Origin: Treponemataceae bacterium
GTDB lineage: Bacteria; Spirochaetota; Spirochaetia; Treponematales; Treponemataceae
Length of the DNA stretch: 47,956 nucleotides
NCBI GenBank assembly: GCA_024402495.1
Contig: JAKSTR010000011.1
Coordinates: 1 to 47,956, forward strand
Direction of reading: 5' to 3'
Shown here in pieces: positions 1 to 47,956 of the stretch. The notes beneath the pieces were generated by a model. It saw only the letters and a list, made by a program, of their open reading frames with translations. It ran no database searches and was not told the DNA's origin. Positions within the stretch are counted from its first letter, which is position 1; each line of letters begins with the position of its first letter. The position numbers and the translations under genes were made by a program.

Positions 1-448
1 AACTTTTTATCAAATCAGTAGCACAGTTGGGATTTTTCCTTTTGGCGGCTTCATACAGTTCAAGCATTTTCTTTTTACTGAACAGACAGAAAACAGGGAA
101 GCCTTTTGTTAATGCAAATCTTTTGTAATTTATCAGGTATGTACCGAATGTTCCAAATGGAAGATATCCAACAAATGTTACTTCAGAAAGTTTGTATTTA
201 TGTTTCCACCACAAAATGGAATGACAGATGTAATCGCTTTCTTCATCATATTCAATATAGTGAAGATAAACGCGTACAATATTAAAAATTGCAATTGCTA
301 ACATAAATATATACACTCTCACATTTTTGGGATCATTAGCATTCCCTAAACTCCGATCTTCAGACTCTATTGCCCATATAGTAAAAATAAAAAACAATAA
401 AGCGACATAAGAAAAAATTCTGTCCCAATAAGGGATTATTCTTTTCAT
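1..448 (-). CDS. hypothetical membrane protein, 3' end cut by window edge
   Basis: An open frame of 149 codons begins at an ATG at 448 and runs off the left edge, so the C-terminus is missing. The N-terminus starts MKRIIPYWDRIF. Two hydrophobic stretches follow at about residues 12-27 and 48-61, separated by a short polar loop (SEDRSLGNANDPKN). A basic soluble part follows with repeated aromatic residues (ILWWKHKYKLSE, KRFALTKGF). Two membrane spans followed by a cytosolic domain is a layout seen in small PH-domain-like membrane proteins, but I see no diagnostic motif and give no function. It lies 33 bp downstream of recO on the same strand and may be read through from it. No strong Shine-Dalgarno is visible. 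Confidence 0.6.
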   Translation of the reverse strand, partial: MKRIIPYWDRIFSYVALLFFIFTIWAIESEDRSLGNANDPKNVRVYIFMLAIAIFNIVRVYLHYIEYDEESDYICHSILWWKHKYKLSEVTFVGYLPFGTFGTYLINYKRFALTKGFPVFCLFSKKKMLELYEAAKRKNPNCATDLIKS

Positions 449-481
449 TTTTACCAACCCCAGTATTCAAATAATCAGGCG

Positions 482-1261
482 CTAGCGCGGCGTACTGACA
501 AAAAGGCGCAGGCTTTCTAATGTTTTCAAATGGCCGTCGGCTGCCTGGTTTGTTAAGAAAAAGCACAGTTCTTCAAGCTGATGGAAGGTTGCTTCGCTTA
601 AAGGCAGGGCGCGCGACTGTTTGGGCGCAAGGTTTGTAACGCCGTTCAAATATTTTATGCCTTCCACAAAAATGCTGAAACCCTTATCGTTGCTAGCAAG
701 CCCGTCTGCGGTGCAATGCGGACACAAAAAACCGGCGTTTACCGCAGAATAAAGCCCCAGCTGGTCGCCTGCAAACCGGGCAAAATCTGCGCCGCAAATT
801 GCGCAAAACTGGGTATCGCACTGCACGCCCAGTTCCTGCTGGTATCTCCACAAAAAACGCACCGTTCCGGCTTTTGAGGCTTCTTCGCTGCTAAGATTAA
901 GACCGTCCAAAAAACCGTTGGCAATTTTAAAAACTTCGCTGCCGGTGGCGCAGGTTTTTATAAGCAGTTCGGCACACAGCGCCGCCGCCCAGCTTTTATA
1001 AAGGTTTTCGCGCAAGGAAGGTCTAAAACTGGTAACGTCAAAATCCGTAATTTTTGTACTTTTTTTGGCGGCATCGGTATAAAGCCAGATTGTACCCGTG
1101 TGGTAAGGCGAAACCAGCGAGCGCAGTTTGCTTTTCGGTCCGCCATAAAGCAGGGCTGTGCATACGCCGTCTTCGGCAGTAAGCATTGTTACCAGACGGT
1201 TCTGTTCGCCTACGGTTTTGCACGCCAGAATAGTTGCACTTTTGCGTAAATTACGATTCAT
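482..1261 (-). CDS. recO: DNA repair protein RecO
   Basis: RecO of the RecFOR pathway loads RecA on gapped DNA by displacing SSB. The N-terminal OB-fold begins MNRNLRKSATILACKTVGEQ, followed by the conserved run with the GGPKSKLRSL stretch. The middle carries a four-cysteine zinc site (CAICGADF, then CPHC about 20 residues later), typical of many RecO proteins. The open frame extends 31 codons further upstream (to 1354), but that extension has no family similarity. I place the start at 1261 because a good -10 element (TATAAT) ends 6 nt before this ATG, with TTGCAA 18 nt further upstream. This predicts a transcript that starts at or next to the start codon. Length is 259 aa, normal for RecO. 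It is divergent from recJ. Confidence 0.9.
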   Translation of the reverse strand: MNRNLRKSATILACKTVGEQNRLVTMLTAEDGVCTALLYGGPKSKLRSLVSPYHTGTIWLYTDAAKKSTKITDFDVTSFRPSLRENLYKSWAAALCAELLIKTCATGSEVFKIANGFLDGLNLSSEEASKAGTVRFLWRYQQELGVQCDTQFCAICGADFARFAGDQLGLYSAVNAGFLCPHCTADGLASNDKGFSIFVEGIKYLNGVTNLAPKQSRALPLSEATFHQLEELCFFLTNQAADGHLKTLESLRLFVSTPR

Positions 1262-1297
1262 GGGCTTATTATATAAGAAGGAAGTTAACTTTTGCAA
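1262..1297 (-). promoter_or_regulatory. recO promoter, leaderless type
   Basis: On the minus strand, TTGCAA, an 18-nt spacer and TATAAT are followed by only 6 nt before the recO ATG. There is no Shine-Dalgarno. The predicted start of transcription falls on the start codon. Confidence 0.55.
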
Positions 1298-1409
1298 ACA
1301 CGCAGAACAATCTGCAAAACGTTTATTCTTGCGGCGAGGCTGCTGATTTTTCAAATTGAAACCAAAAAACGGGTGTATTTTACGTAAATTTATGGTATAT
1401 TGAAAATCT

Positions 1410-3542
1410 ATGAAAATTTGGGAAAAAAAAGAAATTGCACGCGAAGTTGTTAAAGAAATTCACGATACTTACGGCTGCGACACTCTTACAGCCTCGATTT
1501 TAGCAAGACGAAACATCACCAGCGGTTCTGAACTTTTATATTTTCTGGAAGAAGATTCTCGTTATTTACATAACCCTTTCAATTTTGCCGCCATGGAAGA
1601 CGCGGTTGACCGCATTTATGATGCCGCAGAAGAAGGCGAAAAAGTGCTGATTTTTGGTGACCGCGATGCCGACGGCATTACCAGTACCACGATTCTGTGC
1701 GAAACTTTCAGGGAAATGGGCATTGACGTAACCTGGCGCATTCCGCGCGGCGACGAATCTTACGGGCTTAGCATTGAAGCGGTGGACGATTTTGCCGCCA
1801 AAGACGGCACGCTGATTGTTACCGTAGACTGCGGCATTACCAATAACGAAGAAATTGCCCACGCTGCCGGGCTTGGTATTGACGTAATCGTAATTGACCA
1901 CCACCTGCCCGGCGAAGAACTGCCAGGTCAGGCAATCATCATCAACCCTAAAGTTTCCAGCTGCCAGTACCCGTTTGCGCATCTGTGCGGCTGCGGCGTT
2001 GCCTATAAAGTTATAAGCGCCCTGCGTTTTGCCAGAAACGAACTTTACAAGCAGCAGATTTGTCTTTTAAACGTGCGCCCTATAAACGATGCCTACATTG
2101 TTGAAGGAATAAAAATCGTAAACCTGCGCGAAATTGAGCGCATAAGCGAAACCGTTGTACCCGGGCTTGTTTCCATCAGCCAGACGCGGCTTTTGCCGTT
2201 TTTAACCGGGCAGCAGATTTTTGTATGGGACGAACCTTTGCAGCGCAAGCAGCTTGCAAAAATATTCGGCAGCGGCGTTGAATTCAACATGCTGGACATT
2301 CGCCCGGAAATTGCAAAAATTATACCAAGCGTTGCAAACATGAGCCTTTTGCGCCTTGCACCGCTTTCTACAATCGGCAAGTACAGCAACAAAAGTTCTT
2401 CCGAACTTGACGGATTTTTTAATATTTTCGTTACTTTCGTTCTTAAAAAAATTTCGCTTTATTCGCCCCGGGACGAACAGGACTTGCAGCTGGTTATGCT
2501 TGCAACCCTTGCAGACCTTATGCCGCTTGTTGACGAAAACCGCATTCTGGTTCGTCTTGGTCTTAATTCGCTTAACAAGGGAAAAATTCACAGCGGACTG
2601 CAGGAACTGATGGCTCGGCAGGGGCTTTTGGGCAAGCATCTGGGTACTTACGAAATTGCGTGGAACCTTACTCCGGTTTTGAATGCCGCGGGCAGAATGG
2701 GCAAGCCAGAACTTGCAATCGAGCTGTTTTTAGAGCCGGACAGCGAAAAGCGCAGCAGGCTTGCAGACCAGCTTGTTCAGTTCAACAAAGACCGCCGCCA
2801 GCTTGGTCTGGATTTATGGCCGCTTGTTGAACAGCAGGCTTACGAATCTCTTCCTGCTTTTAACGGCAATCTGGTAATTGCTTCTGACGCAAAGATTCAC
2901 CGCGGCGTTACCGGTATTCTTGCCACCAAGCTCGTGCAGCATTTTAACGTGCCTGCAATCGTCATTTCACATATCGACGACCAGACGGCGTCGGGTTCGG
3001 TACGTTCAACACGCGGATACGACGTTACGCCGCTTTTGGAAGCATGCAGCGATTTGTTCATTAAGCACGGCGGTCACAATTATGCCGCAGGCTTCAGCCT
3101 TAACATCAGCAACATTGAAGCCTTGAGGCAGCGCATTGCCCAATACAGCGCCACAATTGAATTTACCGAAAGTGCCGATGAAGAAAAGTTCATAATTGAT
3201 GCCGAACTGCCGGGCGCATACATTACCGGCGACTTGCTGAAAATTGTAGACAGATTTGAACCTTACGGCGAAAACAATCCGCAGCTTTTGTTTATGGCAA
3301 AAGGCTTAAAAATCATAGACGCCAGCATTATGGGCAAAACCGATGCCAAGCACTTAAAGCTTACCCTTGACTGCGGCAAGCACAAATGGCCGGCTCTTTA
3401 CTGGAACGCCGCCGATAAATTAAAAAGAGATTTTGATATTGGCGACAAAATCGATTTGGTTTTTCAGGTGGGAAGGAACACTTACAACGGCGTAGAAACC
3501 GCCCAGATGGTTGTAAGCGATTTGAAAAAATCTGAAAATTAG
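1410..3542 (+). CDS. recJ: single-stranded-DNA-specific exonuclease RecJ
   Basis: RecJ is a 5'-3' exonuclease of the DHH phosphoesterase superfamily used in recombination and mismatch repair. Metal-binding motifs are visible: GDRDADG at residues 83-89 (usually DYDADG), D140 in TVDCG, and DHH at 163-165. The DHHA1 motif GGHNYAAGFS lies near residue 553, and an OB-like C-terminal domain (FEPYGENNPQ onward) follows. Length is 710 aa, longer than the common ~560-600. The excess is an insertion of about 150 residues between roughly 205 and 350, before the LATLADLMPL block that normally follows sooner. The ATG has no Shine-Dalgarno; a TATATT element ends 8 nt before it, so the mRNA may be leaderless. 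Confidence 0.93.
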   Translation: MKIWEKKEIAREVVKEIHDTYGCDTLTASILARRNITSGSELLYFLEEDSRYLHNPFNFAAMEDAVDRIYDAAEEGEKVLIFGDRDADGITSTTILCETFREMGIDVTWRIPRGDESYGLSIEAVDDFAAKDGTLIVTVDCGITNNEEIAHAAGLGIDVIVIDHHLPGEELPGQAIIINPKVSSCQYPFAHLCGCGVAYKVISALRFARNELYKQQICLLNVRPINDAYIVEGIKIVNLREIERISETVVPGLVSISQTRLLPFLTGQQIFVWDEPLQRKQLAKIFGSGVEFNMLDIRPEIAKIIPSVANMSLLRLAPLSTIGKYSNKSSSELDGFFNIFVTFVLKKISLYSPRDEQDLQLVMLATLADLMPLVDENRILVRLGLNSLNKGKIHSGLQELMARQGLLGKHLGTYEIAWNLTPVLNAAGRMGKPELAIELFLEPDSEKRSRLADQLVQFNKDRRQLGLDLWPLVEQQAYESLPAFNGNLVIASDAKIHRGVTGILATKLVQHFNVPAIVISHIDDQTASGSVRSTRGYDVTPLLEACSDLFIKHGGHNYAAGFSLNISNIEALRQRIAQYSATIEFTESADEEKFIIDAELPGAYITGDLLKIVDRFEPYGENNPQLLFMAKGLKIIDASIMGKTDAKHLKLTLDCGKHKWPALYWNAADKLKRDFDIGDKIDLVFQVGRNTYNGVETAQMVVSDLKKSEN

Positions 3543-3652
3543 AAGGAATATGGCGAACCCGTTTGTAAGGGAAGCTGAAAAAGCACTGCCTTGCAACAGG
3601 TAACAGGCGCTTCCACGCGCTGCCGCCAACGCAGAGTTTTATGGGAGTTTTT

Positions 3653-4624
3653 ATGGAATTGAAAAGATTCAGACTGATGAAAAAATCTGTTTTTCTGCTT
3701 GTTTTTGTACTTTTTGCCGGCACACTTTTTGCCGCCGATCACAAATACCAGAGCGATTTTGGCACTATCAATATTTCTGCACCAATTGCGGCTTTTCCCG
3801 GCGATGCTTTAATCGTAAAAATTGAACTTGCCGCGGCTTCTGCAAATGCAAAGGTACCGGAATTGACCGGCGCAAAAGCACGCTTAAAGGCAGAAAATGC
3901 CGGTAAAAACAGCGCCGCTGCCGATTTTTACAAACTGAAGCAGACAAACGGCAAATATCTGGCACTTCTTCCTTTGGATTCGCTTTTGAAACCGGGCAAC
4001 TATAACTTAACGCTTAGTTTTGCCGTTAACGGCGAAAATTACGAAAAAACCTACACCGTTGATCTGGTAGAAAAAGATTTTGTAAGCGAAACCTTACAGC
4101 TTGATGCGGCAAATACCGCAATCAAAACCGATACAAGTTCAAAACGCAGCCAGCAGATTGAACGGCTGAACAATATTCTTTTTACAACAAATACGGATTC
4201 GCAGTATTTGCAGACCCGTTTTGTTTTTCCGGTTGCTTCAAAACGCCGCACGTCTTTTTACGGCGACCGGCGCATTTACGCATACAGCAACGGCAAAAGT
4301 TCTACAAGCGTGCATTTCGGCATAGATTTTGGCGTACCGACCGGCACTGTTGTAAGCAGCTGCGGACGCGGCAAGGTTGTGCTGGTAGAAGACCGGGTTT
4401 CAACCGGCTGGTCAATCGTAATTGAACACATGCCGGGGCTTTATTCGCTTTACTACCACTTAAGCAAGGCAGAAGTTAAACCGGGACAGATGGTTGATCC
4501 GGGCACAAGAATCGGGCTTTCCGGGGCAACGGGTCTGGCAACGGGTCCGCACCTGCACTGGGAACTGCGGCTTTTGGGCACGGCAATAAGCCCGGATTTT
4601 TTGGTAGAAAACAATATTTTTTAA
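3653..4624 (+). CDS. secreted M23 family (LytM-type) metallopeptidase
   Basis: Periplasmic peptidoglycan endopeptidase or LytM-type amidase activator. The N-terminus has a signal peptide (MELKRFRLMKKSVFLLV...LFAA), with cleavage expected near residue 28. An all-beta N-terminal region of about 170 residues follows. The C-terminal M23 domain has H221 and D225 in HFGIDFG and H300-L-H302 in GPHLHWE, the zinc ligands and catalytic histidine; because the ligands are intact, an active enzyme is more likely than a degenerate activator. An in-frame ATG lies 12 nt upstream at 3641, but GGGAG at 3643-3647 is well placed for the ATG at 3653, giving 323 aa. It follows recJ after a 110-bp gap and ends just before a strong terminator. 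Confidence 0.9.
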   Translation: MELKRFRLMKKSVFLLVFVLFAGTLFAADHKYQSDFGTINISAPIAAFPGDALIVKIELAAASANAKVPELTGAKARLKAENAGKNSAAADFYKLKQTNGKYLALLPLDSLLKPGNYNLTLSFAVNGENYEKTYTVDLVEKDFVSETLQLDAANTAIKTDTSSKRSQQIERLNNILFTTNTDSQYLQTRFVFPVASKRRTSFYGDRRIYAYSNGKSSTSVHFGIDFGVPTGTVVSSCGRGKVVLVEDRVSTGWSIVIEHMPGLYSLYYHLSKAEVKPGQMVDPGTRIGLSGATGLATGPHLHWELRLLGTAISPDFLVENNIF

Positions 4625-4670
4625 TATTTGCGGCTTAAACGGCTGAAATATCAGAAACAGCTTAAAAGAC

Positions 4671-4710
4671 AAAAAGCGTAAATTTTCATGCGAAAATTTA
4701 CGCTTTTTTA
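4671..4710. terminator. terminator after the M23 peptidase gene
   Basis: Perfect inverted repeat with arms AAAAAGCGTAAATTTTC and its complement around a 4-nt loop, followed by Ts. Its A/T flanks would also let it work on the opposite strand. Confidence 0.85.
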
Positions 4711-5023
4711 TTCTGATTCTGCACCTTAAAAACATTGCAGCGCAATCAATTTTGCCTGCCATTAAAATCAATATTCATTCATTTTTGTAATAGCCGGAAT
4801 GCCGGGTTTTAAAGCTTTGTCATTCCGAACTTGATTCGGAATCTGTTTCTGAATGACAAATCGGATGCAGTGTGCCGCCGCTGAAGGATAAAAGAAAACT
4901 TTTGCGAACGCTTTCTTTTATGCAGCCACATATTTGCAAAGTGAACAGAAAAAGACAGTTAAACCGAAGCTGTTTTTCCCTGTGGCGGCGGGCTTGCAAA
5001 ACAGTGTTATGGTATTTTTGTAT
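4711..5023. other. intergenic region with REP-like palindrome
   Basis: No gene is supported here. At 4819-4857 a nested palindrome has outer arms GTCATTC/GAATGAC and inner arms CCGAA/TTCGG around CTTGA. Related fragments occur near 23682-23702 (ATTCCGG...CCGGAAT) and 28447-28489, which suggests a dispersed intergenic repeat family. A second hairpin with arms ATAAAAGAAA/TTTCTTTTAT lies at 4888-4921, downstream of the following minus-strand gene, and may end its transcript. Confidence 0.5.
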
Positions 5024-5512
5024 TTACTTTGCTAATTGGGTACCATTTCTGTCTGTATAGCATAAGTCATCGGAAGTTTGATCCATTATTGTGTAATACA
5101 GGCACAGAAAATATTTGGCGCGTTCTTTATATAAATTGACCTTGTTGCCGCTAAACTCACCGATATAAACTTCCCTGCCAACAAAATTCATGTTCACGTT
5201 ATCCCAGACTAAACTATAATCGCTTTCAACAGATTCTTCCCATTTTTTCTGGTTTTCCCTTATCACAGACTCTGATTCCGGAATTATGGAAATCAATCTT
5301 TCCATTTCCAAATTCATCTGGCTTTTCCATAAGTTTATATATTTTCCAATAGTTTCCTGCCATTCATAATTTGTTATCCATTTCTGCATATCAGTTTCAT
5401 ACTGCCTGTCAATCTCATTATCTAAAGGAAAATAGTCTTTATTTATAACTTGCGCAAAACAGTAATTTGAACATACAAATATGCTTAAAACAAATATAAA
5501 AACTTTTTTCAT
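5024..5512 (-). CDS. hypothetical secreted protein, weakly LprI/DUF1311-like
   Basis: 162 residues with a clear signal peptide (MKKVFIFVLSIFVCSNYCFA) and predicted export to the periplasm. The mature part is helical and acidic, with a region rich in Trp and Glu (ENQKKWEESVESDYSLVWDN) followed by a YKERAKYFLCLYYT helix. The spacing of the Trp-containing helix and the later Arg/Cys helix loosely recalls the LprI N-terminal (DUF1311) family, but the usual cysteine pair is not clear, so this is only a suggestion. A GAGGA Shine-Dalgarno lies 4 nt before the ATG. It stands alone between two intergenic stretches. Confidence 0.65.
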   Translation of the reverse strand: MKKVFIFVLSIFVCSNYCFAQVINKDYFPLDNEIDRQYETDMQKWITNYEWQETIGKYINLWKSQMNLEMERLISIIPESESVIRENQKKWEESVESDYSLVWDNVNMNFVGREVYIGEFSGNKVNLYKERAKYFLCLYYTIMDQTSDDLCYTDRNGTQLAK

Positions 5513-5607
5513 TTAATTCCTCATTTTTAAACGAAGGTCTGTCAGCTGCAATTTTCTGCCGCGCCAATGTCATTCAATACAGTAATCATTATACAAAACA
5601 TTTAAAC

Positions 5608-5812
5608 CGAAAACCATCCAAGGCAGCCTGAAAGAAAATTCAATTTTTTTAACTATTTACGATTTCTGCCACAGGCTTATAACATTAATAGAAAAATAAA
5701 GCTGCCTGAAAATTTGAAAAAAGGATTTGCAGAAAAATACGGTAAGACAATCGAAGCAGAAATAATGTGGCGTATTGAAAAAGATGTAAAAGAAGTATGT
5801 AAATTACTGTAA
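5608..5812 (+). pseudogene. possible gene remnant, C-terminal fragment without start
   Basis: An open frame of about 68 codons starts after a stop near 5607 and ends at TAA 5810-5812. It has no usable start codon except an ATG very near its end. The last 40 residues look like a real helical protein tail (LPENLKKGFAEKYG, then EIMWRIEKDVKEV). I cannot name a parent family. It may be the remains of a small gene or chance; the rest of 5513-5869 shows nothing else. Confidence 0.2.
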
Positions 5813-5869
5813 ATTGTTTTATTTTATGAATTTAGATTCTGAATATATTTTTTTCAATTAAGAAAGCCG

Positions 5870-6463
5870 CTATTGCAAAACAAGGACATTGCCGTTTGGG
5901 GCTGTAAAAATCGTTGCGGTTTTGCCGGTTTTGTAGCCGGTCAGGCGCACTGTTGCAATGCCGGTATAATTTACAAAAAACGGATTTTTTCCGCTGGTTT
6001 TGGCAAACGCGCACAAACGCGCAAAATCCCGCTTTTGCTGTTCGTCGTCGCCCAAAGTGCTGTAAATCTGACAAAAATTTTCTTTTAAATAATAATGGCT
6101 CAGCTCAATTCCGTTGCCCCGGCTTTCGTCCGTGTAAAGGCGCAGCGGAAAAAGCAGAATAGTATCGCCGAACTGGGCTTTTGCAAAATCAAGATAAAGC
6201 TCCGTTCCATTCCACGACCTTTCAATCATGGCAATTTCGCGCCCAAATTTGTCGTAAAGCCCAAAACGGCAGCTAACCGTGCCCGGACTTGTGCCGTAAA
6301 TGTAAAACTGAACAGGACTAATCGGGCTTTGGTCGACAAGCCGCGCCGCCGCAGCAGAACAGGTATAAAATTGAAAAACAAAAGCTACGCCTATTCCCAG
6401 TAAAACAGAAAAAAGCAAAAGAGAGCTAAAAATTACTATAGATTTTGCAAACCAATTTCTCAA
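5870..6463 (-). CDS. hypothetical single-span membrane protein
   Basis: 197 residues. One N-terminal membrane anchor (SIVIFSSLLLFSVLLGIGVAF) is followed by a mostly beta extracytoplasmic domain; two cysteines lie close to the anchor and later in the domain. The start codon is TTG at 6461-6463; the only codons upstream before a stop are non-start codons, and the Shine-Dalgarno is poor. The family is not recognised. It lies downstream of ligA on the same strand, separated by a 114-bp gap with a hairpin, so it may be a separate transcript. Confidence 0.6.
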   Translation of the reverse strand: MRNWFAKSIVIFSSLLLFSVLLGIGVAFVFQFYTCSAAAARLVDQSPISPVQFYIYGTSPGTVSCRFGLYDKFGREIAMIERSWNGTELYLDFAKAQFGDTILLFPLRLYTDESRGNGIELSHYYLKENFCQIYSTLGDDEQQKRDFARLCAFAKTSGKNPFFVNYTGIATVRLTGYKTGKTATIFTAPNGNVLVLQ

Positions 6464-6492
6464 TTTTATCCAATATCTCTATTTTATGTAAT

Positions 6493-6540
6493 TTATAAGG
6501 CTGGCTGAAAAACTGCAATTTTTTACAAACAGCCTTATAA
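6493..6540. repeat. inverted repeat downstream of ligA
   Basis: Perfect 11-bp arms TTATAAGGCTG/CAGCCTTATAA enclose 26 nt. It sits just after the ligA stop in the ligA direction. There is no run of Ts on the minus strand, so it is a weak terminator candidate or an RNA-stability hairpin. Confidence 0.4.
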
Positions 6541-6577
6541 ACCTGCGCACATATCCAAAAAAATTTTTAGATATGCC

Positions 6578-8641
6578 TTAATCATCAAACAAAGCCAAAA
6601 ACTGTTTTTCGTCAATAATCGGAATACCAAGACTTGCGGCTTTTACGTTTTTAGAAGAACCGCTTGTAGTATCGTTAGTGACCAAATAGCTTAAACCTTT
6701 TGTAACCGAACTTTTACAGGCGCCGCCATTGTCTTTTACCATCTGTTCAGCCTGGGCGCGCTTCATTGTAAAAAGTTCGCCGGTAAAACAGAAAGACTTG
6801 CCGCTTAAAAGCTGGGATTTTTTTACGGTTTCTTCTATTTGAATTATGCCGTTTTCGCACAGATAGCGCATTTCTTCGGCGTTTTCTTTCAAGCCTTCAA
6901 CCAGAGTATTTGCGGTAATTTCTGCAAACCCAAAAACACCGGCAAAATCTTCGGTTTTGGCGCTTAAAAAGCCCTTCAAAGTTACAAAACCCGCGTCAAT
7001 CAGCTTTTCTATCATGGTTTCGCCAATGCCTTCAATGTCAAAGCCGGCAATAAAAGAAGAAAGTTTAATTTTGCGGCTATTTTGAATTGAAGCTAAAACT
7101 TTGCGCGCGCCCAAAGATATTTTTTCTTTTTCAAGACTTTCTTCGTTCAGAAAAAACGGTGAAAGCTTCGCTTCATCCAGCTGGTAAAGGTCTTTCAGCG
7201 ATTTTACCGCGCCGCCTGCAACCAAATCTTTTATAAGGGTTGTACCCAAATCGCGAATCTGTGCCATATCTGCCCATTTTTCCAGCTGATGCACAAGGCG
7301 CTTGGTACAAAAATGATTCGGACAATAAAGGCGCGTGCCTTCGTTTATTAAAACTGTGCCGCATACACCGCATTTTTCCGGTACTGGCACTTCAATTTTA
7401 GGTTCTTTTTCGCTTTCTTCGGTTTTTACAACGGCTTCAATTTTGGGAATGATTTCGCCGCGCTTGGTAACAACCACGTGGCTGCCAATTTTCAGCCCCA
7501 AATCCACGATTGTATTATAGTTGGAAAGACTTGCCCGGCTAACTTTTGTTCCGGCAAGCTCAACGGTATCAAATTCGGCAACCGGCGTATAAGTTGCGCC
7601 GTTTTCGTTCCAGATAACATTGCGCACAACGCTTACGGCTTCTTCAAGGCTGAACTTAAACGCAATCTGCTTGTCGGGGCGGGCGCGCCGGGCATCGTCA
7701 AGGTCAATCTGCTTTTGCTTAATTACCAAGCCGTCAATGTCGTAATTCAGGTTTACGCGTTTTTCCATAACTTCGGCGCGGTAATCAATTACAGACTGAG
7801 GGCTGGCGCAAATCTGCAAAGGAACGGTATTAAAACCGGCGGATTTAAGCCAGTTCATTTTTTCAATTTCATCGCTAAAAGCATTTGTTCCGGCGGCATC
7901 AATAAAAAGCGCGTCGTAACAGATAATCTGCAAATATTCGCTGCCCTCGCCGTCTTTGCGCTTCATCAAACCGTTGGCGGCATTGCGGCAGTTGGCTTTA
8001 TCCGCAAACTTCTGCCTGTGCACTTCGTGGCTCATAATTACTTCTCCGCGCACGCCGCCGGTAAAACTGCCCGGCAAATGCAGAACAAGCCCCTGCATTT
8101 TTGCCACGTTTCTGGTAATATCGTCGCCAATTTCGCCGTCGCCGCGGGTAACGGCTTTATAAAACTCGCCGTTCTGATATTGAATTTCAAGACTTGCGCC
8201 GTCCAGCTTGTATTCTACCAGATATTCTTCGTATGGGTGCTTTTGCGCCCACGCCAAAAACTGTTCCGGATTTGCGGCTTTTTCCTGACTGCCCATTGGT
8301 ATAAGATGCCGGGCTTTCTGAAAATTTCCGGCATTTTTATTTAAATCTGCGCTGTTTTCTTCAATTTCAACTGAAAGATTTGTGTTATTTTCAGTATTTT
8401 CATAATTTTCCGCCAAATCAGAACCGACTTTTTGCAAAACCGGATGATCAGGCGCAATTTCTTTCAATTCGTCCCAAAGCCTGTCAAATTCGGCATCGCT
8501 AATTTCGGCTTCGCCAGTGTAATAAGATTTCTGGTATTTAAGAATTTTTGCCGCAAGTTCTTCTATATATCCTGCACTTTTTGCAGGCTTGCTTTCTGCG
8601 GAATTTTCGCCGAACAAATCTAATTCAAAACTGCTGCTCAT
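6578..8641 (-). CDS. ligA: NAD+-dependent DNA ligase LigA
   Basis: Seals nicks in replication and repair using NAD+. Order of domains: Ia/adenylation domain with the AMP-accepting lysine K145 in YKLDGAS, OB fold, a four-cysteine zinc finger (CGVCG, then CPNHFC), helix-hairpin-helix repeats (AGFDIEGIGETMIEKL) and a C-terminal BRCT domain (KSFCFTGEL to SYLVTNDTTSG). Length is 687 aa, normal. An asparagine/glutamate-rich insertion of about 25 residues (near 78-103) lies in the N-terminal domain before the nucleotide-binding part. It starts 2 nt after the trmB stop, so the two are translated from one message. Confidence 0.96.
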   Translation of the reverse strand: MSSSFELDLFGENSAESKPAKSAGYIEELAAKILKYQKSYYTGEAEISDAEFDRLWDELKEIAPDHPVLQKVGSDLAENYENTENNTNLSVEIEENSADLNKNAGNFQKARHLIPMGSQEKAANPEQFLAWAQKHPYEEYLVEYKLDGASLEIQYQNGEFYKAVTRGDGEIGDDITRNVAKMQGLVLHLPGSFTGGVRGEVIMSHEVHRQKFADKANCRNAANGLMKRKDGEGSEYLQIICYDALFIDAAGTNAFSDEIEKMNWLKSAGFNTVPLQICASPQSVIDYRAEVMEKRVNLNYDIDGLVIKQKQIDLDDARRARPDKQIAFKFSLEEAVSVVRNVIWNENGATYTPVAEFDTVELAGTKVSRASLSNYNTIVDLGLKIGSHVVVTKRGEIIPKIEAVVKTEESEKEPKIEVPVPEKCGVCGTVLINEGTRLYCPNHFCTKRLVHQLEKWADMAQIRDLGTTLIKDLVAGGAVKSLKDLYQLDEAKLSPFFLNEESLEKEKISLGARKVLASIQNSRKIKLSSFIAGFDIEGIGETMIEKLIDAGFVTLKGFLSAKTEDFAGVFGFAEITANTLVEGLKENAEEMRYLCENGIIQIEETVKKSQLLSGKSFCFTGELFTMKRAQAEQMVKDNGGACKSSVTKGLSYLVTNDTTSGSSKNVKAASLGIPIIDEKQFLALFDD

Positions 8642-8643
8642 TT

Positions 8644-9336
8644 TTAATTTTCCACTTTTTCAAAAACCAGTTCGCGGATAACACGTTCGGCGTTTATGCC
8701 TTTTGCTTCAAATTTGGTTTCAGGACGCCAGGTCTGCTTTTCGGCAAAACCGTCGTATCTGTTTTTCAATCCGGCTGTGTTTGTCAGTTCGTCAAGCGCA
8801 AACTCGGCGTAAGGTTCCCAGTCCGTTGCCATGCAGATATAACCGCCGGCAGCAAGTTTTTTTGCAAACAAATCGGTGCGCGGGCGCTGAACAAGACGGC
8901 GTTTGTGGTGCTTTTTTTTAGGCCACGGGTCTGGAAAAAAGATGTGGAATGCCGAAACAGAAGAATCGGGTATCATTTTCTCCAAAACCTCCAGTGCATC
9001 AAACTGAATGATGAAAAGGTTTTTCAATTCGCGGGTTTTAATTTCGCCCAAAAGACGACCAACGCCGGGGCGGTGAACTTCGATGCCGATGTAATTTTTA
9101 TCAGGATTCTGTTCTGCAATAATTGCGGTTGCCTGCCCCATGCCAAAACCAATTTCTATTACAACCGGGTTTGTGTTTTGAAAAATATCCGTAAAATTAA
9201 GCATCTGGTTTGCAAAAGGCAGGCACCATTTGCCGGACAATTCTTCATAGTCGCGCAACTGACCTTCGGTCATTCTGCCCTGACGCAGAACAAAGGTTTT
9301 TATCGTTCTATAAAATGATTCGTCTGTATTTTCCAT
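8644..9336 (-). CDS. trmB: tRNA (guanine-46-N7)-methyltransferase TrmB
   Basis: Methylates G46 in the variable loop of tRNAs with S-adenosylmethionine. The SAM-binding motif [10 protein letters not shown] and the family signature [15 protein letters not shown] are intact. Length is 230 aa, typical. The ATG is preceded by AAGGA. It lies between a lipoprotein gene (23-bp gap upstream) and ligA (2-bp gap downstream), in a minus-strand operon that begins near 11.3 kb. Confidence 0.95.
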
Positions 9337-9359
9337 TATTTTTTCCTTATGGTACTTTT

Positions 9360-10061
9360 CTATTTTACAAAAACCGGCGGCAATATTACGCCCCAGTTTG
9401 AATTTTCGTTGCTTTTAAAATTGCGGTAATAAGAACACTGTTCAAAACTGCTGCACAATGCATCTATTTCTTCCTGATTTTGCAAAAAATCGCCAAAATA
9501 CAGGCAGTTTCCGTCTTTATCGTAAAGAACTATATAATTTTTGGGCAAATTATTAAAGCTGGCACTATTTTTCAAGTTTTGCAGCGAAGTTGCGGCAATT
9601 TTTTCATCGTATTCCAGCTGAACAAATGTTTCTACGCTGCGGCTGGCAAAATCGGTGCAGGTTATTTTGTAGCGGCATTTGTTAAAGCGCAAATAGCCGG
9701 GCACCTGCAAATTGCCATAGCCCAGCCATGCTTCGCCGTTATATGAAAAATTAAGGGGATTTTCGATAAACCAGCTCAGTCCTTCGTTCAGGTCTTCTAC
9801 TTTCAGCGAAGAAATCCGTTCCAGTGCGTGGCTTGCACCGCTTAATTTTGGTGCAGCAAACGCGCCCAGACGCATGGATGGCAAAATATCGGTATTTTGG
9901 GCTGTCTGTTTTTTTTCGGCTTCGCTGTAAATGCCGGAATAGTTGCCGCCATAATCAAAAACCATGCAGACTTTTGCCTGCACAAGTTCCGGTTCCGTAG
10001 CTGAACAGGCAAAAAACAGGGGAATTAAGCTTAAAAATAAAAAGCCGGAGTGAATCTTCAT
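9360..10061 (-). CDS. hypothetical lipoprotein
   Basis: 233 residues with a lipoprotein signal: [19 protein letters not shown], acylation expected at C19 (FFAC is a loose spirochaete-type lipobox). The mature part has no motif I recognise and contains several aromatic and charged segments. Its ATG overlaps the stop of the upstream gene by one base (TAATG), indicating translational coupling with the 389-residue protein. A membrane-anchored partner of that protein is possible but unproven. Confidence 0.75.
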
Positions 10062-11230
10062 TAAAAGTTAAAACTAAGGGTAATAACTGTAAGGTCGTTT
10101 GAAGAAAACTGGTTAACCATAGAATCAAACTTAACGTTAACTTTCTGGCAGGCTTCGTTAAGGTAAGAAAGATAGTACAAACCAAGGCTTGTATCTTCCT
10201 GTCCTTCCGGAATGTCTTTATAAAAGTCAATCAAGTTTTTATCTTTAGAAGAACTTGTCTTCTGTTTGTCTACGTTTTCTTTAATTTCGTCAAAAACGTC
10301 TTCTTTATTGTAAATTGTTATCTGAAAACGGTTTTGCGTACCAATTGAATTTGAAGAACCGCCGCCAAATTTCCACGAAATGGAAATGAATTCGCGCTTT
10401 TTGGTAATTTCGCTGATGATATTCTTGCGAATTTCAGGGTCGTAAATTGCGGCAGTTTCGTCCATAATTCCGCGGTACATTACTTTTGCTTCTTTTCTAA
10501 AGTTATTGTTCTCGCTGTTAATGGCAAGTTCCATAACCATAAGGGCAATGTATTCGGCAATCTGGCTTTTTTCCATAAATTCCTGCAAAACAGGCTGAAT
10601 GATACGCTGAACAACCGGAAAATCGTCGCCTTTAAAAAAGCGCATAACCAAATACCATGTATACAGGCTTAAGTTATCCAGATATTTTTCTGAAAGAAGC
10701 AGAAATACGTTTTTTTCTTCTATAGAAATGTCTTTGCGGTTAAGAATTTTTGCGCGTACCGGTTTTAAAAGTTCGTCTTTTGTTGACTGATACTGTTTTT
10801 CCATAATCAACATTTTTGCACGCAGGTTGGCTGTTGACATATCGGTTTTAGCATCAAACATTTTGGAAGGATTACGGCGGTTGTAGTTTTTAATTATGTC
10901 GGTTTCAAACAGCTGGGTCAAAATCAGTTTATCCATCTGTTTATACAGAACGCCGTAAACAGTAAGCTTAGCAAGATCCAGAATATCCTGCCGCGATGTA
11001 GAAAATTCGGGCATGGAAATTTCCAGCTGGGAAATATAATCTGCCAAAAACATACGCTGCAACAAAGCAGGCGAAATTGATTTTGCTTCAATTCCAAATT
11101 CTTCTTTATTGTCCGCCAAGCGCATTCTTTTAAGCTTGGTCTTTTTATTGATAAACTGCGTAGAACCTTCCTGCGTAAAGATGATTCTAAGTGGCAAATC
11201 TAGCGTAGTTTTGCGTGGAGCTGCAGACAT
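10061..11230 (-). CDS. conserved hypothetical protein, first gene of the ligA operon
   Basis: 389 residues, no signal peptide and no membrane span, so probably cytosolic. Largely helical, with a charged central part (ILNRKDISIEEKN) and a C-terminal segment containing a glycine-rich turn (FGGGSSNSIG). I do not recognise a domain. A Shine-Dalgarno (AGGAT) lies 6 nt before the ATG. It heads an operon with the lipoprotein, trmB and ligA; the first two are coupled by a TAATG overlap. Confidence 0.75.
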   Translation of the reverse strand: MSAAPRKTTLDLPLRIIFTQEGSTQFINKKTKLKRMRLADNKEEFGIEAKSISPALLQRMFLADYISQLEISMPEFSTSRQDILDLAKLTVYGVLYKQMDKLILTQLFETDIIKNYNRRNPSKMFDAKTDMSTANLRAKMLIMEKQYQSTKDELLKPVRAKILNRKDISIEEKNVFLLLSEKYLDNLSLYTWYLVMRFFKGDDFPVVQRIIQPVLQEFMEKSQIAEYIALMVMELAINSENNNFRKEAKVMYRGIMDETAAIYDPEIRKNIISEITKKREFISISWKFGGGSSNSIGTQNRFQITIYNKEDVFDEIKENVDKQKTSSSKDKNLIDFYKDIPEGQEDTSLGLYYLSYLNEACQKVNVKFDSMVNQFSSNDLTVITLSFNF

Positions 11231-11296
11231 TATTTATCCTATCAAACGTCGATTGCGGTTAAAAGAAACCGCTTTTGTAAATAAACTTACTACTAA

Positions 11297-11325
11297 AGTA
11301 TACAACACTTTTTTAATTTTGTGAA
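11297..11325 (-). promoter_or_regulatory. promoter of the 389-aa protein / trmB / ligA operon
   Basis: On the minus strand, TTCACA and TATACT are separated by exactly 17 nt, about 65 bp upstream of the start codon of the first gene. Confidence 0.5.
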
Positions 11326-11398
11326 CAAATTTGTTTTTTTAATGTCATGTTGCAAACATTCTTCCGGTCGTAAAGATTTTTTTCCTTACAAATTTTCA

Positions 11399-11426
11399 AA
11401 TCTTCCGGTGATATAACCGGAAGATT
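11399..11426. terminator. hairpin downstream of the toxin/immunity pair
   Basis: Perfect 11-bp arms AATCTTCCGGT/ACCGGAAGATT with a 6-nt loop, followed on the minus strand by a T-rich stretch. It likely ends the transcript of the 11.6-12.6 kb genes. The rest of 11326-11583 has only a doubtful 73-codon frame that overlaps this hairpin; I see no gene there. Confidence 0.5.
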
Positions 11427-11583
11427 CTGTCTGAAAAACTGATATGCAACCGGCACATCAAAAGTGATAAAGTACAGAATTAGCGGAAAACTTAAAGAAA
11501 AGACGAAACATTTTTTCTGTTTCGGCTTTTGCATTTGCAAGTAAAAACAAAAATCCTTATCTAAAAAACACAAAATCAACAAT

Positions 11584-11862
11584 TCATTCTTGAAATACAG
11601 ATTTTGATATTCCACATTTCTTACAGAAAAAAATATAGAACATACCAACATCTCCGAACATATATTCAGCGTTTGGATTTACATAGCCTGTAAAATCAAT
11701 AGAATCTAACTGCGCAACAAATTCCATTTTCTTTTTGCAACAGTCACATTTCGGTGTTTCATCATTCTGTATCCAATTTGGTTCTCCCCCAAATTTACTT
11801 CTCTTCCCTAAATCAGGATTCTTTTCTAATTTTTCATCATAGATTATTCTCAATTCTCTCAT
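11584..11862 (-). CDS. DUF1963/YwqG-like small protein, candidate immunity protein
   Basis: 92 residues, cytosolic. The segment FGGEPNWIQNDETPKCDCC and the later EYMFGDVGMFYIFFCKKC match the pattern of the C-terminal part of DUF1963 (YwqG) proteins: a Gly-Pro-Trp turn, a CxxC-type pair, an acidic QLDSIDF strand, then GDVG...FFCxxC. Four or five cysteines may bind zinc. It is much shorter than full YwqG (about 260 aa), so it is a single-repeat form. It begins 9 bp after the stop of the lipoprotein toxin candidate. That order and spacing is what one expects of an immunity gene, which is inference. Confidence 0.7.
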   Translation of the reverse strand: MRELRIIYDEKLEKNPDLGKRSKFGGEPNWIQNDETPKCDCCKKKMEFVAQLDSIDFTGYVNPNAEYMFGDVGMFYIFFCKKCGISKSVFQE

Positions 11863-11871
11863 TTTATTTTC

Positions 11872-12579
11872 CTAACTATTAGCTACAATAGCACCGCCAC
11901 TACCACCAGCAATAACAATAACAGTCCAAATCCATTTTGCAAAGATAACAACTCCTATACATAAAAGAATTCCAAGTATTATTACAAGAAGTCCGACACC
12001 CATTGCAACAGGTTCTTCTGTTTTTATACCCAACCATCCCAACACAGTACAACCAATTCCCGCTAAAATAGATAAAATCGGTGCCCAAAAATGAGAACCT
12101 CCCAAAACTTTTATCAACCAATATCCTATTTTGCCGCAAAATTTCAAAAATCCATTATTGCTACATAGAAATAATCCACCACTAACACCAGGAAGTGTCG
12201 CATTTGACAACTTTTTTGTATTGTAATCATAAAAATGGAATTCTCCACGACAACCTGCTTCTTGTAACATCTGCTGTGCTTTTTTTGATGCCATTTGCTG
12301 TGTAAAATTAGGATTTTGTTGCAACCAATCACCCCATTCTGCATTCCAGTTTTTTGGAACATACTGCAATCCTGTACCCATTCCTCTGTGATCTTTTTTA
12401 GTTAATGCAATCGTAAAATCATCGACATTTATTCCCTTTGCCGCAAATTGATTCCGATATTGCTGTGGAAATATATGATGATATTCTACTGCGCCATTAG
12501 CACCTAAATCTGTACCGCAACTAGTAAAAATAAATCCCACAACAACCAAAGTTGAAAGAAACAAGTTCCTTAATTTCAT
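11872..12579 (-). CDS. lipoprotein with HHIFPQ-type nuclease-like domain, SitA-like toxin candidate
   Basis: 235 residues. A lipoprotein signal ends at FIFTSC (C21). Next is a domain with EYHHIFPQQYRNQF, GINVDDFTIAL, a third histidine in KKDHRGMG, and WNAEWGDWL (about residues 32-90). This pattern resembles the TIGR02269/DUF2380 lipoproteins that include the Myxococcus SitA exchange toxins, and more broadly His-Me finger nucleases of polymorphic toxins. The C-terminal ~90 residues hold two or three strong hydrophobic helices (LSILAGIGCTVLGWLGI; VGLLVIILGILLCIGVVIF; IWTVIVIAGG), unusual for a simple nuclease and possibly for membrane entry. GAGG precedes the ATG by 4 nt. The gene and its neighbour are more AT-rich in codon use than the flanks, suggesting transfer. 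Confidence 0.7.
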   Translation of the reverse strand: MKLRNLFLSTLVVVGFIFTSCGTDLGANGAVEYHHIFPQQYRNQFAAKGINVDDFTIALTKKDHRGMGTGLQYVPKNWNAEWGDWLQQNPNFTQQMASKKAQQMLQEAGCRGEFHFYDYNTKKLSNATLPGVSGGLFLCSNNGFLKFCGKIGYWLIKVLGGSHFWAPILSILAGIGCTVLGWLGIKTEEPVAMGVGLLVIILGILLCIGVVIFAKWIWTVIVIAGGSGGAIVANS

Positions 12580-12681
12580 AAAACCTCATTCCATTTTTAA
12601 ATATAAGATGGAAGATTTACTTTCGCCGAAAACAGACAAAAAAACATCAATCTAAAATATATTTAAAATGTTATTTGTATT

Positions 12682-12783
12682 TTGCTAATAGCAATACTTT
12701 TCATTACTAATTACTACTATTAGCAAGTAATAATATCAATAAAACTTGCTAATTACAAGTTTAAAAATTTTAAATACTTGCTA
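12682..12783. promoter_or_regulatory. cluster of TTGCTAAT-type operator candidates
   Basis: Four related sites occupy the gap between the divergent lipoprotein and XRE genes: TTGCTAATAGCAA at 12682-12694 (near-palindrome), CTATTAGCAAGTAATA at 12717-12732 (inverted), ACTTGCTAATTACAAGT at 12744-12760 (near-palindrome) and TACTTGCTA at 12775-12783, just before the XRE start. The likely ligand is the XRE protein itself. Confidence 0.5.
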
Positions 12784-12795
12784 AAAATAAGGAAT

Positions 12796-13110
12796 ATGAC
12801 AACAGAGGAATTGCAAAGACGTTTTTCATTAAATTTAAAAAGACTTAGAAAAATAAAAAATTTTACGCAGGAAACTTTGGCAGAAAAAGCTGAATTATCT
12901 GCTCAGATGATAAACGATATAGAAGGTTGCAGACGGTGGCCCAGCGAAAAGACTCTTACAAAAATAGCAAATGCATTATCCATTGACGTTTACGAATTTT
13001 TTCTTCCTGTTGAAGAAATAAATGAAATTTCCCCTGCTGTAAAAAGAACCGTTGCCATGCAGATGGAAGAACTTTTTCATAAATGCGTAAAGGAATACAT
13101 ACAAACATAA
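12796..13110 (+). CDS. XRE-family HTH transcriptional regulator
   Basis: 104 residues. A Cro/C1-type helix-turn-helix fills residues ~10-66 (NLKRLRKIKNFTQETLAEKA, then SAQMINDIEGCRRWPSEKTL, ALSIDVYEFF). The C-terminal ~35 residues are helical and may dimerise. The frame opens at a TTG at 12778, but AAGGA lies just before the ATG at 12796 and the family usually starts this close to the HTH, so I prefer 12796. It is divergent from the toxin candidate, with operator-like repeats between, which suggests autoregulation and control of the toxin gene. Confidence 0.85.
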   Translation: MTTEELQRRFSLNLKRLRKIKNFTQETLAEKAELSAQMINDIEGCRRWPSEKTLTKIANALSIDVYEFFLPVEEINEISPAVKRTVAMQMEELFHKCVKEYIQT

Positions 13111-13154
13111 AATTTTAAAACAGTCCGCTATTCCAGCTAATTTACAAAATTGCA

Positions 13155-13245
13155 CCGCAAAAATTTATTTTTCTAGCTACAAAAAAAAATTTTTGCGGCT
13201 ATTTTTAAAAATTTTTGTAGCTACATTTAAAAAATTTTCTAGCCG
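13155..13245. repeat. interlocking inverted repeats / terminator of the XRE gene
   Basis: Three overlapping pairs: CCGCAAAAATTT (13155-13166) with AAATTTTTGCGG (13187-13198); TAGCTACAAAAA (13174-13185) with TTTTTGTAGCTA (13212-13223); CGGCTA (13196-13201) with TAGCCG (13240-13245). The arms alternate, so the hairpins cannot all form at once without a pseudoknot. The first probably ends XRE transcription. The remainder of 13246-13501 is AT-rich, with no supported gene. Confidence 0.55.
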
Positions 13246-13501
13246 TTCTCAAAGTTTAGAACCGCCATTCTCAAAAATAAATTTAAACGCACTAAAAAAT
13301 AAATATTTAAAGCAAAAATTTTTAAGTTTAAACGTTCTGATTTTTGTGAAAAAAAATACCAAAAAACTGCTGTATAAAAGATTTTTTATATACCCTGTCG
13401 TTTGCAGTTTTTCTTCTTTAACAGGCAATTTAAGCAGAACGCGCGCAGGCAGTGCTTGCTTTTATTTTTATTTCCGTTGTGCTAAACTTTCAAAACTGTT
13501 T

Positions 13502-15676
13502 ATGCCAAATACAAAAACAAGCACGGGATTTTTTAAGTTTTCTCTTTTAATGGCAGTTTTTCTGCACATTGCAGCGGCGGCACATGCACAGCTCTGGTCG
13601 CAGCAGCATATCAATTCTGCAAGCATTTTTGGCTATCTGGAAGCACAGGGTTTAAGCCCAAAAATTCTTCTGAACCGTTCCCAGTCTACGGATTTTTCTT
13701 ACAACATTTTAATTGAATTTGCGGAAGCCGGTACCCAAGAAAACAGCTATATAATAGAAGAAAAAAATCAAAATAACGAATTTTCCGGTTCTGCAAGCGG
13801 ACAGGAGACCGAAAACAATTCAATTTTCAACAAGGCTTTTGACTACACCCAGGGCAAGGCGAAGGTTTCGGCAAAAAGTTTGAAACAGGGCGTAAAAAAA
13901 ATATGGCGGCGTTTTGACAAGGAAAAGGAAAGCGATTTTTCAAAAATCCATCTAATAATTGCCTTAAGCCAGGAAAACCTGCCGTTTTTTTTGAACGATT
14001 TTGTCGCTTTTACCCAAAAGCTGCAAAAACAGCCGCCCGCAGTGCCGGTAACAATTTTTTTAAGCGCTGGCGATACCCGTGCCGTGCCCAGTTTCGGCAG
14101 TTCCAGCGGTACCAGCATGGAAGGAACCAAGCAGTTCATTTCGTATTCCAATCTTGAAGACAACTGCGCGGTTTTTATTCTTCAGCCGCAAAACTCTTTT
14201 AATTCCAACAAGTACACAAAAGAAATAAACCTTGTACCGGGAATTCCTTTTAACGCAAGCCCGGCATGGCTTTTAAAAGCTCTATATGCCGGGGCGCAAA
14301 GCAAAAACAAAAGCATCAGCATTGACGGCAGCTTTTTAACCTTTTACCGCATCGGGCTTTTGCAGCGCGAACGTGTTTTGGGTGAATATCTGGACGCAGA
14401 CATTCCGGGCGTGCTTTTGGAATGCAAAGATTCAAGTGTTTTTGATATTTTTGACCAGATTATGGTTATGTTTGAAAAGCAGAAAAACGAAGAATGGGAC
14501 AAGCACTACACTTTTTTTCCGCCTACAAACATAAACGACGGCAAACCGCTTTTTGTACCCGAAAGTTTTCTGCTTTTGATTCTGCTTCTGGTTTCTTTTT
14601 CTGCCCTTCTCTATCTTATATTTTTTCCGTTCTGGGGCAAAAAAACCGGCGCGCTGCATTACAGGGATTTGCAGTCATCATGGTTCCTAATTCCGCTTCT
14701 GGTTTTTATTACGTGGGCACTTTTGCACGCAGCCCAAATGATTACGCTTAAGCTTTTTCCAAACTGGTTTGCGCATATTTCATACGCCATCAGCCTTAAA
14801 GCCGGTTTTTCCATTGTGCTGCTGGTAATTGTTTCGTTTTTTCACCGTTTCGTAAAATTTCCTACCCGCGATTACATTTACGGCTATCTGCTTAACATTA
14901 TGGCTTTTGCCGATTTGTTTATTTTTTCGTTTCTGGATTTGTCGCTGGTTGTAATTTTCTGCGCCCAGCTGCTGCTTTGCCTTGCTTTCAGCCATACAAA
15001 AAAGGTAAGTTCGCTTATTTTTCTGGGCATTATGCTGCTTTTGCCTTTTTCGCTTTTGCTGAACGTGGCGTTTACAATGCCGCGCCAGAATATTTTGTAC
15101 CGCTTTTTCTATTCAAGCCTGATGGATAATTTTCTGCTGGCGTGCCTGATTCTGCCTGTTGAATTTGCATGGATGCGCGTTATCGTGCATATTGGCAGTT
15201 TTGGGCGCGAACGGAAGATTCGTTTTCCGTTTATTGCAATCGGGGTTTTGTCCGTTTGCGTGGCGGCTATTCTGTATATTTTTGCAAACACAGCCGCCCA
15301 GGAACGAATTGAAATTCCCAATTTTGAAATTCAGCAGACGGCAAACCAGCAGCTTTTTGTAAAAAGCCAGAATCAGTCTTTTATGGACAGAACCTTGATT
15401 AAGCTTGAAATTGAAACGGTTTTGCCGGCGATTAAATACGAAGTAAACGTAAGCGTAGAAAAAGGAATTGCGGTTTACGATGCCAATTTTCCGTTTGAAA
15501 GCAGCGATAACGATAAAAAAGCCAGCATCATTCTGGGCGATTATCCGCCAAATCCGCTGGAAATTATGTACACAACAGAACGCGGCGGCAAATCAACAAT
15601 TGAAGTAACAAGTTTTGTGCGGTCTAGTCAGGGTTCGCTTTTAAAAGAAACCCAAACCTTAATTATTGAACCATAA
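13502..15676 (+). CDS. large membrane protein with extracytoplasmic N-terminal and C-terminal domains, function unknown
   Basis: 724 residues from the ATG at 13502. The frame is open from 13193, but the first 103 codons are low-complexity and lack a signal, whereas MPNTKTSTGFF plus a hydrophobic core ending AAAAHAQ forms a proper signal peptide. A soluble exported domain of about 330 residues follows, then eight predicted membrane helices between ~353 and ~598, then a beta-rich C-terminal domain of ~125 residues. The layout recalls membrane-bound M28-peptidase-like or GPI-transamidase-like proteins, but I see no metal ligands, so no function is claimed. No Shine-Dalgarno is seen. dinB follows after 14 bp. 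Confidence 0.7.
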   Translation: MPNTKTSTGFFKFSLLMAVFLHIAAAAHAQLWSQQHINSASIFGYLEAQGLSPKILLNRSQSTDFSYNILIEFAEAGTQENSYIIEEKNQNNEFSGSASGQETENNSIFNKAFDYTQGKAKVSAKSLKQGVKKIWRRFDKEKESDFSKIHLIIALSQENLPFFLNDFVAFTQKLQKQPPAVPVTIFLSAGDTRAVPSFGSSSGTSMEGTKQFISYSNLEDNCAVFILQPQNSFNSNKYTKEINLVPGIPFNASPAWLLKALYAGAQSKNKSISIDGSFLTFYRIGLLQRERVLGEYLDADIPGVLLECKDSSVFDIFDQIMVMFEKQKNEEWDKHYTFFPPTNINDGKPLFVPESFLLLILLLVSFSALLYLIFFPFWGKKTGALHYRDLQSSWFLIPLLVFITWALLHAAQMITLKLFPNWFAHISYAISLKAGFSIVLLVIVSFFHRFVKFPTRDYIYGYLLNIMAFADLFIFSFLDLSLVVIFCAQLLLCLAFSHTKKVSSLIFLGIMLLLPFSLLLNVAFTMPRQNILYRFFYSSLMDNFLLACLILPVEFAWMRVIVHIGSFGRERKIRFPFIAIGVLSVCVAAILYIFANTAAQERIEIPNFEIQQTANQQLFVKSQNQSFMDRTLIKLEIETVLPAIKYEVNVSVEKGIAVYDANFPFESSDNDKKASIILGDYPPNPLEIMYTTERGGKSTIEVTSFVRSSQGSLLKETQTLIIEP

Positions 15677-15690
15677 AATGCGGAGATAAA

Positions 15691-16881
15691 ATGTTTTTGC
15701 ACGTAGATCTGGACGCTTTTTTTGCTTCGGTTGAACAGCTTGATTTTCCCGAATACCGCGGTAAGCCTGTTATTGTTGGCGGCGACCCTGAAAGCCGGCG
15801 CAGTGTTGTTTCTACCTGTTCTTACGAAGCCCGAAAATTCGGCGTTCATTCGGCTATGGCAACGGCGCAGGCGAAAGTTTTGTGCCCTAACGGTATTTTT
15901 GTGCACGGCAGAATGAAGCGTTACCACGAAAAATCAAAAGAAGTTATGGAGATTTTTGGCAATTATTCGCCGGACGTTCAGCAAATGTCCATTGACGAAG
16001 CTTTTATTGATTTGGGCGGCACAGAAAAACTGTTCGGTCCGCCGGAACAGACTGCAATGCGCCTTAAGGCAGAAGTTAAAGAAAAAACCGGGCTGACTGT
16101 TTCCTGCGGTCTTGCCAGCAACAAATATGTTGCAAAAATTGCCAGCGGCATTAACAAACCGGATGGTTTTTGTTTTGTTGCCCCCGGCGAAGAAGAAGCT
16201 TTCATGCTGGGGCTGCCTTTAAGCAAATTGTGGGGCGCAGGCGAAAAAACCGTTGAAAAACTGAAAAAAACGGGGTTTTCTTCTATTAAGGATATTCATT
16301 CTGCAAGTCTGGAGCTTTTGCAAAGTATTTTTGGTAAAGCCGGCGGCAGTTTTTTGTATATGGCGGTGCGCGGACAGGCGGCAGAAACTTTTGGAAGCGA
16401 TGCCAAGAATCATTCTATCAGCGGCGAGCGCACTTTTCCCTACGATTTAACCGACTCTTACATTATCGAAACTGCCCTTTTGCAGCTTTGTACCGAAGTT
16501 CAGATGCGCATGCTGACCGAAAACTGGTACAGCCACACCATTCACCTGAAAATCCGTTACGGCGATTTTACAACGGTTGGCATTCAGCGCAGTTACGACC
16601 AGAATTTTGAAACAGAAAACGAGCTTTACGAACGGGTTAAGTCTTTGTTCTATGAAAAATGGGAAAAAGGGCGCGGCATAAGACTTTTGGGCGTGGGCGC
16701 CGGTAACTGTACCCATACGCCAAGCCAGCAGTTTGAACTTTTTGAACGCGACAACCAGAAAACTAAAGATTTGGAAAAGGCTGTTTTGCAGATAAACAGA
16801 AAAAATAAAGCCAGCGGCGTAAAATTACAGAAAGCGCGCCTAATGGAAGCCAAAAATATCGTGCCGCCAAAAGAAAGATAA
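15691..16881 (+). CDS. dinB: DNA polymerase IV (Y family)
   Basis: Error-prone translesion polymerase. The N-terminus MFLHVDLDAFFASVEQ supplies metal ligands D6 and D8; SIDEAFID supplies D102-E103. The palm, fingers and thumb (SNKYVAKIASGINKPDG; WGAGEKTVEKLKK helix-hairpin-helix) and little-finger domain (SGERTFPYDL onward) are complete. Length is 396 aa, normal. GGAG lies 6 nt upstream of the ATG. It follows the membrane protein closely and may share its message. There is no visible LexA-type site; the region upstream is coding. Confidence 0.94.
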   Translation: MFLHVDLDAFFASVEQLDFPEYRGKPVIVGGDPESRRSVVSTCSYEARKFGVHSAMATAQAKVLCPNGIFVHGRMKRYHEKSKEVMEIFGNYSPDVQQMSIDEAFIDLGGTEKLFGPPEQTAMRLKAEVKEKTGLTVSCGLASNKYVAKIASGINKPDGFCFVAPGEEEAFMLGLPLSKLWGAGEKTVEKLKKTGFSSIKDIHSASLELLQSIFGKAGGSFLYMAVRGQAAETFGSDAKNHSISGERTFPYDLTDSYIIETALLQLCTEVQMRMLTENWYSHTIHLKIRYGDFTTVGIQRSYDQNFETENELYERVKSLFYEKWEKGRGIRLLGVGAGNCTHTPSQQFELFERDNQKTKDLEKAVLQINRKNKASGVKLQKARLMEAKNIVPPKER

Positions 16882-16996
16882 ATATTTTGCGCGCATGATA
16901 TAAAAAGCCGGGGTGCGCATATAAAAACAGCGGCTAAAATATAATGCTGCGGCTAGCCCGCCCAAACTGCCCAATGCATGGCACGATAAAAACAAA

Positions 16997-17060
16997 CAGA
17001 AAAAACAAAAAAGCCCGTCATCGCTTTTTTACCGCGACGGCGGGCTTTTCTGTTTTTTTT
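16997..17060. terminator. bidirectional terminator between dinB and the NHL gene
   Basis: The stem AAAAAAGCCCGTC pairs with GACGGCGGGCTTTT (one bulge) and is flanked by an ACAGAAAA/TTTTCTGT extension. T runs occur on both sides, serving convergent genes. Confidence 0.85.
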
Positions 17061-17097
17061 AATATACTGGGTTAATTAAGCGCGCTTTTGGTGCAGC

Positions 17098-19152
17098 TTA
17101 CTGCAACGGCGCAAAATAGCCGGATTCTGAACGGCCGGAACGGTTCAGCAAATATGTTTCAACTTCTACCGGCAAAAAGCGGCGGCCAAAATCGTTTGCC
17201 GAATCGGAACTGTATGTGGTTGTAAAAGACAGTTCGTAAAATGCAGAAGGCGCTGCAAGCAAGTCGTCAATCAGCATGCTTATTCCGTTTGGTCTGAAAA
17301 TATAATATTCATCGCCGGTTGTCTGGCTTGTCAAAAAGTCAATTTCCGGCGCAAGCGGATTGCGGCTTAAATTAACGGTAACAAATGCAATTCCGTTATT
17401 ATTCAAATAAGAACTTATATCTGCAAGACCGTAAGAATTAAAGGCATTCGGGCTGACATCGCCAGCGGAAATATAAATAACTGCACGCTTTTTTTCGCCG
17501 GTAATAAGCCGGTTTGCGCCCAAACGTATAGCAAGGTCGCTGGCAGTATTTGAACTTAATGCACTTTTCAGCTGCCCCGGAATAAACTGGGTAAACTGAA
17601 CCGGGTTGCCGCTTGCTTCCAGAACCGGCAGTTCTCCGGCAGAAATAATATTCAAAGTTCCCTTTCCGTTCATTGACTGAGCGATATCGCGCACGGCACT
17701 TTGCAATGCTTCGCCATATTTTGCCATTTCCAAAGAACGGTCTACAACAATCGAAATATCAATTTCCTGATTGTTAGACGAAATTCCGGTTAGCTGCTGG
17801 TTCAAAACCGGGCGCTTGTTTTCCGTAACAAGGAAGTTTGCATCTTTTAAGCCGACGATTGCCTGACTCTGGCGGTTTTCTACACGCACATCCATCTTAA
17901 TCTGCGGAAAATTATCTGTATTTACGTCAACAATCTGTACAAGCAAGCCGCCGACAAGTTCTGCCATTTTGGACATTACAAAAACTTCGTTGCTTTTAAA
18001 GTCTGTTACCAGAAGGTTGCCGTTTACGTCCGGCACGGCGCAGGTTAAGCGCGAAGGTGCGTTGCCGGTATTTGCGCATTCAAAAAGCGAACCGTCGGCA
18101 ACGTTGACTGCATAAACCCTGTTTGAATCTGCAAGCAGAAGATAATTGTTCCAGTGCTTAAGCGATTCCGGACGCTTAAACGTTCCGTTCGGCACAAGGT
18201 TGTCCAGATAGTTTCCGGCAATATCGAACATGTAAATTGTTCCGGCAACAGCGTCTGCAACGTAAACCACGTCCTGCACGATTGCAATTCCGCTTGGTGC
18301 TTTAAAGCCTGCAAAAGCGCCCTGCCGCGTACCGAAAGTAAACAGCCCTTCGCCGTCGTTATTAAAAACGGCTACGCGCGCATTGCCAAAATCCGTAACG
18401 TAAACATTGCCAGAAGAATCAATATCCATATACTGCGGGCCAAGAAGTTCGCCGTTTTTGCGCCCTTTTGTACCGAAAGTTTTAATGAAGCCGCCGTCTT
18501 TGTTCAGAACCGCGATGCGGTCGCCGGCGTATTCACTTACCAGAAGGTTGCCGTCAGCAGAACGGATTATATCCATCGGCGAGTCAAAACCGTTTACAGG
18601 GCCGCGAATGCGCGCCACCATCTGTCCGTTTGCATCAAAACGCAAAAGTTCGTTGGAACCGTAGGCAACAACCCAGCAGCCGCCGTCGTTTTCGCTTAAT
18701 GCCGAAATTGGCAGATTGTAATAAAAATTGTCGCCTTCCCTGCCCGGAAAAGCACCGGCTTCTACATAGCGCGCAGTAGATTCAAAACTGTTGCCTACAA
18801 CGCGGCGTTCTTCAATCATGTCAATTTTGTTCTGCAAAAGCAGCGCATCGCCGGTATAGTTATTTTTCAGTGCATCTTCCCAGTACTGAATGGCTGCGCC
18901 TTCAATACCTGCCTGATAATATGAATTGCCGAGCCATTCCAGAATGCGGCTGTCGTTAGGAACGTAAGACAGGGCTTTTTCAAAAAGCAAGATTGCATCG
19001 TTATAAGAACCGCGGTAAAAAGACTGAACGCCACGACGGAATTCGTCGGCAGCAAAACCGCGGTCAGCTGCGGTGGGTTCTGCAAAAATATTTGAATAGA
19101 ATAAAGTGCACAGCAAAAGTGCAAAAACAGCAGAACGTTTTAAATTTTTCAC
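17098..19152 (-). CDS. secreted TPR - NHL beta-propeller - vWA-like protein
   Basis: 684 residues. A signal peptide (MKNLKRSAVFALLLCTLFYSNIFA) leads to a TPR pair (~34-110, SYNDAILLFEKALSYVPNDS), then an NHL-type six-bladed propeller (~145-400) with repeated DxxGNLLVSE, DSSGNVYVTDFGNARV and VYVADA strands. The C-terminal part (~470-684) looks like a von Willebrand A domain starting DISIVVDRSLEM; the MIDAS motif DxSxS is only partly kept (DRSLE), so metal binding is doubtful. The start is GTG at 19150-19152, overlapping the upstream stop as GTGA, with GGAGG 6 nt upstream. A periplasmic scaffold role is inference. Confidence 0.85.
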   Translation of the reverse strand: MKNLKRSAVFALLLCTLFYSNIFAEPTAADRGFAADEFRRGVQSFYRGSYNDAILLFEKALSYVPNDSRILEWLGNSYYQAGIEGAAIQYWEDALKNNYTGDALLLQNKIDMIEERRVVGNSFESTARYVEAGAFPGREGDNFYYNLPISALSENDGGCWVVAYGSNELLRFDANGQMVARIRGPVNGFDSPMDIIRSADGNLLVSEYAGDRIAVLNKDGGFIKTFGTKGRKNGELLGPQYMDIDSSGNVYVTDFGNARVAVFNNDGEGLFTFGTRQGAFAGFKAPSGIAIVQDVVYVADAVAGTIYMFDIAGNYLDNLVPNGTFKRPESLKHWNNYLLLADSNRVYAVNVADGSLFECANTGNAPSRLTCAVPDVNGNLLVTDFKSNEVFVMSKMAELVGGLLVQIVDVNTDNFPQIKMDVRVENRQSQAIVGLKDANFLVTENKRPVLNQQLTGISSNNQEIDISIVVDRSLEMAKYGEALQSAVRDIAQSMNGKGTLNIISAGELPVLEASGNPVQFTQFIPGQLKSALSSNTASDLAIRLGANRLITGEKKRAVIYISAGDVSPNAFNSYGLADISSYLNNNGIAFVTVNLSRNPLAPEIDFLTSQTTGDEYYIFRPNGISMLIDDLLAAPSAFYELSFTTTYSSDSANDFGRRFLPVEVETYLLNRSGRSESGYFAPLQ

Positions 19153-19871
19153 CTTGAACCTCCACTTACCGAGTTTTTGGCGGCAGAATTATTGATTGCC
19201 ACCTGTTCAAAAATTGCCCGGTAGTGATTTAATATTTCATCATTCTTTGGATTTCGGCTTTTTGCCCGCTTAATATAAGTTTTTGCTTCCTTTAAAAGCC
19301 CAAGTTTATAATAAATCCACGCAATTGAATCCAAATACGCCGCAGAATCCGGCGTTACTTCCAGTGCCTTGCGGCAGTAAGAAAGTGCGCGGGTTAAATC
19401 TTTGTTGCTGTCAGCAAGCACATAGCCAAATCCGTTTAGCGCCGTTGCGTTGTTAGGATCAAGTTCAAGGGCTTTTGTGTACCATTCAATTGCTTCGCTT
19501 TCGCGGCTTTGTGCCCATGCGGCATAACCTAAAGCGGTCATTACGGGCACGGTCTGGCAGCCGCTCTGCAAAAGTTTTTTCAGTTCGTAGTCTGCAAGGG
19601 TAAGGCGCCCGGTCTGCGTGTAAAGCACAGCAAGAATCAGGCGGCACTGCTGCATGCGCTGGGTATCTTTTGTTGTGGTAACAACCTGTTCAATATACTG
19701 CATTGCTTCGTCCGGCTTGTTCAGGCGCGAAAAACAAAGCCCTATATAATAAAAAACTTCTTCATCAGCGCTTTCCGGATTTGCCGACAGTAACTTTTGA
19801 AAATAATTCAAAGCATCATGATAGTTTTGCAAGTCGTAAAGACGCTTGCCTTCTTTAAAATCTTCAGCCAT
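19149..19871 (-). CDS. TPR-repeat protein
   Basis: 240 residues with about five tetratricopeptide repeats covering most of the protein (YDLQNYHDALNYFQKLLSAN; EAIEWYTKALELDPNNATAL; ALSYCRKALEVTPDSAAYLD; LLKEAKTYIKRAKSRNPKND). No signal peptide, so probably a cytosolic protein-interaction module. A GGGAGGG Shine-Dalgarno precedes the ATG. Its stop overlaps the GTG start of the secreted TPR/NHL/vWA gene (GTGA), so the two are translationally coupled and may act in one process. It follows surE by 63 bp. Confidence 0.85.
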   Translation of the reverse strand: MAEDFKEGKRLYDLQNYHDALNYFQKLLSANPESADEEVFYYIGLCFSRLNKPDEAMQYIEQVVTTTKDTQRMQQCRLILAVLYTQTGRLTLADYELKKLLQSGCQTVPVMTALGYAAWAQSRESEAIEWYTKALELDPNNATALNGFGYVLADSNKDLTRALSYCRKALEVTPDSAAYLDSIAWIYYKLGLLKEAKTYIKRAKSRNPKNDEILNHYRAIFEQVAINNSAAKNSVSGGSR

Positions 19872-19934
19872 GATTCCCTCCCGAAATCAAAGGTTAAAAA
19901 GTTTCTTTTGAAATATAAAAAATGTCTAATTTCT

Positions 19935-20726
19935 CTAAAAAACGAACTTGCTGCACAGCTTTTTCAGGTTTTCGTCCTGATTTTGCAGGCTGCAAATTAC
20001 AGGCTGGTTGCTTACCAGACTTAGCGCCACATAACCGCCGCAAACGGCTTCAACATCGCTGTCAGGGTCGGGCACGCTTTCTACAGGTTCGCTTGCAAAA
20101 AACGAATATACCAGACCGTTTGGTGCATTATACGGAATTACGTTGTCTTTATAAATACGTTTGCTTAAATTACAGAATCTTGCACCTTTATAAGTTTCGG
20201 CATCTGGCGCATTGATATTCAAAAAGTTTTGGGCAGAACACAAATTTATTAGTTTTTCTAAATTTTCTGCCGCAAATTCTGCCAGTGCGCCGTAATTGCG
20301 CCGGCTGTCAGGCAAATTCGGGTTGTAGTCCTTGAAGTTGTCAAAAGCAAGGCTAAGGGCAATTCCCGGAATGTTCATGATGCTTGCCTGACGTGCCGCA
20401 GCAGCCGTGCCGCTGTAAAGCAAATCGTCACCAAGATTTGAACCGCGGTTTATGCCCGAAATAACTGCATCAGGCTTCCAGCTGCCAAAAACACCGCAGA
20501 CGCCGTGTATTACGCAGTCAGCAGGCAAGCCCGAAAGCGTGTAAACGTTTTCCCTGATTTTGCGCATTTCCAAGGGCGCAGACATATTTATGCCCATGGA
20601 AACGGCGGAGCGGTTGCGGTCTGGAGCCAGAACACGTACATCGTGACCTTTTTCTTTCAGTGCTTCAAAAAGCTTTATGATTCCGTCACAGCCCAGACCG
20701 TCGTCATTTGTTATTAAAAGTTTCAT
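19935..20726 (-). CDS. surE: 5'/3'-nucleotidase SurE
   Basis: Metal-dependent phosphatase acting on nucleoside monophosphates, linked to stationary-phase survival. The N-terminus MKLLITNDDG holds the D8-D9 metal ligands; the APDRNRSAVSMGI serine motif and SGINRGSNLGDD asparagine motif complete the active site. YSGTAAAARQA is the typical following helix. Length is 263 aa, normal. It lies 28 bp downstream of the galactokinase-like gene and upstream of the TPR genes, in one minus-strand operon. Confidence 0.95.
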   Translation of the reverse strand: MKLLITNDDGLGCDGIIKLFEALKEKGHDVRVLAPDRNRSAVSMGINMSAPLEMRKIRENVYTLSGLPADCVIHGVCGVFGSWKPDAVISGINRGSNLGDDLLYSGTAAAARQASIMNIPGIALSLAFDNFKDYNPNLPDSRRNYGALAEFAAENLEKLINLCSAQNFLNINAPDAETYKGARFCNLSKRIYKDNVIPYNAPNGLVYSFFASEPVESVPDPDSDVEAVCGGYVALSLVSNQPVICSLQNQDENLKKLCSKFVF

Positions 20727-20754
20727 TTCCCACCCAAATAAAACGCATCGTTTT

Positions 20755-21918
20755 CTATTCTTTTATTGCCATGCCGCTGGCAGTGCTTACTTTATAGCAC
20801 GAAGGATGAAAACCGAAAATACGTTCGTATTCGCTTAATTTTTTATAGTAGTTTTCTTCTTCCTGCGCCGGAAGAATTGTATAGGTTACGCGCCCGAAAC
20901 CCTTGCCCGTAATGCGCGCACATGCCGAAAGAGGTTTGCCGTGCAGAAGGTCGGTTTCCTGCACGCGGCGCACAAGCCAGTCAATTTCCGGGCAGCTTAT
21001 TGAAAACAAATCGCGCAAAAGTTCGTGCGAATGCGAAACAGCCCGGGCAAAAAGCGCAAAATTGCTGTTTTTAAGCGCTTCTACCGCGTTAACCAGTTCC
21101 TGCTGTTCCTTCATTATGCAAAGCAGGCGCCGCCGGTAATCTTCCTTTACCACCGAAAGAACTTCATTTATTTCCGTATCCGAATCTTCGTAAACAATCG
21201 CGCCGTTCCTGCGCACCTTCAGATCGCCCAAAAGGCAGGCATATTCGGGTTTCCACAAAGATTCTTCGTTCCAGACGCTTACGCGCGGCACTTTGGAATC
21301 AGTTAAAATTATGCATTTGTCGTCAAAATTGAAAGGCACGTAAGAAAAAGAAGAATTGTTGTAGTCCGTTAAAAGAAGGCTGCCCTTTCTGGCAAACATT
21401 ACGGTATAAATATCGCTTATAAAGCTGTTTATTTCCAGAAAAGCCTTGTTGCCGTGATCAACGTACAAAACCAGCTGTTCATCGCTTAAAGAAGGCGCCA
21501 GAACCTGACGCAGTGCACCGGCGGTGGCAACTTTTATCGCCGTGGTAATGCCAAACCCGGCAGAAGGCGCAATGTCAGAATATATCGTGAAGTTTAAGCC
21601 GGTACATTCAAAACCGGCTTCCAGAAAACTGAAAAGTACGGCTTTGCAGGCATTTGCCCAGCGGTCTTCCTTGCGGTATTTAAAACCGGCAAGAGTAAGG
21701 CGCTTGCGTTCGTTCAGCTGAACAAAATGAAAACGAAGTGACTGGTCCGTACGGGGCGAAACCGCAACGGTAACGGGCATATCAATCGCCGCAGAAAGGG
21801 TTTTGTCTTTGAAATACCATGAATGTTCGCCTAAAAGATGAATGCGGCCGGGAGCAGAAACTACAGCGGCGGGTTCCATACCATATTCAGTTTGATGTGC
21901 TAAACAAACCTGCTCCAA
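20755..21918 (-). CDS. galactokinase-like GHMP kinase, divergent
   Basis: 387 residues. The N-terminal galactokinase signature is present but altered: APGRIHLLGEHSWYFKD in place of the usual GRxNLIGEHTDYN. The GHMP ATP-binding loop (normally PxGxGLSSSA) reads APSAGFGITTA, losing the serine run. The C-terminal motif ARITGKGFGRVTY is kept. The substrate may therefore not be galactose, or activity may be weak; the sugar-contacting Asp of HTDY is replaced by Trp. The start is TTG at 21916-21918 with GAGGT 5 nt upstream; the first in-frame ATG (21879) has no Shine-Dalgarno and would leave only a short leader before the signature. Confidence 0.8.
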   Translation of the reverse strand: MEQVCLAHQTEYGMEPAAVVSAPGRIHLLGEHSWYFKDKTLSAAIDMPVTVAVSPRTDQSLRFHFVQLNERKRLTLAGFKYRKEDRWANACKAVLFSFLEAGFECTGLNFTIYSDIAPSAGFGITTAIKVATAGALRQVLAPSLSDEQLVLYVDHGNKAFLEINSFISDIYTVMFARKGSLLLTDYNNSSFSYVPFNFDDKCIILTDSKVPRVSVWNEESLWKPEYACLLGDLKVRRNGAIVYEDSDTEINEVLSVVKEDYRRRLLCIMKEQQELVNAVEALKNSNFALFARAVSHSHELLRDLFSISCPEIDWLVRRVQETDLLHGKPLSACARITGKGFGRVTYTILPAQEEENYYKKLSEYERIFGFHPSCYKVSTASGMAIKE

Positions 21919-21987
21919 ATTTTACCTCGTTTTTTTTAAGATGCTTTTTAACTATAAAGACGAAAAAATCAATTTTTACGCTTTCCC

Positions 21988-22020
21988 TTGATTTTGCAAT
22001 ATAAAATCATATACTATAAT
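21988..22020 (+). promoter_or_regulatory. lnt promoter, leaderless type
   Basis: TTGATT at 21988-21993 and TATACT at 22010-22015 have a 16-nt spacer. An overlapping TATAAT at 22015-22020 ends exactly 6 nt before the lnt ATG. No Shine-Dalgarno is present, so transcription should start at or within a few bases of the ATG. Confidence 0.55.
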
Positions 22021-22026
22021 AATATA

Positions 22027-23652
22027 ATGACTCAAATTTTACAAGTTTTTTATATCGTTTTTTCTGCATTGATGCTTTCGGCTGGCATACCGAACGAGTT
22101 TTTAAGTTTCGGAAGCCCGATTTTGGGACTTTTTTCGCTTGTACCCTTCTATATTGCGCTTACAAGAAGCAAAAGTTTTAAAAATGCCGGTTTTTTGTGT
22201 TCCCTGGAATTCAGCCTGGTTCAGTTATTTTCCAGTTACTGGCTGGGCAATTTCAAGGATTTTGCCGTTTTTACCGTCGGCGGTCCGATTCTGGCATATT
22301 TTGTTTTCGGGCAGGCTTTCGGGCGCTTTTTTTATTTCGTGCTGAAATACAAAAGCCGCCAAACCGCCGGTCTTCTGCGCCGCATTTTTTTATTTGCCGC
22401 AGTTTACACGCTTTGGGAATGGCAGAAATCCATCGGTTTTTTGGCGTACCCGTGGGGCACTCTGTTTTTAAGCATTTACAAATGGCGTCTTTTTTACCAG
22501 ATTTTTGACATTACCGGCACGTGGGCGGTTTCGTTTCTGTTTTCGCTGTTTTCGGCGCTGGTTGCCGAAGGCATTCTGCTGATTCCTTCTGCAAAGACTG
22601 AAGAAAACTGCGCCGCGGCAAGCCTTTATGCCAAAACTGCAATTTTTATATTTTTGATTTTTGGCGCAAACATCTGCTACGGTATTTTTCAATATACAAA
22701 AGTGCGACAGCCGGTAAAATTTGCAAAAACCGTGCTGGTTCAGCAGAATGCCGATTCATGGGTGACCGGCGGCGAAGACGACAGCGTTACCATAAGCCAG
22801 AAACTGAGCCGGCAGGGAATTGACCAGAGCATTGCGCAGTTCGGGCAGAAACCGGATTTGATTTGCTGGAGCGAAGCGGTTCTGAACTATGCTTTTCCAA
22901 ACGCTACGGGCTTTTACCAGTTCTATCCGCCGGAAAATCCGCTGATTCCGTTTATAAGTTCAACTGATACGCCTTTTGTAATTGGCGCACCGGTGCAGGT
23001 TGGCAGCGAACCGGCTTTATTTGAAAACGGTGCCGTGGTTTTTAACGGCGATGCAACGGTACAGGGCTATTACGGCAAAATGCACCTCGTTCCTTTTGCA
23101 GAATACATTCCGTTTACCGAATACGAATGGTTCTGCAAAATCATGGACAAGCTTGTAGGATTTTCTAACGGATGGCATCCGGGTACAAAATTCAGCACCT
23201 TTACCGTACCGGTAGAAAACGGCAAAAACACCCTGACTTTTTCCGTACCAATCTGCTTTGAAGACGCTTTTGCAGACGTTTGCCGCGGGCTCTGGCATGC
23301 AGGCAGCGAAGTTCTGATGAATATTACGAATGATTCGTGGTCGCGCACGAATTCGGCAGAATATCAGCATTTTGTGGTGGCTTCTTACCGGGCAATTGAA
23401 CTGCGTACAACTCTGGTAAGGTCTACAAACGCTGGTTATTCGGTGGTGGTAGACCCTGCCGGTAAAATTCTAGCCGACATGCCGCTTTTTGAAGAGGCTG
23501 TAAAATGCGTAAACGTGCCGGTTTATGAACACAGCGAAACTTTTTATGCCAGATACGGCGACTGGTTCTGCTGGCTGATGCTTGCACTTTCGCTTGCGGC
23601 TTTTGCGGTTATGGTTACAAAAACAAAAGTCAAAGACCTGAATATATTTTAG
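22027..23652 (+). CDS. lnt: apolipoprotein N-acyltransferase Lnt
   Basis: Adds the third acyl chain to lipoproteins in the inner membrane. The N-terminal half has about six membrane helices, followed by a periplasmic nitrilase-type domain with the catalytic triad E283 (CWSEAV), K351 (YYGKMHLVPFAEYIP) and C410 (PICFED); a final helix (FCWLMLALSLAAFAVMV) anchors the C-terminus. 541 aa from the ATG at 22027. An upstream in-frame ATG at 21988 lies inside the promoter, so I reject it. The gene is standalone and divergent from the galactokinase-like operon. It fits the many lipoproteins expected of a spirochaete. Confidence 0.94.
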   Translation: MTQILQVFYIVFSALMLSAGIPNEFLSFGSPILGLFSLVPFYIALTRSKSFKNAGFLCSLEFSLVQLFSSYWLGNFKDFAVFTVGGPILAYFVFGQAFGRFFYFVLKYKSRQTAGLLRRIFLFAAVYTLWEWQKSIGFLAYPWGTLFLSIYKWRLFYQIFDITGTWAVSFLFSLFSALVAEGILLIPSAKTEENCAAASLYAKTAIFIFLIFGANICYGIFQYTKVRQPVKFAKTVLVQQNADSWVTGGEDDSVTISQKLSRQGIDQSIAQFGQKPDLICWSEAVLNYAFPNATGFYQFYPPENPLIPFISSTDTPFVIGAPVQVGSEPALFENGAVVFNGDATVQGYYGKMHLVPFAEYIPFTEYEWFCKIMDKLVGFSNGWHPGTKFSTFTVPVENGKNTLTFSVPICFEDAFADVCRGLWHAGSEVLMNITNDSWSRTNSAEYQHFVVASYRAIELRTTLVRSTNAGYSVVVDPAGKILADMPLFEEAVKCVNVPVYEHSETFYARYGDWFCWLMLALSLAAFAVMVTKTKVKDLNIF

Positions 23653-23681
23653 TCAGGCTGCCATTCGCAACAGCAAACTGC

Positions 23682-23702
23682 ATTCCGGGTTTGTTCCGGA
23701 AT
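23682..23702. repeat. REP-like palindrome between lnt and bioY
   Basis: Arms ATTCCGG/CCGGAAT around GTTTGTT. It resembles the palindrome core at 4819-4857. Confidence 0.4.
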
Positions 23703-23743
23703 ACATGACAGAATGAATATTTTTAACGGAAAAGGAAAATTGT

Positions 23744-24301
23744 ATGATAGATGAAAACAGCAAGAAAAAAAATAATTCAATTGCGGTTTTGGGCGCGTGC
23801 CTTTTAATCTGCGTAAGCGGCATTTTCTGCCTGAAAGCAAAACCGGTTGATTTTACCCTGCAAAATATGTTTGTAATTTTAACCGCCGCAAGTCTGGGCG
23901 GTGCGCAGGCGGCAGGCGCTGCCGGTCTGTTTTTAACCGCCGGTGCGCTCGGTCTGCCGGTTTTTGCAGGCGGCGGCAAAGGGCTTGCATATTTAACCCA
24001 GACTTTTAACGGTTCCTTTGTTCTGGGATATTTTATAGCCGCCCTTGTGGTGGGCTTTTTTACCGGCACGCCCCAAAAAAACGCCCCAATTCCCGTTAAA
24101 AAGCTGATAATTGCCTGCGTTTTGGGATATGTTCTGGTTTACGTTCCGCCGGTGGCTTCGCTGCTAAACGGCGGCATAAAGAATTTTGCAGAATTTGCGC
24201 CATTTCTGCCAACCTATTTAATTTTCGATCTGGTTAAGTGCGCCGTTACCGTGCCGCTTGCCTTTGTTTTGCGCAGAAAGTTTGCAGTTGAAGAAGAATA
24301 G
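23744..24301 (+). CDS. bioY: biotin transporter substrate-binding subunit BioY
   Basis: S-component of an ECF-type vitamin transporter for biotin uptake. 185 residues with six hydrophobic helices. The family signature around GLPVFAGGGKGLAYL and the following GYFIAALVVGFF is present, as is the final TYLIFDLVKCAVTVPLAF helix. AAGGA lies upstream of the ATG. No bioM/bioN (ATPase or T-component) genes are in the window, so it either uses a shared ECF module encoded elsewhere or works alone. No biotin synthesis genes are seen nearby. Confidence 0.92.
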   Translation: MIDENSKKKNNSIAVLGACLLICVSGIFCLKAKPVDFTLQNMFVILTAASLGGAQAAGAAGLFLTAGALGLPVFAGGGKGLAYLTQTFNGSFVLGYFIAALVVGFFTGTPQKNAPIPVKKLIIACVLGYVLVYVPPVASLLNGGIKNFAEFAPFLPTYLIFDLVKCAVTVPLAFVLRRKFAVEEE

Positions 24302-24345
24302 AAAACACATTCTTCATAAAAAAAGACAATTCCGCAAACCGAAGA

Positions 24346-24550
24346 ACAGGTGTACGCAACACTGCGGAAGAAGTCTCCGCTTAAATGCCGGACACTTCTC
24401 CGCTGCACCAACAGACACGTGTCCGCGGGTCTTACGGAGAAGTGTCCGTTACCCTGAAGAAGAATTCTTCCCGACTTTAAAGGGCACGTGTCCGCAGATT
24501 TACAGAAAACTACTTGCAGGGCATACAGAATATGCCTGTCTTTAGTACGA
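24346..24550. repeat. 69-bp tandem repeat, three diverged units, with inner palindromes
   Basis: The core CACGTGTCCGC (first copy CAGGTGTACGC) recurs at 24347, 24416 and 24485: exactly 69 bp apart, i.e. 23 codons. Both strands stay open across the units (plus-strand peptides with TCPRVLRRSVR and TCPQIYRKLL; minus-strand ones with DTCLLVQRRSVR). A perfect 14-bp inverted repeat CGGACACTTCTCCG/CGGAGAAGTGTCCG joins 24389-24402 to 24435-24448. No start codon with a Shine-Dalgarno is evident, so coding is unproven. Confidence 0.55.
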
Positions 24551-24552
24551 CG

Positions 24553-24588
24553 AAAAGGCTTTCCTTCGCTGAATGAGAAGCTTTTTTT
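24553..24588 (+). terminator. possible terminator downstream of the 69-bp repeat
   Basis: AAAAGGCTT pairs with AAGCTTTTT around ~16 nt, followed by a T run. It probably ends bioY transcription. Confidence 0.35.
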
Positions 24589-24783
24589 ACCGGATAATCC
24601 GATTTTTTTACTTTCAATTTTCTGCCATTGCATGAACCAAAATAAAAAAATGCAGCAAAAAAACATGAACACGCAGCTGCACCTTTCAGCCTTGACCCCC
24701 AAACATAAAAGTCAAGCGGTAGCATTTGTATAGGGTTTTTAAAGGCTTTCAGTTAAAATTTGTTTAAAACTTTCATTTTTACA

Positions 24784-24845
24784 TTGACACCATATATAGT
24801 GGTCGTTTAATATCTGTTCATATTTAAGTACACTACATACAGCAA
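24784..24845 (+). promoter_or_regulatory. nrdR promoter with candidate NrdR boxes
   Basis: TTGACA (24784-24789) and TTTAAT (24806-24811) with a 16-nt spacer form the promoter. The box ACACCATATATAGTGG at 24787-24802 matches the NrdR palindrome ACACTATATATAGTGT at 14 of 16 positions and overlaps the -35 element and spacer. A weaker second box ACACTACATACAGCAA starts 43 bp further on (24830-24845). The design predicts repression by NrdR of its own operon. The rest of 24589-24783 and 24846-25003 shows only a small CTTGAC/GTCAAG hairpin (24691-24716) and a leader. Confidence 0.7.
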
Positions 24846-25003
24846 AAGCACATCTGCGTTTTGTGTATAAATTGTGGATAATTCTGTTGAAAACAGCTTT
24901 AAAGCCTTGCTGATTCAGCATTTAGGAAAAGTTGTAAAAACGCACTTTACAAATCTGTGCGTACCGCGCGTGCGGACTTTCTTAAGTTATTACAGGAGTT
25001 TTT

Positions 25004-25465
25004 ATGCGCTGCCCTTTTTGCGGCAATTTAGACGATAAAGTTTTGGAATCGCGTTCGATGGCAAACGGCGAATCAATACGCCGCCGGCGTGAATGTACAA
25101 GCTGCGGTTACCGTTTTACAAGCTACGAACATATTGAAGAAAAGCAGTTTATGGTTGTAAAGCGCGACGGCAGGCGGCAGAATTTTGACCGCGCCAAACT
25201 GACAAAAGGCATTGAGCGCGCCTTGGAAAAACGCCCGCTTACGCCGGAAATGATAGAAAACCTTGTTGCAGAAATTGAAGAAATGGCTGTAATGAAAGGC
25301 AAAACCACCAGGGAAATTTCCACGGCTGAACTTGGAGATCTGGTTCTGGAAAAGCTTTTTACCGTTGACAAGGTTGCATACATCCGGTTTGCGTCGGTTT
25401 ACCGGCATTTTGAAAACATTGAAGAGTTTATGACTGAAATACAAAAATTAGGAGAAAAAGAATGA
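25004..25465 (+). CDS. nrdR: transcriptional repressor NrdR
   Basis: Zinc-finger/ATP-cone repressor that senses ATP/dATP and represses ribonucleotide reductase genes. The zinc ribbon uses C3, C6, C31 and C34 (MRCPFCG, CTSCGYRF) with the arginine-rich DNA-contact segment SIRRRRE between. The ATP cone spans ~49-139 (VVKRDGRRQNFDRAKLTKGI). Length is 153 aa, exactly typical. AGGAG lies 7 nt before the ATG. Its stop overlaps the nrdD start by 4 nt (ATGA), so nrdR and nrdD are one operon. Confidence 0.97.
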   Translation: MRCPFCGNLDDKVLESRSMANGESIRRRRECTSCGYRFTSYEHIEEKQFMVVKRDGRRQNFDRAKLTKGIERALEKRPLTPEMIENLVAEIEEMAVMKGKTTREISTAELGDLVLEKLFTVDKVAYIRFASVYRHFENIEEFMTEIQKLGEKE

Positions 25466-27567
25466 GTGAACAGATTTTTCCAGAATGGCGTAGTTTTTTG
25501 GGAACAAACGAAAGCGCCAGCGTTATCAAAAATGTTGTAAAACGTTCCGGCGAAATTGAAAAATACAATCCGGCAAAAATTACTGCCGCAATCAATAAAG
25601 CAATTGAAGCTGTAGAAAAAACCGGCGATTTGGACCGCGCAAAGGCTTTGACAGACGAAGTTGAAAATAAACTGAAAAAAATGATGGCTGAACGCCACGA
25701 AAATTCAATTCCCGCAATCGAAGAAATTCAGGATATTGTAGAAACTGTTTTAATCGAAAGCGGTTCTGTAGCAATTGCAAAAGCATATATTTTGTACCGC
25801 GCCCGCCACGAAGCAATCCGCGACACGAAAAGTCTTGTTGTAGACATCAACAAAACCATGGACGGCTATTTAAGCCAGTCTGACTGGCGCGTAAACGAAA
25901 ACGCCAACGTAAACTTTTCGCTTGGCGGCTTAATTCTGCACAATTCGGGTACAATTACTGCAAACTACTGGCTTAAAAACATTTATTCGCCGGAAATTGC
26001 AGAAGCCCACCAGAACGCCGCATTCCACATTCACGACCTTTCCATGTTTTCTGGCTACTGCGCCGGATGGTCTTTGCGCCAGCTTATTCAGGAAGGTTTG
26101 GGCGGCGTTACGGACAAAATCACTTCAACACCGGCTACTCACCTTTCAACTCTGGTAAACCAGATTGTAAACTTTTTGGGCATCATGCAGAACGAATGGG
26201 CAGGCGCACAGGCTTTCAGTTCTTTTGATACTTATCTTGCCCCTTTCATCAAAAAAGACAACCTGACTGATAAAGAAGTCCGCCAGTGCATTCAAAGTTT
26301 TATTTACGGCGTAAACACGCCAAGCCGCTGGGGCAGCCAGGCACCGTTTACCAACATTACTCTGGACTGGACATGCCCGGACGACCTTAAGAACAAACCG
26401 GCAATTGTTGGCGGCAAGGCTATGGATTTTACCTACGGCGACTGCCAGAAAGAAATGGATACCATCAACAAGGCTTTCATTCAGCTGATGACCGAAGGCG
26501 ATGCCGCCGGACGCGGTTTTGCATATCCAATTCCAACTTACAACATCACAAAAGAATTCAACTGGGACAGCGAAAACGCAAAACTTCTGTTCCAGATGAC
26601 GGCACAATACGGTACACCGAACTTTCAGAACTTCGTCAATTCTGACCTTAACCCGAGCGACGTTCGTTCCATGTGCTGCCGCCTTCAGCTTGACAAGCGC
26701 GAACTTCGCCGTCGCGGCGGCGGTCTGTTTGGTGCAGACGAATTTACAGGTTCGCTGGGCGTTGTAACAATCAACATGCCGCAAATCGGCTATCTTGCCA
26801 AAACGACTGAACAGTTTTATGCGCGCCTTGACCATTTGATGGATCTGGCAAAAGAAAGCCTGTGTACCAAACGCAAGGTCATTCAGCGCCTGTACGACAA
26901 CGGTCTTTTCCCTTATACACGCCGCTACTTGAAAACTTTGACCAATCACTTTAACACAATCGGTCTTTGCGGCATGAACGAATGCTGCATGAACTTTCTG
27001 GGCGTAGACATTGTAGACCCTAAAGGTCACAAATTTGCCTGCGAAGTTTTGCAGCACATGCGCGAACGTATGCAGGATTATCAGGAACAGACCGGCGATC
27101 TGTTCAACCTTGAAGCTACACCGGCGGAAAGCACTTCTTACCGTCTGGCAAAACACGACAAGGAACAGTTCCCGGATATTATTACCAGCGGTACAACCGA
27201 TCCGTTCTATACAAACTCAAGCCAGCTGCCGGTAGACTACACCAGCGACATATTTGAAGCCCTTGACCATCAGGAAGCTTTGCAGACCAAATATACAGGC
27301 GGAACAATGTTCCACGTATTTATGGGCGAAGCATTAAAAGACTGGAAAACTTGCAGTAACCTTGTAAAAAGCATTTCAAGCAATTACCGCATTCCGTTCT
27401 TTACCGTATCGCCAACTTATTCAATCTGCCCGGTACACGGCTACTTAAGCGGCGAACACTTTGACTGCCCTATCTGCAAGGCAGAAAACCAGCGCAAGCT
27501 GGAGAAAAAACTTTTGCAGCTTGAAGAAGAACGCAAAGAAGCCGTTGCAGCCGGAATGAGCTGCTGA
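25462..27567 (+). CDS. nrdD: anaerobic ribonucleotide reductase catalytic subunit NrdD, lacking its glycyl-radical loop
   Basis: Class III reductase making dNTPs without oxygen. An N-terminal ATP cone (~22-112, VVKRSGEIEKYNPAKIT) senses dATP/ATP. The ten-stranded barrel follows, with GYCAGWSLRQL, MCCRLQLD, FTGSLGVVTINMPQIGY and the zinc site C656/C669/C672 (CPVHGYLSGEHFDCPIC). In normal NrdD the zinc site is followed within ~10-15 residues by the RxxGY glycyl-radical loop. Here, after CPIC, there are 29 residues of charged helix (ENQRKLEKKLLQLEEERKEA) and a stop. The radical loop is found in the next gene. I therefore read this as a split enzyme. No frameshift explains it: the stop is clean and 166 bp of noncoding DNA follow. 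Confidence 0.95.
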   Translation: MSEQIFPEWRSFLGTNESASVIKNVVKRSGEIEKYNPAKITAAINKAIEAVEKTGDLDRAKALTDEVENKLKKMMAERHENSIPAIEEIQDIVETVLIESGSVAIAKAYILYRARHEAIRDTKSLVVDINKTMDGYLSQSDWRVNENANVNFSLGGLILHNSGTITANYWLKNIYSPEIAEAHQNAAFHIHDLSMFSGYCAGWSLRQLIQEGLGGVTDKITSTPATHLSTLVNQIVNFLGIMQNEWAGAQAFSSFDTYLAPFIKKDNLTDKEVRQCIQSFIYGVNTPSRWGSQAPFTNITLDWTCPDDLKNKPAIVGGKAMDFTYGDCQKEMDTINKAFIQLMTEGDAAGRGFAYPIPTYNITKEFNWDSENAKLLFQMTAQYGTPNFQNFVNSDLNPSDVRSMCCRLQLDKRELRRRGGGLFGADEFTGSLGVVTINMPQIGYLAKTTEQFYARLDHLMDLAKESLCTKRKVIQRLYDNGLFPYTRRYLKTLTNHFNTIGLCGMNECCMNFLGVDIVDPKGHKFACEVLQHMRERMQDYQEQTGDLFNLEATPAESTSYRLAKHDKEQFPDIITSGTTDPFYTNSSQLPVDYTSDIFEALDHQEALQTKYTGGTMFHVFMGEALKDWKTCSNLVKSISSNYRIPFFTVSPTYSICPVHGYLSGEHFDCPICKAENQRKLEKKLLQLEEERKEAVAAGMSC

Positions 27568-27580
27568 AAACAAAACCCCA

Positions 27581-27665
27581 AGATATAGCGTAAAAAAAAC
27601 AGAAACCGCTTGATTTAACGCTATATCTGCGGTACTATAAACCGAAAATACGCTATATGCAGTGT
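27581..27665 (+). promoter_or_regulatory. paired NrdR-box candidates and promoter before the radical-redoxin gene
   Basis: Box ACGCTATATGCAGTGT (27650-27665) matches ACACTATATATAGTGT at 13 of 16 positions. A weaker box ACGCTATATCTGCGGT (27618-27633) lies exactly 32 bp upstream, the classic NrdR box spacing. A TATAAA at 27636-27641 lies between them. An inverted copy AGATATAGCGT (27581-27591) also pairs perfectly with 27618-27628 over 11 bp and could form a hairpin after nrdD. The gene may thus have its own NrdR-controlled promoter. Confidence 0.6.
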
Positions 27666-27733
27666 TTTTAGTTTTAACAAGAACGTTACTGAATTCCAAA
27701 TATAAAAGACAGACGCCTGCAAGGAGAAAAGAA

Positions 27734-28288
27734 ATGTCAACACCAAGAACCTTAAAAGAAATTGATGCAGAAATTGCGCAGACTAAAAAAGAAATTGAAA
27801 CCGTAAAAGGCAGCGAAACTGAAGTTTACGCGCGCATCGTAGGCTATTACCGTTCGGTACGCAACTGGAACAAAGGCAAGCGCAACGAATACGACCAGCG
27901 CAAAATGTTTGAATATAAAAGCGAAATTACCGGCGAAACAGCCGAAACAGAAAATATTATTGTAACAAACATCGCCCAGCCTGCCTGCGAAAACAGCTGC
28001 TGCGAAAACGAACAGCCGGTACTTAACAAACAGGCAGTGCGCTACGAACTTTTTATCCGCCAGACCTGCCCAAACTGTCCGCCGGTAAAAGAATACATGG
28101 CACACATCACAATTCCCGGCGATGCTTTTGACGTAGATTCTGAAGCTGGTTTTGCAAAAGCCCAGGAATTAGGCATTATGGCAGCGCCAACCGTTGTAGT
28201 TTACAACGCCTACGACGCAGAAATTGGGCGTGCCCACAACGTGCAGGAACTTGAAGCAATTTTTGAAGCAGAAGCTGCACTTTGCTGA
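27734..28288 (+). CDS. separate glycyl-radical domain fused to a glutaredoxin/thioredoxin-like domain (NrdD radical subunit)
   Basis: 184 residues. Residues 5-27 form a charged helix (TLKEIDAEIAQTKKEIETVK). Residues 28-60 are the NrdD-type C-terminal radical loop: ETEVYARIVGYYRSVRNW with the radical glycine at G37, then NKGKRNEYDQRKMFEY, matching the end of class III reductases rather than pyruvate formate-lyase. A cysteine-bearing linker (PACENSCCENEQ) follows. Residues ~103-178 are a glutaredoxin-type fold with RQTCPNCPPV (C112, C115) and the cis-proline motif MAAPTVVVYN. Inferred role: carries the glycyl radical for NrdD in trans and supplies reducing power. AAGGAGA lies 7 nt before this ATG; an upstream in-frame ATG at 27662 lacks one. 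nrdG follows. Confidence 0.9.
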   Translation: MSTPRTLKEIDAEIAQTKKEIETVKGSETEVYARIVGYYRSVRNWNKGKRNEYDQRKMFEYKSEITGETAETENIIVTNIAQPACENSCCENEQPVLNKQAVRYELFIRQTCPNCPPVKEYMAHITIPGDAFDVDSEAGFAKAQELGIMAAPTVVVYNAYDAEIGRAHNVQELEAIFEAEAALC

Positions 28289-28326
28289 AAAACAAAATCT
28301 CTAAAAACTCTAATTTTTAGAAAAGA

Positions 28327-28376
28327 GGCTAAGCCGCAGGCTGTTTTATTGGCTTGCAGCTTAGCCAATATTTTTT
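28327..28376 (+). terminator. terminator after the radical-redoxin gene
   Basis: The stem GGCTAAGC...GCTTAGCC extends inward (GCAGGC/GCTTGC) with a TTTTATT loop and ends in a T run. Confidence 0.75.
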
Positions 28377-28446
28377 ATGCATATTTTCAATTTGAATTTT
28401 CAGAAACTAAAAAAGAATCGTTTTCAGCTAAATGCAAAATATTTTG

Positions 28447-28501
28447 TCATGTTCAGCCGGTTTCGGAACGACAAAATAAAAAACCGGCTTTAATCTGACA
28501 G
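28447..28501. repeat. REP-like sequence and hairpin upstream of nrdG
   Basis: The sequence opens with GTCATGTTC and reads CGGTTTCGG, related to the palindrome at 4819. At 28455-28489 AGCCGGTTT pairs with AAACCGGCT. It ends ~50 bp before nrdG. Confidence 0.35.
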
Positions 28502-28541
28502 AACTAATAATTTTCAATTAATAATTACGGGCAGAAAAAAA

Positions 28542-29285
28542 ATGAAAGACTTAGACAATTTTGACACACGCAAAAAAATCGGATCGCTGGTAAAAACTTC
28601 CTTTGTTGATTACCCGGAACACGTTGCCGCCGCCCTTTTTTTGCACGGCTGCAATTTGCGCTGCCCCTACTGCTACAACAAAGAATTGGTTACCGGCAAA
28701 ACCGAAGATTATCCGGCGGTAAGTCTGGAAGAAGTTTTTGAACATTTGCAGAAACGCAAAGCCGTTTTAAGCGGTTTCGTAATTTCAGGCGGCGAACCGT
28801 GCATTTTTCCTGCCCTAGGCGGCTTAATTGAAAAAGTTCACAGTCTGGGGTATCTGGTAAAACTAGACACAAACGGCACCCGGCCCGAAGTTTTGGAAAA
28901 ACTGTTTGCCGCCGCAGCGACAAAACCCGATTTTGTTGCAATGGATTTAAAAACAATCCCGGAAAACTATGCAAAATTTCTGCCGGCAAATGAGGCAAAT
29001 AATTTAATCAGTGAAAAAATACAAAAATCAGTTGAAATAATAAGCCGGCTGCCGGCAAAAAACCGTGAATTCAGAACGGTTTTAGTTCCGGGGCTGACAG
29101 ACAAAAACAGCATAGAAAAAATGGCGGCAATTTTGCCCAAAGATGCAGGCTGGCGTTTTGCCAGTTTTGCAAACGGCGGCTGCCTAGACCCTGCTTTTGA
29201 CAATTTGCAGCCGTTTTCCGCCGCAGAAACCGCCGAACTAGTAGAATACGCAAAAAGTTTTATAGAAGATTCTGCATTAAGATAG
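28542..29285 (+). CDS. nrdG: anaerobic ribonucleotide reductase activating protein (radical SAM)
   Basis: Uses a [4Fe-4S] cluster and S-adenosylmethionine to place the glycyl radical on its reductase. Cluster ligands C37, C41 and C44 are in CNLRCPYC, followed by the SGGEP SAM motif and KLDTNGT. At 247 aa it belongs to the longer NrdG type (close to the TIGR02495 form) rather than the ~155-aa E. coli type. Its direct substrate here should be the small radical-redoxin protein rather than NrdD itself. The Shine-Dalgarno is weak. The preceding terminator suggests reduced read-through or its own promoter. Confidence 0.92.
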   Translation: MKDLDNFDTRKKIGSLVKTSFVDYPEHVAAALFLHGCNLRCPYCYNKELVTGKTEDYPAVSLEEVFEHLQKRKAVLSGFVISGGEPCIFPALGGLIEKVHSLGYLVKLDTNGTRPEVLEKLFAAAATKPDFVAMDLKTIPENYAKFLPANEANNLISEKIQKSVEIISRLPAKNREFRTVLVPGLTDKNSIEKMAAILPKDAGWRFASFANGGCLDPAFDNLQPFSAAETAELVEYAKSFIEDSALR

Positions 29286-29340
29286 TACGTAAAAAAGAAT
29301 TTATAAAAGATTTTTTCTCATTTATAACGCGCATAAACCT

Positions 29341-29392
29341 AAAAAAGTTCGCCCGGTAAAAAACTGAATTTTTCAATGGCGAGCTTTTTTTT
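29341..29392 (+). terminator. terminator after nrdG
   Basis: AAAAAAGTTCGCC pairs with GGCGAGCTTTTTT (one G-U) around ~24 nt, followed by more Ts. Confidence 0.7.
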
Positions 29393-29511
29393 GTAAAATT
29401 CCCATACAAACTAAAAATTCAGGCTATTTATGCAAAACAGAATAGTGTTTATTAAAAACTTTGCTTTTGAGGATTTTGGTATACAGCAAGATAATGCAGT
29501 TTAAAATAAAA

Positions 29512-29536
29512 AAGACTGTACGTTTTGTACAGTCTT
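29512..29536 (-). terminator. terminator of tRNA-Met
   Basis: Perfect stem AAGACTGTAC/GTACAGTCTT with a 5-nt loop. On the minus strand it is followed by TTTTTTATTTT, 2 nt after the tRNA 3' end. Confidence 0.85.
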
Positions 29537-29538
29537 AG

Positions 29539-29611
29539 TAGCGGCAATGGGACTTGAACCTATGACCTGCCGGATATGAGCCGGATGCTCTACCTGCTGA
29601 GCTATGCCGCC
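29539..29611 (-). tRNA. tRNA-Met (CAU anticodon)
   Basis: Cloverleaf of 73 nt on the minus strand. The acceptor GGCGGCA pairs with TGCCGCT (first pair G-U), discriminator A; the D-arm is GCTC/GAGC. The anticodon loop CTCATAT has CAT, with a CCGG/CCGG stem. The T-loop is TTCAAGT. CCA is not encoded. The acceptor is fully paired, so it is not an initiator; elongator Met or lysidine-modified Ile2 are the options. Confidence 0.93.
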
Positions 29612-29623
29612 GTGATGTTTAAT

Positions 29624-29652
29624 ATAATATGGAAAAGCTAAAAAAATGTCAA
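29624..29652 (-). promoter_or_regulatory. tRNA-Met promoter
   Basis: Consensus TTGACA, 17-nt spacer and TATTAT on the minus strand, 12 nt before the tRNA. Confidence 0.8.
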
Positions 29653-29755
29653 TCACTTCGAAAAAAAAATAGTAATTTTTTTTAACCGCAGCGCAGGCGG
29701 CTTAAAATGCCGCAAAACACTCAAAAATACGGCAATATTCGCTATTTTTTCACTT

Positions 29756-29784
29756 TTGCGTTGACAGCGGCAAGAGGCTATAAT
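29756..29784 (+). promoter_or_regulatory. promoter of the ornithine carbamoyltransferase gene
   Basis: TTGCGT, 17-nt spacer and TATAAT, about 70 bp upstream of the start codon. Confidence 0.55.
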
Positions 29785-29856
29785 AAACTATTTCTTTCTT
29801 ACTTAAGAAAAATTAACTGGCGAGTTTTTATATTTTATTTTTTACAGGAGAATTTT

Positions 29857-30807
29857 ATGGCAGCAAAAATTCCAACACAGTTTAAAGGCCGGTCACTGCT
29901 TAACTGGATTGATTACGAACCAGAAGAAATTCAGCAGTTTTTGGATTTGGCAATTGCATTGAAAGAAGAAAAAAAACGTGGCGAAATTAACCAGCGCTTT
30001 ATTGGAAAAACAATTGCATTGATTTTTGAAAAACGTTCAACCCGTACACGCTGTTCTTTTGAAACAGGTTTCGGCGAAGAAGGCGGTCATCCGGTATTCC
30101 TGTCAACTCAGGACATTCAGCTTGGCGGCAAGGAATCTGTAGAAGACACCGCCCGCGTTTTGGGCAGAATGTTTTCGGCAATTGAATTCCGCGGTTTCAA
30201 GCAGGAACACGTTGAAAAACTTGCAGAATATTCGGGCATACCTGTAATTAACGGTTTGACAGACGATTTTCACCCTACACAGGCTTTAGCCGACATCATG
30301 ACTTTGCAGGAAAACTTTGGTCACCTGAAAGGGCTTCACCTTGTATTTGCAGGCGACGGCCGCAACAATGTTGCCCGCTCGCTAATGCTTATCAGCGCAA
30401 AAATGGGCATTAACTTTACCATTTTTTCACCAAAAGAACTGTACCCGGATACAAAGATTCAGGAAATTTGCAAACCTTTTGCAGAAAAATCTGGTGCTAA
30501 AATTACAATTTGCGATGATATTTCGCTTGTAAAAGGGGCAGATGCGATTTATACTGATGTATGGGTTTCTATGGGAGAAGAATCTCTTAAAGAAAGCCGC
30601 TGTGCTCTGCTTGCACCGTTCCAGGTAAACGAAGAAATGATACAAAAGGCCGGAAATAAAGATTGTATCTTTTTGCACTGTTTGCCCGCGGTTAAGGGTG
30701 AGGAAGTTACCGCTGACGTAATTGAGGGAAACCGAAGCAAGGTTTGGGATCAGGCAGAAAACAGAAAATACACCATCAAAGCTATTATGCTAGCCCTTAT
30801 AGCTTAA
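29857..30807 (+). CDS. argF: ornithine carbamoyltransferase
   Basis: Transfers carbamoyl from carbamoyl phosphate to ornithine giving citrulline, or runs in reverse in arginine catabolism. The carbamoyl-phosphate motif S61-T-R-T64 (KRSTRTR), the HPTQALADI motif and the catalytic HCLPA (C275) are intact; the SMG loop (VSMGEE) binds ornithine. 316 aa. The frame is open from 29707, but CAGGAG lies 6 nt before the ATG at 29857, which also fits the family N-terminus. No other arginine gene is in the window, so anabolic (argF) versus catabolic (arcB) use is open. Confidence 0.93.
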   Translation: MAAKIPTQFKGRSLLNWIDYEPEEIQQFLDLAIALKEEKKRGEINQRFIGKTIALIFEKRSTRTRCSFETGFGEEGGHPVFLSTQDIQLGGKESVEDTARVLGRMFSAIEFRGFKQEHVEKLAEYSGIPVINGLTDDFHPTQALADIMTLQENFGHLKGLHLVFAGDGRNNVARSLMLISAKMGINFTIFSPKELYPDTKIQEICKPFAEKSGAKITICDDISLVKGADAIYTDVWVSMGEESLKESRCALLAPFQVNEEMIQKAGNKDCIFLHCLPAVKGEEVTADVIEGNRSKVWDQAENRKYTIKAIMLALIA

Positions 30808-30818
30808 GGAGTCGTAAG

Positions 30819-31229
30819 ATGAAAAAGACCATTACTTTGCTGGTATTATTATGCCTTTGTGTAGCTTCTGTATTTGCGTTTGCAAACGAATCTGAATACA
30901 GCTATACATACGTACCGCTTTCAAAGGTTTATAACTGTCAGGAAGGTTACGTAGCAATGTATTCTTTAGACGGTTACAATGTTTCTACCACTTATTTGCC
31001 TGTTAAATGGTTTATGTTTGGTGATACACGCGGTAAATTAATCAACTTGCCGCACGATTTGCTGCCTTACATGACAATCGTTTACAAAAACGGTGAATTT
31101 CAGTATGTAACACTTGCTGTTCCGCGTGACCCTTCGGATTCGTTCTGGGGTGTTTTATCACCAAACGTAAATGTTGACGGTAAATTCAACATTGAACAGC
31201 CGTCAATTCCGGTTTTCAGCAAAAACTAA
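30819..31229 (+). CDS. small secreted hypothetical protein
   Basis: 136 residues with a signal peptide (MKKTITLLVLLCLCVASVFAFA), then a beta-rich domain with many tyrosines (SEYSYTYVPLSKVYN, TTYLPVKWFMFGDTRG). The AAGGAG Shine-Dalgarno overlaps the stop of the upstream gene, so it is in the same operon, and a terminator follows. No family is recognised. Coupling to ornithine carbamoyltransferase may be only positional. Confidence 0.8.
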   Translation: MKKTITLLVLLCLCVASVFAFANESEYSYTYVPLSKVYNCQEGYVAMYSLDGYNVSTTYLPVKWFMFGDTRGKLINLPHDLLPYMTIVYKNGEFQYVTLAVPRDPSDSFWGVLSPNVNVDGKFNIEQPSIPVFSKN

Positions 31230-31240
31230 CTTTTTCTGAT

Positions 31241-31271
31241 AAAAAAGCAGCCGCTTTCTGGCTGCTTTTTT
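31241..31271 (+). terminator. terminator after the small secreted protein
   Basis: Perfect stem AAAAAAGCAGCC/GGCTGCTTTTTT with a 7-nt loop. Confidence 0.9.
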
Positions 31272-31417
31272 GTTTTTAAAAGAAGAAAAACAATACAGAA
31301 ATATTTCCACACATTCAAATAAATCAATTGAAAAATGCGTTGTAAGCATGAAGAGACCCGGCAAGCAAAAAAACAACCGATACGAGTGCAGCGCAAGTAG
31401 TTTACAATTTTCTGCAA

Positions 31418-32413
31418 ATGTTTCACTATAACAGCATGTTAACAAACGCAGATATTGAAAATTTTAAGACTTTCACACAGAAATTTAATTCTTTTATCGT
31501 AATCGGACACAAGGAACCTGACGGAGACTGTATTTCCAGCAGTTTGGGGCTGGCAGAACTTTTGCATCAAATGGGGAAAAATGTTGAAGTACTTTCGGCA
31601 GGGCCTTTTAAGCGCACCGAAACAAAAAAATATCAGGAATTTTTCGCAAATTCCTTAAAACCGAATCAGGATTACAGCAATTTTGGTATGTTCATCGTAG
31701 ACTGTTCTGACAAAAGCCGAATTGGCGAAATTGACGCTGCACAGCTTGAAATACCGGTTTTTGTAATTGACCACCACAAAACTGCGCAAAATACCGGAAA
31801 CAACTGCATTATTCACCCGGAATCGCCGGCGGCTGTATACCTTATTCAGCTGTTGTTTGAAGCAATTTGCGGCGAAGTTACCGAAGAAATTGCCCCTACC
31901 CTGTTTTTTGGTCTGTGCACCGACACTGGTTTTTTCAGGTTTCTGGAAGAAGACAGCGCCGAAGTTTTTATGGCTGTTTCGCGGCTGGTAGCAAAAGGCG
32001 CGAGTCCTAAAAAAACCTACAACCACATGACCGGCGGCAAGGCTTTTTCTACGCGCAAACTGCTTGGCGTTCTTTTGAACCACGCCCAAAGCTATTTTGG
32101 CGGCAGGCTGATTATTACCTACGAAAATCAGGAAGATACGGCGCAGTTTGGAGAGAACGGCCGCGATTCTGACATGCTTTATCAGGCTTTGACCAGCATT
32201 GAAGGCGTTGAAGCCGTTGTGAACATTAAGCAGGAAACAGAAACTGAATGCACCGCCGGTTTACGTTCCATTGACAGCGTTGACGTCAGTAAGGTTGCGG
32301 CTGTTTTTGGCGGCGGCGGGCACAAAAATGCTGCCGGTTTAAGTACAGAAATTAAAGTGCAAGAATTTATTCCAAAACTGGTAGAAGAATTTGCCAAGAT
32401 TTTTGAAAAATAA
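31418..32413 (+). CDS. DHH/DHHA1 phosphoesterase, NrnA-like oligoribonuclease/pAp phosphatase
   Basis: NrnA-type enzymes degrade short RNA oligomers and/or pAp. Motifs: GHKEPDGDCISS (DHH motif I), DCSD, VIDHH, the DTGFFRF loop, and DHHA1 GGGGHKNAAG near the end. 331 aa from the first ATG; an in-frame ATG at 31436 gives 325 aa and fits the family N-terminus equally well. Neither has a Shine-Dalgarno. It is monocistronic, between two terminators. The same superfamily as recJ in this window. Confidence 0.88.
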   Translation: MFHYNSMLTNADIENFKTFTQKFNSFIVIGHKEPDGDCISSSLGLAELLHQMGKNVEVLSAGPFKRTETKKYQEFFANSLKPNQDYSNFGMFIVDCSDKSRIGEIDAAQLEIPVFVIDHHKTAQNTGNNCIIHPESPAAVYLIQLLFEAICGEVTEEIAPTLFFGLCTDTGFFRFLEEDSAEVFMAVSRLVAKGASPKKTYNHMTGGKAFSTRKLLGVLLNHAQSYFGGRLIITYENQEDTAQFGENGRDSDMLYQALTSIEGVEAVVNIKQETETECTAGLRSIDSVDVSKVAAVFGGGGHKNAAGLSTEIKVQEFIPKLVEEFAKIFEK

Positions 32414-32444
32414 GTTTTTCAATACATCAACACTTTTTATAAAC

Positions 32445-32488
32445 GGGCAATTTGCAGTGAATTTGAAAAACTGCAATTTGCCTTTTTT
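32445..32488 (+). terminator. terminator after the NrnA-like gene
   Basis: GGCAATTTGCAGT pairs with ACTGCAATTTGCC (one central mismatch) and is followed by TTTTTT. Confidence 0.7.
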
Positions 32489-32502
32489 ATTTTGAATAAC
32501 CA

Positions 32503-33763
32503 GCGCGTCTACATCGCACGAAAATATTTTGAAGCCGTTCAAAATACCAAAAATCTTATGAAGATTTTAAAATCGCAAACTTGAGACAAAAAAACCGTGC
32601 GCGCCACATCGCGCGAAATATTTTTAAGCCGTTCAAAATACCAAAAATCTTATGAATATTTCAAAATTGCAAACTCGCGACCCAAAAAAAAGCGCACAAT
32701 CTCGCACGAAAAAGTTTTTAAGCTGTTCAAAATACCAAAAATCTTATGAATATTCCAAAATTACAAACTCGCAACCCAAAACTGCGAACGCCACATCGCG
32801 CAAAATATTTTGAAACCAGCTAAAATATCAAAAATCTTATGAATATTCCAAATATTCCAAAATTGCTAACTTGCAAACCCGAAACATGCGCGCCACATCG
32901 CGCGATAATATTTTGAAACCAGCTAAAATACTAAAAATCTTATAAATATTTCAGAATTGCAAACTTGCACCACAAAATCGCGCACGCCATATCGCGCAAA
33001 ATATTTTGAATCTGGCAAAAATACCAAAAATCTTATGAATATTTCAAAATTGCAAACTTGCGCCACAAAAACCGGGCGCGCCACATCGCGCGAAATTATT
33101 TTGCAGTCGTTCAAAATATCAAAAATCTTATGAAGATTTCAAAATTGCTAACTTGCAAACCCGAAGCATGCGCGCCACATCGCGCGAAATATTTTGAAGC
33201 CGTTCAAAAGACCAAAAATCTTATGAAATTTTCCAAAATTGCAAACTTGCAATCAAAAACCACATGTACCACATCGTGCGAAAATATTTTGAAACCATTC
33301 AAAATACCAAAAATCTTATGAATATTTCAAAACTGCAAACTTACACAACCAAAACCGCACACGCCACCTCGCGCGAAAATATTTTTAAGCTGGTTAAAAT
33401 ACCAAAAATCTTATGAATATTTCAAAATCGCAAACTTGCGCGACCAAAAGCGCACACCACATCGCGCAAAAATATTTTGAAGCCGTTCAAAATACTAAAA
33501 ATCTTATGAATATTTCAAAATTGCACACTTGTAACCACGAAAATAGCACGCGCCATATCGCGCGAAATATTTTGAAGCCGTCCAAAATACCAAAAATCTT
33601 AGGAATATATCAAAATTGCAAACTTGCGACCAAAAAACCGTACCGCCACATCGCACGAAAAGATTTTGAAACCGTTCAAAAGACCAAAAATCTTATGAAT
33701 ATTTCAAAATAGCAAACTTGCGTACCCAAAAAGCACACGCACCACATCGCGCGAAAATATTTC
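32503..33763. repeat. ~94-bp tandem repeat array, 13 full diverged copies
   Basis: The core AAATCTTATG (or close variants) recurs at 32551, 32645, 32739, 32832, 32935, 33028, 33123, 33216, 33311, 33406, 33499, 33594 and 33688: spacings of 93-95 with one of 103. Each unit also holds CACATCGCGCGAAA, a hairpin ATTTTGAA-GCCG-TTCAAAAT and TTGCAAACTTGC. Spacers between cores are not unique, so it is not CRISPR. The period is not a multiple of 3, so short frames such as those at 33058-33321 and 33413-33712 are chance. It fills the gap from the NrnA-like gene to the sigma-like gene. Confidence 0.9.
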
Positions 33764-33834
33764 AATCTCTCTACTATTTTCTAAAACTGCCACAAAATAT
33801 CTAAAAACTTATAAAAATACTCAAAATATCCTAA

Positions 33835-33903
33835 AAATTTCTTATGATTTTGACCAAATTCTTATCTTTATTTTTGCAGTTTTGACAAAATCATAAGAAA
33901 TTT
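33835..33903. repeat. 18-bp perfect inverted repeat plus third copy
   Basis: AAATTTCTTATGATTTTG at 33835-33852 pairs exactly with its complement at 33886-33903; a further direct copy of the TCTTATGATTT core follows near 33916. The CTTATGA core is shared with the 94-bp repeat units. Confidence 0.7.
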
Positions 33904-34163
33904 GAAAAATTTTCTTATGATTTGCTAAAATACATAAAAAATTTTAAAAACACCAGAATATTTTTTAAAAACAGCATTACATTTTTCAATTCAATTTGCG
34001 CCCAAAAATTGGATATTTTAAGCATTCTGCACATTTTGGACTAAATATTTTCTTCTTTTTTGACAATTTAGAAAAAACTTCGTTTTTCAATTTACAAAGC
34101 AAAATACAAAGCTGGCACAAAATTTGCATATCAGTTTTCAACGCCAAAAAACGGAGAACAAAT

Positions 34164-35120
34164 TTGAAAACTGATAAAAACCAAAAAGAAAAACATCCGG
34201 AAAACTTCACTTATGCGAACCCGGAAGACGATTTTTCTAATTCTGACGAAAAATCACCCCTTGTAAAAAGGCAACTGGAAAAAAAAGCTCGCTACGAACT
34301 GGGGCTGCTGGAGAAAAAAGGCTTGAACGCAAAAGACTTAACTTATTATGTTTACAGAAATTACGCCGCGTTCAACCTTGCCGGAATGGACGAAGACGTC
34401 CGCAGCAATTTCATTCTGAATTTATTTTCGCTTATGGAAAAAATCTGCCAGAACTACAACCCGAAAACCAGTCAGCTTTACGGATACCTGCAATGCTGCG
34501 TCAAGCGGCGGCGGCAAAGCGAAAATAAAAAACTTGCAAAGCTTACCGCCCAGGAAAGCATGATTCTTTTTGACAGCGGCACAATGCTGAATTTGCCATA
34601 CGAAAACGACCGTTATCGCAGCTTTTACGCCCCAAAAGACGAAGAAGCGTTCTCAATTCCTGCACAGATTGACGAAAAAACCATTCAGCACCTGCCCGTT
34701 CTCGCCTTAAAATCTTCGTGGTATTTAACCGACGACATAATTGACAAGCTTTGCAAAATCTGCAACCTGAACAAAGAAAATTTCATCCAAATTGTTGAAA
34801 TCCTGAACAGCAAAATCGAAAAAAGAATCGCATATATAGAAAACTGTTCGCAAAAATTAGTTGCAATGTACAGCAGGCAGGTTTGCAGCCAGTACGAACT
34901 GCAAAAAATGGACAATTACGATTCGCAGTACAAAAGACAGCTGCAAAAAAAACAGCAAAACCGCTACCGGAAATGGAAAAACTACGATTTTTACAAAAGC
35001 AAAATCCGCATTTCTACGCCGATACAGCTGATTGCCGACGTTTTGAACCGCCCGATTACCGAAATCCGAAACGATTTGCGATATTTCAAGCGCAACCAAA
35101 GCAAGTTTTTTCAAAATTGA
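34164..35120 (+). CDS. putative RNA polymerase sigma-factor-like protein
   Basis: 318 residues from a TTG at 34164 with GGAG 8 nt upstream; the longer frame from 33996 is low-complexity. Residues ~60-125 (DVRSNFILNLFSLMEKICQN, then YLQCCVKRRRQSENKKL) look like a sigma region 2: a helix pair ending in a basic patch. The C-terminus (TPIQLIADVLNRPITEIRND, then LRYFKR) looks like a region-4 type helix-turn-helix. The middle is unlike known sigma factors. Inference only: a divergent ECF-like sigma or a DNA-binding protein of similar fold. It lies directly after the 94-bp array and the 18-bp inverted repeat. Confidence 0.6.
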   Translation: MKTDKNQKEKHPENFTYANPEDDFSNSDEKSPLVKRQLEKKARYELGLLEKKGLNAKDLTYYVYRNYAAFNLAGMDEDVRSNFILNLFSLMEKICQNYNPKTSQLYGYLQCCVKRRRQSENKKLAKLTAQESMILFDSGTMLNLPYENDRYRSFYAPKDEEAFSIPAQIDEKTIQHLPVLALKSSWYLTDDIIDKLCKICNLNKENFIQIVEILNSKIEKRIAYIENCSQKLVAMYSRQVCSQYELQKMDNYDSQYKRQLQKKQQNRYRKWKNYDFYKSKIRISTPIQLIADVLNRPITEIRNDLRYFKRNQSKFFQN

Positions 35121-35198
35121 AAGCTTTTTTGGGGCAGAAAATTTTTTTTTAGTTGAAGCTACCGCTCACATTCTTTCAGTATTTTCTGTTATCAAAAT

Positions 35199-35238
35199 AA
35201 ACGAATCTCGGCAAAACCGTTCGAGGTTCGTTTGTTTT
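35199..35238 (+). terminator. terminator after the sigma-like gene
   Basis: AAACGAATCTCG pairs with CGAGGTTCGTTT (one mismatch), then GTTTTG. Confidence 0.65.
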
Positions 35239-35316
35239 GCAAAAATTGCGCTACGTTTTTCCATGATTGCTACGGTTGCGGTGCAGGGATTTTGCAAATT
35301 GCCGCATTTGGCTTGG

Positions 35317-35345
35317 TTGCCTATGCAGCAAAAAACCGCTATATT
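35317..35345 (+). promoter_or_regulatory. rdgB promoter, leaderless type
   Basis: TTGCCT and TATATT with a 17-nt spacer; TATATT ends 6 nt before the ATG and no Shine-Dalgarno is present. Confidence 0.55.
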
Positions 35346-35351
35346 TCTGCC

Positions 35352-35981
35352 ATGAAATTATTTTTTGCATCTGGTAACAGACATAAACAGGCAGAAGTTG
35401 CAAAACTTTTCCCCCAGCACGAAGTTCTTATTCCCGCCGATATCGGCATTGATTTTGACCCTGAAGAAAACGGCAGCAGTTTTGTAGAAAACAGCCTTAT
35501 AAAGGCAAAAGCGCTTTACGAAATTGTAAAAGTTCCGGTTATTGCCGACGATTCCGGTATTTGCGTAGACGCCCTGAATGGCGCGCCGGGCATTTTTTCG
35601 GCACGATACGCCGGTATTGACGACCCGACAGGTAAAAATCACGGCGAAAAACTTACTTCGCCGGAGCGCAACCGCCTGCTTTTGGAACACGTAGAAAAAA
35701 CTTTTGCCCAATCCAATGACAGCAATAAACAGCGCAGCTGCCGCTTTGTCTGCGCAATGGTCTTGTATCTTGGCAGCGACCGTTTTTACGCGGTACAGGA
35801 AACCATTGAAGGCGAACTTGTAAGCGACATTAAAAGCGCAGAAGGCGCAAACGGTTTTGGCTACGACCCTATTTTTTATTTGCCGCAGTACGGCAAAACC
35901 GTTGCCCAGCTTAGCGACGAAGAAAAAAATGCCATAAGCCATCGCGGTAAAGCCGCAAAAAAAATCGCAGAACTTCTTTAG
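35352..35981 (+). CDS. rdgB: dITP/XTP pyrophosphatase (HAM1/RdgB family)
   Basis: Removes non-canonical purine triphosphates from the nucleotide pool. The N-terminus MKLFFASGNRHKQAEV has the nucleotide-contact SxNxxK-like motif, followed by FVENSLIKAK, the metal motif ADDSGICVDAL, GAPGIFSARYAG and the C-terminal FGYDPIF and SHRGKA motifs. 209 aa from the ATG at 35352. The frame is open from 35232, but those 40 codons overlap the terminator and promoter and lack family similarity. Confidence 0.94.
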   Translation: MKLFFASGNRHKQAEVAKLFPQHEVLIPADIGIDFDPEENGSSFVENSLIKAKALYEIVKVPVIADDSGICVDALNGAPGIFSARYAGIDDPTGKNHGEKLTSPERNRLLLEHVEKTFAQSNDSNKQRSCRFVCAMVLYLGSDRFYAVQETIEGELVSDIKSAEGANGFGYDPIFYLPQYGKTVAQLSDEEKNAISHRGKAAKKIAELL

Positions 35982-36095
35982 TTTTCAATTTCTTCAATTC
36001 TTTCAATTGAAAAAGCTGAAAGTGAAAAACTGAAAAAAATGCAGGCAAAGCTGAAAATTTACAGTTTTTCGCCGGCTAAAAAAAGCCCAAAACAG

Positions 36096-36139
36096 CAAAA
36101 ACCCGCAGGAAATTTTTACATTTTTCCTGCGGGTTTTTG
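36096..36139 (+). terminator. terminator after rdgB
   Basis: AAAAACCCGCAGGAAA pairs with TTTCCTGCGGGTTTTT around ~10 nt. Confidence 0.9.
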
Positions 36140-36207
36140 TTTTTGCCTAACTCGGAAGAAAAATAAAAAAATTTAATATTTTTTTTTAATTTTTTTATAA
36201 AAATAAG

Positions 36208-36235
36208 TAATCAAAATTCAAGGTAGTGCCGAACT
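36208..36235 (+). promoter_or_regulatory. possible sigma-28 promoter of the first flaB
   Basis: TAATCAAA, 12 nt, GCCGAACT; compare TAAAGTTT-N11-GCCGATAA. Only the GCCGA part is strong. Confidence 0.4.
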
Positions 36236-36292
36236 TTATAAGTGAGAGCTAATGACGTGCTGCACTTCGTAGAAGTCAACAACACGCACTGG

Positions 36293-36400
36293 TTCCGTGT
36301 ACAAAAACAGGTAACGATAGCCTTGTACTCTACTTCGCCTGTTTTTGTACAAAACCCACCAGACGGAACGGATTCTGTCTAATATTTTCCATGGAGGAAA
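36293..36400 (+). promoter_or_regulatory. structured leader of the first flaB with ANGGA motifs
   Basis: GTACAAAAACAGG (36299-36311) pairs perfectly with CCTGTTTTTGTAC (36338-36350); outer TTCCGT/ACGGAA (36293-36298/36363-36368) extends it. Two adjacent ACGGA motifs (36363, 36368) are followed by ATGGAGGA at the Shine-Dalgarno (36391-36398). These are CsrA-type recognition elements. Confidence 0.55.
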
Positions 36401-36403
36401 CTT

Positions 36404-37264
36404 ATGGTCATCAACCACAACATGTCGGCTATGTATTCACACCGCGTACTTGGTATCAGCAATGATAACGTACAGAAGAATATGGAAAAACTTTCATCAG
36501 GCATGAAAATCAATCGTGCAGGCGACGACGCTTCAGGACTTGCTGTATCTGAAAAGATGCGCGCACAGATCCGCGGTTTGAACCGTGCTTCAGCTAACGC
36601 CTCTGATGGTATCAGCTTCATCCAGACAACAGAAGGTTATTTGAATGAAACAACTGAAATCTTACAGAGACTTCGCGAACTTTCAGTTCAATCAGCTAAC
36701 GGCATCTATACCGCTGAAGACCGCATGCAGATTCAGGTTGAAGTTTCTCAGCTTGTTGCAGAAGTAGACCGCATCGCTAGCCAGGCTCAGTTCAACGGAA
36801 TGAACCTTCTTACAGGTCGTTTCGCACGTGCTACAGGTGAAAATGCTGTTACAGCTTCTATGTGGTTCCATATCGGCGCTAACATGGATCAGAGAATCAA
36901 AGTATACATCGGTACTATGACTGCTTCTGCTCTTGGTGTTCGCGAAATCGGTAGTGAAGCTGTTCTTAGCCTCGAAACTCCGGATGATGCCAACCGCGCA
37001 ATCAACACACTTGATGAAGCATTGAAAAAGGTAAACAAACAGAGAGCAGATCTCGGTGCTTACCAGAACCGTTTGGAACATGCAGTACGTGGTATTGACA
37101 ATACTGCTGAAAACCTCCAGGCATCTGAATCACGTATCCGCGATACAGATATGGCTGCTCAGATGGTTGAATTTACCAAGAATCAGGTTCTTACACAGGC
37201 TGGAACTGCTATGTTGGCACAGGCTAACAGCAATTCTCAGAATGTTCTCTCACTGCTTAGATAG
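36404..37264 (+). CDS. flaB: flagellin core protein FlaB (first copy)
   Basis: Core filament protein of the periplasmic flagellum. 286 residues, typical of spirochaete FlaB. The conserved N-terminal D0/D1 part ([39 protein letters not shown]) and C-terminal D1/D0 part ([33 protein letters not shown]) are present, with a short central region. GGAGGA lies upstream of the ATG. The second flaB follows 300 bp downstream, differing mainly in the middle third. Confidence 0.97.
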
Positions 37265-37308
37265 TGTAATATAATGGTGTAAATTACTTTTCAAAAGTAT
37301 TTTACAAA

Positions 37309-37346
37309 GAAGCCTTTGTGTGTTAAATTCAACACATAAGGGCTTC
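37309..37346 (+). terminator. stem-loop after the first flaB
   Basis: 16-bp stem GAAGCCTTTGTGTGTT/AACACATAAGGGCTTC with two G-U pairs and a 6-nt loop. It has no long T run, so it may be a terminator or a 3'-end stabiliser. Confidence 0.6.
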
Positions 37347-37415
37347 CCATTATATTTATGCCTGTTTTAGAGGGCATAGTTGATCTTTGAAAAACACCCC
37401 CGTGGTGTGTGTAGA

Positions 37416-37560
37416 CAGCAGGAACAGAAATTGTACGCAGTTTCTGTTTCTGCTGTATGAGTCTAAAACGAAATAAAAGAGGCGCAAAGCTTTTATTTTG
37501 CTCACTACATACACAGAACAAAAGCATGGAATGCTTTTGCAAAGGAAACACACGGAGGGT
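37416..37560 (+). promoter_or_regulatory. structured leader of the second flaB with GGA-loop hairpin
   Basis: Hairpin 1: CAGCAGGAACAGAAA/TTTCTGTTTCTGCTG (37416-37455, one wobble). Hairpin 2: AAAAGCAT-GGA-ATGCTTTT at 37520-37538, placing GGA in the loop. AAGGA (37542-37546) and ACGGA overlapping the GGAGG Shine-Dalgarno (37552-37558) follow. This matches the two-site arrangement of CsrA-repressed flagellin leaders. Confidence 0.65.
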
Positions 37561-37567
37561 TATTCTT

Positions 37568-38425
37568 ATGGTAATTAATCACAACATGACTTCAATGTAC
37601 GCTAACCGCGTTTTGGGAATTTCTAACGACGCCGTTCAGAAAGACATTGAAAAGCTCAGTTCAGGAATGAAAATAAACAGAGCAGGCGATGACGCTTCTG
37701 GTCTTGCAGTATCAGAAAAATTGCGTGCTCAGGTTCGTGGTTTGAATCAGGCTAACCGCAACATTCAGAATGGTATCAGCTTCATTCAGACAACTGAAGG
37801 ATATTTGCAGGAAACTACAGATGTTCTCCAGCGCATCCGCGAACTTTCAGTTCAGGCAGCAAACGGTATTTACACAGACGAAGACCGTATGCAGATTCAG
37901 GTTGAAGTATCTCAGCTTGTTGCCGAAGTAGACCGCATCGCAAGCCATGCTCAGTTCAACGGTATGAACCTTCTTACTGGTGGATTTGCTAATAACGATA
38001 CAACACAGCGTTTCTTACAGCTTCACGTTGGTGCAAACACTGACCAGAACGTTAAAGTATTCATCGGTACAATGACAGCTACAGCTCTTGGTTTGGCTGG
38101 ATTTGACGGAGATTCTAACTCGATGATTTCTCTTGCCACAGCAGAAAGCGCAAACATGACAATTGGAACAATTGACAGTGCTCTTAAAACTGTTAACAAA
38201 CAGCGCGCTGATCTTGGTGCATTCCAGAACAGATTTGAAACAGCATCTCGCGGTGTTGCAATTGCTGCTGAAAATCTTACAGCTTCTGAATCACGCATTC
38301 GTGATACAGATATGGCTGCACAAATGGTTGAATTTACCAGAAACCAGATTCTTACTCAGTCTGGTACAGCAATGTTGGCACAGGCCAATACGCAGTCACA
38401 GAACGTATTGACTATTTTACGCTAA
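37568..38425 (+). CDS. flaB: flagellin core protein FlaB (second copy)
   Basis: 285 residues, a paralogue of the preceding flaB. N- and C-terminal coiled-coil parts are nearly the same ([46 protein letters not shown]) and the centre differs ([14 protein letters not shown]). The frame is open from 37457, but GGAGGG lies 8 nt before the ATG at 37568 and the first copy starts at the same residue. Two FlaB proteins in tandem would co-assemble in the filament core. Confidence 0.97.
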
Positions 38426-38433
38426 CATAGGTC

Positions 38434-38520
38434 GCATTAAAGAGACTTCTGGATGTCATCTTTTTAATGCTTTATTTGATGCAGGAAGAAATGCGCCTTT
38501 CTTCCTGCCCTTTCTTTATT
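38434..38520 (+). terminator. two stem-loops between the second flaB and flaG
   Basis: GCATTAAA/TTTAATGC (38434-38470) and GCAGGAAGAA/TTCTTCCTGC (38481-38508), the latter followed by CCTTTCTTTATT. They likely let much flaB message end here while some reads into flaG. Confidence 0.6.
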
Positions 38521-38533
38521 AGGAGGCAAGCCC

Positions 38534-38899
38534 ATGTCAGTTTCGATGAATGCACTTGGGCAGCAAATGACCACGGATGGTCACGTACGAGTTCGTCAGG
38601 CAGCTAAAAGCTACAAGGCAGCAGTTGTTCAGGCATCTGCAAGCACTGTACACTTTTCGGCAGCCAAACCGAATCTTGAATCCATTAAAGCTGAAATTGA
38701 ACGCGTTCAAGCAGAAATTTCAAGCCAGATGGGAAGAAAGGTAGAATTTAACATTAACCACGATCTTGGAAAGGTAGTCGTAAAGATTGTTGATCCTGCA
38801 ACCGATAAGGTTATAAAGGAGATACCGTCTGAAGACATACAAAAATTGCAAGTCAGAATGGGACAATTATCAGCGATGATTGTCGACGAGATGATTTAA
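38534..38899 (+). CDS. flaG: flagellar protein FlaG
   Basis: 121 residues. The C-terminal FlaG domain is clear: VEFNINHDLGKVVVKIVDPATDKVIKEIPSEDIQ followed by an amphipathic helix. FlaG is a small protein of uncertain role that influences filament length and usually sits beside fliD, as it does here (26-bp gap). AGGAGG lies 9 nt before the ATG. Confidence 0.93.
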   Translation: MSVSMNALGQQMTTDGHVRVRQAAKSYKAAVVQASASTVHFSAAKPNLESIKAEIERVQAEISSQMGRKVEFNINHDLGKVVVKIVDPATDKVIKEIPSEDIQKLQVRMGQLSAMIVDEMI

Positions 38900-38925
38900 T
38901 TTGTATTCTTTCTGGTATAGGATTA

Positions 38926-40947
38926 ATGTCAGATATAAACATACCTGGTGTCGGCGATAAGTACAAAACAAATGACCTCGTGAACAAACTTTTGGAGCTT
39001 GAAAAAGGTCCGTTAAATCGTGAAAAAGCGAAACTGGATTCTTACAAGCTTGAAAAGGAAAGCTGGCAGCGTGTTAACAAGTTTATGGCTTCTACACGCG
39101 ACAGCGCACGAGGTTTGTATTCTTACAACAACCCTTTCAACGAAAAAAACACAGAATCTTCTGATGACAGCGTTTTAACGGCGGAAGCAAGCCGTGATGC
39201 CGAAAAAGGCGAATATAAAGTTTACGTTGATCAGGTAGCTTCTGCGGATAAATTCCTTTCAAACAATATAGACAAAGATTTCTACGTTAATCCCGGTAAA
39301 TATACTTATACCGTTGGCGACCGTACCCTTTCGTTCAATTACAAGGGCGGCACGCTGGGCGATTTTACCGAAACTTTGAATAAGCGCGGCAAAGATATTT
39401 TAAAAGCTTCCATTATAAACGTTGCAAACAGCACCCGCGTATGGTCAATTGAATCAATTAAAACCGGTGCGGACAATGTTCTGGATTTTGACGACGATGC
39501 ATTATCAATGGCGGCAGGAATCGGCATAATTCAGCTTTCGCGCAACAATAACGAAATTGCATTCGGCAAAACTTCCCGCGATTTATCTGCAATACCGCAT
39601 TTGGACAGCAACGGCGTTGCAATAAAATCCGGAAATATCGTCGTACCGCCGCAAAACGGCGTTTCCGTAGCAATTCCGGAAAACGTAACTCAAAACAAAG
39701 ACAATATAATTTCTCTTAAAGTGCGGCTTACCCCCACAAAAGACATTACCGATACCGGCGATGAAGAAGAAGCCGAGGACAAGCCTTTTTTTGCGGATGC
39801 ACCAAAAGTAGAAATCGGTGAATTTGCAATCAGCAACTTTAACCTGAACCCGGACATAGAAATTGACGCACCGAAAGAAAAGCCGCAAAAAATAGAAAAT
39901 TACACGGTAGTTTATGCCAGAAACAAAAACGGCACCGAAACTGCCCTAGCCCAGCTTAACTATATAAGCGAAGTAACTGAATTTTATATAAAGCTCACCG
40001 AATATCCGGAAATTAAAAATCTGGTTTTCAAAAACTACAATACGGGTAAAACTGTCAGCGTAAGCGACATAAAGGCCTACGATTCTCAGGACGAACGTTC
40101 TTCCATACCGTTAAACCCTGTTTCGCTTGCCGCAGACGCAAAAGTCAGATACGAAGGCGTGCGCATTACAAGAAGCGAAAATAAAATTGACGATGTTATT
40201 CCAAACATAACGCTCAATCTTGAAAACGCTTCAAGCCGCCCGGTAACAATAACCGTAGACAGCGACGAAGAAACGGCAAAAAATTCAATTATTGAATTTG
40301 TGGGCAACTATAACCGCCTTATTGCCGAAATGAACATTTTGACAGGAACAAACGAAAACATAGTTTCGGAACTGGAATATTTTACCGAAGAAGAAGCGGA
40401 AGAAGCGCGCAAACGCCTCGGTCTTTTTCAGGCAGATTTTACCCTTACATCGGGAAAACAGGCCTTGCAAAGTTCCATGGTGCAGCCCTACCTTATTGAA
40501 GACAACGAAACAATCCGTATGCTTTCGCAAATCGGCATTTCTTCAAAAGCAACGGCGGGCGGCGGAATTACTTCTTCGCAGATGCGCGGCTATCTGGAAA
40601 TTGACGAAAAGAAACTTGACGAAGCCCTTGCAAATAATATGAGCGAAATTAAGAATCTTTTTGGCTATGATGCCGATAATGATATGGTAATAGATTCTGG
40701 TCTTGCTTATGTGATTGACCAGCGGCTTAATTCGTACACGCAGACCGGCGGTATTTTAACCAACAAAACCAGTATGCTGGACAGCCGCATTGAAAACAGC
40801 AACAAGCAGGTTAAAAAGCTTGAAGACCAGCTGAAAGACAAAGAACAGGAATTGCGTGAAAAATATTCCAAAATGGAAGGAACTTTGAACAGTTTGGAAT
40901 CACAAAGTTCTACAATAAATAACTTTAACAAGCAAAATTCTAAGTGA
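38926..40947 (+). CDS. fliD: flagellar filament capping protein FliD
   Basis: Caps the filament tip and promotes flagellin folding. 673 residues. The N-terminal FliD domain (MSDINIPGVGDKYKTNDLVN; YKVYVDQVASADKF) and C-terminal FliD domain (SGKQALQSSMVQPYL; LSQIGISSKATAGGG; YLEIDEKKLDEALANNMSEI) flank a long variable middle. The C-terminal end is a heptad-like coiled coil (DSRIENSNKQVKKLEDQLKD). The order flaB-flaB-flaG-fliD supports the call. Confidence 0.95.
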   Translation: MSDINIPGVGDKYKTNDLVNKLLELEKGPLNREKAKLDSYKLEKESWQRVNKFMASTRDSARGLYSYNNPFNEKNTESSDDSVLTAEASRDAEKGEYKVYVDQVASADKFLSNNIDKDFYVNPGKYTYTVGDRTLSFNYKGGTLGDFTETLNKRGKDILKASIINVANSTRVWSIESIKTGADNVLDFDDDALSMAAGIGIIQLSRNNNEIAFGKTSRDLSAIPHLDSNGVAIKSGNIVVPPQNGVSVAIPENVTQNKDNIISLKVRLTPTKDITDTGDEEEAEDKPFFADAPKVEIGEFAISNFNLNPDIEIDAPKEKPQKIENYTVVYARNKNGTETALAQLNYISEVTEFYIKLTEYPEIKNLVFKNYNTGKTVSVSDIKAYDSQDERSSIPLNPVSLAADAKVRYEGVRITRSENKIDDVIPNITLNLENASSRPVTITVDSDEETAKNSIIEFVGNYNRLIAEMNILTGTNENIVSELEYFTEEEAEEARKRLGLFQADFTLTSGKQALQSSMVQPYLIEDNETIRMLSQIGISSKATAGGGITSSQMRGYLEIDEKKLDEALANNMSEIKNLFGYDADNDMVIDSGLAYVIDQRLNSYTQTGGILTNKTSMLDSRIENSNKQVKKLEDQLKDKEQELREKYSKMEGTLNSLESQSSTINNFNKQNSK

Positions 40948-40962
40948 AGATAAGGAAACACC

Positions 40963-41553
40963 ATGGACGTATTATTGAACGGAATAAAATTAGACATTAC
41001 TTTAGAAGACGAAAAAAATATTGGCGATATTTTGAGAGCCATGGAAACCGAACTTGATAAAAATGCCGCAACAATTATTGAAGTTTGCGCCGACGGCACA
41101 ATTATCAGCGCCGAAATGCTTGATAAACTTTTTGACCAGCCAATTGATTCGGTAAACGAACTTTCCATTAAATCTATTTCTGCCCTGGAAGTTTCCAATA
41201 TTATCAGAGAAGTTTGCAGCCATTTTAATGCCCTTGCAGACAAGCTTGAAGAACTTCCCGTTCAATTGCAGAAAAACGAAGACAAAAAAGCAATGGAAAC
41301 CGTTACCGAGCTTGCCGATTCGCTTTCGCTTTTGTTCCAGACAATTCCTTATGTAAATCTTTTCCCGGAAAAGTTTTCTGACCTTACCGTTGAAAGCGAA
41401 CCGCTGGCGCCGTTTGTAGAACAGTTTCCGGCTTTGATGCAGGATTTTTTAAGTGCAGTTGAATCTAACGATACCGTTTCTATCGGCGACCTTGCAGAAT
41501 ATGAAATTTCGCCAAAATTGCGGCAACTGGCAAGCTTAAAAGATTCGCTTTAA
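40963..41553 (+). CDS. conserved protein downstream of fliD, possible flagellar chaperone
   Basis: 196 residues, no signal, acidic and helical. The N-terminal part (MDVLLNGIKLDITLEDEKN) may be a small beta unit; the rest is alpha-helical with a possible coiled coil (DKLEELPVQLQKNEDKKAM). It follows fliD by 15 bp with AAGGA, ends the flagellin-cap operon, and is followed by a terminator. In other bacteria fliS sits here, but I see no FliS motif, so a FliS-like role is only inferred from position. Confidence 0.75.
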   Translation: MDVLLNGIKLDITLEDEKNIGDILRAMETELDKNAATIIEVCADGTIISAEMLDKLFDQPIDSVNELSIKSISALEVSNIIREVCSHFNALADKLEELPVQLQKNEDKKAMETVTELADSLSLLFQTIPYVNLFPEKFSDLTVESEPLAPFVEQFPALMQDFLSAVESNDTVSIGDLAEYEISPKLRQLASLKDSL

Positions 41554-41572
41554 GATATTTCTGGCAAAAAAG

Positions 41573-41608
41573 AACGGCGGTAATTTACAGACCGCCGTTT
41601 GTTTTTTT
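41573..41608 (+). terminator. terminator of the flaG-fliD operon
   Basis: AACGGCGGT/ACCGCCGTT, 9-nt loop, then TTGTTTTTTT. Confidence 0.9.
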
Positions 41609-41681
41609 AAATACCCAAACGTTTGCTATAATTCAACTGAAAAATGCCAAATAATTAAATTTTTGTTTTATATACAAATGC

Positions 41682-41710
41682 TTGTGTTTTAGAAGAAAAC
41701 GGAGTATAAT
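41682..41710 (+). promoter_or_regulatory. promoter of the small protein-tsaE-tsaB operon
   Basis: TTGTGT, 17 nt, TATAAT, 26 nt before the first start codon. Confidence 0.7.
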
Positions 41711-41736
41711 AAACTACTATTTTATGGAGTTTTTAT

Positions 41737-41997
41737 ATGAGAGTTCTGGAATTAAAGAATTTGTACAGCGAAGATATCGGGCTATATTACAGACGCAATT
41801 ACTCAGCCCTCGCCGTTTTGGAACTGCCTATAAAAACAACAGAAGTACCGATTGATTTTATTATTGAAATCGGGCCGCTTGGAAACAAGGAAATTTACAT
41901 CGATTTAAAAAAGAGTGTTGACTATCCGCTTATTCCGCTGAAAAAAAACATAAAAGAATATATATTGAATAAAGATAAAGAAGGATTACTCGTCTGA
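41737..41997 (+). CDS. small conserved hypothetical protein
   Basis: 86 residues, beginning MRVLELKNLYSEDIGLYYRR, with a beta-rich middle and a basic C-terminus (KKNIKEYILNKDKEG). No recognised domain. GGAG precedes the ATG. Its stop TGA overlaps the CTG start proposed for tsaE (CTGA), so it is the lead gene of the tsaE-tsaB operon. Confidence 0.8.
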   Translation: MRVLELKNLYSEDIGLYYRRNYSALAVLELPIKTTEVPIDFIIEIGPLGNKEIYIDLKKSVDYPLIPLKKNIKEYILNKDKEGLLV

Positions 41998-42428
41998 TTA
42001 CCCTACAAACCACCACTGCCGAAGAAACAATAGCCCTGGGCGAAAAAATTGGTGCGTGCCTTAAACCCGGCGACGTGCTTGCCATGGAAGGAACTTTAGC
42101 AGCAGGCAAAACAACCATTACAAAAGGCATTGCAAAAGCTTTAGGCATTACGGAAGACATTACAAGCCCGACATTTACAATCGTTTCGGAATATGAAGGC
42201 AACCTGCATTTATTTCATATTGACGTTTACCGCCTTGATTCCTGCGAAGATTTTGTAAATCTGGGTTCTGACGAAATGCTTTACAGTGACGGCGTTTGCA
42301 TAATTGAATGGAGCGAAAAGATTAAAGACGAACTGCCGCCTAAAACCATTACAATCAAGCTTGAAACCCAGTCAGATTCCAGCAGAATTGTAACTATCAG
42401 CAACTGGCCTTATGGAGATTTAAAATAA
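41994..42428 (+). CDS. tsaE: tRNA threonylcarbamoyladenosine ATPase TsaE, with probable CTG start
   Basis: ATPase of the t6A modification complex with TsaB and TsaD. 144 residues: TTTAEETIALGEKI, Walker A in EGTLAAGKTTITKG, then SPTFTIVSEYEG and FHIDVYRL, and a C-terminal IIEWSEKI. The region before Walker A is conserved in TsaE but the frame has no ATG, GTG or TTG upstream of it; the first are GTG/ATG at about 42066/42075, which would cut it off. CTG at 41994 is in frame, overlaps the preceding stop as CTGA, and has AGAAGG 9 nt upstream. I therefore call CTG the start. Its stop overlaps tsaB (TAATG). Confidence 0.88.
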   Translation: MITLQTTTAEETIALGEKIGACLKPGDVLAMEGTLAAGKTTITKGIAKALGITEDITSPTFTIVSEYEGNLHLFHIDVYRLDSCEDFVNLGSDEMLYSDGVCIIEWSEKIKDELPPKTITIKLETQSDSSRIVTISNWPYGDLK

Positions 42429-43102
42429 TGAAAGCTTTGGCAATTGACAGTTCTACACCACGAATTTCTTTTGCAGCATTTAACGGAAACCTTAAAGCAA
42501 GTTTTATAATGGATGCCAGTTTAAGACAGTCCGAAAAACTTGTACCGGCAATTGAACACGTATTAAAGCAGGCAGAACTAGAAGTTAAAGATTTGGAATT
42601 TCTGGTAACTGCTACAGGACCGGGGTCTTTTACAGGATTGCGCCTTGGTTTTGCCGCCTTAAAAGCCGTTCAAATGGCTGCAGGCTGCCCTTTATACGGC
42701 GTGCCAACATTAAACGCATACCAAAACGCCTTTGCCGATTTTAAAGGCACTGTAGTGCCGGTTTTGGACGCCAAAAAAGAACGTTTTTATGTTTCAATTT
42801 ACCGTAACGGCGTACAAACCAATGCAGACGCGGATTTGTCGCCGGCAGACGCGCTGAACCTTATTGATACCGAAGAAAACATTCTGCTTTGCGGTGAAGA
42901 TGCAGCCCTTTTTAGGGACAAAATACTGGAACTGCGCCCGACACAGGCTTATACGCTTTTTAACGGGTACGTTTGCAGCGCCGCCCAGCTCTTGTTTATT
43001 GGCGAAAAAATGCATCAGAATGGAGAAGCTGCGCTGAACGATTACGACGGACCTGTTTATATCCGCAAAAGCGAAGCAGAAGAAAACGCTGAAAAAAAAT
43101 GA
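42428..43102 (+). CDS. tsaB: tRNA t6A biosynthesis protein TsaB
   Basis: Scaffold partner of TsaD in t6A synthesis. 224 residues. The ASKHA-type N-terminus MKALAIDSSTPRISFAAF and the GPGSFTGLRLGFAALK motif are intact, with LDAKKERFYVSIY following. Translation is coupled to tsaE by a 1-nt overlap. tsaD and tsaC are not in the window. Confidence 0.94.
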   Translation: MKALAIDSSTPRISFAAFNGNLKASFIMDASLRQSEKLVPAIEHVLKQAELEVKDLEFLVTATGPGSFTGLRLGFAALKAVQMAAGCPLYGVPTLNAYQNAFADFKGTVVPVLDAKKERFYVSIYRNGVQTNADADLSPADALNLIDTEENILLCGEDAALFRDKILELRPTQAYTLFNGYVCSAAQLLFIGEKMHQNGEAALNDYDGPVYIRKSEAEENAEKK

Positions 43103-43183
43103 ACGAATATTGTGCGCAATTGCCGTTCCAAAAAAAGGCTGCGCGCACAAATAATATTTTACAGTTTTAAATACTTTAAAAAC

Positions 43184-43219
43184 AAAAAAGCTGAAAGTTC
43201 TTAAATTTCAGCTTTTTTT
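43184..43219. terminator. bidirectional terminator between tsaB and csrA
   Basis: AAAAAAGCTGAAA/TTTCAGCTTTTTTT with a 9-nt loop; it serves the convergent genes. Confidence 0.85.
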
Positions 43220-43270
43220 ATGCAAATACTAAATGCAATTTCTATTTTACCGGTTTTACCAAATGCAAGC

Positions 43271-43498
43271 CTAGTTCAATTTGCTGAACATTGACAGAGC
43301 ATCAAGGTTCTGGGCGCTGACCAGGGCTGCACGGTTTTCAGTTTGAATTGCATTATAAACTTCCTGACGAAAAACCTTTACATCTTTTGGAGCTTCTACG
43401 CCGATTTTTACCTGCTCGCCCCTAACTTCGATAATTGTAATGGTTATATCGTTTCCAATTTTTATTTTTTCGTTTGTTTTTCGGGTTAAAATCAGCAT
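43271..43498 (-). CDS. csrA: carbon storage regulator CsrA
   Basis: RNA-binding translational regulator that recognises GGA in hairpin loops. 75 residues: [46 protein letters not shown] are the family core, with a ~25-residue C-terminal tail. Its ATG overlaps the end of fliW by 7 nt. In Bacillus, CsrA represses flagellin translation and FliW relieves it; the GGA-rich flaB leaders here fit. Confidence 0.96.
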
Positions 43499-43935
43499 TT
43501 TTTACCCCGTTTCAATTCTTCAAGAATATTGTGCTTTGTTGCCCAGCGCGAATCGCAGGAAATAATCTGAATACACTTATTATTCTTTCTGTTAAAAATA
43601 AGCGGTCCCTGCAAGTTTGCAGTTACAGCAGAACCGTCTGCCGGCAAAGTAACAATAGCCATTACTTGAACATCTTCAGGCGAAGTAATGCCGATTGATT
43701 TCAGGCTTTCATCATCAACGTCAACTTCGTAATCCTGACAAAATAAAAAAGGATCAATCAGCAAAAATGAGAGTTCACTATTTTCAATTGACTGAAACCA
43801 CATAAAAGGTTTGTGCTCAGACTGAATCATTGCAAAAGAATGAAATTCTTCAAAACCGAACAGACCGTCTGGAATTGAATAAATCGAATCTTCCGTAACA
43901 TTTACAGTGCCCATTGTTCTTGTCTTAATTTCCAT
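43492..43935 (-). CDS. fliW: flagellar assembly factor FliW
   Basis: Binds flagellin and CsrA to couple flagellin synthesis to secretion. 147 residues from the ATG at 43935 (AGGG 6 nt upstream); an in-frame ATG 15 nt earlier is less likely. Family motifs: [31 protein letters not shown], and [12 protein letters not shown] near the end. Immediately upstream of csrA with overlap, downstream of flgL. Confidence 0.95.
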
Positions 43936-43956
43936 ATAATCCCTGTGCATTTAGAC

Positions 43957-44009
43957 AAAAAAACGCTACTTTACAAATTCAACCTGCGGTAAAATTCTGA
44001 AAAGTAGCG
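43957..44009 (-). terminator. terminator between flgL and fliW
   Basis: On the minus strand CGCTACTTT/AAAGTAGCG encloses ~28 nt and is followed by TTTTTTT. It implies that fliW-csrA are partly uncoupled from flgL. Confidence 0.65.
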
Positions 44010-44022
44010 GTTTGCTAAATGA

Positions 44023-45270
44023 TTATTTTACATAGTCAAGCAATGTATTTCTATACATTCTTGCCGCTGTACTTAATGTTGCCTGCTGAACGTATTCAAG
44101 CATTTTCAAGTTTGTAATTGCTTCTGTAATATCAAGATCGCCTTCGCGTGCAACCAGATTGTTTACATTAAGGATTTCGTTGCCGATTCTTGCAAGGTTC
44201 TGTCCGGCACGTTCATATTTTGCGCCGCTTTCTGCAAGGTTTCCTGTCAGGCTGCTTATTCCCAAATCGATTGTACCCAGAACGCGGCCGCCAATTGATT
44301 CCTGATCGCCCGCAATCATTGCATCGCGCAAGGCAATTACGGCGTCAAACAGAGAACCGCCTGCAAGACTTGCGGTCGGGTTAATGTTGTTCGGCGGGCG
44401 CTGGCTGGAATCTTTAATCATGCCCAAATCGAACAAAGTTGTCATATCACCCTTGTCTTCAAGCCAAAGCTGACGTGCATCCGTTGTCTGCAATGTCAAG
44501 CCGTTGCTTACCGGGTCAAGGAAAGCTTTTACAGCGGCACCGCTATCGTTGATTTTTGCCATGATAGCATGAATATTATCGCCTGCCTTTAATTTAATTT
44601 CCTTTCCGTCAACAGAAATTACGCCGTCTTCTGGTACAACATAGGAAGTTGCATCGCGCATACCAAAAAGTGTCTGCTGTTCTGCCCAAAAGATGCGGCT
44701 GCCGGCGTGCGAGGTTTCCAGATACTGACCTTCGTCAACTTCAATATTCTGGCTTTCTACGTTGCCGTTATACATTACGTTTGTAATAAGCATTTCGCCT
44801 GCACCCGGAACAGAACCGTATACAACATCAAAAGCAGTTGTATTGCTGCGCGTACCGGCAAAAAGCGAAGTACCGTCAGGTCCGGTTGCGTTGGCATTAA
44901 GTACCAGTTCTTTCAAAAGTTCGTCAACTTCAATTGACATATTTTTCAAATCTTCCGGTGTGTATGTACCGTGCGCGCCCTGCACTGCAAGTTCGCGTAC
45001 GCGCTGCATTACCTGCAAAGACTGGTTTACATAGCCTTCTGTTACAGAATACTGGTCGCTGATTAACTGGGCATTTTTTTCAAAAGTTTCCAGACGCTTG
45101 CCGTAAGATTCGTAGCGAACCAGGTGACCGGCAGCAATCGGGTCATCGCGCAGCTGCTGAATGCGGCGCTGGCTTCCCATCTGGTTAGAAGCCTTGTTTA
45201 CTCTAAGTTCCTGACGACGCAAATTGTACTGAACGTCGTTATTTGACATATTTGAACTGATTCTGTGCAT
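44023..45270 (-). CDS. flgL: flagellar hook-filament junction protein FlgL
   Basis: Joins FlgK to the filament. 415 residues. The flagellin-like N-terminus (MHRISSNMSNNDVQYNLRRQ; DDPIAAGHLVRYESY) and C-terminus (LDITEAITNLKMLEYVQQAT; TAARMYRNTLLDYV) are coiled-coil; the middle is a variable beta region. AAGGAG lies 8 nt upstream. It follows flgK after 30 bp. Confidence 0.95.
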   Translation of the reverse strand: MHRISSNMSNNDVQYNLRRQELRVNKASNQMGSQRRIQQLRDDPIAAGHLVRYESYGKRLETFEKNAQLISDQYSVTEGYVNQSLQVMQRVRELAVQGAHGTYTPEDLKNMSIEVDELLKELVLNANATGPDGTSLFAGTRSNTTAFDVVYGSVPGAGEMLITNVMYNGNVESQNIEVDEGQYLETSHAGSRIFWAEQQTLFGMRDATSYVVPEDGVISVDGKEIKLKAGDNIHAIMAKINDSGAAVKAFLDPVSNGLTLQTTDARQLWLEDKGDMTTLFDLGMIKDSSQRPPNNINPTASLAGGSLFDAVIALRDAMIAGDQESIGGRVLGTIDLGISSLTGNLAESGAKYERAGQNLARIGNEILNVNNLVAREGDLDITEAITNLKMLEYVQQATLSTAARMYRNTLLDYVK

Positions 45271-45300
45271 TTTTAAGCTCCTTTTTTTAGGCTAAACGGC

Positions 45301-47211
45301 TTACACGCCCAAACGGTTGATAACTGTATCAAGCATTTCGTCCATAACGGTAACAATTTTTGCTGCTGCGTTATATCCGTGCTGAAATTTAATGATGTCA
45401 GCAAGTTCTTCATCAATATTTACGCCCGAAATTGATTCGCGCAAAGAACGCAAGTCTTCCATAATAGAACGCTGGCTTGCCAGATTCATTTCTGCCTGTT
45501 CGCCTTTTAAGCCAACATGAGTAACAGAATCGGCAAAATAATCGTCCAATGTAGCAGAACGTCCAATCATAATATTTGAATTGCGCAGACCGGCAATTTC
45601 CAGAGCAGCGCGACCGTCACCGTCTTCGCGGCTTGTATTGTAAATCGGGTAACTTGCTGCTACAGAAAGCACATCGCGCTTCAATGCCGGGTTAATTTCA
45701 AAATATGCGGCAGGGTCTGCAACCGGTGCAACGCTGAACTGTGCGCCGCTTTCCAGCTTGCCTGAAACAACTTCGGCTGTATCTGCAACAAAAGCGTTTA
45801 CGGCATCTGCTCTTGCAAAATCAAAAGCCCCTTCTTCACCGCGGCCGCGCAAAATGCCTGCGTAGCCAACCAGAAAGTGACCGCTGTCTTCAATATGGCG
45901 AATTACAAAATCAGGATTTGCAGAATCGTAAGCAGTTGTTGCCTTTAAAACCAGCTTGTTATTTTTGTCCAGATAAGCTTTTACTTCGCCGTCGTAATCG
46001 TTAATGCGCTTTACAACTGCGGCAACGCTGTCTGTTGAATAATACGGCACCTGAATATTTGAATTTTTGCCGGAAATTGTGATTGTTCCTTCAAGACCAA
46101 TCTGTTCTGTTTCTTTCAGGCTGTTTTTGCCGCTTACACGGAAAATATAGGAAGTATCTTCAACACCGTCACCGTTGCGGTCATAATTTCCGTTTACGTT
46201 CATAACGAACGGCTGTTCAACAAAAAAGTCCAGGCCTGTTACGTTGTTTGCACCGATTGCGTTGCGGTGAACATCATTAACAAGGTCGGCAAAGTTCATA
46301 ACCATTGTATTAAGGTTCTGCTTTTCGTAGCGAATGTCCACGTCGCGCAATTCAATTAATGCGCCAAGAGAACCGCCAGTAATAACAGCATCGTTTTCTG
46401 TATCTGCCCAAATTACTTTAGAATAACCTGTGCCGTCCAAAATCGGTTCAACAGCAAAATTGCGTGCAACCTTGCCCTGTACCAAAATATGTCCGTCAAT
46501 ATGAACCATAAATTCATCCGGGTCGCGGTCGTCTGTAGTTACGTTGATAAGGCTGGAAAGTTTTTCAACAAGCAAATCGCGGCGGTCAAGCAAATCGTTA
46601 GGATTATCGCCCATTGCCTTGGAATTAACGATTTCTCTGTTAATTTCTGCAATCTGGTTTGTAATATCGTTAACCTGTTTTACGGAAGCTTCAATGTCAC
46701 CGTTGATGAGCGTATTGATGCCTTCCAAACCCTTGTGGCGGTTATGAATTGAGTTTACAAGCGAATCACCGCGGCTGATTACCGACATACGGGCAGCTGT
46801 AGATTCAGGATACATGCTGAGTTCCTGCCATGATTCCCAGAATTTATCCATGGTTGTTCTGATTGAAACGTTATCAGGTTCGTTGTAAACGTTTTCAATC
46901 ATGAAATAATATTTTTCGCGGGTTTCCCAATAGCTTTCCTGATTGCTTTGGGCAACAATACGTTTATCAAGCATTTCGTCGCGGATGCGTTCAATGCTTT
47001 GTACCGTAACGCCCTGACCAATCTGTCCTGGTGTTTCCGCGCGGCTTAAATCCGGGCGGTAAATCGGGTCAAAAGCCCGTACCTGTACACGCTGGCGCGA
47101 ATAGCCTTCGGTATCAGCGTTAGAAACGTTATGTCCAGCAGTATTGATTGCCTGAGCCTGAGCCATAAGGCTGCGTTTGCCCATTTCGATACCTGCAAAT
47201 GAAGATGCCAT
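45301..47211 (-). CDS. flgK: flagellar hook-associated protein FlgK
   Basis: First junction protein on the hook. 636 residues. N-terminal rod/hook motif: GKRSLMAQAQAINTAGHNVS, then NADTEGYSRQRVQV; the C-terminal end GVNIDEELADIIKFQHGYNA and AAKIVTVMDEMLDTVINRLG is diagnostic. The middle is variable. AAGGAG precedes the ATG. A TTGAAAG/CTTTCAA hairpin lies upstream at 47233-47260. Confidence 0.97.
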   Translation of the reverse strand: MASSFAGIEMGKRSLMAQAQAINTAGHNVSNADTEGYSRQRVQVRAFDPIYRPDLSRAETPGQIGQGVTVQSIERIRDEMLDKRIVAQSNQESYWETREKYYFMIENVYNEPDNVSIRTTMDKFWESWQELSMYPESTAARMSVISRGDSLVNSIHNRHKGLEGINTLINGDIEASVKQVNDITNQIAEINREIVNSKAMGDNPNDLLDRRDLLVEKLSSLINVTTDDRDPDEFMVHIDGHILVQGKVARNFAVEPILDGTGYSKVIWADTENDAVITGGSLGALIELRDVDIRYEKQNLNTMVMNFADLVNDVHRNAIGANNVTGLDFFVEQPFVMNVNGNYDRNGDGVEDTSYIFRVSGKNSLKETEQIGLEGTITISGKNSNIQVPYYSTDSVAAVVKRINDYDGEVKAYLDKNNKLVLKATTAYDSANPDFVIRHIEDSGHFLVGYAGILRGRGEEGAFDFARADAVNAFVADTAEVVSGKLESGAQFSVAPVADPAAYFEINPALKRDVLSVAASYPIYNTSREDGDGRAALEIAGLRNSNIMIGRSATLDDYFADSVTHVGLKGEQAEMNLASQRSIMEDLRSLRESISGVNIDEELADIIKFQHGYNAAAKIVTVMDEMLDTVINRLGV

Positions 47212-47320
47212 AGTAAACTCCTTTTTACCGTCTTGAAAGAAACTTTAACAAAGCTTTCAAAACCATCTATATAAATGCTTAATTTACAAATAAATAAACG
47301 AACCGTAATTTCCTAAGAAA

Positions 47321-47812
47321 CTACATCATCCTGTCCAGCACAACAGATTCGGGCATTGCATTAACCAGCCTGCCCTTTTTTGAATAAACCGTATTGCGTG
47401 CCTGCGGCACAGCGTTGTTGAAAACGCCCTGCAGAAAGTCTTTGGTTACCCTAATATAGTCAGAAAGTGCATCGTTTTCGATTTTTGAAACGGCAAGTTT
47501 TTGCCGCATTAAACGGAAATTTTCCAAAACCGCCTGACGCAAATCAAGCGAAAACATATGTGCAATTTGATAAACGTCCAAAGTTTCGTTGCCGGTAAAA
47601 TTGCATACAAGCTGCGAGCGGTAAGCTTCAAGCTTTGTAAACTGTTCAGACAAGCCCTGTATGCGCTGAATTGAAACATCAAGGCGTTCCCAGTCACGGT
47701 TTGTAACAGTTTCGCGGATAAGTCTTTGTTCAGTTAAAATCGCATTAAGCAAATCGTTCTGCTTAACCAAAATATCGTTAATTTCCATAGCAACAGAATC
47801 ACTTCTATTCAT
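47321..47812 (-). CDS. flgN: FlgN-like flagellar chaperone
   Basis: 163 residues, predicted helical coiled coil without signal, as in FlgN, the export chaperone for FlgK and FlgL. The N-terminal MEINDILVKQNDLLNAILTE and central DWERLDVSIQRIQGLSEQF helices support this. The position directly before flgK-flgL is the strongest evidence. GGGAG lies 6 nt before the ATG. Confidence 0.8.
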   Translation of the reverse strand: MNRSDSVAMEINDILVKQNDLLNAILTEQRLIRETVTNRDWERLDVSIQRIQGLSEQFTKLEAYRSQLVCNFTGNETLDVYQIAHMFSLDLRQAVLENFRLMRQKLAVSKIENDALSDYIRVTKDFLQGVFNNAVPQARNTVYSKKGRLVNAMPESVVLDRMM

Positions 47813-47839
47813 GCGCTTCTCCCTATACTCCTTTACTGA

Positions 47840-47866
47840 GTATCGGAATTCGATTTTAAAACCTTA
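47840..47866 (-). promoter_or_regulatory. sigma-28 promoter of the flgN-flgK-flgL operon
   Basis: On the minus strand TAAGGTTT, exactly 11 nt, TCCGATAC; against the FliA consensus TAAAGTTT-N11-GCCGATAA it matches 13 of 16 positions. It lies 27 nt before the flgN ATG. Confidence 0.65.
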
Positions 47867-47956
47867 ACAGATTGTGAAAAATTGTGAATTTTTATTCGCG
47901 CGGGCAGGTTTTTCAAGAAGACTGAACGGAAAAATGCTTGCGGTAATTTTTATTTA
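47867..47956. other. upstream end of window, no gene seen
   Basis: About 90 bp of AT-rich sequence without a start codon and frame of useful length; it is upstream of the flgN promoter. Confidence 0.5.

Follow-up and report, generated by a model that had tools for sequence, protein, structure and literature searches.

Candidate CsrA site pairs in the leaders of two flagellin genes of a Treponemataceae bacterium, one of them within a larger structured leader RNA

Introduction

CsrA control of spirochaete flaB genes has already been proposed; it was shown in Borrelia, backed by binding in Leptospira, and suggested without data in Treponema denticola. CsrA represses Borrelia burgdorferi flaB and binds the Leptospira flaB3 and flaB4 leaders through GGA. 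For T. denticola, CsrA sites near the Shine-Dalgarno (SD) sequences of flaB1 and flaB2 were reported together with a flgN-flgK-flgL-fliW-csrA cluster (PMC9481697).

Canonical CsrA recognition requires GGA. The SELEX consensus of the protein, RUACARGGAUGU, places GGA in a hexaloop with AC/GU closing, and the majority of the selected ligands have at most four contiguous pairs and a six-base loop. CsrA bridges sites lying 10-63 nt apart, with an optimum above 18 nt (PMC7652899). A further family that bears on this work is the Termite-flg RNA (Rfam RF01729; Weinberg 2010, PMC2864571), which was described for the termite hindgut only and classed as cis-regulatory with no function assigned.

We analyzed a 47,956-nt stretch of DNA (the window) from a Treponemataceae bacterium (GCA_024402495.1, contig JAKSTR010000011.1). 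The original prediction had placed a hairpin with GGA in its loop, followed by a second GGA at the SD, in the second flaB leader of this window. The pair was likened to the two-site hag leader of Bacillus subtilis, and a FliW/CsrA loop was suggested.

Results

The flagellin genes and the fliW-csrA genes

The flagellin gene pair consists of flaB1 (36404..37264, plus strand, 286 aa) and flaB2 (37568..38425, plus strand, 285 aa, ATG at 37568), the latter with the Pfam Flagellin_N and Flagellin_C domains. The presence of csrA and fliW in the window, a part of the original prediction, was confirmed for the minus strand. The csrA gene (43271..43498) encodes 75 aa (PF02599, E 4e-25; TIGR00202, 97.6 bits against a cut-off of 70.1) and fliW (43492..43950) encodes 152 aa (PF02623, E 1.5e-39). 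Both are single-copy in the genome, and the fliW stop overlaps the csrA start (ATGCTGA). Upstream of them on the same strand lie flgL (44023..45270) and flgK (45301..47211), with TIGR02550 and TIGR02492 over cut-off. CsrA keeps Leu4, Arg6 and Arg44, and carries Asn55 in an extended C-terminus; in B. subtilis, this asparagine has a role in FliW binding. A fliW-like open frame was found directly upstream of csrA in all 30 csrA loci of relatives. We did not find csrA in 7 of 50 genomes, which may be incomplete. Two other candidates for csrA or fliW, an 86-aa frame (41737) and a 196-aa frame (40963), had no family match and were rejected, the true genes being those on the minus strand.

A 16-bp terminator-like hairpin was observed at 37309-37346, between flaB1 and flaB2, and transcription of the two genes may accordingly be separate in part. 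A strong hairpin (GCAGGAAGAAA..TTTCTTCCTGC, 38480-38525) between flaB2 and flaG is probably the flaB2 terminator. The genome also has a third flagellin gene (L085; G000:C118:18562-19416, minus strand) that is 71% identical to flaB2 and has the SD AAGGGAGAT. No GGA-loop hairpin was found upstream of it, and this gene seems to be without the two-site arrangement. Elsewhere in the window, a DHH-family gene and the open frame that follows it are separated by a tandem array (32503-33762) with 13.3 copies of a 94-bp unit (GCGCGCCACATCGCGCGAAAATATTTTGAAGCCGTTCAAAATACCAAAAATCTTATGAATATTTC...) at 78% matches.

A GGA hairpin precedes the SD of both flagellin genes

The predicted hairpin of the flaB2 leader was confirmed at 37519..37539 on the plus strand (CAAAAGCAT-GGA-ATGCTTTTG, 9 pairs), and constitutes a putative upstream CsrA site. 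Folded alone it has -8.7 kcal/mol. When the 66 nt preceding the flaB2 SD were dinucleotide-shuffled 10,000 times, 3 shuffles matched the native GGA-loop hairpin in stability, while any GGA-loop hairpin of at least 5 bp appeared in 401. Comparing the 47 distinct GGAGG..ATG sites of this genome, which came from genome pieces retrieved after a genome-wide pattern search, we find that flaB2 ranks first and flaB1 second for an upstream GGA-loop hairpin. The claim that GGA sits in the loop stood in so far as GGA occupies 37528-37530, but the predicted loop is a triloop and CsrA favors a hexaloop. A C[AUGGAAU]G loop requires the opening of two inner A-U pairs.

The pair had been named for the second flaB leader only; the first flaB leader carries the same pair. 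Its GGA-loop hairpin (36361..36380, plus strand, AGACGGAA-CGGA-TTCTGTCT, GGA at 36370-36372) is again a putative upstream CsrA site, and 4 of 10,000 shuffles were equally stable. The flaB1 SD with its putative second CsrA site (CATGGAGG, 36390..36397, plus strand) follows 23 nt from the loop GGA.

In the flaB2 leader, the SD with the putative second CsrA site is CACGGAGGG at 37551..37559 on the plus strand, where CACGGAGG covers 37551-37558 and ACGGAGG covers 37552-37558. The stated distance of 26 nt to the first site also held (GGA 37528-37530 to GGA 37554-37556). Both GGA motifs of the predicted pair are thus present, but a third GGA between them (AAAGGAAAC, 37544..37546, plus strand) had been overlooked. 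This third GGA is not conserved in the genus, being absent from the other genomes of the genus (L171, L172, L174-L177).

The flagellin SD site has the CsrA-like form CANGGA. Its CA lies outside the core pairing with 16S rRNA and resembles the CsrA consensus RUACARGGAUGU, as do the flaB loop and its flanks. All 129 distinct flagellin contexts have the CANGGAGG form of the SD, which recurs at 24 of 142 GGAGG..ATG sites elsewhere in these loci. The distance from loop GGA to SD GGA in relatives has a median of 23-25 nt and is mostly 21-30 nt. The distances in the window, 26 nt for flaB2 and 23 nt for flaB1, both fall within the bridging range of a CsrA dimer.

The hairpins are conserved with compensatory changes

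For comparison, we used 80 related loci; in the majority both flagellin genes were present, and none was recognized as belonging to T. denticola or T. pallidum. The counts come from related, non-independent sequences, and measure conservation, not numbers of events. Applying a strict rule, under which the GGA-loop hairpin had to reach -4 kcal/mol, we found the hairpin in 72 of 75 flaB1 leaders, where shuffles give 1.7 expected, and in 43 of 77 flaB2 leaders (2.9 expected). All 60 distinct flaB1 hairpins show an A-N-GGA-N loop, with up to six pair types at the stem positions, and each of pairs 1-8 is paired more often than independent arms predict. We read this pattern as selection for a displayed GGA and not for the stem sequence. 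The flaB2 GGA hairpin (helix 3 of alignment A3) shows compensatory changes in 7 of 7 pairs with 94% of cells paired. Conservation of the hairpin across Treponema had been named as a check on the original prediction. The GGA loop was kept in the 6 other genus genomes found by the covariance model R1 (see below), and beyond the genus the flaB1 counts and the strong compensatory change extend the conservation.

These data also bear on a chance hairpin next to an ordinary SD sequence. Most strong SD sequences contain GGA and the SD half alone is uninformative. The scarcity of equally stable hairpins in shuffles (3 of 10,000), the covarying conservation in scores of genomes and the CANGGAGG enrichment speak against chance, an explanation to which we give practically no weight and which conservation has already refuted.

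The flaB2 hairpin belongs to a larger leader RNA

The flaB2 hairpin exists as predicted, but it forms part of a larger structured leader. We model it as the 3′ arm of a leader with a predicted length of about 135 nt and a predicted three-way-junction domain. In the 5′ domain (37405..37514, plus strand), the predicted fold encloses two hairpins in a helix (about UGUGUAG/CUACAUACACA); the GGA hairpin follows this domain, and many relatives share this shape. The minimum-energy fold of 37408-37600 has -56.8 kcal/mol (z -5.6), and none of 200 shuffles was as stable. An invariant GGCGC (37481..37485, plus strand) is apical in the second hairpin of the 5′ domain. At -98 to -52, GGCGC was present in 77 of 77 flaB2 leaders against 10.9 expected from shuffles, and in 3 of 75 flaB1 leaders.

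We built R1 on 25 flaB2 leaders, all taken from other genomes, leaving the window out. It matched the window at 37441..37552 on the plus strand with 62 bits (E 1.8e-12 for 263 kb, 2.0e-11 genome-wide). It also gave one match each in 18 other relatives, always immediately before the second flagellin gene. Two further R1 matches in the own genome (29-30 bits) were set aside as noise; the one that was fetched has no adjoining flagellin start. In alignment A3, which was fitted to the structure and therefore leans towards it, 92% of cells are paired and 17 of 17 pairs show compensatory changes; shuffles and slid controls were far lower. The sequence GGCGCAAA had hinted at a c-di-GMP riboswitch, but no riboswitch family matched at the site.

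The flaB1 leader (36259-36390, and relatives) is a second conserved structured RNA in its own right, with a CTTCGTAGAAG hairpin, a long hairpin with GCCTTG and the GGA hairpin. The long hairpin lies at 36299..36350 on the plus strand, with AGCCTTGT (36319-36326) conserved in its apical part. GCCTTG is invariant in the 23 flaB1 leaders of alignment A4, whose helix 2 shows compensatory changes in 7 of 8 pairs. Searching Rfam, we obtained no credible match for the flaB1 leader of the window.

These observations raise the question of whether the hairpin is kept mainly as part of a Termite-flg-like leader RNA that is read by another factor or influences RNA stability or the access of ribosomes. In that case, CsrA binding would be of secondary importance, or restricted to those lineages that have GGA. 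Such a role would suit the upstream domain, which shows conservation and covariation of its own (compensatory changes in all 17 modelled pairs; GGCGC in 77 of 77), and the reported binding of FliW to the hag leader for an unknown reason (PMC6529632). However, the upstream structure differs between flaB1 and flaB2 leaders, while the GGA hairpin and the CANGGAGG SD are common to both, so the GGA site pair is the shared feature. We regard the larger-leader explanation as rather unlikely.

Half of the flaB2 leaders retain the hairpin with an ANGAN loop

In 39 of 78 flaB2 leaders, the hairpin was retained but the loop read A-N-G-A-N, with one G fewer; this count includes two automatic labels (L020, L050) that were corrected by eye. 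The 32 distinct hairpins of this type that we analyzed all have the ANGAN loop closed by C-G, and show compensatory stem changes. Such flaB2 leaders occur, for instance, in T. berlinense and T. saccharophilum. The genomes concerned still have GGA in the flaB1 leader. On the flaB2 protein tree, the change between ANGGAN and ANGAN takes about 4 steps. Since canonical recognition needs GGA, the ANGAN hairpins may bind CsrA in another way or serve another role, and their persistence also favors the larger-leader explanation.

In six ANGAN-type leaders (L027, L028, L031, L032, L034, L055), five or more T in a row follow the hairpin, terminator-like and just before the flaB2 SD. An intrinsic terminator or attenuator before flaB2 would account for a stem followed by such a run, as seen in 6 of 35 GA-type leaders (e.g. 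L028, L032, T8). However, T runs of this length occur in 0 of 74 flaB1 leaders and 1 of 29 GGA-type flaB2 leaders, and in the window CAAAGG directly follows the hairpin, which the terminator scan does not call. We rejected the terminator reading for the window, and consider it very improbable.

Relation to Termite-flg

In termite-gut relatives, RF01729 covers the full flaB2 leader with up to 62.7 bits (gathering threshold 40), and its last hairpin is the GGA hairpin. Among the 51 searched genomes, matches of at least 40 bits came from 8, all of them relatives. Neither the window nor its genome gave a match to RF01729; the window leader, being below the gathering threshold, is not filed under RF01729, and we do not count it as a member. 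Like Termite-flg, it lies upstream of an orthologous flagellin gene and has a closed domain, with GGCGC in apical position, followed by a GGA-loop hairpin. Two intermediates stand between the groups, L046 (26.9 bits with RF01729) and L057, a weak bridge at which RF01729 (31.5 bits) and R1 (18.1 bits, E 0.04) match the same place. A second model of the window-type leaders, R2, was built as a bridge but did not recover typical termite leaders, and the link therefore rests on synteny, shape, GGCGC and the weak bridge L057. Taken together, homology of the flaB2 leader with Termite-flg appears supported by position, shape, GGCGC and the two intermediates.

Discussion

We propose, with a probability of roughly 85%, that each of the two flaB leaders acts as a CsrA repression element with two sites, as part of a FliW/CsrA loop. 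One pocket of a CsrA dimer would take the GGA shown by the upstream hairpin, and the other would take the CANGGA in the SD region, 23-26 nt away. The bound dimer would block the ribosome. FliW, encoded together with CsrA, would lift the block unless held by unexported flagellin, and flagellin translation would thereby follow export.

The sequences directly show the two sites with their conservation and covariation, the distance between them, and the presence of csrA and fliW. That CsrA binds, that the ribosome is blocked and that FliW acts as an antagonist we infer from hag, Borrelia and Leptospira. As an inference, the originally suggested FliW/CsrA two-site interpretation is supported by the conserved hairpin, the CANGGA form of the SD, the suitable spacing and the adjacent fliW-csrA genes. 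Against it, the flaB2 loop of 39 of 78 relatives has no GGA with the stem kept; the flaB2 hairpin of the window is a stable predicted triloop, unlike most SELEX ligands; and the additional flagellin gene L085 is without a GGA hairpin.

More tentatively, Termite-flg and the Treponema flaB2 leaders may be one broad spirochaete family, in which a sensor-like domain joined to a CsrA hairpin would integrate CsrA/FliW with a second signal. Many Treponema would then have changed ANGGAN to ANGAN, so that CsrA recognizes the loop less well or differently, or a different protein binds it, and the two flagellins are uncoupled. We hold this to be a possible reading, if a doubtful one. It would offer a concrete function that can be tested, namely control of flagellin translation by CsrA/FliW, for an RNA family to which none has been assigned since 2010, and would widen the range of that family from termite guts to a broad Treponema group. 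The paralogues also provide a natural experiment, in which two flagellins of the same filament differ in that one CsrA loop is strictly kept and the other is changed in many species. This contrast between the flaB1 and flaB2 loops could help explain how flagellin ratios are set in spirochaetes.

The newness of the present case lies in its context, namely the composite flaB2 leader and its resemblance to Termite-flg; in a limited literature search, we did not find the composite leader, the Termite-flg link or the ANGAN variant. The T. denticola report (PMC9481697) is a recent observation that gives data neither on a hairpin nor on how far one is conserved, and by gene order, the second flaB of the window may match T. 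denticola flaB3 and not flaB2. With the Borrelia and Leptospira flaB genes, the locus shares GGA sites near the SD and a csrA gene in a flg-fliW-csrA cluster. Those cases differ in being known from experiment, and the accessible portions of the reports describe no conserved structured leader of such kind. The likeness to B. subtilis hag comprises a flagellin leader with CsrA sites over the SD and upstream, adjacent and overlapping fliW and csrA genes, and the same proposed feedback. Unlike hag, the arrangement here is predicted from sequence, and the flaB2 loop GGA is lost in half of the relatives. Also unlike hag, two flagellin genes are under putative control, and the flaB2 site is joined to a conserved structured leader.
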